64,000 nucleotides of DNA, taken from positions 42,240,879 to 42,304,878 of the forward strand of contig NC_089238.1 of the NCBI RefSeq assembly GCF_963924675.1, given 5' to 3'. This document shows positions 1 to 64,000 of the stretch, one piece after another; the first letter of the stretch is position 1; every line of letters starts with the position of its first letter. This DNA comes from Phocoena phocoena. Lineage: Eukaryota > Chordata > Mammalia > Artiodactyla > Phocoenidae. The translations under genes were made by a program, and so were the position numbers. Below the pieces are notes generated by a model. The model did no database searches. It was not told the DNA's origin and saw only the letters and a program-made list of their open reading frames with translations.

Positions 1-700
1 GATGCAGATTAAAATCATAGGGTATATTTCACACCTGCCAGATTGGTGAAAATTTTTTAAAATTCTAAAAATAAGAGGCGTTGTTTAGGAAGTGTATTAC
101 CAATAATCTTAGGCCCTCTTTAGGGTCTTAGGGAGATGTAAAGGGGTACAGTCCCTGTGGAAAACAATTTGGCATTATCAAGTAAATTTGACAATATAAT
201 AACTTCTGACCCAGCAGTTGCATTTCTTGGGATATATACATACTCAAGAGAAATGTGTGTACAAGTATACCAGTGAATACGTACTAGAATGCTCACAGCA
301 ACATTATTCAAGATATTAAAATAGGGCTTCCCTGGTGGCGCAGTGGTTGAGAGACCGCCTGCCGATGCAGGGGACACGGGTTCGTGCCCCGGTCCGGGAA
401 GATCCCACATGCTGCGGAGCGGCTGGGCCTGTGAGCCGTGGCCGCTGGGCCTGTGCGTCCGAGTCTGTGCTCCGCAGCGGGAGAGGCCACAACAGTGAGA
501 GGCCCGCGTACCGCAAAAAAAAAAAAAAAAAAAAAAAGATATTAAAATATTGGAAACAACCCAAATAACTATTCATTAGTAAAATGAATGAATTCATTCT
601 GGGATATTCATATAGTGGAATACTTCAAAGCAATAAAAATAACTGAGTCACAACTATGTGCAATAACCTGAATAAATCTGAATGAAGAGAGTTCTGTATT
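1..700 (+). mobile_element. Old L1 fragment (ORF2 end and 3' region), split by a SINE
   Basis: The sequence matches the well-known end of mammalian L1: the 'acccagcagttgcatttctt' region, then 'atattcaagagaaatg'-like, 'cagcaacattattcaaga', and after the SINE 'ttggaaacaacccaaataac' and 'gaatacttcaaagcaataaa'. Reading frames are broken. The SINE at 324-535 interrupts it and the two halves join across the target duplication. Subfamily assignment needs a repeat library; L1M age is inferred from the decay. Confidence 0.8.
324..535 (+). mobile_element. CHR-type tRNA-derived SINE (short, young type)
   Basis: A complete element: GGGCTTCCCTGGTGGCGCAG head with a Pol III A box, GGTTCG B box near 379, a GC-rich body, and a pure A tail. 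A 14-bp TSD (aagatattaaaata) flanks it at 310-323 and 536-549. CHR SINEs are reported as tRNA-Glu-derived and restricted to whales, hippos and ruminants; this body type is common in cetaceans. Small open frames on both strands here are spurious. Confidence 0.95.
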
Positions 701-1245
701 ATGGCCAGGAAGTTGTTGAATCTGTATGTCCTTTGGTGCATTTCCTCTGGTTCTGTTCTCAGTGGCCGTAAAGTTACAAAGGATTATATGAGGATTGGTG
801 GTCAACCGTTCTCAGTCTTGTGCACTGAAGACTTTATCTTCCGTGTTTTGAACTCTTTTGTCCCTTGTGGCTGCTCTGGAAGATATCTGAATTCATTACT
901 CTTTTGGGGAGATTACTTTTTAAGTTTCCCTGTGCCATATTGCTGTTGTACATACTGACCAACTTGCTTGTGTCTTTAAACAAAGCTACCTGGCTGACGT
1001 TCTAAACGTGTCCAGAACAGCTTTCTGCCATACTTAAATGTACAAAGTGCTAGGCATGTTTAGGCAAAGAGAATCATTTTTATTATTGAACCTTAGCTGG
1101 CTTTTTGGGCTTCAAAGCCTTTTAATACCTAGACTGCATATGTCATAAGTGGAGGGGCAGCCAGGTCATTTGGATCATGGAAGAATTATACCTTAAAACT
1201 AGCAGAGCTAATAAGCTCTGTTAGAGAAGAAGGATCTTTTCAGCT

Positions 1246-1347
1246 GTGTGGCTTGCGGGATCTTAGTTCTCCAACCAGGGATTGAACCTGGGCCACCGCA
1301 GTGAAAAGCGCAGAGTTCTTAACCGCTGGACCGTCAAGGGAATCCCC
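1246..1347 (-). mobile_element. CHR-type SINE, short body, antisense in CYB5B intron
   Basis: Reverse-complement of the short SINE form: CTTGCGGGATCTTAG, then CCAACCAGGGATTGAACCTG (B box complement) and a terminal CAAGGGAATCCCC. Flanks gaaggatctttt (from about 1229) and gaaggattatttt (from about 1349) look like a decayed TSD. The A tail has been lost. Confidence 0.85.
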
Positions 1348-1459
1348 GGGAAGGATTATTTTAAGGAGAATAATGACTGTCCTGAAACTCTGAGGAAAGT
1401 TTCTTACAGGACTTTTTAAGCCAACTACCATTTATTTAACTTTATTAGAATTATCAGTA

Positions 1460-1485
1460 TGTTTTGTGTGTGCATGTGTGTGTGT
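1460..1485 (+). repeat. Short (TG)n microsatellite
   Basis: An imperfect TG run (tgtgtgtgcatgtgtgtgtg) between the SINE and the MIR. It is short and interrupted. Confidence 0.7.
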
Positions 1486-1504
1486 CCTTATTAGTGTCTG
1501 AGCT

Positions 1505-1680
1505 TAAGTAGGGATTAAGAGGATGGGAATCAGGATAGGAATCAGACTGCTTGACCAACTTCCCTTTGTGATTTTGGGTGCAAAGCTTGTATTTCATATA
1601 TAAAATGAGAATAATAATACCTGTTACATAGGATTGTTGTGAGGATTAAATTTTAAAAATACATGTGGGGCAGATGTAAT
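1505..1680 (+). mobile_element. MIR SINE, degraded
   Basis: The central MIR features can be read in order: a TGACC-like core near 1552, the CTTGTATTTCATATATAAAATGAGAATAATAATACC segment, and the 'ataggattgttgtgaggatt' 3' domain. It lies inside the CYB5B intron, in sense. Confidence 0.75.
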
Positions 1681-2070
1681 ATTCAACAGTTGTATCATTG
1701 GTTCTAAATTTATAATTATATACATAAAATGGTGACTTTTCATGCTCAAAGATGTTAATTGTAGAATATGTGAAAAAGCATAAAGAAAAATTTAAATTCT
1801 CTATAATCCTGTAACCCAGAAATAACCACTTTATGTCTTTGTGAAAACATATATACTGAGGTGTGTATGTATATATATTTTTGGTATTATACCATACATT
1901 CCATTTTTAATCCTTTTAAAATTATTATTTAACTTCAATCCAGATCTTTGGATTTTTTTATTTCCCCAAATAAAATTCTTTGCTATAAAAATATTAAAAT
2001 GTGAAAAATGTTTAAAATATTAAAATGTGAATGTTGAAAGATAGGGTACATTTGATATGAAATGTTCACA

Positions 2071-2112
2071 ATTTTATTGCTTCTTCCCCCTACCCCCTTC
2101 CCAAACGTCTAG
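2071..2112 (+). promoter_or_regulatory. CYB5B: Polypyrimidine tract and 3' splice acceptor of CYB5B terminal exon
   Basis: A long pyrimidine-rich tract (ttttattgcttcttccccc, then taccccc) leads to an AG at 2111-2112. The first exon base, C at 2113, completes a codon split across the intron. The tract and acceptor distinguish a spliced exon from a processed pseudogene. Confidence 0.88.
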
Positions 2113-2203
2113 CTACTGGTCGTATTGGATCTTCCCCATCGTAGGTGCTATTCTCTTAGGTTTTCTGTATCGTTACTACATGGCGGAGAGCAAGTCCTCC
2201 TGA
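2113..2203 (+). CDS. CYB5B: Cytochrome b5 type B, terminal coding exon (C-terminal membrane anchor)
   Basis: Cytochrome b5 type B is a tail-anchored haem protein of the outer mitochondrial membrane that passes electrons to partners such as the mARC amidoxime-reducing system. Only its last exon is here; the haem domain lies on exons upstream of the window. From base 2114 the frame reads 29 codons and a TGA stop at 2201-2203. It starts YWSYWIFPIVG, continues through a hydrophobic helix (AILLGFL), then YRYY, and ends MAESKSS. The hydrophobic stretch followed by a short polar, basic-flanked tail is the tail anchor. The ESKSS end matches CYB5B and separates it from CYB5A, whose tail ends in an acidic MAED-like sequence. 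The Met-Ala before ESKSS differs from the Thr-Ser I recall for human. The exon is short and was missed by ORF calling because it has no start codon. Identification rests on family knowledge plus a good acceptor. Confidence 0.9.
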
Positions 2204-3194
2204 GGAGACCTTGTTGAAGTCTGGAAAGCACATCTACTTGGGAGTGAGGACTAGACACTTGTTTGGAGGCTGCAGCGGTGCCCTCTTCTCGAATCCTGCC
2301 AATTGTATTCTTCTCCCTCGGACCCCAGACTGTTGGCCAGACATCCACCTCAGCCCTGGGGCCAGTGTCCAAGTCATTTCTCAGAGCCTTGCTCTCAAAG
2401 CACCTGCTCATTGTTTCCTTGCCTTTGTTTCCTCTCTTTACTCTTTTCCACGAGCACCTTTATGTTTCAGAACTTTCTTTTATAATTATAGTCTACGGAT
2501 TCTAGTGACATTGCCCTTTGGTAAAATTGCCTGCTTCCCAATACTTTGAATGCACATTAGACATACTTAACAGGGCGTCACACTCTGGTTTTGAAGCTTT
2601 TCTTTTTCCCTTTTTCTTCTAAGTAAATATTATTTTTTAAATTATCATAAGAGGTTTAATTCATGAAATCAGGTTGCACACCTGCGACTTAAAACACAAC
2701 TGCAGAATGATCTTGTTCCTTGTTTATATTTGTTAAAACTGAGTGTAGCAGGGAGCCCTTGCCACCTCCTAAGGCCACCAAATGGTGCTGGGCAGAACTC
2801 TGCTTCCCTTTTGTTTATGGGGAGTGGAGAGAAACAGGGAGAGGAAGAGATGAATTGCCATCTTTTTTCTTTTCTTTTTTTTTTTTTAAACCCCTTACCA
2901 TCTTGTATTGGTAAAATATAAATTTATAAGTATGTGTTTAGAGCTTTACAGTTTCGTTAAAGGATTTTGCTCTTTTTTTGTTTATCAACTTGCAATTTTT
3001 TATTCCCCTTTTTACAGAAGAGACTCCAAATTGATCAAAGGTACAGTATTTAATCTTCTGTTTGCCCCAGTAAAATAACTGTCATGGTAAAGCGGCATTC
3101 AGAGGGGGTAGATCGGGACAAGAGAATGTTTTCCATTTCATTGTATTTTACCTCCATGGCTCCAATTTGTGGTTTTGTTGTTTTTTCCATTGAG

Positions 3195-3200
3195 AATAAA
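3195..3200 (+). promoter_or_regulatory. CYB5B: Candidate proximal polyadenylation signal
   Basis: AATAAA about 1 kb after the CYB5B stop, followed at once by an A-run and then a T-rich stretch at about 3208-3223. It could give a short-UTR isoform. Use is unproven. Confidence 0.4.
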
Positions 3201-3821
3201 AAACTGGTAGTTTTTTTTTTTTCTCAGATGACTGTTTCATTGAGGAGAAGGTTATTATTTAGAGTTATGTTACTGTTTCTCCTTGGTTCGGACTTTCTCT
3301 GGTGTATCTGACTGCTTTTTTCCCCCCCGTGGAAGCACCTGAGGAGGCCGTCCACTGGGAGTTTTCTGCCGACAACTGTGGTGATTTTTCTTCCCATCCT
3401 TTGAGGATGACCAGTCTACTCTGAGCCATCGTCACATGCAGCAGGAAGCAGCATGGTTCAGGAAGGACCATGGGCACTGCTCTGTGTCCTCCCCTATTCC
3501 TGCTTGCCAGGCACTTGACAGGACAGGAAGCTACACAGCACACCAGTGTCTGCCCATGCAAACTATTTAAGAAAAAGTTCAACCCAGGTCTTGTATCCTG
3601 TGATTTAGCATTGAGTGAATTCACAATTTGTAAAAATCATGTTAACCTGCTAATCGCACACTTGGTTATGACATTATGGAGAAATTTTAGGGGCTTTCTG
3701 GCTGACTTTTATATGTCAAGGATATGGGTAAATTTTTTAAACATATCTTTTTTTTTTTTTTTTTGATGTGGCCCATCTTTTAAAGTCTTTATTGAATTTG
3801 TTACAATATTGCTTCTGTTTT

Positions 3822-3939
3822 ATGTTTTGGTTTTTTGGCCACAAGGCATGTGGGATCTTGGCTCCCCGACCAGGGATCGAACCTGCACCCCCTGCATTGG
3901 AAGGTGAAGCCTCAACCACTGGACCGCCAGGGAAGTCCC
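3822..3939 (-). mobile_element. CHR-type SINE, short body, antisense in the CYB5B 3'UTR
   Basis: Reverse-complement SINE: TTTTGGCCACAAGGCATGTG, CCAGGGATCGAACCTG (B box complement), then GGACCGCCAGGGAAGTCCC. If the UTR call is right, mature CYB5B mRNA of this species carries this element in antisense. Confidence 0.88.
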
Positions 3940-4627
3940 TAAAACTTATATCTTTAGAAAATGTTTTGTATGTATTATAAGATGCCAGTGTAAGACAATT
4001 TTTTGAAAGAAAAAATCTTTGGTTATTGTGTAACAGAGGTGGTGTGACTTGATGCTCCTCCAGGAAGGCAAGGAAGGGTTGCCTTGAATAAGAATTGATA
4101 TATAATTGCTGTAATCATTAAGTTGCATGATCACATGGGCCCACACTGGGGTAGAAAAGAAGAACAAAGGAGTATTGAGGAGCTGGAAAGGGAACATTCA
4201 AGCTAAAACTAAGCCAGAAGATAACTTGGGTCAATTAAAAGTGCATTGGCAGTCCCCAAAATTGAATGAAAAACATCTGGCTTAGAAGAAATGTTAAAGA
4301 ACGATATTCTTAAGTAAAATTTGTGTTTTTTTGATATTTTTAGGGTAAAGACCAATGCAAAAGGTATGTTTTTCTATTTCATATTGGTTGTCTTTTCCTG
4401 TTTATATCTGGACTTGTTTTTGTTCAGAGCCAGAGGAAAAGATTTTCAGACTTTGTCTCAACCATCCATGAAATCCATCCAATACCCAGGGCTTCTTTTG
4501 ATCTCCTGCTAATATCATGTCACTTTGTATTATAAAAACCACTTTTGGGTCCATTTACTATTATTCTGCTGCCTACATAAACAACCAGGTAGAGCTTGTG
4601 TGAGTTTGCAGAAGTTTTTTTCTAAAC

Positions 4628-4633
4628 AATAAA
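4628..4633 (+). promoter_or_regulatory. CYB5B: Candidate middle polyadenylation signal
   Basis: AATAAA preceded by a T-run (agtttttttctaaac). No clear GT-rich downstream element can be seen. Low confidence. Confidence 0.35.
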
Positions 4634-5796
4634 GTAATATAGTATGTTAACCGAATCCATCAAAAAGCACTTTTGTTTTAAGAAGTAGACAGGAATTCTT
4701 GAAACAGTTTCGACATTGGTGGGTCGTGAAAACCCCTCTGGAGAGACAGTGGAGCCAGTCCCTGTTGGCCAGCCGGGCCTCCTGGGATGTCTCTGGGGTG
4801 TTTGGTTGTTTATTCCCAAGGAAGGCTCACTGCTGCTGCTCACCATACTGTACACATAATGGCTGGAGAGCACAAGAGGAGGAGATGAGGGGAAATTAGT
4901 GCCCCCAAAATAGGGATGTTAGTGCTGGGTCCCAAAATTTCCTGCCCCTGTCTCTCGGGAATTGGTTTTGGTTTCCAAATGACTTACATTTGTAAAGACA
5001 GGAACGTGGTATGGATAAAGTTTATACTGTGTTTAGTTCTAATTTGACCACTTAAGCAGCAACAAAAATGCATTGGAACCTATAATTTGAGCCGTAAAGT
5101 TCTTTCAACTGTTGTCACAAATCCACACGTTGTGAAATAAGAATATTGTTGAGTATATACTCAGTTCCCAAGTGAAGCAGTGAAAAATGCTTTACAGGCC
5201 AGATATATCATTACTTACATAGTATCTCATGCTTAAAATCTTAAGTGATGCCTATCTGATTAAATTCCATTTTAGAAATGCAGAGCTTTAATGTTCATTA
5301 CTTCCTTCTCCAGGAGGAATGGATTCAGACATGTCTGAACAGGAGATTGATCTTTTTTTTTTTTTCTTTTCTTTTTTTAACCATCTCGTTCTTTTGCCAA
5401 ATACCACAGAAGTAATGGGAAGTTTAGTCACATTTGATGGTTGTGCCCTGGAAGAGCTTGGGTTTAGAATTTGTGGGGGTGATCTCAAAGGGAGGTTTCA
5501 AGAAGCAGAGAGGTATTTGTCAAGTCACCTGCCCTACATCTAGCATCCCACTCATGAATTTTAGGAGCTGCTTTGTGCCTACACCTATATTCTACATTTG
5601 CTATTTAGGCAAAACATTGTTATGATTATTTAATTTCCTTTTGACTTCACCCTCTGAGCGAGTAATATTAACATTCCTTTTGTGTATTCAGTAATGAAGT
5701 TTGTTTACCTATTTTATTTCAGCATATTTTGAACAAAGATCTTTGTCTCTTTCTGCTGGAATGTGCACACAGTGAATGTTTGTTAGAACTACACAC

Positions 5797-5802
5797 AATA
5801 AA
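5797..5802 (+). promoter_or_regulatory. CYB5B: Candidate distal polyadenylation signal of CYB5B
   Basis: AATAAA in the context cacacaataaagatactg, followed about 12-25 bases later by a T/C-rich stretch (ttttccttttctctccc) that would serve as the downstream element. It lies at the end of the repeat-poor block, just before a SINE. This makes it the best candidate for the main transcript end. Confidence 0.55.
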
Positions 5803-5842
5803 GATACTGTTTTCCTTTTCTCTCCCTGACTACAGTTATTTT

Positions 5843-6207
5843 TTTTTTTTACATTTATTTAGCTTTGCTCTTATATTTTATTTTTTGGCTGCGTTGGGTC
5901 TTCATTGCTGTGTGCAGGCTTTCTCTAGTTGTGGCGAGTGGGGGCTACTGTTCGTTGCAGTGCACAGGCTTCTCATTGCGGTGGCTTCTTTTGTTGCAGA
6001 GCAGCGGCTCTAGGCGCGCGAGCTTCAGTAGTTGTGACACGTGGGCTCAGTAGTTGTGGCTCGTGGGCTCTATAATGCAGGCTCCATAGTTGTGGCACAC
6101 AGGCTTACTTGCTCCACGGCATGTGGGATAGTCCTGGACCAGGGCTAGAACCCGTGTCCCCTACATTGACAGGCGGATTCTTAACAACTTTGCCACCAGG
6201 GAAATCC
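5843..6207 (-). mobile_element. CHR-type SINE, long body, just after the CYB5B end
   Basis: A full-length antisense copy with repeated TAGTTGTGGC motifs, a T-rich tail at the left and CCACCAGGGAAATCCC at the right. A 13-bp TSD (ctacagttatttt) lies at 5830-5842 and 6208-6220. It landed about 30 bases past the distal AATAAA. Confidence 0.95.
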
Positions 6208-6220
6208 CTACAGTTATTTT

Positions 6221-8650
6221 AAAAAAAAAAATTTTTTTTTTTTAAGTAGAAATGTTGGTCCTGTAATTCTCAGGTGTTGTGGAAGAAAAGAATTTGAGAA
6301 GCATAAAAGTCACCTGTATCTATGCTACTACTGGGTTTAGTGTAACTGGATGGGGAGTTCTACAGTTTTCAGGATTCTTACTGCTGCTCTTTCCTTGACG
6401 TGAGTTGCGCGTTTGATAATCCTGAGAGGCAGAAATCAAAACTTTTGCTGTATTAATGGGTGTGAAGTGGCAACCAGGTAGACAGGTTGGGAGTTCTATT
6501 TTTACTGAAACCATCTGGTAAAGAGAAGCCAGTTCAAGATAATATGTTGTTATCTGTAATGCCAGTCTTCAAATGGTTGTTTTTCTTGGAAACAGCTAAA
6601 CTGTTGGGGAAAATTAAACATTGAGATCGAAGTTCTAGTGACTATGTTAATAAAACAAGGTAAATAAGCCATTTGTATAATTACCTTTAAAACATACTGA
6701 TAGCATTCTAACATAACCAATGAGACATCGTTCCTTAGGGCTTGGTTATTTCACTATCACATGAATTGAGGATTACTAACAGGAAAGAAAAGTCCCATTC
6801 TTATTACTAGTGTTTGAATCTAATGTTTAACCTTCAATCATAATAATTCACATCACTCTTCCTGATGCTGAGTATTTAGCAGGTACTTGACAAATCCTGG
6901 TTGATTCCTGAAAACTTGAGGTCGAAGATTGTCATTTCAACTATGTAAATTTAAGGTAAGAAACACCTTACCTTAAATTAAGAAACAAATGCAAATACAA
7001 ATGCTGTTTGTTACAAGTGTGACAAGTGGCATTTTTGATCCATCAGTGCCAGTCTCAGAGCCGTTTCCTATTGTTTGTTCCTGGTTCTAATCTCTGTGAC
7101 TGAAACACCATGGACCTGGAAAGAGAAAAATTTTTAAACCCAGGTTCCTGAATTTCATTTTTCTTTAGAGAAGCTTACTTTTGGGATCTTTTTTTTTCTA
7201 GTTTCCTCATCGAAGTTTTTCAGAAAAGGAGGTGGCATTACTTACAAAACAATAGGATGATGTCCACAATAAAAACGAATCTTCTCACAAACCTGCCCAC
7301 TCTGATTTATTACCCAAGAAATCTAATAAGGAGCAGCACAGGAAAATGAGCTTTCTAAGACTTCCGATGTGACCCCCTTTTTCTTCCCTGAATCTTTTTT
7401 TTTAGGTGTTTTTTGTTTGTTTTTTTTTTAGTTTTTGGATTTTTCCTACACTCATTCTGCTCCATCTTGCCCCTTTAAACTACATACTCTGTCTCATGGT
7501 TTACTAATAAGTGACACCTTAGCCACGCTTCTCTTCATTTTTAAGTATTATGGTCCAAAAATGTACCCACTAGCCTGTTGTGGAAAACATTTGGAAGAAA
7601 TTAAGCTGATTTGTTTTTAAGCCAGACCATGCATGTAAACTAGTGCAGTTCTGTTTGAACATCTTTATTAACCTTCATTTAGGGCTAAAAGTCTACCACT
7701 GGACCTTTCATGTATGAGTCAGTAAATTTGTTTTTTGTCTTAAGCTAGTTCAGATTTAGTTTCTAAAACATATCCTAACTACAGTGGCCTCTGCAGCTTA
7801 CCTGACCTTAAAATGCCTGCCTTGGTAACAAAGGGTTCTGCCTCTCCAAGTATACCTAAGCTCTCATAGGGCAGAGACTCATTTTTTTATTCTGTGCTAA
7901 GTCTCTTTGCAAAGAAGAAATATTCTTTACTTTAAAAAGATACACACTCATTATTTTTGTCATAGAATAACATACATAAGTAAGGAACCTATTTCAGCTA
8001 ACAGGTAAAAGGGAACTTACTTGTTATGAATCAGTTATGAATGAGCATCTGATGGAACTCAGGGTTAGGAAGCACAACTGGACCTCATGAGAACTAGGAC
8101 CAGGAATCAGAAGACCAATAGGAATCAAGGTGGCTACGTTAGTTTCCAGTCCAGACGTCTTATGGAAGTTAATTCTTAGAAGTGAGAATGTAATTGGCTA
8201 GACAGTGTCAAGAGTATCCATTTCTGATCCCATCAAGGGCAGGGGGGGACCCATTCCTCAGCTTTGAATGGCGGGGTGGATCATAGGGGAAGCAGATACC
8301 CAAGGCAGATGCTATTATCACATACTTTGTGTATTTTGTTTAAGTGTCTTCATTAATGGACTATACAACCTCTGAAGGAAGCGTCTTTGCATCCCTCAGG
8401 GTGCCCTGCTTTATGCTGGGCCATAGGAAGGGCTAAGCAGTTTCAGTATGGTTTATCATGCTGTGTCTGAACGAACAACCTATCCAAATTTGTTGAATTA
8501 TCTGGGACTCCTAAGTAGAATTCTGAGATGAATCCCAATGCTGCCCACATCACTAACAACCGAAAAACCTCATTGACTCCTGCATCCCCACAAACCCATT
8601 CTGTTTTCTCTGTAAATAAATTCAGCTGCCAGTGTTTATTGGTTTCATAG
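6221..8650. other. Intergenic DNA without recognised repeats
   Basis: About 2.4 kb, AT-rich, with no SINE, L1 or MIR that I can name and no convincing exon. The one structural feature is a perfect hairpin at 6948-6979. Open frames are at most about 64 codons and lack domains. Confidence 0.6.
6948..6979. repeat. Perfect 13-bp inverted repeat with a 6-base loop
   Basis: The left arm aatttaaggtaag (6948-6960) is the exact reverse complement of the right arm cttaccttaaatt (6967-6979), with loop aaacac. The left arm also contains a GGTAAG donor-like motif. Confidence 0.9.
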
Positions 8651-9178
8651 AAATATTTTAAATGAACTTTAATTTTTAGAGCAGTTTTAAATTTAGAAAA
8701 TTTATGACAATAATACAGAGAGTTCCCATAAACTTAGCACCCAGTTTCCCCTGTTGCTAGCATCTTAAACATTAGTGTGGTACATTGGTTACAGTTAATG
8801 AACCAGTATCAGTACATTATTATCAAAGTCCACAATTTATTCATACTTCCTCAGTTTTTACCTAGTGTCTTTTTTTCTGTTCTTCTTTTACACTTAGTCA
8901 TCATGTTTTCTTTGCCTCCTCTTGACTGTGACAGTTGCTCGCACTCTTGTTTGTGATGACCTTGACTATTTTGAGGAGTATTGGTCAGGTACACCGTAGG
9001 ATGCCCTCAATTGGAACTTGATATTTTTCTTATAATTAGACTGAGGTTATAGGTTCGGTTGGGGTGGGGGAAGCCTCTAGATGTAATTTGTTATTATTGC
9101 ATCGTATCAAGGGTACATACTATCAATACGATTTATGAGACTGACCTTGATCAAAAGGATGAGGTAGTGTTTATTAGG

Positions 9179-9307
9179 GTTTTTTTTGTTGTTGACATAT
9201 AGTTGATTTACAATATCGTGTTAGTTTGTAGGTGTACAGCAAAATGATTTGATATATATATATATATATATATATATATTCTGTTTTCCGATTCTTTTCC
9301 ATTATAG
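9179..9307 (-). mobile_element. 5'-truncated antisense L1 end with an (AT)n tract
   Basis: A T-rich left end, then the antisense cetartiodactyl L1 3' end (gttgatttacaatatcgtg; ttccgattcttttccattat). A 12-bp TSD, gtgtttattagg, flanks it at 9167-9178 and 9308-9319. It contains an (AT)n microsatellite at about 9252-9280. Confidence 0.88.
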
Positions 9308-9500
9308 GTGTTTATTAGGTTTCTTTTCTATAAAGTTACTCTTTGAAAGGAACTTTCCATACTGTTTCGTATTAGGAGCAAGTTACTATGGGCAGCCCAC
9401 ACTTAAGGGGTAGGGAGTTTCGCTCCACCTCCTTGAGGGTGGGGTATCTACATAAACCATTTGGAATTCTTCTGTATGGGAGATTGGTTCATAGAATTTT

Positions 9501-9813
9501 TTTTTTTTAAGTTCTCATCACAAGAAAAAAATTTTTATAACTGTGTGGTGATAGATGTTAACTAAACTTATTGTAATCATTTCGCAACATATACATATAT
9601 CAAATCATGATATTGTACACCTAAAACTAATACAATGTTATATGTCAATTATTAGCTATCTATTTTATATATTAGTGTGTATATGTCAGTCCCAATCTCC
9701 CAATGCATTCCACCACCCACCCCCTGCTTTCCCTCCTTGATGTCCATATATTTGTTCTCTATATGTGTGTGTCTATTTCTGAGTTGCAAACCGGTTCATC
9801 TGTACCATTTTTC
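9501..9813. mobile_element. Composite L1-derived insertion flanked by a 15-bp duplication
   Basis: Flanked by ggttcatagaatttt at 9486-9500 and 9814-9828. Inside, a poly-T is followed by a sense old-L1-like 3' end (gatgttaactaaacttattg; tgtacacctaaaactaatac) to about 9650. An antisense younger L1 3' end (ctatctattttatatattag; gtcagtcccaatctcccaat) follows from about 9655. The two halves point in opposite directions inside a single TSD. Confidence 0.75.
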
Positions 9814-9840
9814 GGTTCATAGAATTTTATACTTAATAAA

Positions 9841-10480
9841 TATTGATGGTTTTTGACCACCCCCCAAAAAATAACAGTAAGGGGCTTCAGATTGAACATA
9901 GTAGTTTGACAAACTTATCTCTGTTCCCTTCCAAAAGCCACATAAATGATGAGAGTAAGGAATAAACAAAGATACAAAGTGAATAAGAGAGTACACCTCT
10001 GTCAGTGAAAGATCTCAGGAAATTTTTGGAAGATTGAAGGCCAGTAAACTGAGATGATCTTGATGTGAGATTACAAGGCAAAGCTGAGGACCATGGTGAG
10101 TGGGGATTAAGTGGAATTTCATACTCATTGCTGAGATACCTCCCCACCTGCACCTCTTTGGCTTGTAGAATACTAACAGTCAAGATTATATCCCCGGGCA
10201 GCGGTTAGGAAGGTTTCTCTCTGGAGAAACCCACCAGTTCTAGAGAAAAGGTCAACAGCTACTGACACCTGGTGGCTTCCACAAGGTCACCTGGCAGTGA
10301 AATCCTTCAATAAGCTCTTCGGATGCAAAGCATGCAAAAAGATTTTTAATGCCTTCCTTAACAGTTAAATATAAACAGATAGCCAAGGGCTATCAACCAT
10401 TTTTGGAAGCTTTAGTACAAAAGATAGAGATCAAAACAAATAGGAAAAAGAGGAAGAAATAATGCAGAAGAAAAGAAGAC
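9841..10480. other. Unassigned AT-rich DNA, possibly decayed L1/HAL1
   Basis: No gene seen. The base pattern and the position between L1 pieces suggest a decayed LINE, but I cannot align it confidently. Confidence 0.3.
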
Positions 10481-10489
10481 AAAACTTGC

Positions 10490-11236
10490 AACTTCAGAGA
10501 GATGATATTGTATCCATGAATACAAACCAAGGATGCTATTTAAAAAGGAACAGAGGATAAGAATTCTAGAAATTACAAATTTGAGGCTACTAGTGAATGC
10601 TAAAATTAGTAGGCAAAAGCTGAAGAAGAAACGATATTTACATAGAGTATCTCCCCCAAAGCATTTACTAGTTACAAAGAGAAAAGCAGTAATTTTAGTG
10701 AAGAAAGCTGGCTGACTTAACCTAGTTGGTCAGGTTTAACATCATCAGTAATAAATAACACATCAACATCATGTACCCTTGAAATGATGCACTGAGAAGA
10801 ACATATCCTGTCTATTGTATTCCCCCAAATTTGTAACCTCAGTCTAATCATGACAGAATATCAGACAGACCCAGATTGATGGACACTCTGCAAAACCCTC
10901 AACCAATATTCTCCAAAAGTGTCAAGGGTCATGAAAGACAAGGAAAGACTGAAGAACTGTCACATACTGGAGGAGACTATGGAGACATGACCACCAAATA
11001 CAGTGTGGGATCCTGGATTAGATCCAGAAAAAGGACATTAGTGGAATGACTTGTGACATGCAAATGACGTCTGTACTTCATGGCATTGTTGCAACATTAA
11101 TTTCTTAGTTTTGATAATTGTACTTTGATTATGTAAGATGTTAACATTAGGGGACTACCTGTGCAAGTCTTTGTAAGCCTAAAATTATTCCAAAATAAAG
11201 TCTTTTAATGAGAGCAAAAAAAAAAAAAAAAAAAAG
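10490..11236 (+). mobile_element. L1 3' end with poly-A tail
   Basis: Reads as an old L1 3'UTR: 'gtgtcaagggtcatgaaaga', 'caaggaaagactgaagaact', 'aaaaaggacattagtggaat', 'gtaagatgttaacattaggg', ending in 'attattccaaaataaagtc' and a pure A tail at about 11217-11235. The 3' part from 10860 is secure; the 5' limit is approximate. Confidence 0.7.
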
Positions 11237-11401
11237 CAGTAGAAGAGATGGAAAATAAAAAAGAGGAAATCTCCCACAAGGTAGAACAAAAATGAAAAGA
11301 TGGGAAATGAGAGGTTATACAAGGAGATACCCATCTCAATTAAGAGGACATCTAGACGTGAAAAATGAAGAAACTATTGCAGAAATAATACAAGAAAACA
11401 T

Positions 11402-11540
11402 GCCAAGGAATTCCCTGGTGATCCAGTGATTAGGACTGGGCACTTTCACTGCCAGTGGTCCAGGTTCGATCCCTGGTCGGGGAACTAAGATCCCGCAAGC
11501 CACGAGGTGTGGCCAAAAAATTAAAAAATAAATAAAAGTA
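11402..11540 (+). mobile_element. CHR-type SINE, short body
   Basis: AATTCCCTGGTGATCCAGTG head, B box GGTTCGATCCCTGG near 11464, tail with AATAAATAAAAG. A short TSD, aagaaaacat, occurs at 11392-11401 and 11541-11550. Confidence 0.9.
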
Positions 11541-11679
11541 AAGAAAACATCTCAGAACAAATTATGATTTTTGAGGTTGAAATGACTGAGTGCTCAACAC
11601 AATAATGAAAAATGACTCTTAACCGAGGCATATCATTGTGGAATTTCAGAACAGAAGGGATAAGAAAATCCAAAACCAC

Positions 11680-11825
11680 TGACCATGGCCACATCTTGGA
11701 TCATCTTGAAATCACCTTGGAACATTAAAAAAATACTAATATCTGACCTTGCCACAGATCAATTAAAACAAAAGCTCTGTTTCAGGGGAACCTGATGCAT
11801 GGTGAGGGTTGAGAACCATGGTCTT
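11680..11825 (+). mobile_element. hAT-like (MER5-type) DNA transposon remnant
   Basis: The middle reads 'tcaccttggaacattaaaaa' and the right end 'gagggttgagaaccatggtc', which resemble non-autonomous hAT-Charlie elements with CAGTGGTTCTCAACC-type termini. Family name is tentative. Confidence 0.5.
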
Positions 11826-12420
11826 AAAAACTTTGAAAGAGAAAAAGTAGATCACTTTGGAAGAATCAGAAAGTGATATCACAACTTCTCAACAGCAGCA
11901 TTGTAAATAAGAACCCAGTGGAACAATGCTTTCCGAAAGAAAATGCCTTCTAAGCTAGAATTCTGGATACTTAAGAAATCTCTTGTTCATGAAAATTAAA
12001 AATATCACCCATAAGTCTGTTCAGAGGCTTGGGCTTTTTCTAAATGAGAATTTTTTTTTTTTAAGCAGATGTACCCAGTCATTTTCTGTATCTGCTGTGC
12101 ATATTCCTTCCAAGTTATCCTTTCTTAAGCACATTCTTTATTCAAGAATTGCCTAGTTTTCAATATCTTCTATGATTTGACCCAATACTACCTCCCTAGA
12201 CAATCTGCTCTCAGCTGGCCACTCCTCCTACTGTCTTCTGCTTCCACCTTGCCCTTTCCTCTCTCTTGTACCCTTCAGAGTTCTTTTCCATGAGCCGTAA
12301 TATCCAACTTACACCCCCACCCATCCCAAATGGGTTTTGTCCTGAGTTTTTTTTTTTTCTTTTTGGTCCTGAGTTTTGATTGCAGTTGACTAGACTGTTT
12401 GCTTGTAGCACTGCGTGTTT

Positions 12421-12594
12421 TTTTTTTTAAACATCTGTATTGGAATATAATTGCTTTACAATGTTGCATTAGTTTCTGCTGTATGACAGAGTGAATCAGG
12501 TATATGTATACATATATCCCCATATCCCCTCCCTCTTGCACCTTCCCAATCCCACCCCTCTAGGTGGTCACAAAGCACCGGGCTGATCTCCCTA
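12421..12594 (-). mobile_element. Short antisense L1 3' end
   Basis: Poly-T, then 'ttggaatataattgctttac', 'gttgcattagtttctgctgt' and 'gctgatctccctatgtagca', the reverse complement of the cetartiodactyl L1 3'UTR. Flanks tgtagcactgcgtgttt and tgtagcaccgtgtttg look like a TSD with a 2-base difference. The fragment is severely 5'-truncated. Confidence 0.8.
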
Positions 12595-12699
12595 TGTAGC
12601 ACCGTGTTTGATCCAAGCTCAGTGGGAAGTGGAGCCACACTGGCAAGCATGAAGAGTGGCAGTGGATAGGCAGCATATTTATCATGGTAGTCTAGCTGA

Positions 12700-12985
12700 A
12701 TGATACCTGGACTGCAAAGTCCAATCCAAGTCTCACTTTCTCCATGAAACCTAACTCCAGTTCACTATTCACTATTCCCTTCTCTGAGTGCCTGGCACAC
12801 ACTTATGGCCATTTTCATTCTTTGGCACCAGACGAGTCCCTCTGTTAATCTTCCCAGCTAGAGTGGAGTGTCTTTGAGGACAGAGATTGGGCAATTACTG
12901 GGCATTATTTTGTGTTTCTCCACTGTACCTAGTACAGTGCTCTAACACAGTAGATGCTCAGAATACATTTGACTGGTTGGTGGAG
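12700..12985 (+). mobile_element. L2 LINE 3' end
   Basis: The typical L2 tail order can be read: 'gagtggagtgtctttgagga', 'cagagattgggcaattactg', 'gtacctagtacagtgctcta' and 'acagtagatgctcagaatac'. Moderately decayed. Confidence 0.65.
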
Positions 12986-12989
12986 TAAT

Positions 12990-13415
12990 AGTGAAGTGAA
13001 AAATGTGCCCTCTGCAGGTATGGAAAGAAAAGAGCATTCCTCTTAAAATCTCTACAACCATGATAATGATTTTTATGGAGCAAATTAACAGAGGCCTTTT
13101 CCTAACATTTCATGTCCCCATTAGAAGATCCTTGACTGTATTGGGTCTTGGCATCATGATATATTCAACTTCTCTCAAAATGGCCTAACCTGTACCAAAG
13201 AGCAAACTGGGGTAATATTGGATTATAAATAAGATACATTCCCAGTTGACATAAAAGGGAATAGTAAAACATTTGCCTCGTGTCATTCTTGAGAAAACTG
13301 GAATTCTAACAAGAATGAATGTTCAGACATGTAGGGGATATTGGATGGCTGTTGGATATCAAAAATGCAATTAAAATGATTGATACTCACAGGATATTTT
13401 TACTCCAGTAAAAAG
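12990..13415. other. Intergenic DNA, nothing recognised
   Basis: AT-rich single-copy-looking sequence. The open frame at 13003-13188 (61 codons) has no domain signature and is not called. Confidence 0.5.
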
Positions 13416-13427
13416 AGTACATTTTCT

Positions 13428-13626
13428 GGGCTTCCCTGGTGGTGCAGTGGTTGAGAGTCCGCCTGCCGATGCAGGGGACGCAGGTTCGTGCCCTGGTCCG
13501 GGAAGATCCCACATGCCGCAGAGCAGCTGGGCCCGTGAGCCATGGCCGCTGAGCCTGTGCGTCCGGAGCCTGTGCTCTGCTACGGGAGAGGTCACAACAG
13601 TGAGAGGCCCACATACCGAAAAAAAT
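13428..13626 (+). mobile_element. CHR-type SINE (short, young type)
   Basis: Full body with GCAGAGCAGCTGGGCCCGTG and CCGAAAAAAA end. A 12-bp TSD, agtacattttct, lies at 13416-13427 and 13627-13638. Confidence 0.95.
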
Positions 13627-13639
13627 AGTACATTTTCTG

Positions 13640-14437
13640 AAACATGAGGGTGTTTAGGCGCATTGAGATCTAGTGCGTTATAGTGATGTACTTTCTCATA
13701 TTAGAACTTTGCATATTAGATAGTTTAATATTTGTGCTGATATGTTGCCTTGTAAAATACAGTAGCAATTAAAATTAGAAACATCTGTGAGAAAAATTTC
13801 CTCAAGAGTTAGTTTTGTGGCAAATTTTTCTGAAGGATATGCTGGGTTTTTTACTCTTCAGTTGGAATTACCCCTGTATTCATCGTTTCTTGATGGTGCT
13901 AAGAATGTTATCAGTTTTGTATTTATCCACTATGAATGATTATTTGGAGACCTTTTTCTCAAACAATATAAAATTATTAGTACATATACACTTACGTATA
14001 TAAAATGTATATACATATACAGTGTAATTAATACCTTATCTTTGAAATGTATCTGTCCTATCATCCACAGACATACATGTTTTACCACTTAACGTAAAAA
14101 TATCACTCTTGTATCTCCCATTATTGTGATTGTTTTTCACTGATGTGTATAGCTTACCTACCCAGATCTTCTTTGATGATAGATTTCACCAACAGGTATT
14201 CATCTGTGTTGGAATAATATGTGACTAGCACATTGAAAAAAGGGATGTAAATCTGTTACATTCCCAGCTACTGTAACAAGTGAATATTAATATGAGTCTC
14301 ATATTTATCATATTTATTCAAAAATTGGTGGTGTAGAGAATATTCAAACATCTAGGGGGACTGAACGGCTGGGGTATCATTGAGGTAACTGAAGGAACTG
14401 GAGTGTTCTGAAGAGCCATGACTCACTTTGTAGCATT
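13640..14437. other. AT-rich intergenic DNA, nothing recognised
   Basis: No repeat or exon identified. Short imperfect AT/ATAC tracts occur near 13980-14025. Confidence 0.5.
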
Positions 14438-14450
14438 TAAATGACGGGGT

Positions 14451-14799
14451 TGGGCTTCCCTGGTGGCGCAGTGGTTGGGAATCTACCTGCCAATGCAGGG
14501 GACAGGGATTCAAGCACTGGTCCGGGAAGATCCCACGTGCCGTGGAGCAACTAAGCCTATGCACCACAACTACTGAGCCTGTATTCTAGAGCCCATAAGC
14601 CACAAATACTGAGCCCATGTGCCACAAATACTGAAGCCGCATGCCTAGAGCCCACGCTCTGCAACGAGAGGCCACTGCAATGAGAAGCCTGCGCACCACA
14701 ACGAAGAGTAGCCCCCCTCTCCACAAGAGAAAAGCCCGCGTGCAGCAACGAAGACCCAGTGCAGCGAAAAATAAATTTAAAAACTAAACTAAACTAAAA
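14451..14799 (+). mobile_element. CHR-type SINE, long body
   Basis: Head TGGGCTTCCCTGGTGGCGCA, repeated CCACAA.TACTGAGCC units, and an (ACTAA)-rich tail at about 14782-14798. The TSD is imperfect (taaatgacggg / taaatggcggg). Confidence 0.93.
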
Positions 14800-14809
14800 T
14801 AAATGGCGG

Positions 14810-15300
14810 GCTCCGTGTGCCCTGCCTGCCATCATGTGATTTGTAAAGGGGTAGGATTTGTATACTAAGAGTATACTGAAACATTATGTTCTGTGCTTAA
14901 CGTCACTGGTAACAGACACAATCCCAATAACGTTAAATATGTTTATGACTCAGTGCCCAAATGGGCAATTCAGAGAGGAAGGATCATTGACGTTCGGGGG
15001 AGCGGGGGACAGGAGCGGCTGTGTTTATTTTGCCACGGTCAATTTATTCTCTCCTCCCAGAGAGTTACTTACCTCTAATCTTGAATCTCCAACAGTATGT
15101 TCAGCCACAAATCTCCCCTGTTTATGACCCTTGTTACCATTTATCAATATAAAGCATGTTTATACATTAGAGGAGCCAGACGTTTTCCGATTTTATTCTG
15201 TGGCTTTCTGTAGGGAGCACTGGGGTGGGCTTCTCAACATCCATCCTATCCCAGATGATAAGTCTGAGACAGTTGGGACAGTTCTATTTCACATGATTAC
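14810..15300. other. Intergenic DNA, nothing recognised
   Basis: No named repeat; open frames here (for example 14858-15127) show no domains. Confidence 0.45.
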
Positions 15301-15594
15301 ATATGTGACCCAATTCTTACCAGTGGCATGAAACCTTTGGAAGAAATGTCCTCTCCAGAGCCACAGAAGTAACTGCTATGGCTGCCCTGCTTCCAGCCTG
15401 AAATGAAGTAAACGCGAAGGTGGCTGAATGGAGAATGAGAGAACATGAGACTTTGTTGCCTCCAGCTGCTGATGCAATGAACCCTGAAGCACACCCTGCA
15501 GCAGGCTTCCATTTGTATGGAGATCATAAATTCCCTTATTGTTTAAGCCATTTGAGTTGGGTTTTCTATTACTTGCAGCTGGAAGCATCCTTGC
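15300..15594 (+). mobile_element. Probable MaLR/ERVL-type LTR 3' part
   Basis: The end segment 'cttattgtttaagccatttg', 'agttgggttttctattactt' and 'gcagctggaagcatccttgc' is typical of the 3' end of ancient mammalian MaLR LTRs. Earlier bases are less certain. Non-coding. Confidence 0.5.
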
Positions 15595-15610
15595 TGATAA
15601 ACTATTCTTA

Positions 15611-15637
15611 CCATGCACTTTCTTTCTTTCTTTTTCT

Positions 15638-15669
<32 letters not shown>

Positions 15670-16040
15670 GTCTCTCTCTCTCTCCTTCCTTCCTCCCTTC
15701 CTCCCTTCCTCCCTTCCTCCCTCCCTCCCTCCTTCCCTCTCTTTTCTTTCATTTTGGCTGCATTGGGTCTTTGTTGCTACGCGCGGGCTTTCTCTAGTTT
15801 CGGTGAGCAGGGACTACTCTTCGTTGCTGTATGTAGGCTTCTCATTGCAGTGGCTTCTCTTGTTGCAGAGCACGGGCTCTAGGCGCGTGGACTTCAGTAG
15901 TTGTGGCATGCGGGCTTAGTAGTTGTGGCGCACGGGCTTAGTTGCTCCACAACATGTGGGATCTTCCCAGACCAGGGCTCGAACCCGTGTCCCCTGCATT
16001 GGCAGGCGGACTCCCAACCACTGCACCACCAGGGAAGCCC
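15611..16040 (-). mobile_element. CHR-type SINE, long body, with a hugely expanded polypyrimidine tail
   Basis: An antisense copy flanked by a perfect 16-bp TSD (tgataaactattctta) at 15595-15610 and 16041-16056. The A-tail side has been replaced by a (CTTT)n/(CT)n/(CCTT)n tract of about 130 bases at 15619-15751. The perfect TSD argues for a young insertion. Long open frames on both strands here are low-complexity artefacts. Confidence 0.95.
15619..15751. repeat. Polypyrimidine compound microsatellite
   Basis: Successive blocks: CTTT repeats, CT repeats, then CCTT/CCCTT repeats. On the minus strand this is a GA/GGAA-rich purine tract that grew from the SINE A-tail. It has mirror-repeat character and could form triplex (H-) DNA. 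Confidence 0.9.
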
Positions 16041-16169
16041 TGATAAACTATTCTTAAGAGGAATGACACATAGGGAAACAGTCCTTCCAGCTTCTGATTA
16101 ACTCTGGCCTCCAGAGATAATTATCTGGGCCATCAGATACACAAAAAATATGCAGGTCATAAGATTAAA

Positions 16170-16380
16170 ATTAGAGTGGTTACATTTAAGGAGAGGGTGA
16201 ACATAGTGACTGGGAGGGGGCCTGAGAGGGGTTTCTGAAATGCTGGTAATTTCTTGATCTGGGTGGTGGTTATATGGGTATGTTTACTTCAGGGTAAATT
16301 CATTGAGCTGTAGACTTATGATTTGTGTACTTTTCTGCATGTAGGTTATACTTCAATTACAAAAAAAAGTTTACCAAAAG
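16170..16380 (+). mobile_element. L1 3' end
   Basis: 'gactgggagggggcctgaga', 'gggtggtggttatatgggta', 'cattgagctgtagacttatg' and 'gtaggttatacttcaattac', ending in an A-run, match an old L1 3'UTR. Confidence 0.75.
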
Positions 16381-16679
16381 ATACTATATTGTAACCAGAC
16401 CTCCAAACAGACTGTTTATATCTTGACTGGAAGGATATGAATGACATATCCTGGTCATTTTATTCGGCAGCTAAACTCAGCTGTGAGAATGTGCTTTCTT
16501 TGATAGACTTACAGAAGCTCATTGTAAAGAACCCATCACTAGTGTGTGGCCAGCCTTCTCTAATCTCAGCCAAAATGTTTTCCCTTAGGGTTCTGATGGG
16601 AGGGCCTCACTGCCTTGCAGATGAAGGACTTCATCATTTTTAGAATTCAGTCACAATGACTATTAAAAACCAAAATGAA

Positions 16680-16883
16680 GGGACTTCCCTGGTGGTCCAG
16701 TGGTAAAGAATCTGCCTTCCAACGCAGGGGACGTGGGTTTGATCCCTGGCGGGGGAAGTAAGATCCCACATGGCGCGGGGCAACTAAGCCCATGCGCCAC
16801 AGCTAGAGAGAAGCCCGCTCTCCGCAACTAAGACCTGGCACAGCCAAAAATAATTAATTAAATTTAATAAATCTATAAAGAAA
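16680..16883 (+). mobile_element. CHR-type SINE, intermediate body
   Basis: GACTTCCCTGGTGGTCCAGT head, one copy of the CTAGAGAGAAGCCCGC unit, tail with AATTAATTAAATTTAATAAA. The TSD aaaccaaaatgaa appears on both sides. Confidence 0.93.
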
Positions 16884-16889
16884 CAAACC

Positions 16890-17570
16890 AAAATGAAAAC
16901 TAACAGGCTGGCGTCTGTCCACATAGGGCTTGGTCAAGCAACATTCTCAGAGAGGCGTTCTAGTTATGGGAGGGTCCACTCCAGGGAAACCACTGGAGTT
17001 TGGCAAATGCACCACGGAACCTCAGGCAGCCTAGGTTAAGACCTCTTGGAGGTCTTCATGGAGGAAGAGATGGAATATGTTCAGTTAGTTGTTTGTGGAA
17101 GGAGAATATATAGGCTTTAGGGACCAAATTATCTGGAAAAAGACTTGGCACCACTAGAGGAAAACCAGGTAAGAAAAGTTACTGTTAAAAAAAAAAAAGA
17201 AAAGCAAAGGAAAAAAGAAAAGTTACCGTAAATCGTAGGTTGGAGAGTGGAATTGGACACGGGATAGCAAGTCGTTGGGAATGTCAATCCTCATGAGGGA
17301 GAGGCTTTGGAGAGTAATCACATCACGATACTAAATGGGGAATCTGATTGGTGGTCAGACCCATGGAATTCAAATTCCTTAGCGCTGCAGAACCCTGTCC
17401 TGATTGAGGGGTCACATTGATCCACAGAACTGGAAGCTTATCAGAATGTGGAGACATAATTTATTTCTGCTCCCCCTAACTCTTCAAGGTGCTTGCACAT
17501 TCAGTATATCCTCGCTAAACCTTATGAGGTAGGTAATTTAGATATGATCGTAAGAGAGACAGTGACTGAG
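16890..17570. other. Intergenic DNA, nothing recognised
   Basis: Single-copy-looking. A short A-rich stretch occurs at about 17187-17220. Confidence 0.5.
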
Positions 17571-17574
17571 AAAG

Positions 17575-17965
17575 AAGCCTTTAGAGTCAGACAGACCTGC
17601 ATTTGAATCCTGTCTCTGTCTTACCCGTGGAGCGGTGTCGTGAAATTTACTCAGCCTGTGTCGGTGTTTCTCACCTCTGGCGGACATTTGGCAACATATG
17701 GAGACATTTTTGATCGTCACAACTGGAGGAGTGCTATTAGCATCCAGTGGGTAGAGGCCAGGGATGCTGCTAAACATCGCACAATGCACAGGATAGCTCC
17801 CTACCACGACGAACTGTGCAGGCCAAAATGTCAACAGCGGTGCTGTTGGGAAACCCCTGACTCTAATCTGATTCTTAGTCTCTTCATCCATACATTGGGG
17901 GATTTTTCACAGTACCTCACTGGGTTGTTATATAGAGTAGATGAGATAACAGTTGATGTTGGGTT
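17575..17965 (+). mobile_element. MIR SINE split by a MER20 element
   Basis: The left part, 'tagagtcagacagacctgca' and 'tttgaatcctgtctctgtct', is a MIR 5' region. After MER20 the MIR resumes: 'ctcttcatccatacattggg', 'tcactgggttgttatataga', 'gatgagataacag'. Confidence 0.75.
17663..17859 (+). mobile_element. MER20 (hAT-Charlie, non-autonomous)
   Basis: Diagnostic segments in order: 'ggacatttggcaacatatgg', 'gagacatttttgatcgtcac', 'gtgggtagaggccagggatg', 'ctgctaaacatcgcacaatg' and 'ccaaaatgtcaacagcggtg'. Nearly full length. MER20 copies are known to act as placental-mammal regulatory elements in endometrium; nothing here shows function at this copy. Confidence 0.85.
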
Positions 17966-17969
17966 GTCG

Positions 17970-18470
17970 GTTCTTCCACTCTCCCTGCCATTCTAGGAGC
18001 TGCGATCTTAGGAATATACATCTATACAGAGTTAAATTTCCATGGGCTGAACTGCCAGCCAGCCATAGTCCCCAGTTTCATGATATTCGTCCCTGGCAGG
18101 CTTTTTGCGTGGTATGACTCTGACCTTTGGCCACAGTTCATTGGATCAGAGCAGAGGCTGGATCCAAACTAAAGCAGTAAGAATTCTTTTCCCAACAAAC
18201 TTTGTAATTTGTACTGAGAGATGCCAGGCTTAGTCCGGCTGGTGTTTTGAATGCAGAAGATATAAACCTGGGACTTGTGAGTGAGATGCAAAAACAGCCA
18301 GTTCATAGCAGAAGAGAAGTATGCAACAGTTCCAGAGGGAAAAGCAGCAATAAAAGAGTCCCCAGAGTCTGTTCCCCACTGCACCCTGCCTTTAGGTTCT
18401 AGAGGCCATTTCTGCAACCATGTAATACTTCTTGCCTAAGCTGGCTTCAGTTACGTGTTTCTTGTGCTCG
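17970..18470. other. Intergenic DNA, nothing recognised
   Basis: No repeat named and no exon seen. Confidence 0.5.
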
Positions 18471-18474
18471 TGGG

Positions 18475-18685
18475 ATGTACTAATAACTGATGACACATGT
18501 GAAAACACTTAGCACGGTACCTGGGAACAGTAAGTCCTGAACAAGTGTCAGTTGTTATTATCATTCCCATTTTAGAGATAAGAAAGTCAAGGCAGAGAGA
18601 CAAATAATTTTTCTTCTGTCATACAGCTCTTTGGTGGTAACCCGATCTAGAATCCAGGTGTCCTGACCCCTAGATCTGGGTTCTG
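18475..18685. mobile_element. Two MIR-like fragments in opposite orientation
   Basis: The first part (to about 18560: 'cttagcacggtacctgggaa', 'cagtaagtcctgaacaagtg') reads as a plus-strand MIR 3' end. The second (from about 18562: 'cccattttagagataagaaa', 'gtcatacagctctttggtgg') reads as a minus-strand MIR. They meet near 18560. Confidence 0.6.
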
Positions 18686-18690
18686 TCTCT

Positions 18691-19045
18691 TTTTTTTTTT
18701 TTTTTTTTAATTCATTTATTTTTTGGCTGCCTTGGGTCTTTGTTGCTGCGCACGGGCTTTCTCTAGTTGCGGTGAGCGGGGGCTACTCTTCATTGCGGTG
18801 CACAGGCTTCTCATTGCTGTGGCTTCTCTTGTTGTGGAGCGTGGACTTTAGGTACGTGGGCTTCAGTAGTGTGGCACGTGGGCTTAGTAGTTGTGGCTCA
18901 CGGGCTCTAGAGTGCAGGCTCAGTAGTTGTGGCACACGGGCCTAGTTGCTCCGCGGCATGTGGGATCTTCCCGGACCATGGCTTGAACCCGTGTCCCCTG
19001 CATTGGCAGGTGGATCCTTATCCACTGCGCCACCAGGGAAGTCCC
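18691..19045 (-). mobile_element. CHR-type SINE, long body
   Basis: Full antisense copy with poly-T at left and CCACCAGGGAAGTCCC at right. TSD-like flanks ctgtctctttt / ctgtctcctcttt. Confidence 0.93.
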
Positions 19046-19059
19046 CTGTCTCCTCTTTG

Positions 19060-19590
19060 AATTGTGAAATGAAACTTTCAGAATAGTGAGTAAGTAAGTA
19101 CCTATGTACAGTTGAAAATAATTCAAAGTGAACCCTGGTGTATTCATCACCCAGGACAAGAACTAGAAAATTGGCTGCCCTTCAGAAGACCTTCCTGTGT
19201 CCCTCCCGCTCTCCCTGCCAGAGGTAACCAAGATCCTGTTTTTTGGTTGAAATAACTTTTAATAGTTTTTCTGCCCACATTTGCATCCCTAACGCACATG
19301 ATTTCATTTTACTTGTTTTGGAACTTTATATAAGTGAAATTGTACTCTACATATTCTCTTTGTGACTTGTTTCTTTCAGCACTGTGAGGCTCATCCATAC
19401 TGTGATGTGTAGCTGCAGTTCATTTATTTTCTTTGATGAATAGTCCACAATGTATTTATGCAAGCTACTGTGAATGGACATTGGGTTATTTCCTATTTTT
19501 GGCCAACAGTATGACTGGGAGCATCCTTGTTTGTATATGCTAGTGCATATGTGCAGGGGTGTCTCTTGGATGTGTAAGTAGGAGAAGACC
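19060..19590 (-). mobile_element. Old antisense L1 fragment
   Basis: Typical antisense L1 phrases: 'gaactttatataagtgaaat', 'cactgtgaggctcatccata', 'gcagttcatttattttcttt', 'ctactgtgaatggacattgg' and 'gggagcatccttgtttgtat'. No intact frame. Confidence 0.75.
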
Positions 19591-19724
19591 TGCCATGTCT
19601 GAGACTTCCTTTGCTCCACATCCTTGTCAGTGTGGGTTTCTTTCCATGCAGATGCCCATACCTCGGGCTACTAGATAAAGAAAGTACTGTATAGTGCTGT
19701 GGGACACACATTTAAAACACAGAA

Positions 19725-20485
19725 TCCTTCCTCAAAAAGTTACACATAGAATTACCATGTGACCTAGCAATTCCACACCTAGGTATGTACCCAAGAGAAT
19801 TGAAAACATATGTTCACACAGAACTTGTGCATGAATGTTTATAGCAGCGTTATTCATAATAGCCAAAATGTGGAAACAACCCAAATGTCCATCGACTGAT
19901 GAATGGATAAACAAAATGTGGTCTGTACCTACAATGGAATATTATTCAGCATAAAAAGGAATGAAACACTGATATATGCTACAACATTATGCTAAGTGAA
20001 AGAAGCCAGACACAGAAAGTCACATATCACTCTGCTTATATGAAATGTCCAGAATAGGCAAATTCATAGAAACAGAAAGTAGATTAGTGCTTAACAGGAG
20101 CTGGGAGGAGGGAAAACGGAGAGTGAGCCTAATGGGTACAGGGTTCTTTTTTGAGATGATGAAGATGGTCTCACAAATTTGTGAATATACCAAGAATCAC
20201 TGGGGGCTTCCCTGGTGGCGCAGTGGTTGAGAGTCCGCCTGCCGATGCCGGGGACACGGGTTCATGCCCCGGTCCAGGAAAATCCCACATGCCGCAGAGC
20301 AGCTGGGCCCGTGAGCCATGGCCGCTGAGCCTGCGCGTCCGGAGCCTGTGCTCTGCAACGGGAGAGGCCACAACAGTGAGAGGCCTGCGTACCACAAAAA
20401 AAAAGAAAAGATCACTGAATTGTGTGCCTTAGCAGGGCAAGTTTTATGGTATGTGAATTATATCTTAATAGAAATGTAAATATAA
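19725..20485 (+). mobile_element. Old L1 3' end split by a SINE
   Basis: 'gacctagcaattccacacct', 'ttatagcagcgttattcata', 'tggaatattattcagcataa', 'gctaagtgaaagaagccaga', and after the SINE 'gtatgtgaattatatcttaa'. Contiguous across the SINE at 20203-20406. Confidence 0.85.
20203..20406 (+). mobile_element. CHR-type SINE (short, young type)
   Basis: Full body from GGGCTTCCCTGGTGGCGCAG to CGTACCACAAAAAAAAAG. TSD aagaatcactg / aaagatcactg at 20192-20202 and 20407-20417. Confidence 0.95.
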
Positions 20486-20489
20486 ACGT

Positions 20490-21660
20490 GATCAACAAAC
20501 AGAATGACATGAAGGAGGGCATCTTGGTGGGGGGGGGGGCTGGTGGCACTGGGCAGGGGGACGGACCTTTAGATTTGGTTCCTGGGAAGGTCGTTCCAAG
20601 GAGGAGGTGCTGTTTAGCTGGGACCTGAAGGATGAGCCCCAAGGTGATGAAGGTGCCATAGGCTGAGATGGGGAAGCTTGGAGGAGAATCAGAGTTGGGG
20701 GAGGAAATCAGGAGACCTCGCTGGGATATACTAAAGATAGAATCTATACAGACGCAGAAGAATAACAAGGCTGGGCAAGACTCCGCGGGGCTTATGGAGA
20801 GGCTGAGCAGGAGAGGTGATGGCTGCGGGCTGACACCCAGTGCCTGCCTCTCAGAAGCCAGGACGTGTGTGGACTGCACCCTCCCTGGAGGTTACACCAA
20901 GTGCTGGCACAGCGCTCTGGCTCCTGGCCCGCCCGCCTGCTTGTGGGGCTCCTTCCAGCGTTTTTTGGGCCTTCTGCCACGTCCCAGGTCCTCCCCTTAC
21001 AAAGGCAAGAAGGGCAGGGGAAGGGAGTGTCCCTTCTGAACACCAGATGTGACACATAGCCTTAAATAGGCAGGAGCTCCAGTCTGATAGCTGGGGTGGC
21101 CATAGGGAGAAAAGTGGGCTTGCCACCCCTAAAGGGTCCAAAATCTACTTAGAAAGGCACTGAGGCCCATGATGAATACTGTGGTGCCCAGGGCACCCAG
21201 AGGAAAAAGTAGGCCCAACATCGTGGCTGGAGCCAAGTCAAAGGGTTAGGAGAGAACTGAATCTCAACTAGCACATTCTTTCTCACCTAGTGGGTCCTGC
21301 GGTAGCAGTCATCACTTTCAGTCAGCACCTTCGGGTGCTTCTAGCCCACACAACATGGCACGCTTCTGTATTTTCTTCCATAAAGGTCTCTCCCCTCTGG
21401 CTCTCTGCCCAGCCAGTTGCCCACAGACTGGAAAACAAAGGCTCAAAGCCTTCCCCAGAGACCTGGGCTTAGGGATGGGCCTTGGGCAGGCTGGGCGGAT
21501 GCTCTGTTGATTTTTTTTCCAAGTGCAGAGAATGTGACAGCCAATTCCTGTTGGAAATAGCTTTTGTTTTCTTTGGAGCACAAAGCACTTTTCCTTTCTC
21601 GTGATTGTCTCAGCTCAGGTCATGTTTAGGATGATGATTTGCTAACCTAATTGCATGCCT
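20490..21660. other. Mostly single-copy, moderately GC-rich intergenic DNA
   Basis: Contains an L2-like antisense patch at about 20560-20660 ('gggacctgaaggatgagccc') and a G-run at 20529-20539. Open frames on both strands (for example 20412-20879 minus, 155 codons) overlap the repeat patch and show no domain, so they are not called. Confidence 0.5.
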
Positions 21661-21665
21661 TCCAG

Positions 21666-21830
21666 ATCCATGGTTCTTAACCTTTCAGGGCATAGACCCT
21701 ACTGCAACTCTGGTAAGAACTATGGACCCTCTTCCCAAAATGTACATACATACACATGCACATAAATACCCCGAATTTAATATTTAATATCAGTCCCAGC
21801 AGGTTCAGAACCCCTGGGTTGCGGAGGGGT
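21666..21830 (+). mobile_element. hAT-like DNA transposon remnant
   Basis: The left end reads 'tccatggttcttaacctttc' and the right end 'aggttcagaacccctgggtt', which are inverted complementary. The interior 'gaactatggaccctcttccc' is typical of a MER-class hAT element. Family not certain. Confidence 0.5.
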
Positions 21831-21834
21831 GGGT

Positions 21835-22335
21835 CCTCCCTACCCCACCACCCCTCACCCCCTGCCCCAGCTTTCTTTTCCATCTGGATCTTAAAATTCC
21901 CTCTCTTAGCCGTCCTCAGGGGCCAGCATTTCTTGCCTGGCTCCTGCCTGAATTAATCTCATGTATACAGCCCACCGAGGAGCAGGGGCTCTGGCTGGAT
22001 TGGGGCTGTCTCCAGTTTCAAGTCTCCACTGGTGCTCCAGTGTTTCAGGCAGCAGAGTATTCCAGTGGGATTTGTAAAATCTCTGTCTCAGCCGTGCCTG
22101 GTTATGATGGAGGAGCCGGGCAGCCGGAGTCTCGGCAGATTCTAGAAGAGGTGGCACAGCTTTGGATGAGACTAGGGAGACAGGCATTGTCTGGTTTTGT
22201 TAAATTCCAGAAGCAAGTCACTTTGCCAAAAATGCCAAAAATAAAAGACTGTCTAGACACTTACACACTAGAAGCTCTAATATGAGGAGAGACCATCCCA
22301 AAGATCATTGATTTATACTGTAAATGGAAAGACAC
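21835..22335. other. Intergenic DNA, nothing recognised
   Basis: C-rich in 21825-21870. No exon seen. Confidence 0.45.
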
Positions 22336-22459
22336 TTTTTTTTTTTTTTGGCCTCACTGCGTGGCTTGTGGGATTTCAATTCCCTGACCAGGGATTGAAC
22401 CCCGGCCCTCAGCAGTGAGAGTTTGGAGTCGTAACCACTGGACCGATAGGGAATTCCCT
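22336..22459 (-). mobile_element. CHR-type SINE, short body
   Basis: T-run, GCGTGGCTTGTGGGATTTCA, CCAGGGATTGAACCCCGGCC, then GGACCGATAGGGAATTCCC. Confidence 0.88.
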
Positions 22460-22479
22460 GGGTTAACTTATTTAACAAG

Positions 22480-22970
22480 CACGAATTACATCCCTGTCCT
22501 GTGCCCGGCACTGTTCTAGGCACTGGGGTGCACGGTGAGTCAGACAGACAAGGTACCAGAGAATTTTAGTTAGCGGCAAGTGCAAGGATGAAAATAAAAT
22601 AGGGTGAAGTGATGGATGTGATGGCGGTGGGGACATGATCAGAGAAGATATCTCTGAGAAGGTGCCTTGGAGCTGAAACCTGCATATTGAAAACGAAGCA
22701 TCCATTGGGAGGAAGAGGAGAGCTCCAGATGGAGGGAGCAGCTGCAAAGGCCCAGAGGCTGGAACCAGTTGGGCTGTTTGAGGACAAGGAAAACACGTGT
22801 GGCTGGTGCAGCTTCCGGGAGAGGGGAGGTCGGGGCTGGGACGGAAGAGGTAGGCAGCGGATGGACAGCGTCGGGCTTTGCAGAAAAGACAACGGAGAGT
22901 GTGGAGCAGGCGTCTGATGTGATTGGATTTGCATTTTGAGAGCCCGCCTCCGTGGAAAGAAGTGTCTTCT
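22480..22970 (-). mobile_element. L2 LINE 3' half, antisense
   Basis: The plus strand shows reverse-complement L2 landmarks: 'cactgttctaggcactgggg', 'gaaggtgccttggagctgaa', 'ggagggagcagctgcaaagg' and 'gtgtggctggtgcagcttcc'. The three overlapping minus-strand open frames of 148-196 codons at about 22472-23120 run through this decayed LINE. They match no intact protein. Confidence 0.6.
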
Positions 22971-22974
22971 GGGA

Positions 22975-23320
22975 GAGCAAGAGCGGAAGTACGAGGCTGA
23001 CGAATGATCCAGGTGAGTGGGAGATGGTGGCGCGGACCTCTTGGTGGCGGTACAGATGGCAAGACAACCGTTTTCCAGTGAACACACTTGGTTCATATCA
23101 CATAATATATGACAATGCACGGCGGTTAAGACCCCGTGGGAACCTTACTTTACTGCGCGGAAGGACCAGAGTTAGGGTGTTCTTACCAGTGCAAGGTTTC
23201 CTGTTCGTGCCCTTTCAGGAAAAACAAGAACGAAGATATAAATCCTCCTTTACAGAAAGTTGCTTGGCTGTTTTTGTCTTTGTAGAATGTTAACCTCCTT
23301 GGCAGGCAGGAGGTGGGGAG
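22975..23320. other. Single-copy-looking DNA, unrecognised open frame
   Basis: A plus-strand frame of 113 codons spans 22952-23293, with no family I recognise, no splice context and no promoter evidence. Not called as a gene. Confidence 0.4.
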
Positions 23321-23324
23321 GAGA

Positions 23325-23545
23325 GCTGGTATGTATTAGGTGCCTACTGCATACCTTGATCTCATCTAATCCCACAGTAACCCTACAAGACTCCTGGGGT
23401 TTTTTGTTTTGTTTTGTTTTTGAGATGAGGAAACTGATGTTCAGAGAGGTGAGGTATATTGCCCAAGGTCACAGCTAACAAGTGACAGAGCTGGGATCCA
23501 AATCCAGGTCTGTGTGATTCCAAGTCTTTCCACAGCATCCCAGAT
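23325..23545 (-). mobile_element. MIR SINE, antisense, with an internal GTTTT run
   Basis: 'gtgcctactgcataccttga', 'gagatgaggaaactgatgtt', 'tgcccaaggtcacagctaac' and 'gagctgggatccaaatccag' are the reverse complement of MIR in order. A (GTTTT)n stretch at 23400-23421 interrupts it. Confidence 0.85.
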
Positions 23546-23549
23546 GAAC

Positions 23550-24505
23550 ACACTGAGAAGGCCCTAGTGACCTCGAGACTCCAGGGTTTTAGCTACTCCT
23601 TGGATGTAAAGCTGGTCTCTGTTGGGGGTCCCCTGACTTTTCTAGAATATGCCGTGTGCTGAATACAGTGATGTCTAAGACTAGCATTTAAAGACGTTCC
23701 CTAAAAATAATAAAATAAAGACATTTCCTAATGTTTAAAAGATTTAATGATGCCAGAGTATCTAAGGGGGAAAGAAGGATTTGGGTCTTGAGGTAAACAG
23801 GCTCATTAACTAGCAACAAATCAATAAGGGTGAAATCAATTAGGGCTAACTGGAAGGTAGGATTTATGCCATCTGGCTTGACTCTCTTGAAATGAGAGAT
23901 TGATGGTGGCTACCAGTGTATCATGGAGGTGCAATTCAGGGACAAAAACCCTAATGTTGAATTCTGTGCTGTAATCCTCCCCCTGCTGCTCTGCAGCCAG
24001 TGTTTGGTAGGAGGGCTCTGGAGGGCTCCAGTGTTTCCAGCAAGACCCCTGGTCTGGGGTCCTTGCACCCTCAGGACTCTTTGTGTCACGAGGACTCCTT
24101 CAGGTCTTGAGCTTTCCAGAACAACCCAGAAGGGAATGGCCCTTGCAGGGTCCACCTGGTCTGACTGCCCAGGAGTGTCTCAGAGAAAGGCTGGGGCAAC
24201 ATTCCCAGCAACTGGACACAGGAAAAACCAGCCCATCACACCCAGGGTTATACGCAGCGTTACAAAGAAAAACATGACACTATGTTCCTGTCTTTGGTGC
24301 TTCAAGCTCTCTGGTGGGTGTGCACACCTGTGACTCGACTGCAAGCTCCATGCAGGGAGGACTGTGTCCTCTTTCTTTTTTTCTCTTCTTCGTCTTCTTA
24401 TTGTTTTGCTGTTCTTGAATGACAGTATCTGAGGTTGACAGATACTGTCTTCATCCTCCAGGATTTGACATTTCAGCTGGAATTATAAACCCATAAAGAG
24501 AAAAC
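23550..24505. other. Intergenic DNA, nothing recognised
   Basis: The open frame at 23923-24333 (136 codons) lacks domains and splice context; not called. Confidence 0.5.
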
Positions 24506-24509
24506 TGAG

Positions 24510-24680
24510 GCATTATGGGCAGTAAGTTTTGAAATTAGATCTGGCTTCCAGCAGAGATCGTGAAGCCTTGGTTTCCTCATCTGCAGAATGGGTGATGAGG
24601 CACGTAATAGAAAGTGGCTGTAAGGCTTGAATGAGATGATGCATGTAAGTGCTGGGCAGAGAGCCCAGCCGCATAGCGAC
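24510..24680 (+). mobile_element. MIR SINE fragment
   Basis: 'ttggtttcctcatctgcaga', 'atgggtgatgaggcacgtaa' and 'gcttgaatgagatgatgcat' match MIR in sense. Confidence 0.7.
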
Positions 24681-24811
24681 CCTCAGAGCAAGTGCATAAC
24701 ATTTCTGCCACGACCCCCTTACACCTTCCATGGTGCATGTTTCAATAGGAACTTTCAGTCCTTTTGACTGTGATTCATATCGCAACCCTATAATGTGTGT
24801 GTGTATATATC

Positions 24812-25022
24812 TTTTTTTTTTTTTTTTTTTGCGGTACGTGGGCCTCTCACTGTTGTGGCCTCTCCTGTTGCGGAGCACAGGCTCCGGACGCGCAGGCTCA
24901 GCGGCCATGGCTCATGGGCCCAGCCGCTCCGCGGCGTGTGGGATCTTCCTGGACCAGGGCACGAACCCGCGTCCCCTGCATCGGCAGGCAGACTCTCAAC
25001 CACTGCGCCACCAGGGAAGCCC
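24812..25022 (-). mobile_element. CHR-type SINE (short, young type)
   Basis: Poly-T of about 20, then GCGGTACGTGGGCCTCTCAC to CCACCAGGGAAGCCC. TSD gtgtgtatat(at)cttt on both sides. It hosts several spurious frames on each strand. Confidence 0.95.
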
Positions 25023-25129
25023 GTGTGTATATCTTTAAATATAACTACAATGTAAATTTTATGAACTAGTACCCCTTACTATGTGTGATGAATTCTGATA
25101 GTTTCTACTCTATTCAGTGTTGTTGAAAA

Positions 25130-25300
25130 AAAATGCTGAAGGGGCACAGGGGAACTTTTGGGGTGATGGACATGTTCTATATTTTGATTAGAGTGGTGGT
25201 GGCGGCATGGGGGTTCTTGTCAAAAATCATTGAACTCTACATTAAGATGGGAGTTTACATTTTAGTGCATGTAAATTATATCTCAATAGATTTGCAACCC
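25130..25300 (+). mobile_element. L1 3' end
   Basis: 'ggggtgatggacatgttcta', 'aaaatcattgaactctacat' and 'gcatgtaaattatatctcaa' read as the last part of an old L1 3'UTR. Confidence 0.75.
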
Positions 25301-25309
25301 TCTAAATTA

Positions 25310-25540
25310 CTTTTTTATTGAGACACAATTCACATTCCATAAAATTCAACCTTTTAAAGTGTACAATTCAGTGATTATTAATATATTCACAGAGCAACCA
25401 TCATCACTAGCCAGAACATTTCATCACTCCAAAAAGTAACCCTGTATCCATTGACAGGCACTTCCCATCCCCCCAACCCTAGCCCCTGGCAACAATTAGT
25501 CTACTTTATGTCTCTATGGATTTGCTGGTTCCAGTCCTGT
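25310..25540 (-). mobile_element. Old antisense L1 fragment
   Basis: 'tttattgagacacaattcac', 'aaagtgtacaattcagtgat', 'gcaaccatcatcactagcca' and 'ctagcccctggcaacaatta' are antisense L1. It abuts the sense L1 end just upstream. Confidence 0.75.
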
Positions 25541-25544
25541 GAGG

Positions 25545-25977
25545 CCAGGATCAGAGTCTTTGAAGCTGGGCGAGTTACTGGACCTCTGGGGGAAGGGGCA
25601 CACTCACACACACACACACACACACACACCCCGCCCCAGAACTGAGATTTCTCTCTTAGGTCCAGGTATTGGGCGACTTCCAAGAGCATCAGTGACTCCT
25701 GTAGGTGACTCATACCTTTCATCTCCACTTTTTTCCACACTTACTCCAGGCCCACCCAGTCCTCTGGAAATGCCCCTTACTCACTTATTCCCCTCCTGTG
25801 GGAGATATGGACAAGGGTGCGCCCAAGGAGGTGTGTGGAACGGACTCTCCAAGGTCAATGTGGGAAACCCATCACAGAATTGCAAAAAAAGATGCAAGTA
25901 AGGTTCAGGAATGTGTCCATCACAGTAGGGGCTGCAAGTGGATTTGGAACTGGGGGTGGACAAGAGGAGGAAGCAAG
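25545..25977. other. Single-copy DNA with a (CA)n tract
   Basis: A (CA)n microsatellite lies at about 25602-25630. The stretch 25702-25830 resembles 26395-26515 on the other side of the SINE. Confidence 0.5.
25602..25630. repeat. (CA)n microsatellite
   Basis: A CA run of about 14 units with one CT interruption at its start (cactcacacacac). Confidence 0.9.
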
Positions 25978-25978
25978 G

Positions 25979-26334
25979 GGACTTCCCTGGTGACCCAGTG
26001 GTAAAGAATCTGCCTTCCAATGCAGGGGACATGGGTTCTATCCCTGGTCAGGGAACTAAGATCCCACACGCTGCAGGGCAACCAAGCCCGCACGCCACAA
26101 CTACTGAGCATGCGCACCTCAACTAGAGAAGCTGCATGCCGCAAACTGCAGAGCCCACGTGCCCTGGAGCCTGCGTACCACCACGAGAGAGAGAAAACCT
26201 GCAGGCCACAACTAGAGAGAAGCCCGCGCACCACAACAAAGAGCCCGTGCTGCAACAAAAGACCCCGTGTGCTGCAACTAATAAGACCCCGTGTGCTGCA
26301 ACTAATACCCGATGCAGCCAAACAAAGGAAAAAA
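25979..26334 (+). mobile_element. CHR-type SINE, long body, with an internal 24-bp duplication
   Basis: GGACTTCCCTGGTGACCCAG head and CAACTAGAGA-rich body. The TSD is agaggaggaagcaagg, before 25979 and again at about 26336-26351. Inside, a 24-base unit (start aagaccccgtgtgctgc) is repeated exactly at 26259-26282 and 26283-26306. Confidence 0.94.
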
Positions 26335-26354
26335 AAGAGGAGGAAGCAAGGGGA

Positions 26355-26785
26355 CTGTTACTGGCTGCCTGGAGAAGAAGAAGGGGACCTGGAGGTGACT
26401 CGTGCCCCATGTCCCTGCCTCTTCCCTGCCCCGAGGCTCCACCTGGAAATGCTCTTACTCCCTTCACCCCTTGCTGCCTGGGAACGGTGCAGACAAGGAG
26501 ACACCTGAGGAAGGGAGAGGGTGAGAAGTAAGGGAACTGAAGCTGCAACGTCCGTGAGGATGGGACTGACCTGGACCGACTGATGCCAGCTCTGCCGTCA
26601 TCTGGAAACGGGTCTGACACATGGGCTTTCAAAGGAGACGTGGAGGTGTTATCAAGGGCCACCTGGAGACATAAGAGAAAAAAGTCCTGGAGCTTTAAAA
26701 GCCCACTTTTTCCAGCTGTCATCAACAGGAAGGGAGGTAGGACTCTGGTGATGCCTAAGGAATGAAAGCACACTGACTGAATAAC
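26355..26785. other. Single-copy-looking DNA
   Basis: No exon recognised. The 216-codon minus frame at 26123-26773 begins here and runs into the SINE, so it is not a gene. Confidence 0.5.
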
Positions 26786-26789
26786 ATTT

Positions 26790-27385
26790 TAGAGACGTGT
26801 GAAGCACGCTGCAGAGCGTAAGTGCCCGTGATCCTGTTCATATAAAAAAGATATTATGTGTGATTGTTCATAACGGACCCAAGTCTGAAAGGATTCTCAC
26901 AAACCTGCCATTAATAACCTTCGGAGAAAGGAATTTTACTGTCTACTATTAATTTTTTTTTACAATCATATGCTATTTGTGTAATTTAATGAGATATATT
27001 TTAAATTTATTTTAAATCTATTTTTAAATAGGTGATACATTCACATGGAAAATCTCCGTCCCATTCTTGTCCTCATCTGCAAAGACACCCACTCCACATG
27101 CCTTAGGTAAGTAATGTTCCTAATTTTTTGTTTTTGTATCCTTCCAGAATTTCTTTATGCATATGTAAGTAAATTTGAATAGAGATTCTTAGTTCAACTT
27201 TTTTGGAGCTCTAATTTGGAAATTAGAATTCAAACCCAATGACCAGACATAAGGGCTCTGAAGTTTTCCCATAATCAGACATATCTACGGGGGGCCAGTG
27301 GGCACGAGGTACACCTTTCCAAAGAGGAGAAAGCTTTTAAACATGATATATGTAAAACAATAATTGATAAATGCTCATTATAAAG
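26790..27385. other. Probable decayed L1 (26790-26935), then AT-rich unassigned DNA
   Basis: 'gatcctgttcatataaaaaa' resembles an old L1 3' end. Bases 27030-27170 contain a degraded repeat of the same look as 1795-1900. No gene. Confidence 0.4.
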
Positions 27386-27392
27386 GGACCAA

Positions 27393-27515
27393 GAGGGAGT
27401 CCCCTGGTGGTCCAGTGGTTAGGGCTTGGAGCTTTCACTGCTGGGGCCTGGGTTCAATCCCTGGTCAGGGAACTAAGATCCCACAAGCGATGCAGCACGG
27501 CCAAAAAAATAAATA
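27393..27515 (+). mobile_element. CHR-type SINE, short body
   Basis: AGTCCCCTGGTGGTCCAGTG head, B box GGTTCAATCCCTGG, tail AAAAAAATAAATAAA. TSD aaagggaccaagag / aaaggggtcaagaa. Confidence 0.92.
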
Positions 27516-27605
27516 AAGGGGTCAAGAAATGCAATAAAAAGGAAAATCACCCCAAATTGCTCTACCCCAAAATAACAATAATTAACATCAATAAAACATC
27601 ACATC

Positions 27606-27810
27606 TGGACCAGTGATGTCCAGTAGAACTTTCTGCAATAATGGAAATGTTTTCTGTGTTATTACAGTAACCACATGTGCTATGGAGTGCTTGAAATGTG
27701 GCTAGTGCAACTGAGGACCAGAATTGTTTATTTTAATTAATTTTAACTTAAATATACACAGCCTTGTATGTCTAGTGCCCACTGTAATGGGCAGCGCGGT
27801 TCTGGACCCA
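27606..27810 (+). mobile_element. hAT/Charlie-type MER element
   Basis: 'gtgatgtccagtagaacttt', 'gcttgaaatgtggctagtgc' and 'aactgaggaccagaattgtt', with a right end complementary to the left. Typical of a non-autonomous hAT element; the exact family is not asserted. Confidence 0.65.
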
Positions 27811-27959
27811 TTTTAGTGCATATGTCTGAGTGGATAGATGTAAAGAGAGGCTGGGGAGGCAGGTTATTTTGGCATCACCTGCCAGAAGCCTCATAAGCGT
27901 GATTACTAATTAACCTGGGAGTTCTGCTTGTGGGAATTAAAGTAACGGTTCTCAAAATC

Positions 27960-28310
27960 TCGCTCTGACAGTGTTTATTAACATGAAAAACTGGAACGTT
28001 GTAGAAAAATATTTACTGACGTGAGACTATGTTCACCACTGTCTATTAAGTGAAAGGCAGGTTACAAAGCAGGAGGATTTCATTAAAATATAAATTGTCT
28101 AGAAAGACACACTTCAAACTGCTCAGCACATGGTAGGCACTCAATGAATATGTGTTAATGAATGAGCGAAGGTTAATAAGAGTCAGCACTGAGTGGTGAA
28201 ATGGTGAGTGATTTTATATTTTCTTTGGTTCTGTTATTTATATTTTCTAACTATCTATGGTAAATTCATATACCTTTGTAATAAGAAAAAATATGTATTG
28301 AAAAAAGAAG
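27960..28310 (+). mobile_element. Old L1 3' fragment
   Basis: 'attaagtgaaaggcaggtta', 'attttatattttctttggtt' and 'acctttgtaataagaaaaaa' match the end of an old L1. A MIR/L2-like piece ('cagcacatggtaggcactca') sits inside at about 28115-28170. Confidence 0.6.
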
Positions 28311-28319
28311 TATAGTTGC

Positions 28320-28975
28320 CAGGTTGTAATATTTCAGAGCTGGAAAGAACTTTGGAGACAAAGGCGCACATGGCTAATTAATGGCAGGAGCCCAGATTTC
28401 CTAGCTACACACAAACATCTCCCAGCGCCAGGAGAAAAGATTGCTGGATGGTCTCCTGTTCTGGTCTAGCCCTGGCAGGACAAAGTCTCTCAGTGTGGCA
28501 GTTCAGCAGTGGATTTAGGGAGGACAAAACAAAGGGTATCAACGCTCTTCAGCAAGATATAAAACATCGTGAAGAATCTCACTAACAAACTCTGGGCGTC
28601 GTGATTTTGCTCCAAGTGTACCATTTTGACCCCAGAAGAGACACCCTGCAGGACTCCAGTCCAGCCAGCATGTTGGAGAGAAGTCTCCGTCCCTTGCAGG
28701 AGGAAGTCTCCTGGTTGTCTCTACGTTTTGGCTCTTCTTCAAAGGCTGTTCTTTTTCAAAATTCTTGACTGAATCACTCAGTCCCTACCTCAGATGTCCT
28801 TTCTTTTTATCCAGCCTTTGCTATTGGCATTCACCCTCAACTTTGGAACTTTACTATATGAAATGCACTTCACTATATGAAACGGTTGATTATTGCCACC
28901 TCGCAGCTCTTAGTTCCACGACTCAGTTCATTTTACCACACTTTTTCTGAGTACTGACTAGATCGTCAGCATTGA
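28320..28975. other. Intergenic DNA, nothing recognised
   Basis: No repeat or exon assigned. Confidence 0.5.
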
Positions 28976-28984
28976 TGGATACAG

Positions 28985-29810
28985 AAACATACAAATAGGT
29001 GTTTATCCAAGAGAAATGAGAACATGCACCCCAAAATGACTTGGACAAAAATGTTCACAGCAGCTTTATTCACAGCAGCTCAAACTGGTAACAGTCCAAA
29101 TGCCCATCAACAGGAAAACAGATGAACAAGATGCAGCAAATGCATTCAATGCAGTGCCACTCGGCAATAGAAAGGGATACAATACCGACACACACAACAA
29201 CGTGGGTGAACCTCAGAGACACTATACACAGTGAAAGAAGCCAGAAAAGAAGAAATAAAGAGTGCAAACTATATGAATCCATTTACATGACGTTTCAGAG
29301 CAAGCAAAATTAACCTAAGGTGAAAAAATCAGGACAGTGGTTATCTCTGGATGGGGGGGTGGATGGTCCTAGAAAATAGGACAGAAAATAGTTGGGGTGG
29401 GACACCCCTGGTAGCACAGTGGTTAAGAATCCACCTGCCAATGCAGGGGGCACGGGTTCGAGCCCTGGTCTGGGAAGATCCCACATGCCTCAGAGGAACT
29501 AAACGTGTGCGCCACAACTGCTGAAGCCCGCGTGCCTAGAGCCCGTGCTCCACGACAAGGGAAGCCACTACAGTGAGAAGCCTGCACACTGCAAGGAAGA
29601 GTAGCCCCTGCTCGCTGCAACTAGAGAAAGCCTGCGTGCAGCAACGAAGACCCAACGCAGCCAAAAATAAATAAATAAACTTAAAAAAAAAATAGTGGGA
29701 ATGGACATGCTTCCTATCATGAAAGGGGTGTGTGTTATGCAGCTGTGCCCACTTGTTAAAACTGTGTAGCCTAAGATTTGCATATTGTAATATGTGTGAC
29801 TTCTCCCCAG
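28985..29810 (+). mobile_element. Old L1 3' end split by a SINE
   Basis: 'gttcacagcagctttattca', 'ctcaaactggtaacagtcca', 'gtgggtgaacctcagagaca', 'cagtgaaagaagccagaaaa' and, beyond the SINE, 'gggaatggacatgcttccta'. Confidence 0.8.
29401..29688 (+). mobile_element. CHR-type SINE, long body
   Basis: Head GACACCCCTGGTAGCACAGT, B box GGTTCGAGCCCTGG, tail CCAAAAATAAATAAATAAAC. TSD aaaatagttgggg / aaaatagtggga. Confidence 0.93.
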
Positions 29811-29904
29811 AAAAAAAGGTGGGGGGTGGAGGCTGTAAGAGAAAAGCAGTGAAGAGAGTAGGAGTGGGAAGTGGGTAGAGGAATAGATGAAGCAAGAGTG
29901 GCAG

Positions 29905-30330
29905 AATGTTGGTAATTGTAGCATAAGCCAATATCCCTGATGAACATAGATGCAAAAATCCTCAACAAAATATTAGCAAGCCGAGTTCAACAATACATTA
30001 AAAGGATTGTACACCACAATCATGTGGCATTTATTCCAGGGATGCAAAATGAAGGATAAAAGCCATATGATCATCTCGACAGATGCAGAAGAAACATTTG
30101 ACAAAATTCAACATCCATTTATGAAGAAAACTCTCAACAAAGTGGTTATAGAGGGAAAATACCTCAACATGATAAAGCCATGTATGACAAGCCCACCACT
30201 AACATCATACTCAGTGGTGAAAAGCTGAAAGTTTTTCCTCTAAGATCAGGAGCAAGACAAGGATGCCCACTCTTGCAACTGTTATTCAACATAGTATTGG
30301 AAGTCCTAGCAAGAACAATTAGGAAACTCT
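29905..30330 (+). mobile_element. L1 ORF2 reverse-transcriptase fragment, degraded
   Basis: Sense L1 ORF2 DNA: 'ctcaacaaaatattagcaag', 'atcatgtggcatttattcca', 'catctcgacagatgcagaag', 'atcaggagcaagacaaggat'. Frameshifts and stops break it. The catalytic core motif lies beyond the truncated end. Confidence 0.85.
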
Positions 30331-30404
30331 CTGTATTATCTTCATAATTTTTCTGTATATCTAAAACCATTCTACAAAATAAGGTGTATTAACATGTTAA
30401 TAAT

Positions 30405-30630
30405 CTAGGCCCTGCTCTCAAAGTAGGTAGTGGCTGGAGGCATGAATTCCTAGTTGGTCTCCTGGGTTCAAACCTTGACTCCACCATGACCTTGAAAGGA
30501 CCCTCTTGGTGGCCAGTTTCTTCTTCTGTAAAGTGGGGGGTGATACTCGGACCTACCTCATGGGGGCGCTGTGAGGAGCAAATGAGATAACGATACAAAG
30601 TGCTCAGTACCACCCCTGCCCCAAGTTAGA
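30405..30630 (+). mobile_element. MIR SINE
   Basis: 'gtctcctgggttcaaacctt', 'tttcttcttctgtaaagtgg', 'tgaggagcaaatgagataac' and 'acaaagtgctcagtaccacc' in MIR order. Confidence 0.85.
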
Positions 30631-30644
30631 AATCAATGCAGATA

Positions 30645-30880
30645 AAATAAAGTGATTGAGAGTGTGCATTTCTGGGCCAGGCAGTCTGGATTCAAATCCT
30701 GTTTCCTCCAGGGCTTGTTCATAAAATCATGGGCTGGTCCCTCGGACTGAGCTTCAGTTTCCTTAGCTATAAAATGGGACGAATAGCACCCTCTGCAAGG
30801 GGGATTGGAGGATTGAATGGGCTCATGCATTCAAAGCCCCCCAGCACAGTGCATGCACAGGGTAAGCCCTCGATCAGTGG
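30645..30880 (+). mobile_element. Second MIR SINE in tandem
   Basis: 'ggcagtctggattcaaatcc', 'cagtttccttagctataaaa' and 'gggtaagccctcgatcagtg'. A separate insertion in the same orientation as the MIR just upstream, and too diverged from it to be a recent duplication. Confidence 0.85.
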
Positions 30881-30884
30881 GAGC

Positions 30885-32780
30885 CATAGGAGGAAAGTAG
30901 ATGTGCGGTTAGAATCCAGAGCAAATAAAACTGCCTGGGCGTCCAAGAAGGCTTCCCCCAGGAGGCTGTAGAAAGGGGCCCCACTCTGGCTTGTGCACTG
31001 AGGCAGCTGATTGGCTGGCTTCACAGTTCTCCAAGGTCCTGTGTGACCTCCTCCTCCACCCTGTGAGGTCCTCCCAGGTCCCCAGCGTTGGAACAAAGCC
31101 TCCGTCTGCTGTTCCACTACTGTTCTCTGTCTGAACTCTGATTAGGTCCTTATCTCAGCCGGCTTTGCCCTGCTTGGCTGCCTGTCACATTCAATTCCAT
31201 TCCAGGGCTTTCATTCTGCCCTGGCTCGAGTGTCTCTGAGTGTGAGGCTCTCGGACACAGGGCCTGGTCTCCATCGTCCTTGGTTCCCATAAGCCTGAGC
31301 ACCATGTCTGGAATGCAGCAGCTTCTCAGTTCATGGCAGTGGAACAGAATAAAATTATTCTGAAGCCAGCTACCAGGCCTTGATATAGTTGGATTTCAAG
31401 GCACTGAGATACACTGGCACACTTCCCCCATCAAAAAATACCTGCTCTCTTTGGACTCCCTCTGGCCCCAGATTCTACGATTAGAACTTCATTGCTTTGG
31501 CTTAAGGCAAATTAGGACCTTGTACCTGATAAAAATGCAACACTCTGTATTAGAGTCCTAGCAGGGATCAGACAGTACACTCGAAAGGGTTTAACTGAAA
31601 AATAAAATAAGGCAATTAATGGCAGGACAACTTACAGTGAAGTGGGCAGGATGGAAAGAACCAGCAGGGATGGCGAGGCGCCCTGGGACTTGCGACAGCA
31701 GGCAGCTGTTAGCATCTAGGGTGGCAGAACCAAAGGGAGCCCAGTGAGAGCTGAGCTGTGGAAGAGCCACCTTGAGGGGGACAAGGCTGTAGAGACGCAG
31801 CCACTGCCCAGTGGTGTGAGGCTGCACCAAGGATGAAATATCTCCATGTTCTTCTCTACTTGCCCTCAGATCTCCTGGCAGTGGCCCCATTGGCCAACCC
31901 AACCAGAAGCCACAGGGTGAGGGGGCCTGGGTAATGCGGTCCCCAGCGGTCACCCTCCCCAGAACTAAGAAAGATAGAAAATGGATCTGGAGTGGGAATG
32001 AGGGAGCAAACCGAGAATAAACCTTCAATGGTGACATATTCTAGTTTTATCAGTCATGTACAATTCAATATAAATAAGGGCATCAGATCCTTCAGGAAGC
32101 TGAGGGAAAGGAGACTAGGGACCGGGATGCTGAAGTGTTAGAAAGGAAAGAGCGTCACTGACTGGGGAAATGATCCCCCCACCCAAAAAAAGACAAACGT
32201 TGCCTGTTTCCAGTGGTGGCTCTGGAATGTCCATATGAGAAGGCTCTAAGGATGGTCATTTGAATGGATGGGAAACAGCCATAGCTATAGCATAGCAAGC
32301 TCTGGGGCTTTACTTAGATTTGAGTAGCTGGGGGTGGTGCTTGTGAGGATTATGGGGGGCATTAAGTCTCTTCCCCATCTCAACCATCCCTTCAGCTCCT
32401 GTACAAACCTTTGTCCTCCCAGGACTTCTTGAAACCTCTTGGAGATGCTAAAGTGCGCTGTGATCCTGAGTTCTGGGAGATGTGACTTGTAATCTGGGAG
32501 ATGTCCTTGATCACGGGAGCACCCCACCACACCTCCCATGGGACCAGTGGAGCACACTTTGTGGGAACTGCAGGGATTTGGTAGATTATCTTAAAGTCTG
32601 GGTTTGGGAAGGAGGAGGAAAAATGGGATCAGTGTCTAAGGCTGTGTGAAGGGCATTAGGAGAAGCACAGGGGCAGAGGAAGGGAGTCATCGGGAGGAAT
32701 GAGGCGCTCTTGGAGCTGGAAAGGGCCAGGGATCATCGAGGACCTTGCTAGTCAAAGTGAGGTCCAGGGACCTTGTGCCT
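30885..32780. other. Longest repeat-poor single-copy stretch
   Basis: About 1.9 kb with no repeat I can name. Open frames (for example 31591-32037 minus, 148 codons) have no domain signature. A candidate for conserved noncoding DNA, but sequence alone cannot show that. Confidence 0.5.
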
Positions 32781-32784
32781 TTTT

Positions 32785-32880
32785 CGTTCAGAAGGTCATT
32801 CAACAAACACTGAGTGACTAGTCCAAGCCTAGCACTGGGGATACAGAAATTAAGAGCAGGCAGAGAAACACATAGGAAAC
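32785..32880 (-). mobile_element. Short L2 fragment, antisense
   Basis: 'gtcattcaacaaacactgag' and 'agcactggggatacagaaat' match the reverse complement of the L2 end. Confidence 0.5.
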
Positions 32881-32924
32881 TTCACCTCAGTGTGGGAAAT
32901 GCTAAAATAAGGATGCTGAGTTTG

Positions 32925-33050
32925 GGGACCTCCCTGGAGGTCCAGTGGTTAAGATGCCACTCTTCTACTGCAGGGGGCATGGGTTCAACCCCTGGTCTGG
33001 GAACTAAAGATCCTGCATGCTGTGTGGCACGGCCAAAAAAAAAAAAAAAA
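32925..33050 (+). mobile_element. CHR-type SINE, short body
   Basis: GGGACCTCCCTGGAGGTCCA head, B box GGTTCAACCCCTGG, poly-A tail of about 17. TSD aggatgctgagtttgg / aggttgctgagcgtgg at 32910-32925 and 33051-33066. Confidence 0.93.
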
Positions 33051-33101
33051 AGGTTGCTGAGCGTGGGCGGATATGGGCGGACTAAAGAAGGTCCCCCCAC
33101 C

Positions 33102-33130
33102 TGGCGGGGTGGGGGGTGGGTGATTGGGGT
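33102..33130 (+). other. G-quadruplex-type motif
   Basis: Runs of 4, 6, 3 and 4 G separated by 1, 1 and 5 bases (ggggtggggggtggg then tgattgggg). It satisfies the usual four-run rule. Confidence 0.75.
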
Positions 33131-33199
33131 ATACTTCCTGGACTTGTGCCCGTACAACTTGCCCAAATTTCCTTTCCCGATCCCACGCTGCTCCTGCCG

Positions 33200-33375
33200 T
33201 CAGCACCACTCAGTCTGCCTAAAATCATCCTCCTCTGATCATTTCACTGTTTGTGTGCCCAGATTTCATTTCATCAACTAAATTGGGCTCCTCTTGTTCC
33301 CTCTCACTGTAACACCTAGTAGGCCCTGAATCCTCCGTATGAGAGAGTGAGTGAATAATGAATTGGCAGATGGAT
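33200..33375 (+). mobile_element. L2-like LINE 3' end
   Basis: 'ttgtgtgcccagatttcatt', 'cactgtaacacctagtaggc' and 'gagagagtgagtgaataatg' suggest a decayed L2 tail. Confidence 0.45.
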
Positions 33376-33554
33376 GATCTGGTACAGTTGATAAGTGTAC
33401 TAGGGAATGGTGAGAGCCCTCCTTCTTCCTATCATCTATCAACCTGCTTTGCAGACAGACCCCTTATCCATCTCTTCCTGTCTATATATGATTTTTGAAA
33501 TATGATTATTTCCTCATTTATGGGTTCTTTAGAAGCAGCATGTAGAACAAGCCA

Positions 33555-33812
33555 GGAGGCCTCACATAAGGAAGTGGTTAAAAGCACAGACGCAAGCCAG
33601 ACGTCAAGGTTCAAATCTTGGCTTCGTTATTTACTAGGTCAGTGCCTTGGGACATGTTACTTTACCTCTCTGTGCCTCAGTGTCCACAACTGCCAAATGG
33701 GGATAATAAGAGTACCATGCTCATAGGGTCACTGGGAGGTTATACAAGTTGTTATCTGTAAAGCGACTAGAACAGTGCCTGGCCCTTGGTAAGTACTATG
33801 AAAAGGTATACT
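33555..33812 (+). mobile_element. MIR SINE, nearly full length
   Basis: 'gtggttaaaagcacagacgc', 'gttcaaatcttggcttcgtt', 'tttacctctctgtgcctcag', 'ataataagagtaccatgctc' and 'acagtgcctggcccttggta' in order. Confidence 0.9.
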
Positions 33813-33819
33813 GTTCTTG

Positions 33820-34930
33820 ACAGCTTGTGTGCTGGACCTGTGATTCACTTGCCTGGTCTCAGGTAGTCAGGAAGGCTGAGAACATCCTCTAGAATGGTGA
33901 ACAGAGGAAGGGTGATCTTTCCCCACACACATCAAAGAATTCAAGCTGGAGGTAAACGGTCTTTGTCCCCAGCACGTGGCCACTGGGCTGTGGGCTTGCC
34001 TGGGGCCATCACAGTCTAGTAACCACTTTCATAAGAACTAGAAAGACCTTCTTCTCCTGTCCCCATCGTGGGTTCTGTGATTGAGTCTTGTCAGGAAGCT
34101 CCCTGACCTCCTCCACTTTGAAGCCCTTGGGGCTGATGGCCTTTCCACTTCCTCTCACTGCTAATTGGCAGTCGGTGGGTTGGCTTTGGGAGGCAGATGG
34201 TGATACTTGGGCTTGGCTGGCATTGAAACTATTTGGTAGAATTTGGATTTAGTGAGTTTGCAAGGCCGAAGGGCCAATGCATTTAACTTGGGCATCCTCT
34301 GGACCTTGATTGCATCTGTTTCTTCTAAGTCAGTGGAGCTCCCAGCTGCCTCCTACCCACCTAGTAGGAAAGGAATCAGGGTGTGCACCCTGACATCTGA
34401 GACTGAGCATTTCGTACTCTGGGCCAGCTCAAAGACACTTGGCTAAGTCTCTGGCTCTGAGATGTTCTTGGAAGCTTGGGGGATTTTGTACTATGGCTTT
34501 CTGGCAAGGCTGCCTCTGATCTGGAGGGAACAGGAGACGTTTCTGCCTTCCAACCCAGGGCTCAACTCAGCAGAAGGATGCACTCAATCTTGGGGAGCAA
34601 GAGGCCAAGTGGTGCCACTCTCCAAGCCTGGGATGTTATGGAGGAGCTGTACAGATGGCTGTCAGGCCAGAGGTCAAGGGTGGAGTGAGCTGAGACCTCC
34701 ACTTCCAGGGGCTGACTGTGGGGTCACAAGGACCATGCAAAGTTTTGGTAATGCTGGGGTTCCTAATAACTGCCAGGAGATGTCAATTCCGACAGTTGTC
34801 ACCTCCAGCACCCTAGACACAGTGTTGGCTCGTTCATGTGGGGAATTGGCACCCACCTGACCTCGACGATTTACCGTTCCATATTCTGCAAAGGAGCAAT
34901 GACACCACAATATATCCTGTTCTTCACAGA
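33820..34930. other. Single-copy intergenic DNA
   Basis: No repeat named. The frame at 34462-34860 (132 codons) has no family I recognise and no splice context, so it is not called. Confidence 0.5.
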
Positions 34931-34949
34931 AGACCCTCAGGAGTTTCCT

Positions 34950-35428
34950 TCTTTTAAAAACTTTTTATTTTGAAATAATTTCAAACTTATAGAAAAGCTG
35001 CAATAATATAAAGAATTCCCATATATCCTTCAGCCTGTTCACATTTCGCTGCATTTATTCCATCTCTTTCCATGTATATGTGTGTACATATATGTGTGTG
35101 TATATATACAGAATTTTTTTCTGAACAACTTGAAAATAAGCTGTAGACACACTTACCCCTTGATACTTCAGTTTGTGTTTCCTAAGAACAAATTATTTTA
35201 TTACGTAACCACAGTATAAGTATCAAATTCAGAAAAGGTAACATTGATCCAATGCTATTATCTACTCTACAGTTTGTATTCCAGTTTCACCAGTTTCCAA
35301 TAATGTATTTTATAGCTGTTTTCCCTTTATCAAGGAACTCATCCAGGATAAGCATTACATTTTATAGATAGGCGCCTTTAAGGTCTTTACTCTAGAATTG
35401 TTCCTCAATCTTTCTTTGTCTTTCATGT
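34950..35428 (-). mobile_element. Old antisense L1 fragment with TSD
   Basis: 'actttttattttgaaataat', 'tcaaacttatagaaaagctg', 'gtttcctaagaacaaattat', 'cattgatccaatgctattat' and 'ctttctttgtctttcatgtc' are antisense L1. Flanking cctcaggagtttcct (34935-34949) and cctcaggagttttct (35429-35443) fit a 15-bp TSD. Confidence 0.82.
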
Positions 35429-35444
35429 CCTCAGGAGTTTTCTA

Positions 35445-35965
35445 AACGAATTTAAATCTAAAAGGATTCTCGTGGCTGTCACTTCTCTAAATGCTAACTC
35501 AAAAAGAAAAGACCTTTTCAGTTCCTTACCTTTGAAGCCTCAAGACAGGTGGGTTTGACAACAATCTATTTTGGTCACGCCTGGGCATTTTTGGCTTATC
35601 CATCTACACTGGTCTCAAATGATCCTGGGGTTTGCTCTTGGGTACACAGTAGATGCTAATAAGTATTTGCTGATTTGCCAGGAGAGAAAGTGGATTTGAC
35701 TTCTGGATTAAATAACCTAAACGACATTCCAGGAAGGGTTTTGCTAGAGAGACAAAGTGTTGGCACTTCCAGAGGTGAATACCTGGGGCATCAACCCAAG
35801 TACAGCGGCAGGCTTGGAGTTCTTTATCTTATTTCTGTTAGGCACCAAGTACACTAAGGCTCTCCTCAAATTCCCCTGCAGGAGAGTCAGGAAGCTCCAT
35901 TGCAGGTTCAATTCATCACATGGAGGGAGTGAATCACAGTGATGTTAGGATCCTACAAACTTTGA
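35445..35965. other. Single-copy intergenic DNA
   Basis: Nothing recognised. Confidence 0.5.
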
Positions 35966-35968
35966 CAT

Positions 35969-36185
35969 TTTTTTTGTTTTTTTGTTTTTTTTTGCCATAC
36001 GCGGGCCTCTCACTGTTGTGGCCTCTCCCGTTGTGGAGCACAGGCTCCAGACGCGCAGGCTCAGCGGCCATGGCTCACGGACCCAGCCGCTCTGTGGCAT
36101 GTGGGATCCTCCCGGACCGGGGCACGAACCCGTGTCCCCTGCATCGGCAGGCGGACTCTCAACCACTGCGCCACCAGGGAAGCCC
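35969..36185 (-). mobile_element. CHR-type SINE (short, young type)
   Basis: T/G-rich tail, GCCATACGCGGGCCTCTCAC to CCACCAGGGAAGCCC. The TSD is weak (tgacatttttt / tgacgtgtatttttt). Confidence 0.94.
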
Positions 36186-36299
36186 TGACGTGTATTTTTT
36201 TGACCTCCTGCCTGGAGTCTATAAATTTGGATCATCTCCTTAGGAACAACAGAGAATAGAGCTTTGAAGTCAACCTCTTCATAATAACCAGCCTCCAAG

Positions 36300-36785
36300 A
36301 TGGCTCCAACCTTGCCTCCCCTGGTATCCCCCCCTTTTATGTAATTAGTCCCCTCCCACATGAATCAGGGCTGGCCTATGTAGAATGTGGTGAAAGTGAC
36401 ACATATGAGGCTAAGTCGTAAAAGATAATGCAGCCTCCATCTTGGTCTCCTGGCTAGTTTGTTTTAGAGGAAGCCAGCTACTTTGAGGACACTCAGGCAT
36501 TCCAGTGGGGAAGCCCATGTAGAAGGGAACTGAGGCTCCCAACCAACTAACTTGCCAGCTGTATGAGTGTCATCTTAGAAATGGATCTTGTAGCTCCAGC
36601 CAAGCCTTCAGATGACTGCCACGTAGACCATCATCTAATTGCAGCCTCATGAGAGACCTGGAGGCAGACCCTCCTATTCAAGGTGCTCCCAAATTTCTGA
36701 CTCACAGAAACTGAGAGAGATAAGTTACTATTATTTTAACTCATGAAGCTTTGGGAGTTATTTCCTGTGCAGGAATACATAATTG
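36300..36785 (+). mobile_element. Solo LTR of MaLR (MLT1-like) type
   Basis: Several phrases recur in MaLR LTRs: 'gtagaatgtggtgaaagtga', 'aatgcagcctccatcttggt', 'gaggacactcaggcattcca', 'gccttcagatgactgccacg', 'cctcatgagagacctggagg' and 'ctcacagaaactgagagaga'. No internal retroviral gene is adjacent. Family name tentative. Confidence 0.65.
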
Positions 36786-36794
36786 ATACATTAT

Positions 36795-37365
36795 TCCATT
36801 GAAAATTGTAAAGAGGCACATGATCCAGCAATTCCACTCCTAGATATATACCCAAGAGAATTTGAAACATGTTCAAACAAAATGTTGTACAACATATTCA
36901 TTGCAGCATTACTCACAATAGCCAAAAAAAGTGGAAACAACCCAAATGGTCACCAGCTGATGAAGAGAGAAATGAAACGTGGTACATTCATACAGCGGAA
37001 TATTATTTGGCCATAAAAAGGAATGAAATACTGATACATGCTACAATGTGGATGAACCTTGAAAACATTAGGCTAAGTGAAAGAAGCCAGCCACAAAGAC
37101 CACATATTGTAAGATTCATTTGTATGACACATCCAGAATAGGCAAATCTATAGAGAATAGAAAGTGGATTAGTGGTTGCCTAGGGCTGTGGAGGTACAGG
37201 GTTTCTTTTTGGAGTGGTGATGAGAATGTTCTAAAATTGGTTGTGGTGATGGTTGCACAACTCTGTGAGTATACTAAGAGCCATTGAATTGTTCACTTTA
37301 AATAGGTAAATTGTATATGTGAACTATATCTCAATAAGGCTGTTATAAAAAAATTATAAAGAGAC
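36795..37365 (+). mobile_element. Old L1 3' end
   Basis: 'gatccagcaattccactcct', 'cattgcagcattactcacaa', 'gaatattatttggccataaa', 'cattaggctaagtgaaagaa' and 'gtggtgatggttgcacaact', ending 'gaactatatctcaataaggc'. Starts within a few bases of the MaLR LTR end. Confidence 0.85.
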
Positions 37366-37369
37366 AAGC

Positions 37370-37857
37370 TATCCTAGGGACCTCATAGGGGTTTAGTTCC
37401 TGTTCTTTTCAACTAAGATACTAGTGTCTCTTTTGCCAGGTGCTTAGAGAAGGTCCTAAGAGATTTACCTGGCTACATGGTGGAAAAGAACTGCTGGAAT
37501 TAAAAGGGAGGAGCAAAAGGAATGTTCTGCTAAAATAATTAAAGAATCATTCTAACCTACCAAATGCTGTACAATCAGAATCATGACTCGTAACCCTGAC
37601 AAAGATTAGACTTTGGGGAGAAAATTAATAATAGAACCTGGATTCCTAATTAAGTCCTGTTAAGAATGTGATATTCCCACCCTCTAAGAATGACGACCAC
37701 TGTCAAGAGCAGTCTTCTTCCTTTGCCTGCTGAAACTTTAGCCCTGCCGAAGCTTTAAGCCTCTCCCCTTTTTTTTAATCGATCCAGATCACTGCTGTTT
37801 CAGCTCAGAGTGTCTACTCTGAACTCTCTGAAGTTACAGATTAGAAGTAGTCGTGGG
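37370..37857. other. Single-copy intergenic DNA
   Basis: Nothing recognised. Confidence 0.5.
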
Positions 37858-37962
37858 ACTTCCCTGGTGGTCCAGTGGTTAGGACTCTGTGCTTCCACTG
37901 CAGGGGGCGTGGGTTTGATCCCAGGTAGGGGAACTAAGATCCTGCAAGCTTCATGGCGCGGC
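37858..37962 (+). mobile_element. CHR-type SINE lacking its A-tail, joined to an L1
   Basis: GGGACTTCCCTGGTGGTCCA head and B box GTTTGATCCCAGG are intact. The copy ends at GCGCGGCC, where other copies continue into poly-A, and L1 ORF2 sequence follows at once. Confidence 0.9.
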
Positions 37963-39005
37963 CAACCTCCTAGACCCATCTCCTAGAGTAATGGAAATAA
38001 AAACAAAAATAAACAAATGGGACCTAATGAAACGTAAAAGCTTTTGTGCAGTAAAGGAGACTATAAACAAGATGAAAAGACAACCCTCAGAATGGGAAAA
38101 AATATTTGCAAACAAATCAACGGACAGAGGATTAATCTCTGAAATATCTAAACAGCTCATGCAGCTCAATATTAGAAAAACAAACAACCCAGTCCAAAAA
38201 TGGGCAGAAGACCTAAATAGACATTTCTCCAAAGAAGACATACAGATGGCCCAGAAGCACATGAAAAGCTGCTCAACATCACTAATTATTAGAGAAATGC
38301 AAATCAAAACTACAATGAGGTATCACCTCACACCAGTCAGAGTGGGCATCATCAGAAAATCTACAAACAACAAATGCTGGAGAGGGTGTGGAGAAAAGGG
38401 AACCCTCTTGGTGGGAATGTAAATTGATACAGCCACTATGGAGAACAGTATGGAGGTTCCTTAAAAAACTAAAAATAGAATTACCATATGACCCAGCAAT
38501 CCCACTCCTGGGCATATACCCTGAGAAAACCATAATTCAAAAAGACACAAGCACCCTAGTATTCATTGAAGCACTATTTACAATAGCCAGGTCATGGAAG
38601 CAACCTAAATGCCCATCAACAGACAGATGAATAGAGAAGATATGGCACATGTATACAATGGAATATTACTCAGCCATAAAAAGGAACAAAATTGGGTCAT
38701 TTGTAGAGACGTGGATGGACCTAGAGACTGTCACACAGAGTGAAGTTAAGTCAGGAAGAGGAAAACAAATATCGTATATTAGTGCATATATGTGGAATCT
38801 AGAAAAATGGTACAGATGAACTGGTATGCAAGGCAGAAATAGAGACACAGATGTAGAGAACAAACATATGGACACCAAGGGGAGAAAGCAGTGGGGGGGA
38901 TGGGTGGTGGTGGTGGTGGGATGAATTGGGAGATTGGGATTGACATATATACACTAATATGTATAAAATAGATAAATAATAAGAACCTGCTGTATAAAAA
39001 AATAA
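37963..39005 (+). mobile_element. 5'-truncated cetacean L1: ORF2 C-terminus and 3'UTR
   Basis: Sense L1: 'ggaaataaaaacaaaaataa', 'gcagaagacctaaatagaca', 'gagaaatgcaaatcaaaact', 'atgacccagcaatcccactc', 'ggaatattactcagccataa', then a GGT-rich 3'UTR tract (38897-38921) and an A-rich end. Frame 37991-38422 (143 codons) is a readable part of the ORF2 C-terminal region, so decay is mild and the copy is fairly young. The catalytic domains are missing. Confidence 0.93.
38897..38921 (+). repeat. GGT-repeat tract in the L1 3'UTR
   Basis: A (GGT)n run preceded by a G-run, typical of the G-rich tract in L1 3'UTRs, with G-quadruplex potential. Confidence 0.8.
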
Positions 39006-39084
39006 ATAAATTAAGTTCATTCCCATTTGGCATATGCAGACCTGTACGTTGGGCTCCAAAAAGTTTTGTAATCATTACTTTTAA

Positions 39085-39231
39085 TTATTTTTAAAATTAT
39101 TATTATTATTATTATTATTTTGTCCATGCTGCGTGGCTTGCAGGATCTTAGCTCCCTGACCAGGGATTGAACTGAGACCACGGCAGTGAAAGAAGCACAG
39201 AGTCCTAACCGCTGGATCGCCAGGGAACTCC
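39085..39231 (-). mobile_element. CHR-type SINE, short body, with (ATT)n tail
   Basis: (ATT)n at about 39094-39119, GCTGCGTGGCTTGCAGGATC, CCAGGGATTGAACTGAGACC, and GGATCGCCAGGGAACTCC. TSD cattactttta on both sides. Confidence 0.92.
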
Positions 39232-39469
39232 CATTACTTTTAAAACAATATCTGACTCTGCTTATTCCTGTTTCCTTTTTCAAAATGTTCTTTTAGAAAC
39301 AATTCTTTATTTTTCAAAATTAGCATTTATAATTTTAGAGATCAAGCATAATCAAGATGGCCTGTAATTATTTAGCATAAATAAAGGACAGAGAAATTAT
39401 AGGGTTTTTTTACACTCTTGTAGAGGTTTTTTTATTTAGATATCATTAACATTCAGATTAAAAGTTTTT

Positions 39470-39605
39470 CCTGTTTTATTGAGATATAATTGACATACAA
39501 CACTGTATAAGTTTAAAGTGCATGGTATAATGATTTGACTTACACATATTGTGAAATTATTACTACAATAAGTTTAGTTAACATTCATCATCTCATATAG
39601 ATAAG
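39470..39605 (-). mobile_element. Old antisense L1 fragment
   Basis: 'gttttattgagatataattg', 'acatacaacactgtataagt', 'aaagtgcatggtataatgat' and 'taacattcatcatctcatat'. Confidence 0.75.
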
Positions 39606-39614
39606 TATTATTGT

Positions 39615-39780
39615 TGGTTTTTTTTTTAAGTGACATGGTATTTAAGGTAAATTGTAGCAGCCTTCTACAGATAAGGAAAGTAAGACCTAAGGACATTTAG
39701 TGACTTACTCAAGTTGATACAGGTAATATAGTGGGGATTCTCAATCTCAAGTTCTACAGTTACTCCATGTTGCCTATACC
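39615..39780 (-). mobile_element. MIR SINE, antisense
   Basis: 'cttctacagataaggaaagt', 'gtgacttactcaagttgata' and 'ctcaatctcaagttctacag' resemble reverse-complement MIR. Confidence 0.55.
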
Positions 39781-39820
39781 CACGTGTAATGGCATTGAAT
39801 AAAAGGGATTCAATATCTCT

Positions 39821-40179
39821 TTTTTTCCTATTTATTTATTTTTGCCTGCGTTGGGTCTTAGTTGCGGCGAGTGGGGGCTACCCTTCGTTGTGGTGCGCGG
39901 GCTTCTCATTGAGGTGGCTTCTCTTGTTGCGGAGCACGGGCTCTAGGCACTCAGGCTTCAGTAGTTGTGACGTGCAGGCTTTAAGGTGTGTGGGCTTCAG
40001 TAGTTGCAGCACGTGGGCTCAGTAGTTGTGGCTTGCAGGCTCTAGAGTGCAGGCTCAGTAGTTGTGGCTCACGGGCTTAGTTGCTCCTCGGCATGTGGGA
40101 TCTTCCCAGACCAGGGCTCAAACCAGTGTCCCCTGCGTTGACAGGCGGATTCTTAATCACTTCTCCACCAGGGAAGTCC
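39821..40179 (-). mobile_element. CHR-type SINE, long body
   Basis: Antisense copy with TAGTTGTGGC motifs and CCACCAGGGAAGTCCC end. TSD-like tcaatatctct / tcaatatgtta. Confidence 0.94.
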
Positions 40180-40199
40180 CTCAATATGTTATGAATGGC

Positions 40200-40630
40200 A
40201 CCCATGCTGACCATACTCAACCGCTAAGTATTGACCTGAGATTGAATTATTCTATCCATCTGAAGCCTTGAATACATAACAAATACATTAATGTGCATTG
40301 TAAGAAATGTAATGAAATATACTCAAATTTCTTTAATTTCTCAACCTCAACCCTTAGTCTTTTATGTTGAAATGAGAAAATTCAGGATCATTTTAATATG
40401 AATTTTTACTCTGGGATCCAGAAGTCTTTCAGAGCTCCCACTTACAAAACAGCTAAACGACTGTGCCAAGAACTTACCCAGATTCATCATTTGGCTGTTA
40501 TTGGTGTCACCAGGAAACCTTTTATTTTTATATATGAAAAAAATGCCTTCTTATCATCATGGTATGCTGGTGGATTTCTTTTGGTGGGATGGGGGTGTTA
40601 GAAGGAGGGATTTTAAAGAGGTACTTACTG
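40200..40630. other. Single-copy intergenic DNA
   Basis: Nothing recognised. Confidence 0.45.
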
Positions 40631-40631
40631 A

Positions 40632-41030
40632 TGTTCAGGGCTGGTACGAGGGTGAGGCAGGTGCAGAATTTAAGGGCGTGAGCAAACCCAAAGCAATCAA
40701 GATAAATGCCATTTTAATGGGATAGTTTTAAAAAATCAAAATTAATGCAAAGAATCCATGATGAACAAAATGCTAAAATTATAAGTAAAGGCAAGACCCA
40801 GCAGGGTTGGGATCAGGAGATGACAAATGATGTGAGTTCTGCAAGTGCAGAGTCAGGTTCTGTTTTATTTAAAATTTTGATATTTTGTTCATCACAGAGA
40901 TTTCTTTTTTTAAAAAGAAAACATTGCAGTAAAATATTATTTATCTTGATTGCTGAATTTTTTGACACCCCCTTAAATTCTGCACTTGAGGCGAATGCCT
41001 CTCTTGCCTCGCCCTAGCCCTGAAGACCTT
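40632..41030. mobile_element. DNA transposon (MITE-like) with long inverted ends
   Basis: The left end 'gggctggtacgagggtgagg', 'caggtgcagaatttaagggc' is the reverse complement of the right end 'cccttaaattctgcacttga', 'tgcctcgccctagccctgaa', apart from an extra ~18 bases on the right. No transposase between the arms. Family not named. Confidence 0.65.
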
Positions 41031-41059
41031 TCCCAGGGAAAGCTGGAAAGAAGCTCGCA

Positions 41060-41745
41060 CACCACCCACCCCACGTGTGCCTGGCTTTGGTGAGCTGAGC
41101 CACATGTGTCTCAGGAAAATTTCTTTCCTTGGTATCACTGATGGTGAGAGGAAACTTTTTTTAACTCTTTCCGTTTGGACACATTTACCTGTTCATGGGG
41201 CAGTCTCTGGCTGGTGGGCAGCTTTCCCAGGTGTTGTCATGGAGTCAGCTGACCCCATAGACCAATGCGGGAGGGAATCTTCCTGCTGAGTCTTGACATT
41301 CCCCGAATGCAAAGTAAAGCTTCTGAAAGTCCTAATGGAGGCCCAAAGGTACACACTATAAGCTTAATAATACTTGTCAAGTTGAATTAAACTTCTGAAT
41401 GTTCTCAAATGCTCCACGTTTCTGAGGTTACCTTTCTTCTAACATCCAAATGAGAGACTTGGGCATCGGCATATAAAACTTGGGATGCTCCCGAGGGGAA
41501 AGGAGGATGGTTTGCGCTGTCTCTGTCCTTTCCTACTCCCAGTTTCTGCTACACTGACTCTCTAACCCTGCAGGACTTCTTGCCCGTGCAGCTGTAGTCC
41601 TCTCTGGGCAATGCTCTTTGCCCCATGCAGACAGTTTCTCTCCCCACCTCTCCAAGGTACCAGTAACAAGCCTTTCTGTGGAACAGATTTTTCCTGAAGG
41701 TTTGTGGGGAGTAGAGAAGGGCATGACAGCACAGTCCAGGACAGG
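41060..41745. other. Single-copy intergenic DNA
   Basis: Nothing recognised. Confidence 0.45.
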
Positions 41746-42124
41746 AAACTATTTAAAATTTTAAAAAGATATGCTTGGATAAACAAGACCTAAGATAATT
41801 CATTGCCAGCAAATCTGCTATGTAAGAAATGCTAAAGGGACATTTCTCAGGGTGAAAGGAAATGATATCTGATAGAAACTTGGATCTCCAGGAAGAATGA
41901 AGGGCAACTAAATATAAGAATAAATATTAGAAACCATTTGAAAATACTTCATTTCTTTAAAATACTTATGAATATTTAAGCAAAACTTTTACATTGTATT
42001 GTGAAGTTTACAACTTATGAAAATGTAACATAATACATATTTTAATATAAAGTGGCACAATATTAATTCTAAAGAGACTGTTAAATGTTAAGGATATGTA
42101 TTTTAATTTCTACAGTGACCACTT

Positions 42125-42880
42125 AATTTAATTTAATTTTTATCTTATATTGGAGTACAGTTGATTTACAGTATTGTGTTAGTTTCAGGTGTACAAGAAA
42201 ATGATTCAGTTATACATGTACATATATCCATTCTTTTTCCGATTCTTTTCCAATATAGGCCATTACAGAGTATTGAGTACAGTCCCCTGTGTTATACAGT
42301 AGGTCCTTGTTGATTATCTATTTTATATATAGTAGTGTGTATATGTAAATCTCAAACTCCTAATTTATCCCTCCTGCCCACCTTTCCCCTTTGGTAACCA
42401 TAAGTTTGTTTTTGAAGTCTGTGAGTCTGTTTCTATTTTGTAAATAAGTTCATTTTTATCATTTTTTTTTAGATTCCACATATAACTGATATCATGTGAT
42501 ATTTGTCTTTCTCTGCCTGACTTAACTTCGCTTAGTATGATAACCTCTAGGTCCATCCACGTTGCTACAAATGGCATTATTGCATTCTTTTTTATGGCTG
42601 AGTAGTATTCCGTTGTTATATATGTACCACATCTTCTTTATCCATACCTATGTTGATAGACATTTAGGTTGCTTCCATGTCTTGACTATAGTGAATAGTG
42701 CTGCAATGAACACTGGGGTGCATGTATCTTTTCAAATTATGGTTTTCTCTGGATATATGCCCAGGAGTGGGATTGCTGGATCATATGGTAGTTCTGTTTT
42801 TAGTATTTTGAAGGAACCTCCATACTGTTCTCCATAGTGGCTGCACCAACTTACATTCCCACCAACAGTGTAGGAGGGTA
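42125..42880 (-). mobile_element. Antisense L1 inserted in the old L1
   Basis: 'tggagtacagttgatttaca', 'gacttaacttcgcttagtat', 'gcattcttttttatggctga', 'caaattatggttttctctgg' and 'tggctgcaccaacttacatt'. Truncated 3' end of an L1 with a 12-bp TSD, cagtgaccactt (42113-42124) / cggtgaccactt (42881-42892). Without it the host L1 is continuous. Confidence 0.93.
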
Positions 42881-43099
42881 CGGTGACCACTTTAAAAATG
42901 CAAAGAAGCATAACAAAAAAAGCTAAAAGATAAAGTAGATTTCTAAAGAAATATTTAATTAACCCAAAAGAAGACAAGATAGGAAGACAGGAGAAACAAA
43001 AAAACACCAGGGGACAAAGGGAAAACAAATAGTAAAATGGTAGACCTATATCCAACCAAATCAATGATTACATTAAAAGTTAATAGTCTGTAACACTTC

Positions 43100-43457
43100 A
43101 GGGACTTCCCTGGTGGCGCAGTGGGTAAGAATCCACCTGACAATACAGGGGACACTGGTTCAATACCTGGTCCAGGAAGATCCCACATGCCGCGGAGCAA
43201 CTAAGCCTGTGCACCACAACTACTGAGCCTGTGCTCTAGAGCCCGCGAGCCACAGCTACTGAGCCCGTGTGCCACAACTACTGAAGCCTGCACACCTAGA
43301 GCCCGTGCTCCTCAACAAGAGAAGCCACCGTAATGAGAAGCCTGCATACTGCAAGGAAGAGTAGCCCCCACTCACCTCAACTAGAGAAAGCCCACACGCA
43401 GCAACAAAGACCCAACGCCACCAAAAATAAATAAATAAATAAATTTATTTTTAAAAA
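43100..43457 (+). mobile_element. CHR-type SINE, long body
   Basis: Full copy with repeated CCACAACTACTGA units and (AAAT)n tail. TSD tagtctgtaacacttc / tagtctataacattcc at 43084-43099 and 43458-43473. Confidence 0.95.
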
Positions 43458-45904
43458 TAGTCTATAACATTCCAATTAAAAGCAGAAATTGTCAGAACAG
43501 ATAAAAATGCATGCTTCAACTATACTCTGTCTACAAGACACACAAGAAAAATTGATAGGAAATGAATGGAAAAAGATGTATCCTGTAAACAGTAAGCATA
43601 AGAAAGTTGAAGTGGCTAAATTAAGATCAAATAAAGTAAACTTCATGACGGAGACTATTATCAGAGATAAAAAGGGGAATCTCATAATAACAAATAGCAC
43701 CTGGAAGGTGTAGCAATCATACATAACAGAGTTTCAAAATGCATGAAGGAAAAACAGAATGACAGAATTCAAAGAAATACACAAATCTACTATCATAATT
43801 GGATATTTTAGCAGCTTCTCAGCAATTATAAAACAGCTTGACAAAAAATTAGTAAAGATATAGAAGATTTGAACAATACTATCAGCTATCTTGATCTAAT
43901 TGTTATTTGCAGAACAATGGATACAACAGAATGCACATTATCTTCAAGTGTCCCTGATACATTCACCAAGGTAGATTGTATGCTGAGCCATAAAACAAGT
44001 GCCAGCAAATCTAAAATGGCTAAAATTGTACAGAGAATGTTATCTGACCACAATGAAATTACAAATCAGTAATAATAGATGTAGACAACTCCAAATACTT
44101 GGAACTTAAACAGCACAGATCTAAATAATTAATCCAAACAACCTCAGAAGATATTATAAAATATTTTAACTGAATGATTATAAAAATAAGATATACCAAA
44201 CTGTGAGACAAAACAAAGCAATTCTTAGAGATATATTTATAGCTTTAAAACTGAACAGTAGAAAAAGGCTTAGGTTTCACTTTCAGAAACTAGAAAAAGA
44301 AGAGCAAAGTAAATCTAAAGTAAATGATAAGAAGGAAATAATAAAGAGGACAGAATTTATAAAAGAGAGAGCAGATAAGCAGTAAATAAATTTAACAAAC
44401 CCAAAAGTTGGTTATTTGAAAAGGTCAACAAAATAAACCCCTAGATGGACCAACAACTTTCCTCCCACCTCACACAAAAAGAGAAGACAAATAACCAACA
44501 TCAAAAATAAAAGAAAGGATATCACTACACATACTAAAGACATTAAAAGGCTAGTAACAGGATGTCATAAACAATTTTACGTTAATAAATTAAACCATGT
44601 AGATGAAATGGACAAATTCCTTGAAAATAACATCTTACCAAAAACTGACATAAGGTAAAATTGAAAATCTGAATATCCCTTTAGCTAGTAAATAAATTGA
44701 ATTCATTATCAAAAACCTTCCTGCAAAGGAAGCTCCATGCCCAGATTGTTAACTGGTGAATTCTATCAGATCTTAAAGAAAAAATATTACCAATGTAACA
44801 AAAACTCTTTCCGAAAATAGAGAAGAAAGAAATGCTTTACAATTTGTTTTGTGAGGCCAGTATAACTCTGACACCAAAACTTGCAAAGACATTGGAAAAG
44901 AAATTTAAGAAAGGGGGAAAGGGAGAGGGGGAGGAAGGGATCATAACCTGTGGGCTTTATCTCAGAAATGCAAGACTGGTCTAATATTGGAAAATCAATG
45001 TAATTCACCATATTAACAGAAAAGAGAGAAAAAAATATGAGCAGCTCAAGTAGTAAAAAAAATTTTTCAACATTTATTTATGACAAAAACTCTCAGCAAG
45101 TTAGGAATAGAAAATAATTTCATAAATCTGAAAAAGGGTATCTATGAAAAATCTAGAGCTAACATCATATTTAATGGTGAAATATTGAATGCTTTTCCCC
45201 TAAGATGAATAAGACAAGTATGTCTACTCTCACTTTTTGTATTCAGTATTGTATTGGAGATCCTAGTTACTGCTGTAAGACCAGAGACATAAAAAGTGGA
45301 AAGGAAGAAATGAAACTTCTATTTGCAGATAGTATGATTGCCTATATGGAAATACTAAGGAATCTACAACAGAACTAATAAATGGAATTAGCGACATCAC
45401 AGGATACATACAGTGTTATCATTTTAAAAATCAGTTGTATTTTAATATACCATCAGTAAACAATTGGAAAAATGAAATTTAAAACAACAATTCCATTTAC
45501 AATAGTATCAAAATCATAAAATGATTAAGAGTAAGCTTAATAAAAGACAAATCCTGCACACTGAAAGCTATAAATTATTGCTGAAAAAAATTCAAGAAGA
45601 CCTAATAAATGAAGCGATATACCACGTCATGGCTTGGAAGACCTGATATTGCTAATCTGTCAATTCTACCCATGTTGATATGGAGATTCAACAAAGTTTC
45701 TTTCATAATCCTAGAAGACTTCTTTTTAAAATGACAAGCTGATTCAAAAATTTATATGGAGAACCTAGAATATCCAAAGCAATACTAAAAGAAAAAGAAG
45801 ATGAAGCAAAAAGTTAGAAGGACTCATGCTACTTGATCTCAAGACTTACTGTAAAGCTATAGTAATCAAGACAGTGTGATTCTATCATAAGGATCAACAA
45901 ATAG

Positions 45905-46304
45905 GGTACTTCCCTTGTGGTCCAGTGGTAAAGAATCCTCCTTACAATGCAGGGGACAGGAGTTCGATCCCTGGTTGGGGAACTAAGATCCCACATGCAA
46001 GCGGGTCAACTAAGCCCACGTGCTACAACTACTGAGCTCTCGTGCCTCAACTAGAGAGCCTGTGTGCTGCAAACTACAGAGCCCACGCGCTCTGGAACCC
46101 ACACGCCACAGATACAGAGCCCATGCATCCTGGAGCCTGTGCACCACAACTAGAGAAGAGAAAACCCGCACGCCACAACTAGAGAGAAGGCCGCGCGGCA
46201 CAAAGATCCCACATGCCTCAACGAAGATCCCACGTGCTACAACTAAGACCCAACGCAGCCAAAAATAAATAAAATAAAATAATAAATAAATCTTTTAAAA
46301 AAAC
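45905..46304 (+). mobile_element. CHR-type SINE, long body
   Basis: GTACTTCCCTTGTGGTCCAG head, many CAACTAGAGA units, A-rich tail. TSD ggatcaacaaatag / ggatcaacaagtag at 45891-45904 and 46305-46318. Confidence 0.95.
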
Positions 46305-47139
46305 GGATCAACAAGTAGATTAATGGAACAGAATGGAGAGTTCAGAAATACACTTATAGGATGGTTTAATTTTTGACAGAGGTAAAGCAATCTAATAGAG
46401 AAAGGAGAGTCTTTTCAGTTAACGATGCTGGAACAACTGGATATCCATATTTTAAAAAAAGAACCTCAAACATTATCTTCTGTACTAAAATTAGTTTGAG
46501 ATGGAGCATGGACCTAAATATAGAAACTAAAACTATAAAGCTTCTGTAAGCAAACCTAGGAGAATATCTTTGTGACTTGGTGGTAAGAAAAGATTTTTTT
46601 TTTTAGACAGGAAAACGAATAAGCAGGCCATAGACTGGGAGACATTATTTATAAAGAAAGCATTTATCTGACAAAGGATTGGTATTTGGGACTTAGAAGG
46701 AACTCCTATAAGTCAAGAGCAAAAAAGACAAACAACCCAATAAAAAATGGCAAAAATTTGAATAGACATTTCACAAATGAAGCTAGATGAATGGCCAGTG
46801 GGCACTTGAAAATGTGCTCAATGTCATTAGTTATCAGAGAAATGCAAATCAAAACCACAGTAAGGTACCACTACACACCCACCAGAACAGCTTAAATGAA
46901 AAAGACGAACACCACCAAATGTTAGCAAGGGTGTTGAACAGTATAAACTTTCCTGTCTTGTTGGTAGGAGTGTAAAATCATACAACCACTTTGAAATGAA
47001 GGTCTGGCCGTTTCATATGAAACTAAACATATCCCTACGACCCAGCAATTTTGGTTTTAGGTTATTTACCCAAGAGAAATGAAAGCCTATGTCCACAAAA
47101 AGACTAGTATGAGAACGGTAATAACGTTTTTCTTTCTTT

Positions 47140-47457
47140 ATTTTTTTATAATGTTTTATTTCTTTTCTTTATTTTTAAATTTATTTATTTATTTTTGGAT
47201 GTGTTGGGTCTTCATTTCTGTGCGAGGGCTTTCTCTAGTTGCGGCGAGCGGGGGCCACTCTTCATCGTGGTGCGTGGGCCTCTCACTGTCGTGGCCACTC
47301 TTGTTGCGGAGCACAGGCTCCAGACACGCAGGCTCAGTAGTTGTGGCTCACGGGCCTAGTCGCTCCGCAGCATGTGGGATCTTCCCAGACCAGGGCTCGA
47401 ACTCGTGTCCCCTGCATTGGCAGGCAGATTCTCAACCACTGCACCACCAGGGAAGCC
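47140..47457 (-). mobile_element. CHR-type SINE with a hybrid body
   Basis: The 3' portion looks like the long-body type (TCTCTAGTTGCGGCGAGCGG). The middle reads like the short young type (GCCTCTCACTGTCGTGGCCA; GCTCCAGACACGCAGGCTCA). This may be a transitional or mosaic subfamily. TSD unclear. Confidence 0.9.
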
Positions 47458-48054
47458 CAGCATTTTTCCTTATAAAGCTCAAAACTGGAAACATCCCAGA
47501 TGTCAGTCAACAGGAGGATGGATAAACAAATTGTGGTGTATTCATGAGATGAAAAGGAACAAACTACTTATTCATGCAACACCATGAATGAATTTCAGAA
47601 ATATTATGCTGAGTGAAAGAAGCCTTAGGCAAAAGAGTACATACTGTGTGATTGCATTTATATGAAGTTCTAAAGGAGGCAAAAGTAATCTATGGTGAAA
47701 AAAAATGAGAACCCAGTGATGGTGCAGGAAAATTGGGAAGAGTCATGAGGGAACTTTCTAGACGACAATAATGTCTTAGATTTTGTTAGAGGTTTGGGTT
47801 ACACAGGTGCATGCATTTCACAAACTCACTGAATGATACTGTTAACATGAATACATTTCACTTTGTGCAAGTCTTCCCTCAAAGGAAAACCCATAAATAA
47901 GCAGTAAATTTTTGTCAATGATACATTTACTGAAATGCTAGGGAAAGTTCAACTTACTTTGAAATGCATCCAAAGTAATTCATATATAGGTGTTCACTAT
48001 ATAATTGTTTCGATTTCCTATGTTTGAAAATTTTCAAAATAAAAAGTTGGAAAA

Positions 48055-48755
48055 GAAAGTGTATACTAGATTTGTCCAAATATGTTTGTAACGACACTGT
48101 TTGCAGTGGCCCCCAAATAGAAATAACTTCTATGTCCATCAGTCGTTGAGGGGATAAATCAATTGCATTATAATCATTAAAATGGAAGCGTCTACAGCAA
48201 TGAAGATCTATAACTGTATGCAACAGTATGGTTGAGCCTCACAAATACAATGTTGAGTGAAAGAAGGCAGATACCGGAGCTTCCCTGGTGGTCCAGTGGG
48301 TACGACTCCACGTTCCCAGTGCAGGAGGCCCGGGTTCCATCCCTAATCAGGAAACTAGATCCCGCCTGCATGCTGCAACTAAGAGAGTTTGCATGCCACA
48401 ACTAAAGATCCCACATGCTGCAACGAAGATCCCGCATGCCACAACTAAGACCCGGCGCAGCCAAAATAAATAAGATGATAAATAAAAGTAAATAAATATT
48501 TAAAAAAGGAAAGAAGGCAGATACTAAAAGGCACGACCCACTTTAATAATATACAAAAACAGGTAAAACTAGTCCATGTTGTTCAAAGTCAGGATAGTGA
48601 TTGCCCTGGGGTGGAGTCATGATTGGAAAAGAACACGAGGGCTGGAGTGCTTGACTTGAGTGCTGGTTATATGGGTGCGTGAAAAGTTATCAAGTGGTAC
48701 ACATTTCTCTCTATATCTATTACTACTTCGGTAAAAAAGTTCCAGAAAAAAATGA
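48055..48755 (+). mobile_element. Old L1 3' end split by a SINE
   Basis: 'tgtttgcagtggcccccaaa', 'tgtccatcagtcgttgaggg', 'acaatgttgagtgaaagaag', 'ttgccctggggtggagtcat' and 'cttgagtgctggttatatgg'. The SINE at 48275-48508 interrupts it. Confidence 0.75.
48275..48508 (+). mobile_element. CHR-type SINE, intermediate body
   Basis: AGCTTCCCTGGTGGTCCAGT head and repeated AAGATCCC.CATG..GCAAC units. A perfect 16-bp TSD, gaaagaaggcagatac, at 48259-48274 and 48509-48524. Confidence 0.95.
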
Positions 48756-48759
48756 ATGT

Positions 48760-49480
48760 TAGACCTCACTCCTCTTAAAACTGGCTGCTCAGCCCCACCC
48801 CACCCCTAGGAATTCATTGCCAGCCATCTTTCTCCCATCTCTCTTCTCTCAGTTCCCAGGCTCTGACACGCCTGTCTCCCTTACCTGCCAGGGAAAAACT
48901 CAGTGCAGAGGAATTTAGTTCTCTACATCTACCTTATTCTAGGCTCCAGAATGGAGCGAACTAGAAAAGGCTCATTAATGACTTACCTAAACCAAGGAGC
49001 CATGCAGCCCCAAGATAAATTCCTTTGCTTCCTGGTAGCAACAACAACAAAATTGCTGCAGGCGTCCTTTACAAGCAAAATTGTCTTCCCCTTACACAGG
49101 TGTCTGCATCTTCCTTTTCTGCCACCTTCACTTTATCCCTCATACCCCTTCTTTTTAAAGCGAGACAGCAGCTTACTCCCTTCACCAAATCTGTGAAGCA
49201 GTGACTTGCCTCAGAAATTGTTCTGATATTTCAGCTCAGGCCCAAGATTCCCTTGACTGGTGAGTCAACCCCTAGACCCCAGCAAAGTCAGAGGTGGGGT
49301 TAGGAGTGGGGATGCACAACAGGGGGAAGGGGAGGAGAGGCATGGGGGGAGGGGAGTAGGGTACAGAAGCACATTGGGGGGCAAATCAATCTCTGCTTCT
49401 TCCACCCTTGTGATTGGTTGAGATGTCTAAATGAATACACATCTAAACGAAACAAGAAGACTGTTTAATTAAACATTTCT
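48760..49480. other. Single-copy DNA with a G-rich stretch
   Basis: G-runs at 49321-49364 meet the usual quadruplex rule. No exon seen. Confidence 0.5.
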
Positions 49481-49489
49481 TCTTTTGAT

Positions 49490-51140
49490 CAATGGGTGAA
49501 TTTTCAGTCCTCTTGCTATTTGACCCATCAGAAGTGTCTGACAGTTGATTTTTCCCTCTTCCTTGAAAGACCCTTCCAGGTGGCTTCTTATCTCCCTGTC
49601 TGTTCCTTCTTGGTCTCCTGCTGGTTCCTCTTCATCTCTTTGACCTCTAAATGTTTAAGCGCCCTGGGGCATGGTCCTTACACCCCACCTCTTTAGTTAC
49701 TTTCACTCTCCGTGATTTCTCTCAATTTTATAATCTTTTTTTTTTGGCTGCTTTGGGTCTTCGTTGCTGCACGCGGGCTTTCTCTAGTTGCGGCGAGCGG
49801 GGGCTCCTCTTCGTTGCGGTGCGCGGGCTTCTCATTGCGGTGGCTTCTCTTGTTGCGGAGCACCGGCTCTAGGCGCTCAGGTTTTAGTAGTTGTGGCACG
49901 TGGGCTCAGTAGTTGTGGCTCATGGGCTCTAGAGCGCAGGCTCAGTAGTTGTGGCGCATGGGCTTAGTTGCTCCGCGGCACGTGGGATCTTCCCGGACCA
50001 GGGCTCGAACCCGTGTCCCCCGCATTGGCAGGCAGATTCTTAACCACTGCGCCACCAGGGAAGCCTGATTTCACTCAATTTTGTGGCTTAAAAAATACCA
50101 CCCACACCCTAATGACTTCCACATTTGTGTTTCTAGCCAAATCTCTTCCCCTGAACTCCAGAACTGTTTATTTAACTACCTGCTCACCTAGATCTCTAAT
50201 AGGCATCTCATATTTATCATATCCAATACTGAGCTCCTGATTTCCCTCCTCCAAACCTGTTCCTCCCACAGTGAGCTCAGTAAATGGCAACTGCATTCTT
50301 CCAGATGCTCGGTCCAAAAACTTGGGTGTCATTCCTGACTCCTCTCTTTCTCTCACCTCCCACCTCCCATCTGTCAGGAAATCCTGCTGACTTCACTGCA
50401 GAATACATCCAGACTCTGACTGCTCTCACTGCCTTCGCTCCCTCCATCTGAGCCACCATCATTTCTCACTTGGATTATCAACAGCCTCCCAACCTCATCC
50501 CCCCTTCAGCCTGATCTCAACACAGCAGCCAGGGTGATACTATTAAAATGCACGTCTGCTCGAAACCCTCCAATGGCTTCCTGATTCACTCGGAGTGCGT
50601 GCCAGCATCCCTATAATGACCTGCAAGGCTCTGCACAGCCTGGCCTCCTCTTTTTTACCTCTCTCTCCTCATTTCCCACTGCTCTTTGCCTTCACTGGTT
50701 CTAGTCCAGCCACACTGGCCTCCTTGCCATTTCCCAAACACCCCAGCCACACTCCTGCCTCTGTGCCTTTGCACTTGCCCTTCCCTCTGTTTCAAATGCC
50801 CTTCCCCCTCCACGACTCATTCTCTTGTCTATTAGAGCTTAAGTCTGGTATCCCTTTCTCAGTAAGGCCTGCCCTGGCCACCCTGCTTAAAATTGTACAT
50901 TTTCTCACGTCTTCTCTCTCTCTCCTTTCTCTGCCTTATTTGCCTCGCTAGCACTTCTTGCCATCTAATATACATATATTTTCATGTATTTATATTTTTA
51001 GAATGTGTCTCTCCCCACTGGAATGTAAAGTCCATGAGGGCAGGGATTTTTATCTGTTTTGTTTACTGCTGAGTCTCCTGGAACAGTGCCTGGTCTGTGT
51101 AGGTGTTCAGTATTTGTTGCATGAGTGAATGGTTCCTTCA
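49490..51140 (+). mobile_element. L2 LINE, reverse-transcriptase 3' half, interrupted by a SINE
   Basis: A long sense L2: 'ctttgacctctaaatgttta', 'gaactccagaactgtttatt', 'ctcatatttatcatatccaa', 'caaaaacttgggtgtcattc', 'caacacagcagccagggtga', 'aaaccctccaatggcttcct', 'cagccacactggcctccttg', 'gcctttgcacttgcccttcc' and 'gaacagtgcctggtctgtgt'. At about 50100 the YADD catalytic box has decayed (bases cctaatgac where gctgatgac is expected). The 118-codon frame at 50595-50951 is its readable remnant. SINE at 49730-50065. Confidence 0.8.
49730..50065 (-). mobile_element. CHR-type SINE, long body
   Basis: Antisense copy with T-run, TTCGTTGCTGCACGCGGGCT to CCACCAGGGAAGCC. TSD tgatttctctcaatttt / tgatttcactcaatttt at 49713-49729 and 50066-50082. 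It splits the L2 near its YADD region. Confidence 0.95.
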
Positions 51141-51289
51141 GAATGGCCTGAGAGGTTCTAACAGGTAAGAGGAGGTCAGTCAGTTGAGGGAAGACCAGAG
51201 AGGCCTGAAGATACCTGGGAGGGGGTGGAATTTTCTTCAGTCTTTGAAGAATGGGGAGTCCTTTGAAAAGTAAGAAGAAAGAGAGAAAC

Positions 51290-51449
51290 CTTATCATAGT
51301 GAGTAAGAACTTGGTTTTGGAGTCAGCTGCTATGGGTTCAAGTCCTGCGTTGGTCAGTTACTAGCTGTAGACAAGCCTCCTAATTTCTCTGGGTGTCAGT
51401 TTCTACATCTATAAAGTAGAGATAACCATAGCATCAACATCATAGGGTT
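51290..51449 (+). mobile_element. MIR SINE, 5' part, cut by a SINE
   Basis: 'ttggttttggagtcagctgc', 'tatgggttcaagtcctgcgt', 'cagtttctacatctataaag' match MIR. The tail appears to resume after 51840 (ctaatgaaataacatacaaa). Confidence 0.8.
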
Positions 51450-51836
51450 TTTTGTTTGTTTTGTTTTTGTTAATTTATTTATTTTATATATTTGTTTTTG
51501 GCTGTGTTGGGTCTCTGTTGCTGTGCACGGGCTTTCTCTAGTTGTGGTGCGTGGGGGCTACTCTTCATTGCGGTGCGCAGGCTTCTCATTGCTCTGCAAC
51601 AAGAGAAGCCACAGGCTCTAGGTGTGTGGGCTTCAGTAGTTGTGGCACGCAGGCTCAGTAGTTGTGGCATGCAGGCTCAGTAGTTGTGGCTCGCGGGCTC
51701 TAGAGTGCAGGCTCAGTAGTTGTGGCACACGGGCTTAGTTGCTCCTTGGCATGTGGGATCTTCCTGGACCAGGGCTCGAACCCGTACCCCACATTGGCAG
51801 GCGGATTCTTAACCACTGTGCTACCAGGGAAGCCAC
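51450..51836 (-). mobile_element. CHR-type SINE, long body, carrying a 22-bp inversion
   Basis: Antisense copy from GGCTGTGTTGGGTCTCTGTT to GCTACCAGGGAAGCC. TSD tcatagggttttttgt / tcatagggctttttgt. Bases 51591-51612 are the reverse complement of what every other long copy has at that point. Confidence 0.94.
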
Positions 51837-51939
51837 CCTCATAGGGCTTTTTGTGTGTGTGGGGGGGTTGTTTGTTTTGCTTGTTTGTTTTTAAGAACTA
51901 ATGAAATAACATACAAATGATATTTAGTGAGGGTAGGAT

Positions 51940-52925
51940 ACTTAGGAAGACTTGGCTCAAAAATTGCTGGCTGTTATTATTGTGAAGAGATACCTATAAA
52001 CTAAGACATCATGTTGAAGGCATTATGGAGCATCTCAAATGGGACAGAGAGATGGAGCTATAGCTGGGCTTGACTTTTAAACTCAAGAGGAACAACCCCA
52101 AATGTGTACAACAGCTTCTTCCTCAGAACTGTCTGTCCCTGGACTCAACCAGCTGAGCTGAACCTAACTCCTGTCCTGCGTTGATTAAGTTGGCCCTGCT
52201 TACAAACAAAAAGGGAATCAGAATTAGGCACAAATGTGGTGTGAGGCCTCTACTGGGGACCAAGCAGCTCCCAGACGCCTGTCGCTGATGCAATCAGAGC
52301 AAAGAGAAATGATTCACTTTGGTCCTGCCATCGACCTCAGGATTTTGGCCAAGTGCAGGTTTGGGGGTTGGTTCATGGATTATTTTTTCCCTTCCTGAGT
52401 AGAAAGAGTAACTTTGTGTTTCAAAAAGGTACTTTCATTATACAGAGAAATTCTGTGGTGAGGGCTCCCTGGGCTCGGTTTGGGATGAACCACCTTTGCT
52501 TATGTCTGGGGAGAGAATAAAATCTAGTGCCCCTATTTTTTTTCCCTCCCACCCAGTAAAGACACAGAGCTGAAAGGTGTCTTTCAGAAAACCTGGAGAC
52601 GAGAGAGTTGACTTGTAGGTAAAAGGAAGCTGTACAGGAGGCTGCCAGAGAGAAGTGGCTTCTTGTTTGTTAGCGTGGGTTTGTGGTGAGGAGGTCGGTG
52701 AAGCCCTCCCCCCAGAGTATCTGGGACTAAACAGAACAAATGAAACCTCTATTTGTTGGTCTCTACCTTGGATTTAGATGATGCTTTATGGCCAGGGTTA
52801 TTGGGATCAACTGAAACCCAGGCTGGTGTTTATTCCTGGGATTGCAAAGACAAATACCTCTCTGTCCTTCCATCTTCCAGGCCAAGAGGGCAGGAGACAC
52901 TTTCAGTCAAGCAGCCAGGCAGTGA
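51940..52925. other. Single-copy intergenic DNA
   Basis: No repeat or exon recognised across about 1 kb. Confidence 0.5.
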
Positions 52926-52929
52926 AGAA

Positions 52930-53500
52930 TTATTTTTGAGGTGCCCACGGTGTCCCCAATGCTGAGCCACATAAATATAAATAGAAAAAGTACAAAATTG
53001 AGGCTCCAGCCCTCAGGGCACGTAAAATCCAGTTAGCAGGAGGAGGCATGGTGGGCAAAACAAACTCCGAGCAACTGAACTGACAGTAGTGTGAGGTACT
53101 AAGAATTAATCTTACAAGAGGTAAGAGAAGAGGGAGATGAGTGGGAGAAGGCTTCAGAGAGAGTGTTCACAAGACCAGAAGCACCATGGTGACAGCAAGC
53201 CTATGTGTTCTGTTCTCTGCTGTAGTCTGGCACTGAGCGTAATGCCTGATACAGAGTGGGCATTCAGTAAATAGTAAAGGAAAGGAATGAAGAAGGAGGG
53301 GCTGATATTAGGAGGATTAAATAGGTGAGGAAGAGGGAGGAGGGCATTCCAGCATGAGGAAAGGCCCAGAAAATGAGTCAGATGTCTTGGTGAGACCGGT
53401 TTAACCACAGTGAAGGGTGTGTAGTGAGGAGTAGTGGGAAATAAGGTTAGATATGGGGCCAGACGGGGGAAGGCTGGAAAACCAGGCAGAAAAATGTAGA
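52930..53500 (-). mobile_element. Decayed L2 LINE, antisense
   Basis: 'ggctccagccctcagggcac', 'ggcattccagcatgaggaaa', 'ggttagatatggggccagac' resemble reverse-complement L2. An L2/MIR3-like end in sense ('taatgcctgatacagagtgg') lies inside at about 53225-53290. Confidence 0.45.
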
Positions 53501-53519
53501 GGAGGTCACGTCAAGCTTT

Positions 53520-54305
53520 TATTGAACGTGGACCATTTGCTAGGTTCCGAGGCAAGGGAAGGTGGTGAAAATATAAAGAGGAATTAAGAGGCATCACCAT
53601 CTGTAGGGGATGGGCAGAATGGCTGCACTTTATTGTAATAACTGTGCAAATGATGGTATGGAAGAAATCTTTTGATGCTCTAATCACAGTTGGTTGGGAT
53701 GCAAGAAACTGAGACCGTGTCAAACTCGCTCAAATTAATTGAATATCTATTGAAAGGTGTACCAGACATCCAAGGCTAGGAAGTAGAGTTGAAAAGGGAA
53801 ACCAGGAGGCTTGATCTGGTAAATTGAGCTAGTTCTTCTCCCTTCCTTTCCGCCTGCAATGCCTCCTGGATTGTCTCTACCACTTTCTCCATGCGCAGCT
53901 CCCTTCCCTTGCTTCTCTCTCTTGCTAGGATTGCTAGGATTTTACTCGGGCTCAAGCTTCACACCTAACACCACAGTACCCTTTCACTCCAGGGCCAGTC
54001 ATCCTTATCAGCTCTCTGAGCCTTTTAGGTCAGAACATCAAGGGAAGAGAAGCTAATTGGCTCAGCTCAGCCTATGGATGGGTACCCTGGGTCAGGTGAT
54101 CCCTCAAAACCAATCAACTGTGGTCAGGAGGCAAAGTATGTGATTAAAACTTGACTAAGCCTACCAAGACCTGCAGATAAAGGAGGATTCCAAAGAAGGC
54201 ATGTGAACCAGGAGGCAATAATAGGTTAAAAATACAGGGAGAAAATCAACTCACTTCGTAGGGGTGGTAAACGGAGAAGGCTATCAGACTTAAGCAAGGC
54301 CTGAT
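53520..54305. other. Single-copy intergenic DNA
   Basis: Nothing recognised. Confidence 0.45.
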
Positions 54306-54321
54306 TTAAAGGTCTGATTTA

Positions 54322-54519
54322 GGGCTTCCCTGGTGGCGCAGTGGTTGAGAGTCTGCCTGCCGATGCAGGGGACACGGGTTCGTGCCCCGGTCCAGGAAGA
54401 TCCCACATGCCGCGGAGCTGCTGGGCCCGTGAGCCTTGGCCACTGAGCCTGTGCTCCGCAACGGGAGAGACCACAACAGTGAGAGGGCCGCGTACCGCAA
54501 AATAAATAAATAAATAAAT
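54322..54519 (+). mobile_element. CHR-type SINE (short, young type) with a small internal deletion
   Basis: GGGCTTCCCTGGTGGCGCAG head and (AAAT)n tail. A perfect 14-bp TSD, aaaggtctgattta, at 54308-54321 and 54520-54533. It lacks 15 bases present in sibling copies, between two GAGCCTG(C/T)G motifs. Confidence 0.95.
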
Positions 54520-54534
54520 AAAGGTCTGATTTAG

Positions 54535-55262
54535 TCTTAGGGGAAAAAAGACACCCCAGCTGTGGATGAAAGCAGCATTTTAGAGCGTTTAGGCTGGCTG
54601 TGGTCCACAGGACTTTTCCAAAAGTTGAGAGAATGAAGGGACCCAGACCATCAAGAAAGCTTTTGCCTAATCCAGAATGGAGCAATTTAGAAACAGGGAT
54701 TTAAAAAAATGTAGCCTGAAGTTTTTTAAGGGCAGAGTCTGCTTCTCATTTAATTGCTCTAACCCTGGCCTCATGGTTAAGCTCAAAGTAGAAATTCACC
54801 ACACATTTGTTGGACTGAATAGAATTCCACTAAAACCCAAACAAGGAACACATTGCTATTTGTATTCTGTTCAAGTCGGAGCCGGGACGAGGAACACAAA
54901 ACAAAACAAAAATCAAAATATGATTTTTTCTGATTCCTGATTCAGGGCTTGGGTCACTGGATAAAGACTTGATGAGAAGCAAGAATGCAGCAGAAGGAGA
55001 GTCTGGGCCAAGGTGCCTGGCAGAGGGCTAGATGAACAGATAGCCTGTGCCCAGTGGCTCAGCGGCAGATCAAAGCTGGCTTCCCCAGCACAGGCAGCAA
55101 GCATGGCAGGAATCTGGGGGACCTCTCACCCAGTCCCCCATCCACACTCACAGATGGAAAGCCTCACCGTTAGTGGTCACACCTTTGAACAGCGCCAGCA
55201 CACAGGTGTTTGTGACAAAAATTTTATAGTCTAGTAGGTAGCTGTCTCCAGATAGGCAGCTG
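54535..55262. other. Single-copy intergenic DNA
   Basis: Nothing recognised. Confidence 0.45.
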
Positions 55263-55264
55263 TG

Positions 55265-55500
55265 ATACAACTGGGCCATGTGATTCCTGGCCTGACCCCC
55301 TGGGTTCGCAGCACAGGTCTGCCACTTGGGCAACTTGCTTAACTACTTAACTACTTTGTGTCTCAGTTTCCTCATTTGTAAAACAGGAATAATAACCCCT
55401 CTTAGAGTGTCAATGAGGAGATTAAATGAGAGAATATATGCAAAAACAATTAAAACAGTACCTGGCACATAGTAAACAATCATTATTACCTTAATTGGTA
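55265..55500 (+). mobile_element. MIR SINE
   Basis: 'gacccctgggttcgcagca'-like 5' part, 'tgtctcagtttcctcatttg', 'taaaacaggaataataaccc', 'gagattaaatgagagaatat' and 'acagtacctggcacatagta'. Confidence 0.9.
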
Positions 55501-55579
55501 GCAAAACACTAGTCTGCAGAGAGGAGCTTTCCAGACTGGAGTGTCCTGGAGATCATTTAAACCCACAGAGAGCAACCTG

Positions 55580-56050
55580 TTGGTGGCTGTGATTTGGACC
55601 TAAGACTCATCCCTCTTTTCTTCTGGATTAGATCCATGATTGGTCCAGGAACCGCCACAGAAACCAAGCAAGACCAATCAGAATTCTTCCCTAGTATTTT
55701 TCCAATTGGATCTTTTAACTGGTAGAAAAGCAAATATCATCATTACTCACCACTCCCCCCCTTTCCCCCCTTTTGGGGTTCAAAAAATAAAGATGGGAGC
55801 CCAGAGCTACATTTCCTCCTTTCCACCTCCGTGTACAGAAGCTGGCCTGAGAGATTAAAGCTGATTTGCAGAGAGAACCTGGACCAGAGTCCTAGCTGGG
55901 CAGAGTCTGAGTATCTGAATCCTGTTGACCCTGGATCCAAACTCCCACTCCCAACTTGTCTGTAGGTTGATTACAGAAGCCATTAAATTAATTTCTCTCT
56001 CTCTCTCTTTCTCTTTCTCATTCTCGCTTTCGCTTTCTTGCTCTTCCCCT
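55580..56050 (+). mobile_element. Possible ancient LTR, ending in a (TC)n tract
   Basis: 'gaccaatcagaattcttccc', 'ttttccaattggatctttta' and 'gaagctggcctgagagatta' recall ancient mammalian LTRs. A (TCTC)n/(TTTC)n tract follows at 55992-56045. Low confidence. Confidence 0.35.
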
Positions 56051-56059
56051 CTCCCATTC

Positions 56060-56680
56060 TCCCTCTTTAAACTGCTTTAGATTACATTTCTGTTTCTTGC
56101 AACTAGAATTTGTGCTTGAGGGTCAGTTCAGGAGGAGAACATCTGAGTTTGCATTTTCTTTTACATTAGAGAATGACAATACGTTGTTTTATGGCAAAAC
56201 AGAATAGATTATTACGGTTTACATTACTTTGTTTTAAAATAAAGAATACTAGTGAAAAGATTGGTGGTGCTTTGTAGTCACTAAAACGTTCCTATCTTGG
56301 ACCATTTGAAAAGGAGCAATCTAGGGACAACGTTTACAAGTTTCATCTCTTAAATTTTTTCTTCAGAGGTTAGAGTGAATTTACACCAAGGGTTGCATAC
56401 CTCAGTGCTATAGGAGCCAGGCAGGGTAGTATCAATGAGTGAAGTAGATGGATGGTGTAAGACAAAAGGGAGTGATGGGAACTGTGGCAGAGTGGTGAGT
56501 GCTTGATCCGTCTTAAAAAGGCCGCTACCACTCAACCCCAGCCCATTGTTTCCATGTACAAATATGGGGACAGAGTTGCCAGATCCTCTAGTTTTTAAGA
56601 TTCTGGACATTTGGGATGCTTAATGTGAACTTCTAAATTTTGAACTTTGGCTATGAGTTTGACTTTAAGAAGTGGGTGTG
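56060..56680. other. Single-copy intergenic DNA
   Basis: Nothing recognised. Confidence 0.45.
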
Positions 56681-56683
56681 TAG

Positions 56684-56773
56684 GTAGGGTGACCAACTGT
56701 CCCAGTTTGCCTAGGACTGAGGGGTTTCCTGGGAGTGTGGAACATTCATTGTAAACCAGGACAGGTTGGTTAC
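56684..56773. mobile_element. Small palindromic DNA element (MITE remnant)
   Basis: The left end 'gtgaccaactgtcccagttt' is nearly the reverse complement of the right end 'aaaccaggacaggttggtta', with a CCTAGGACTGAGGGGTTTCC middle. This is a known mammalian interspersed hairpin type; the family is not asserted. Confidence 0.6.
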
Positions 56774-56779
56774 TTATGT

Positions 56780-57830
56780 GTAGCCCAAACAGAACTCATG
56801 TGAGACCTCTGGCTCACACACATCGCCTCATTTCACCCCAGAACGATCCAGTAAGGTAGTATGTGATCAATAAGATTGAGGCCTCTCCCTACTGCTTCCT
56901 CTCCATGGCTGTAAAATCTCATCTCTGCCTGGAGAAGACAGGGCCCTCTGGGCAGCCAGGAGATTAAGGAGTTTCCCCCTTAATCCCTCTTCTTTAGGCT
57001 GAAAGAAAGGCTCCATGTATAATTACATTACAAGTCGTGAACTTGGACCTGGCCCACTTGTATGCATGTGGAGACCAAGGGTGCAGAGTTGGGAGGTGAC
57101 TTACTTAAAACACACGGCATGTTGGTGGCAGAAGCTAACCTCCAGTGTCTTCTTCGCTGACTTGGTACCTGTCTCCTCTATTAGGGAAAGAGAAGGGGAC
57201 CAACATTTGCTGACAGCCTCCTAGTTGCCAGGTCCCATGCTGGGCACTCATATAGCCCTCCTAACTCCCAAGAAACTCCCGTGGGAAGAACTGGAGTCCC
57301 AAACCCATGCCCTTTCCAGGCCACCACCCTGCCAATCCAGGCATGCCAGGAGGGTGTTTGGAATTGCCAGGTTGTCATTGCACAAAGGGAGGGGTGTGCG
57401 ACTCAGGATAGACTGAAATAATAAGGGTCACAAATAGGATCCCTCTGCACAGTGCTCGCCAAGCTCTGTGGGTGGGTTACAGGGAGAGACAGATCCACCC
57501 CCTCATGAAATCGTTCTCTGATGAGATGATGCATGTTAAGTGAACTATAAACTTTTAAGAGCATTCCAGACCCACTCATAAACATTAGGAATCATTCCCT
57601 TTGGGAAAGCTGGTATTCTTGAGGCAATAGAGCGTACTACCACCCTAGAGGGGGCCCTGCTAGGACTTCCTCTCAACTAGAAGTCTGAATTCTTGGAAAG
57701 GAGCCAAAATTAGAAAGTAAGGTTTGTGTTTCATTAATACCTTGAGCCCTTACACCTTATGTGTCTCTGACCTCTTTTAACAGAGGAGCAGAAAGAACTG
57801 GATTATATCACAGTTACCAGAGGAGGCTTT
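56780..57830. other. Single-copy intergenic DNA
   Basis: Nothing recognised over about 1 kb. Confidence 0.5.
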
Positions 57831-57834
57831 TTTT

Positions 57835-57985
57835 GATCGGATCTGAGTTCAGATCCCAGCTCTGCCACTTACCTGATGGGTGATGTGGGATACAGGCTGC
57901 TAAACCTTTCTGGCCCTCAGACTTCCCCTCTGAGAATAACAAGACCAGGACACGGGGCTATTGTAAGGATTAAAAACGAGATGAT
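57835..57985 (+). mobile_element. MIR SINE
   Basis: 'gagttcagatcccagctctg', 'ccacttacctgatgggtgat', 'ggggctattgtaaggattaa' in MIR order. Confidence 0.8.
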
Positions 57986-58214
57986 ACATACTTTCCATAC
58001 AACCCAGAAATCCCACTCCTATATATTTACCCAAGAGAAATGATAATGCATGTTCACACACACAAAAAAACTGTATTTGAATGTTTGCAGCAGTTCATGC
58101 ATAATTGTCCCAAACTGCAAACAACCCAAATGTTCTTCAGCTGATGAATGCATAAACAAACTGTGGTACAGCCATACAATGGAATACAACTCACCGAAAA
58201 TAAGGAATAAACTA

Positions 58215-58444
58215 CAGTTGACCCTTGATCAACATGGGTTTGAACTATGCTGGTTCACTTACATGCAGATTTTTTCAATAGTAAATACAGTATTACACTA
58301 ACCACCATTGGTAGCATCTGAGGATGCAGAGCCATGGATACGGAGGAACCTCAAATATGGAGGGCCAACTGTAAGTTATACCCGGATTTTCAGCTGGGCG
58401 GAGGGTTGGTGCCTCTAACCCCTGTGTTGTTCAAGAGTCAACTG
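58215..58444. mobile_element. Tigger-like (Tc1/mariner) MITE with TA duplication
   Basis: The left end cagttgacccttgatcaaca and the right end tgtgttgttcaagagtcaac plus tg are inverted complements. TA dinucleotides flank it at 58213-58214 and 58445-58446. No transposase. Confidence 0.85.
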
Positions 58445-58449
58445 TATTG

Positions 58450-58753
58450 GGGGCTTCCCTGGTGGTGCAGTGGTTAAGAATCCTCCTGCCAATGCAGGGG
58501 ACATGGGTTCGAGCCCTGGTCCGGGAAGATCCCAGATCCCACATGCTGCAGAGCGACTAAGCCCATGCACCACAACTACTGAGCCTGTGCTCTAGAGCCT
58601 GTGAGCCACAACTACTGAGCCTGCTCGCCTAGAGCCCATGCTCTGCAACAAGAGAAGCCACTGCAGTGCGAAGCCCGCGCACCGCAACTAGAGAAAGCCT
58701 GCATGCAGCAATGAAGATCCAACGCAGCCAAAAATAAATAAATTTTTTAAAAA
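58450..58753 (+). mobile_element. CHR-type SINE, long body
   Basis: GGGCTTCCCTGGTGGTGCAG head and A-rich tail. A perfect 17-bp TSD, aagagtcaactgtattg, at 58433-58449 and 58754-58770, spans the MITE-L1 border. The SINE is therefore the youngest layer. Confidence 0.96.
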
Positions 58754-59154
58754 AAGAGTCAACTGTATTGATACACACAACATACACAGCAATATCAGGG
58801 ATGAGTCTCAAATGCATTCTGCTAAGTGAAAGAAGGCAGACATAAATGATTACATATTGGATGATTCCATTTGCGTGACATTCTGGAAAGGAACAACCAG
58901 AGGAACAAAAATGTATGAGTGGTTGCTAGGGGCTGGAGAGGGGAGTGTAAATTGAGTGGCTGGGTTGGGGGTAGTGGATGACTACAAAGGGTCATGAAAG
59001 AATTTTTTGAGGGGGTGGTGATAGAACCTTTCAGTATCTTGATGGCAGTGGTGGCTACACAGCTGTATGCATTTGTCAAAACTCACAGGACTGTCCACTG
59101 AAAAGGGTGAATTTTCCTGTATGTAAGTTATGCCTCAACAGACCTTTTTTAAAG

Positions 59155-59311
59155 AAAAATCTTATTTATTTATTTACTTGTTTTTGGCTGCGTTGGGTCT
59201 TTGTTACTGCACGAGGACTTTCTCTAGTTGCTGCGAGCGGAGGCTACTCTTCATTGCGGTGCGCAGGCTTCTCATTGCGATGGCTTCTCTTGTTGTGGAG
59301 CACGGGCTCTG
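59155..59311 (-). mobile_element. 5'-truncated CHR-type SINE
   Basis: Antisense copy from the (ATTT)n tail through TCTCATTGCGATGGCTTCTC, stopping at GGAGCACGGGCTCT. The tRNA-like head with the Pol III boxes is missing. Confidence 0.9.
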
Positions 59312-59314
59312 TGT

Positions 59315-60315
59315 CAAAACAAAGGAAAAGGGCCTGGCTCAGTGCCCCCAGGAAGAAAAGTGCCATAGACTACTTTTCACTAAAGTGTTAGTAACAGTGT
59401 GTTCTTCTCTCCAGCAGTTTTACTTTTGTAAAAAGAGCCTGCAACTTTTGTAGAGAAAGAAGGGTGGCAGTCCGTGCCAATGTATATTTATATTTATTTG
59501 TGTGTATGAAAAGATAATACAAGAAACTAATAACAGTGGTGAGGTGACCGTGGGAGTGCTGTAGGAACTGGGCAGGTGGGGGACCCAATCAGAGAAAGAC
59601 TTTTCAGTATAACTTCTGTGAGTGTGTGTGTACTTGTGTGTAGTACAGTCACATGGTTTAAAATGTATATCATTTTATATACATTTATATAAATGGTGTA
59701 TAAGTTTTTGAATTATGTGAACGTATTACCCACAAAAACATTAAATTACAAAACAAATAATAAAAAGGCTTAAAAGAAGGGGAAATCTTTAATCCCTAGG
59801 CATGACTCTCCTCCAGTGGAATCTGTGAGGGGGTGGCATTCTGTGGCAGCCACATCCCGTGAGCATCTGCCTACTCGACCCCACCCACCCTGCTAATAGA
59901 CTGAAGGGAAGACTTAGCTCTTTGGGCCGGTGGGCTCCTGTTCTCAGGAGGGAGCAGAACTGAGAATACTCTCGTTCTCCCTCAGATCTCTCTCCCCATG
60001 TGTCTCCCAATGGCAGAAATCCATTTTTTTATCTTTCACCCCACAACTGGAGTAGGACTTCACCTACAGATGCTCCCTGAAGGAGTAATTATAGGTCTGA
60101 ATTCATGCTTTGGTGTAAATGATATCAGATTCTTAGACTCTTTCCCAGAGACATATTTTGGAAGAGAGCAAGCAGACTACCTATATTCCAGATGTCTGGG
60201 CCACTTCAGGGCACCTGAAATGTAGGGCAATTGAAAGACGCTAGTTAATTACTTCTTGGTCTTCTCAGGTGTAGACCTAGGTGAGAGCTCTAGGAAAGGC
60301 CAAGCTGTGGGGTCT
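59315..60315. other. Single-copy intergenic DNA
   Basis: Nothing recognised over about 1 kb. Confidence 0.5.
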
Positions 60316-60319
60316 GCCA

Positions 60320-60495
60320 TGTTTGTGTACCGGCTTTGGAGTCAGGCCTGACTTTGAATCTCACCTTGGCCTCTTCCTATTCTTGAGCCCTTGACCTAGG
60401 ATCTCTGTACTTCAGTTTCCTTATTTCTGAGGTGAGACTGCTGATGACACCTGTGTTGTGAATGGGTGAGGAGATGAAGTGGGGACCACAGGCAG
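60320..60495 (+). mobile_element. MIR SINE
   Basis: 'ctttggagtcaggcctgact', 'ttgaatctcaccttggcctc', 'cttcagtttccttatttctg' in order. Confidence 0.8.
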
Positions 60496-60499
60496 CATC

Positions 60500-60967
60500 A
60501 GTGAAGGATGCGCCTTAGGTGCTCAGCACCCAGGCACCCTTCTCAGTCCGCTCTGCCTGGGCCACCTCGAGGCTCACGTGTGGTTTAGGGGGAAAGGGTG
60601 ATAGAGAGGAACAGTGAAGTGGAACAATACGAAGAACGAAAGCCCGGCAGCGGGGCTGACTCATTGGCTGACTCATTTCCTTACTCAGGGATGATCTGAG
60701 CATCCACCGAGCATCCATCCTCACGTCTTCACACTCTGTTCCCTTTTTGTGGGGAAGACCTCAGGAGGATCGCCCTGCACCCCCGGAGAGTGGGGAGCAG
60801 TGTGCCAGACCTTCCCTTTCATAACCAGGACAAAGGAGAGGTCAGCTAGCTACAAAGTCATTTTCCGATCCACAAAATAACAGTCCCCATATGATGCAAT
60901 CATTCTAAGAAAGGACAGTTTTTGTCCTGGACTACAGGAGAGATTCTAGACTCTTTGTGCCCGTTTC
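60500..60967. other. Single-copy intergenic DNA
   Basis: Nothing recognised. Ends at the duplication breakpoint. Confidence 0.5.
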
Positions 60968-61164
60968 CAGATATCACAGAGATATCTGCATACCATAGAA
61001 CACTTGGAAACCACAGAAAAGTGTAAAGAAGCTGAAAAAAAAAATTCACCCATAATCCTATCATTTAGACTCAATCATGGTGGTGAGTTTGGTATTTTTC
61101 CATTCAATTTTTTTCTCTGTATTTTTTTCATTCTTCGGTCAAGTTTATTTGTTTATATTTGAAA

Positions 61165-61610
61165 CAGCACTATTCAAAAGATATGTGAATCACAGATGTG
61201 AGCCAGTACGTAGTTTTAAATGTTTTGGTAGCCTCATTAAAGGAAAATGCAAGTAAACAGGTAAAATTAAATATGTATTTAACCCAGTAAATCAAAAATA
61301 TTGCCATTTCACCATACAATCAATATAAAAATTATTAATGAAAGATTTTACATTCTTTTTAAGTCTTTGAAATATTTTTTGGGGAATTCCTTGGTGTTTC
61401 AGGGATTAGGACTCCACGCTTCCACTGCAGGGGGCATGGGTTTGATCCCTGGTTGGGGAAGTTCCCGCATGCCCCGCTGCACAGCCAAAAAGAAATGTGC
61501 TACACTATAGCACCTCTCAATCCGGACTAGCCCCTTTCAAGTACTCAACAGATACATGGGATTAGTGGCAATCCTATTGGGACAGCTCTATGAAATTTCA
61601 ATCTTGCCTT
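61165..61610 (+). mobile_element. MER1-like hAT element split by a SINE (copy 1)
   Basis: 'gaaacagcactattcaaaag', 'agattttacattctttttaa', then after the SINE 'atagcacctctcaatccgga', 'ctagcccctttcaagtactc' and 'gggacagctctatgaaattt'. Internal phrases fit a non-autonomous hAT-Charlie element. The family name is tentative. Confidence 0.6.
61379..61496 (+). mobile_element. CHR-type SINE, short body (copy 1)
   Basis: GGGGAATTCCTTGGTGTTTC head, B box GGTTTGATCCCTGG, end CACAGCCAAAAAG. Confidence 0.9.
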
Positions 61611-61661
61611 GGTTTTTTGCTTAAATTGCATCTTAAGTATTTTTTCATATCATAAAATACC

Positions 61662-61869
61662 TTTTTTTTTTTTTTTTGCAGTATGCGGGCCTCTCACTGT
61701 TATGGCTTCTCCCGTTGCGGAGCACAGGCTCCGGACGCGCAGGCTCAGCAGCCATGGCTCACGGGCCCAGCCGCTTCGCGGCATGTGGGATCTTCCCAGA
61801 CCGGGGCACGAACCCGCGTCCCCTGCATTGGCAGGCGGACTCTCAACCACTGCACCACCAGGGAAGCCC
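61662..61869 (-). mobile_element. CHR-type SINE, young type (copy 1)
   Basis: 16-base T-run, then GCGGGCCTCTCACTGTTATG to CCACCAGGGAAGCCC. TSD ataaaataccttttt / ataaaatatctttt. Confidence 0.95.
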
Positions 61870-62306
61870 ATAAAATATCTTTTGAAAAAAGTATTTTAAG
61901 AGTTTAAGCAACATGTATTCACTATCTAATTCCAAAGGTAATAGATTGGTTTCTGTTTTGTTTTTTGTTTTGTTTCTCCTCACTCAGGGATGGTGTGTGT
62001 TAGCCATTTGATACAATTATTTCTAGACTGTATTCTCCGTAAGTATTCATATTGAGCAAAAATTGGACACATATAATATGTTCTGTTTTATAACCACTCT
62101 TTTCACTTACAGATATCACAGAGATATCTGCATACCATAGAACACTTGGAAACCACAGAAAAGTGTAAAGAAGCTGAAAAAAAAAATTCACCCATAATCC
62201 TATCATTTAGACTCAATCATGGTGGTGAGTTTGGTATTTTTCCATTCAATTTTTTTCTCTGTATTTTTTTCATTCTTCGGTCAAGTTTATTTGTTTATAT
62301 TTGAAA

Positions 62307-62752
62307 CAGCACTATTCAAAAGATATGTGAATCACAGATGTGAGCCAGTACGTAGTTTTAAATGTTTTGATAGCCTCATTAAAGGAAAATGCAAGTAAAC
62401 AGGTAAAATTAAAAATGTATTTAACCCAGTAAATCAAAAATATTGCCATTTCACCATACAATCAATATAAAAATTATCAATGAAAGATTTTACATTCTTT
62501 TTAAGTCTTTGAAATATTTTTTGGGGAATTCCTTGGTGTTTCAGGGATTAGGACTCCACGCTTCCACTGCAGGGGGCATGGGTTTGATCCCTGGTTGGGG
62601 AAGTTCCCGCATGCCCCGCTGCACAGCCAAAAAGAAATGTGCTACACTATAGCACCTCTCAATCCGGACTAGCCCCTTTCAAGTACTCAACAGATACATG
62701 GGGTTAGTGGCAATCCTATTGGGACAGCTCTATGAAATTTCAATCTTGCCTT
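62307..62752 (+). mobile_element. MER1-like hAT element split by a SINE (copy 2)
   Basis: Copy of the element at 61165-61610. Confidence 0.6.
62521..62638 (+). mobile_element. CHR-type SINE, short body (copy 2)
   Basis: Copy of the SINE at 61379-61496, identical by eye. Confidence 0.9.
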
Positions 62753-62803
62753 GGTTTTTTGCTTAAATTGCATCTTAAGTATTTTTTCATATCATAAAAT
62801 ACC

Positions 62804-63011
62804 TTTTTTTTTTTTTTTTGCAGTATGCGGGCCTCTCACTGTTATGGCCTCTCCCGTTGCGGAGCACAGGCTCCGGACGCGCAGGCTCAGCAGCCATGGC
62901 TCACGGGCCCAGCCGCTTCGCGGCATGTGGGATCTTCCCAGACCGGGGCACGAACCCGCGTCCCCTGCATCGGCAGGCGGACTCTCAACCACTGCACCAC
63001 CAGGGAAGCCC
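62804..63011 (-). mobile_element. CHR-type SINE, young type (copy 2)
   Basis: Copy of the SINE at 61662-61869 with two substitutions (62849 and 62971). Confidence 0.95.
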
Positions 63012-63254
63012 ATAAAATATCTTTTGAAAAAAGTATTTTAAGAGTTTAAGCAACATGTATTCACTATCTAATTCCAAAGGTAATAGATTGGTTTCTGTTT
63101 TGTTTTTTGTTTTGTTTCTCCTCACTCAGGGATGGTGTGTGTTAGCCATTTGATACAATTATTTCTAGACTGTATTCTCCGTAAGTATTCATATTGAGCA
63201 AAAATTGGACACATATAATATGTTCTGTTTTATAACCACTCTTTTCACTTAATG

Positions 63255-63750
63255 ATACATGTGGACATACGAACAATAATGATGACAATGTCACCTTTGA
63301 GCCTCTGCAGAGAGCCAGGCATGTTCAAACACCTGTTCTCATCTCAGTACTGGGAGGTGGGAGCATTTCCATCCCCATTCCTCAAAAGTGATTTTCATTG
63401 TTGCAAAATTGGGATTCCACCCAGATCCTCTGATTTTATCTCTAGAGCCTTTCATTTTCACCATATGGTCTCCTTCTGGAGGGAGGCAGGCAGGGGATCC
63501 AAGATATGCCAAAGAAGCATTTACAAATTAACTTTTGGAGTAGGATTCTCAAAAAATTGGAGCTGTCTCTACCCATGGGTTTGCCTAACAACCTCTGAAA
63601 CTACCCAGTTAAATCCTGTTTCCCCCACTGCACACACATGCCCCCAAGGCTGCCATCTTCTTGTGGGACATTCTTCCGCTTCCATGTTTCTCCTTCTCTG
63701 TAACTTACAAGAAAGAATCCTGAGAATCTCTCTAAATCCAGATAATTCCT
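63255..63750. other. Single-copy DNA with an unrecognised open frame
   Basis: A plus frame of 179 codons (63252-63791) starts right after the duplication end and runs into a MER20 copy. No domain is recognised, so it is not called as a gene. Confidence 0.4.
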
Positions 63751-63754
63751 TGCT

Positions 63755-63876
63755 CGGGGAGGGGAGTGTGCAGCTGTTCTGTGCATTATAGGTTGTTTAT
63801 CGACATCCCTGACTTCTGCCCACTAGATGCCAGTAGCACTTCCTGCCAAGTTGTGACAAAAGTGTCTGCAGACATT
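63755..63876 (-). mobile_element. MER20 fragment, antisense, cut by a SINE
   Basis: 'agctgttctgtgcattatag', 'cccactagatgccagtagca', 'ttgtgacaaaagtgtctgca', 'gacattg' match MER20 in reverse, up to the SINE at 63877. Confidence 0.8.
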
Positions 63877-64000
63877 GGGCTTACCTGGTGGCACAGTGGT
63901 TAAGAATCCGCCTGCCAATGCAGGGGACACGGGTTCGAGCCCTGGTCCGGGAAGATCCACACATGCTGCGGGGCAACTAAGCCCATGCGCCACAACTATT
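63877..64000 (+). mobile_element. CHR-type SINE, cut by the window edge
   Basis: GGGCTTACCTGGTGGCACAG head, B box GGTTCGAGCCCTGG, body to CCACAACTATT at the last base. The 3' part lies outside. Confidence 0.95.

Follow-up and report, generated by a model that had tools for sequence, protein, structure and literature searches.

The locus analyzed here raises the question of whether two adjacent, near-identical copies of a 1142-bp unit in a cetacean assembly represent a real and young tandem duplication or two haplotypes placed one after the other by an assembler. The original prediction had offered both readings, and the analysis supports these as the two options to be weighed, with a real duplication favored. 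The window, meaning here the whole stretch of 64,000 nucleotides that was analyzed (C20:42240879-42304878), belongs to a scaffold of 59.6 Mb, in an assembly that totals 2.51 Gb and comprises 439 contigs.

Copy 1 of the unit spans positions 60968-62109 and copy 2 positions 62110-63251, both on the forward strand. When the window was compared with itself at an offset of 1142, identity was complete over 60968-62109 except at six sites and fell to background level on either side, with no intervening bases between the copies and no indels. The same copy pair was recovered independently by self-comparison of the window, and the constant offset originally predicted for the two adjacent copies is exact to the base in both analyses. 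The six substitutions (copy 1/copy 2) are 61228 G/A, 61272 T/A, 61336 T/C, 61561 A/G, 61707 T/C and 61829 T/C, that is, five transitions and one transversion, reproducing the earlier count of six differences (about 0.5%) without any change in length. All nine homopolymers of at least 6 bases are equal in length between the copies, including an A10 run and the 16-base T-run (T16) that had already been reported as shared. The six differences all fall within the central 602 bp, as might happen if conversion had acted on the ends of the unit, but this clustering was not significant (P = 0.14). Tandem (segmental) duplications are defined as two head-to-tail copies of at least 1 kb that are at least 90% identical. 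The adjacent, head-to-tail copies described here are 99.5% identical over 1142 bp, which is far above chance expectation, and would constitute an ordinary member of this known kind; the next-best self-match in the window, at thresholds of 88% identity and an E-value of 1e-10, reaches 93.4% over 121 bp. No other adjacent direct repeat of at least 100 bp and at least 90% identity was found in 311,581 bases, made up of the window, its 10-kb downstream flank, 13 sampled 10-kb stretches and 34 repeat-centered loci, a survey that gives no base rate because the window was selected for containing the duplication.

The breakpoints of the unit have the following sequences (left flank end, CCCGTTTC; unit start, CAGATATCACAGAGATATCTG; unit end, TTTTCACTTA; right flank start, ATGATACATG). 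Exact microhomology at the junction is 0 bp on both sides, and a comparison of 10 flanking bases gives 4 matches on either side. The predicted lack of microhomology therefore holds, with the refinement that the right flank ATGATA (63252-63257, forward strand), reached by the blastn extension to 62115/63257, shares an in-register GATA with the unit start CAGATA after two mismatches, two bases past the breakpoint. Such little or no junction homology is the pattern of nonhomologous or replication-based CNVs. Blunt breakpoints account for 35% of a fly CNV set and for 19% and 11% of two human sets in the breakpoint table of PMC4056370, which covers largely deletions and in which one human set consists of deletions only.

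The left breakpoint coincides with the outer base of a hairpin whose 8-bp stem is perfect and whose loop has 5 nt (60968-60988), identified by repeat search and DNA folding, which recurs at the start of copy 2 (62110-62130; repeat search and background count) and hence at the duplication junction. This edge is sharp for the perfect stem only, since an imperfect stem extends five bases beyond the left breakpoint (13-nt arms at 60963-60975 and 60981-60993, 85% complementary). The 64-kb window contains 20 outermost hairpins with a stem of at least 8 bp and a loop of 3-10 nt, including this hairpin and its copy 2 repeat, and the bases of such stems make up 0.0625% of window positions; the significance of the coincidence is weaker than this raw figure, because the hairpin was spotted post hoc, at one of two breakpoints, and its own dimensions guided the choice of the stem and loop limits. 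Folded as single-stranded DNA, 61 bases at the left breakpoint reach -7.2 and -8.0 kcal/mol on the two strands (z of -3.18 and -3.31), values matched by 0 of 200 and 1 of 200 shuffles. The right breakpoint folds about as well as its shuffles do (z of -0.86 and -0.29, with 41 and 72 of 200 shuffles as good). Non-B DNA is given as enriched at fly CNV breakpoints, at 11% versus 5% (PMC4056370).

Near-identical neighbors on one scaffold are also what false heterotype duplications look like, as described in PMC9516828, and the copies could be an assembly artefact, with a 1142-bp stretch that is single-copy in the animal appearing twice in tandem, once from each parental haplotype. We regard this as unlikely, even though the near-identity of the copies and the 0 bp of exact homology at their junction fit it, and even though false duplications are described as common in older assemblies, with some persisting in curated ones and some free of gaps and joined via wrong gap filling (PMC9516828). 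The signs of false duplication given in that source are half depth, gaps between copies and discordant read pairs, with a gap present in most cases; here, in contrast to most false heterotype duplications, the copies are joined without a gap (a gap being usual but not required in this class), and there is no N at the junction or anywhere in the window. If the copies were alleles, the probability of at least six differences in 1142 bp would be 0.002 at a heterozygosity of 0.05% and 0.023 at 0.1%, but 0.11 at 0.2% and 0.22 at 0.3%, all four values assuming no recombination and being lower still under a Poisson model. The baleen whale heterozygosities taken from PMC13308004, which range from 1.34e-4 (Rice's) to 1.32e-3 (fin), or 0.013-0.13%, all lie below the 0.53% separating the two copies; blue whale genomes, however, are called highly heterozygous (PMC10919930), and in an animal of high heterozygosity two alleles might differ by the same 0.53%. 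An assembler would moreover have no evident reason to place a breakpoint exactly on the base of a hairpin stem, and a clean-ended 1.1-kb error seems unusual for a long-scaffold assembly.

Genome searches were also performed. A 1301-bp query (60900-62200) matched at 99-100% in the two known places only, followed by SINE copies at up to 96%, among 40 scored of 5332 candidates, and a 232-bp query from the unit matched at 99-100% in the same two places only, followed by old repeat copies at up to 86%, among 40 scored of 830 candidates. Nothing among the 40 scored candidates per query therefore points to an unpurged haplotype on a contig of its own. As expected, a 28-base pattern from the unit had no match in a collection of bacterial and archaeal contigs.

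The direction of change was assessed from matches to the repeats that the unit contains. At 61707 and 61829, the copy 2 state, C, is present in all five close (at least 90%), near full-length SINE matches in the window, and copy 1 is accordingly taken as derived at both sites, in which case the change at 61829 would be CpG-to-TpG. The next closest SINE match (88%) carries C at 61707 and T at 61829. Over all window matches covering the sites, the counts are 7 C versus 4 T at 61707 and 6 C versus 18 T at 61829, the T excess at the latter being attributable to more distant SINEs, which often carry T. Across 34 genome loci, fetched with copy 1 as query and scored as matches rather than as independent loci, 61707 gave 14 C versus 8 T and 61829 gave 13 C versus 19 T with the copy 1 query, as against 14 C versus 7 T and 14 C versus 17 T with the copy 2 query. 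Since the counts over all matches are mixed, polarity at these two sites hangs on the closest relatives. The copy 1 state is carried by nearly all matches at 61228 (G in 20 of 20 with the copy 1 query, and in 13 of 14, with one gap, with the copy 2 query) and at 61336 (T in 27 of 28 and in 24 of 28, the latter with two gaps and two C), so that copy 2 is taken as derived at both. The outcome at 61272 depends on the query copy, T outnumbering A by 22 to 1 when copy 1 is used and A outnumbering T by 16 to 2 when copy 2 is used, and the single match that reached 61561 has G, the copy 2 state. The four polarizable differences thus point to at least two changes on each copy, and on these data neither copy is simply an erroneous consensus of the other.

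Taken together, it is likely that 1142 bp of DNA, apparently noncoding, have really been duplicated here in direct tandem orientation, at a hairpin and a few million years ago. This reading is favored over haplotypes in tandem because there is no gap and the divergence exceeds the whale heterozygosities taken from one paper, because derived changes appear in both copies and one breakpoint falls on a DNA hairpin, and because the window is free of N within a long scaffold and only two near-perfect places emerged among the scored candidates. The differences themselves, almost all transitions and none of them an indel, resemble mutations rather than long-read errors. Over several million years the T16 and A10 runs might have been expected to drift apart in length, and their equality counts mildly against a real duplication, although short-read polishing could equalize such runs.

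The divergence of 6/1142, or 0.53% (95% interval 0.19-1.14%), translates into an age of 5.1 My (95% interval 1.9-11.2) at 5.13e-10 per year, a rate that follows from 1.58e-8 per generation and 30.8 years (PMC10919930), and into 2.6 My at a round faster figure of 1e-9 per year; a vaquita rate of 4.9e-10 per year (PMC13308004) agrees with the slower figure. The duplication is thus probably a few million years old, judging from the divergence between the copies. The duplication option of the original prediction was that of a young and possibly polymorphic event; its youth stands in the sense of a few million years, whereas polymorphism does not necessarily follow. A duplication that is real and yet still segregating, whether carried by a single haplotype or polymorphic in the species, takes up a minor share of the probability that we assign to a real duplication and is quite unlikely, although an allele-specific tandem duplication with haploid depth has been reported (PMC9516828). 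Against it stands the age of about 5 My (about 2-11) that the divergence implies for a rate of 5.1e-10 per site per year, which is longer than most neutral polymorphisms last.

The unit contains two SINEs and part of an older interspersed repeat, all of them repeated at +1142. A SINE-like repeat on the forward strand at 61378-61495 (self-blastn coverage 61378-61488, with the end read by eye) is one that we take to be of the tRNA-derived cetacean type, and both SINEs look cetacean and are presumably so. The second SINE (61662-61870), on the reverse strand and identified by self-blastn and from the sequence, occupies 61652-61883 with its flanks and bears T16, which is an A-tail on the other strand; the near-identical 14-mers flanking it, ataaaatacctttt (61652-61665) and ataaaatatctttt (61870-61883), look like its target-site duplication. 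The older repeat (61166-61373, forward strand), 71-86% identical to 38 other genome places among the matches listed in the genome search, is presumably a hAT-type element. A Pfam screen of 10 of the 539 stop-to-stop frames of at least 50 aa (three that overlap the unit, two that lie to its left at no more than 0.8 kb and five at greater distance) produced none above cut-off and a single match far below it (E 0.15), and of the two tRNA-type matches obtained with Rfam at gathering scores neither lies at the unit, which is apparently noncoding DNA without evident function. Duplication of a mobile element or an exon was considered by eye and is not favored, no element ends being recognized, although an exon may have escaped a screen of 10 frames out of 539. 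Homologous recombination between two SINEs or two other interspersed repeats has a negligible probability in spite of the repeats within the unit: as had been predicted, the SINE-like parts (about 61378-61488 and 61662-61870) lie away from both breakpoints, which fall outside all repeats found, and this position, together with 0 bp of exact homology where NAHR calls for long homologous repeats at both breakpoints, excludes SINE-SINE recombination as the cause.

Several other observations were made in the window and in the fetched loci. The tRNA-model matches at 11412-11484 (39.9 bits) and 27401-27472 (30.4 bits) may be the heads of tRNA-derived SINEs and not genuine tRNA genes. A 167-aa open frame at 37919-38419, for which Pfam gave a sub-threshold match only, resembles by eye what we assume to be a decayed LINE-1 ORF2 tail, and a long CT-rich simple repeat of CTTT/TCCT units occupies 15618-15739. 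Seven N runs of 15-458 bases were present in 7 of the 52 fetched loci (L012, L019, L026, L032, L033, L034 and L050).

Non-recurrent small tandem duplications, whose junctions are blunt or show microhomology, are formed by end joining or by replication-based FoSTeS/MMBIR. The duplication described here resembles them in its direct adjacent copies, its 0 bp of exact homology and the non-B motif at a breakpoint, and differs from them in having a hairpin at one end only and in that its mechanism is read from an aged junction. A replication fork may have stalled or broken at the hairpin, after which end joining would have attached the new end, bluntly, to the sister chromatid at a distance of 1142 bp, or else template switching would have re-started it there; the GATA two bases past the junction perhaps helped the re-start or the joining. 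The broader proposal that small hairpins (8-bp stem, 5-nt loop) set the exact edges of kilobase tandem duplications in cetacean genomes appears very improbable. Were it true, stem bases would mark the start of many recent tandem duplicates, and hairpin-anchored template switching would have a clean example in this locus.

Segmental duplications are already known at tens of megabases per cetacean genome, with 20.2 Mb resolved in the blue whale, 30.2 Mb in the vaquita and 43.6 Mb in the bottlenose dolphin according to PMC10919930. The pair analyzed here is like these in being recent, of high identity and slightly longer than 1 kb, and unlike them in lying at the low end of the size range, with no gene in the 10-frame Pfam screen. 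It adds to this class one base-resolved junction with a hairpin edge and a rough age, which has little significance alone. If the locus were instead an artefact, it would show once more that false duplications of small size and without gaps persist in chromosome-scale assemblies. With its junction and six diagnostic sites, the duplication can readily be typed in related whale and dolphin species.
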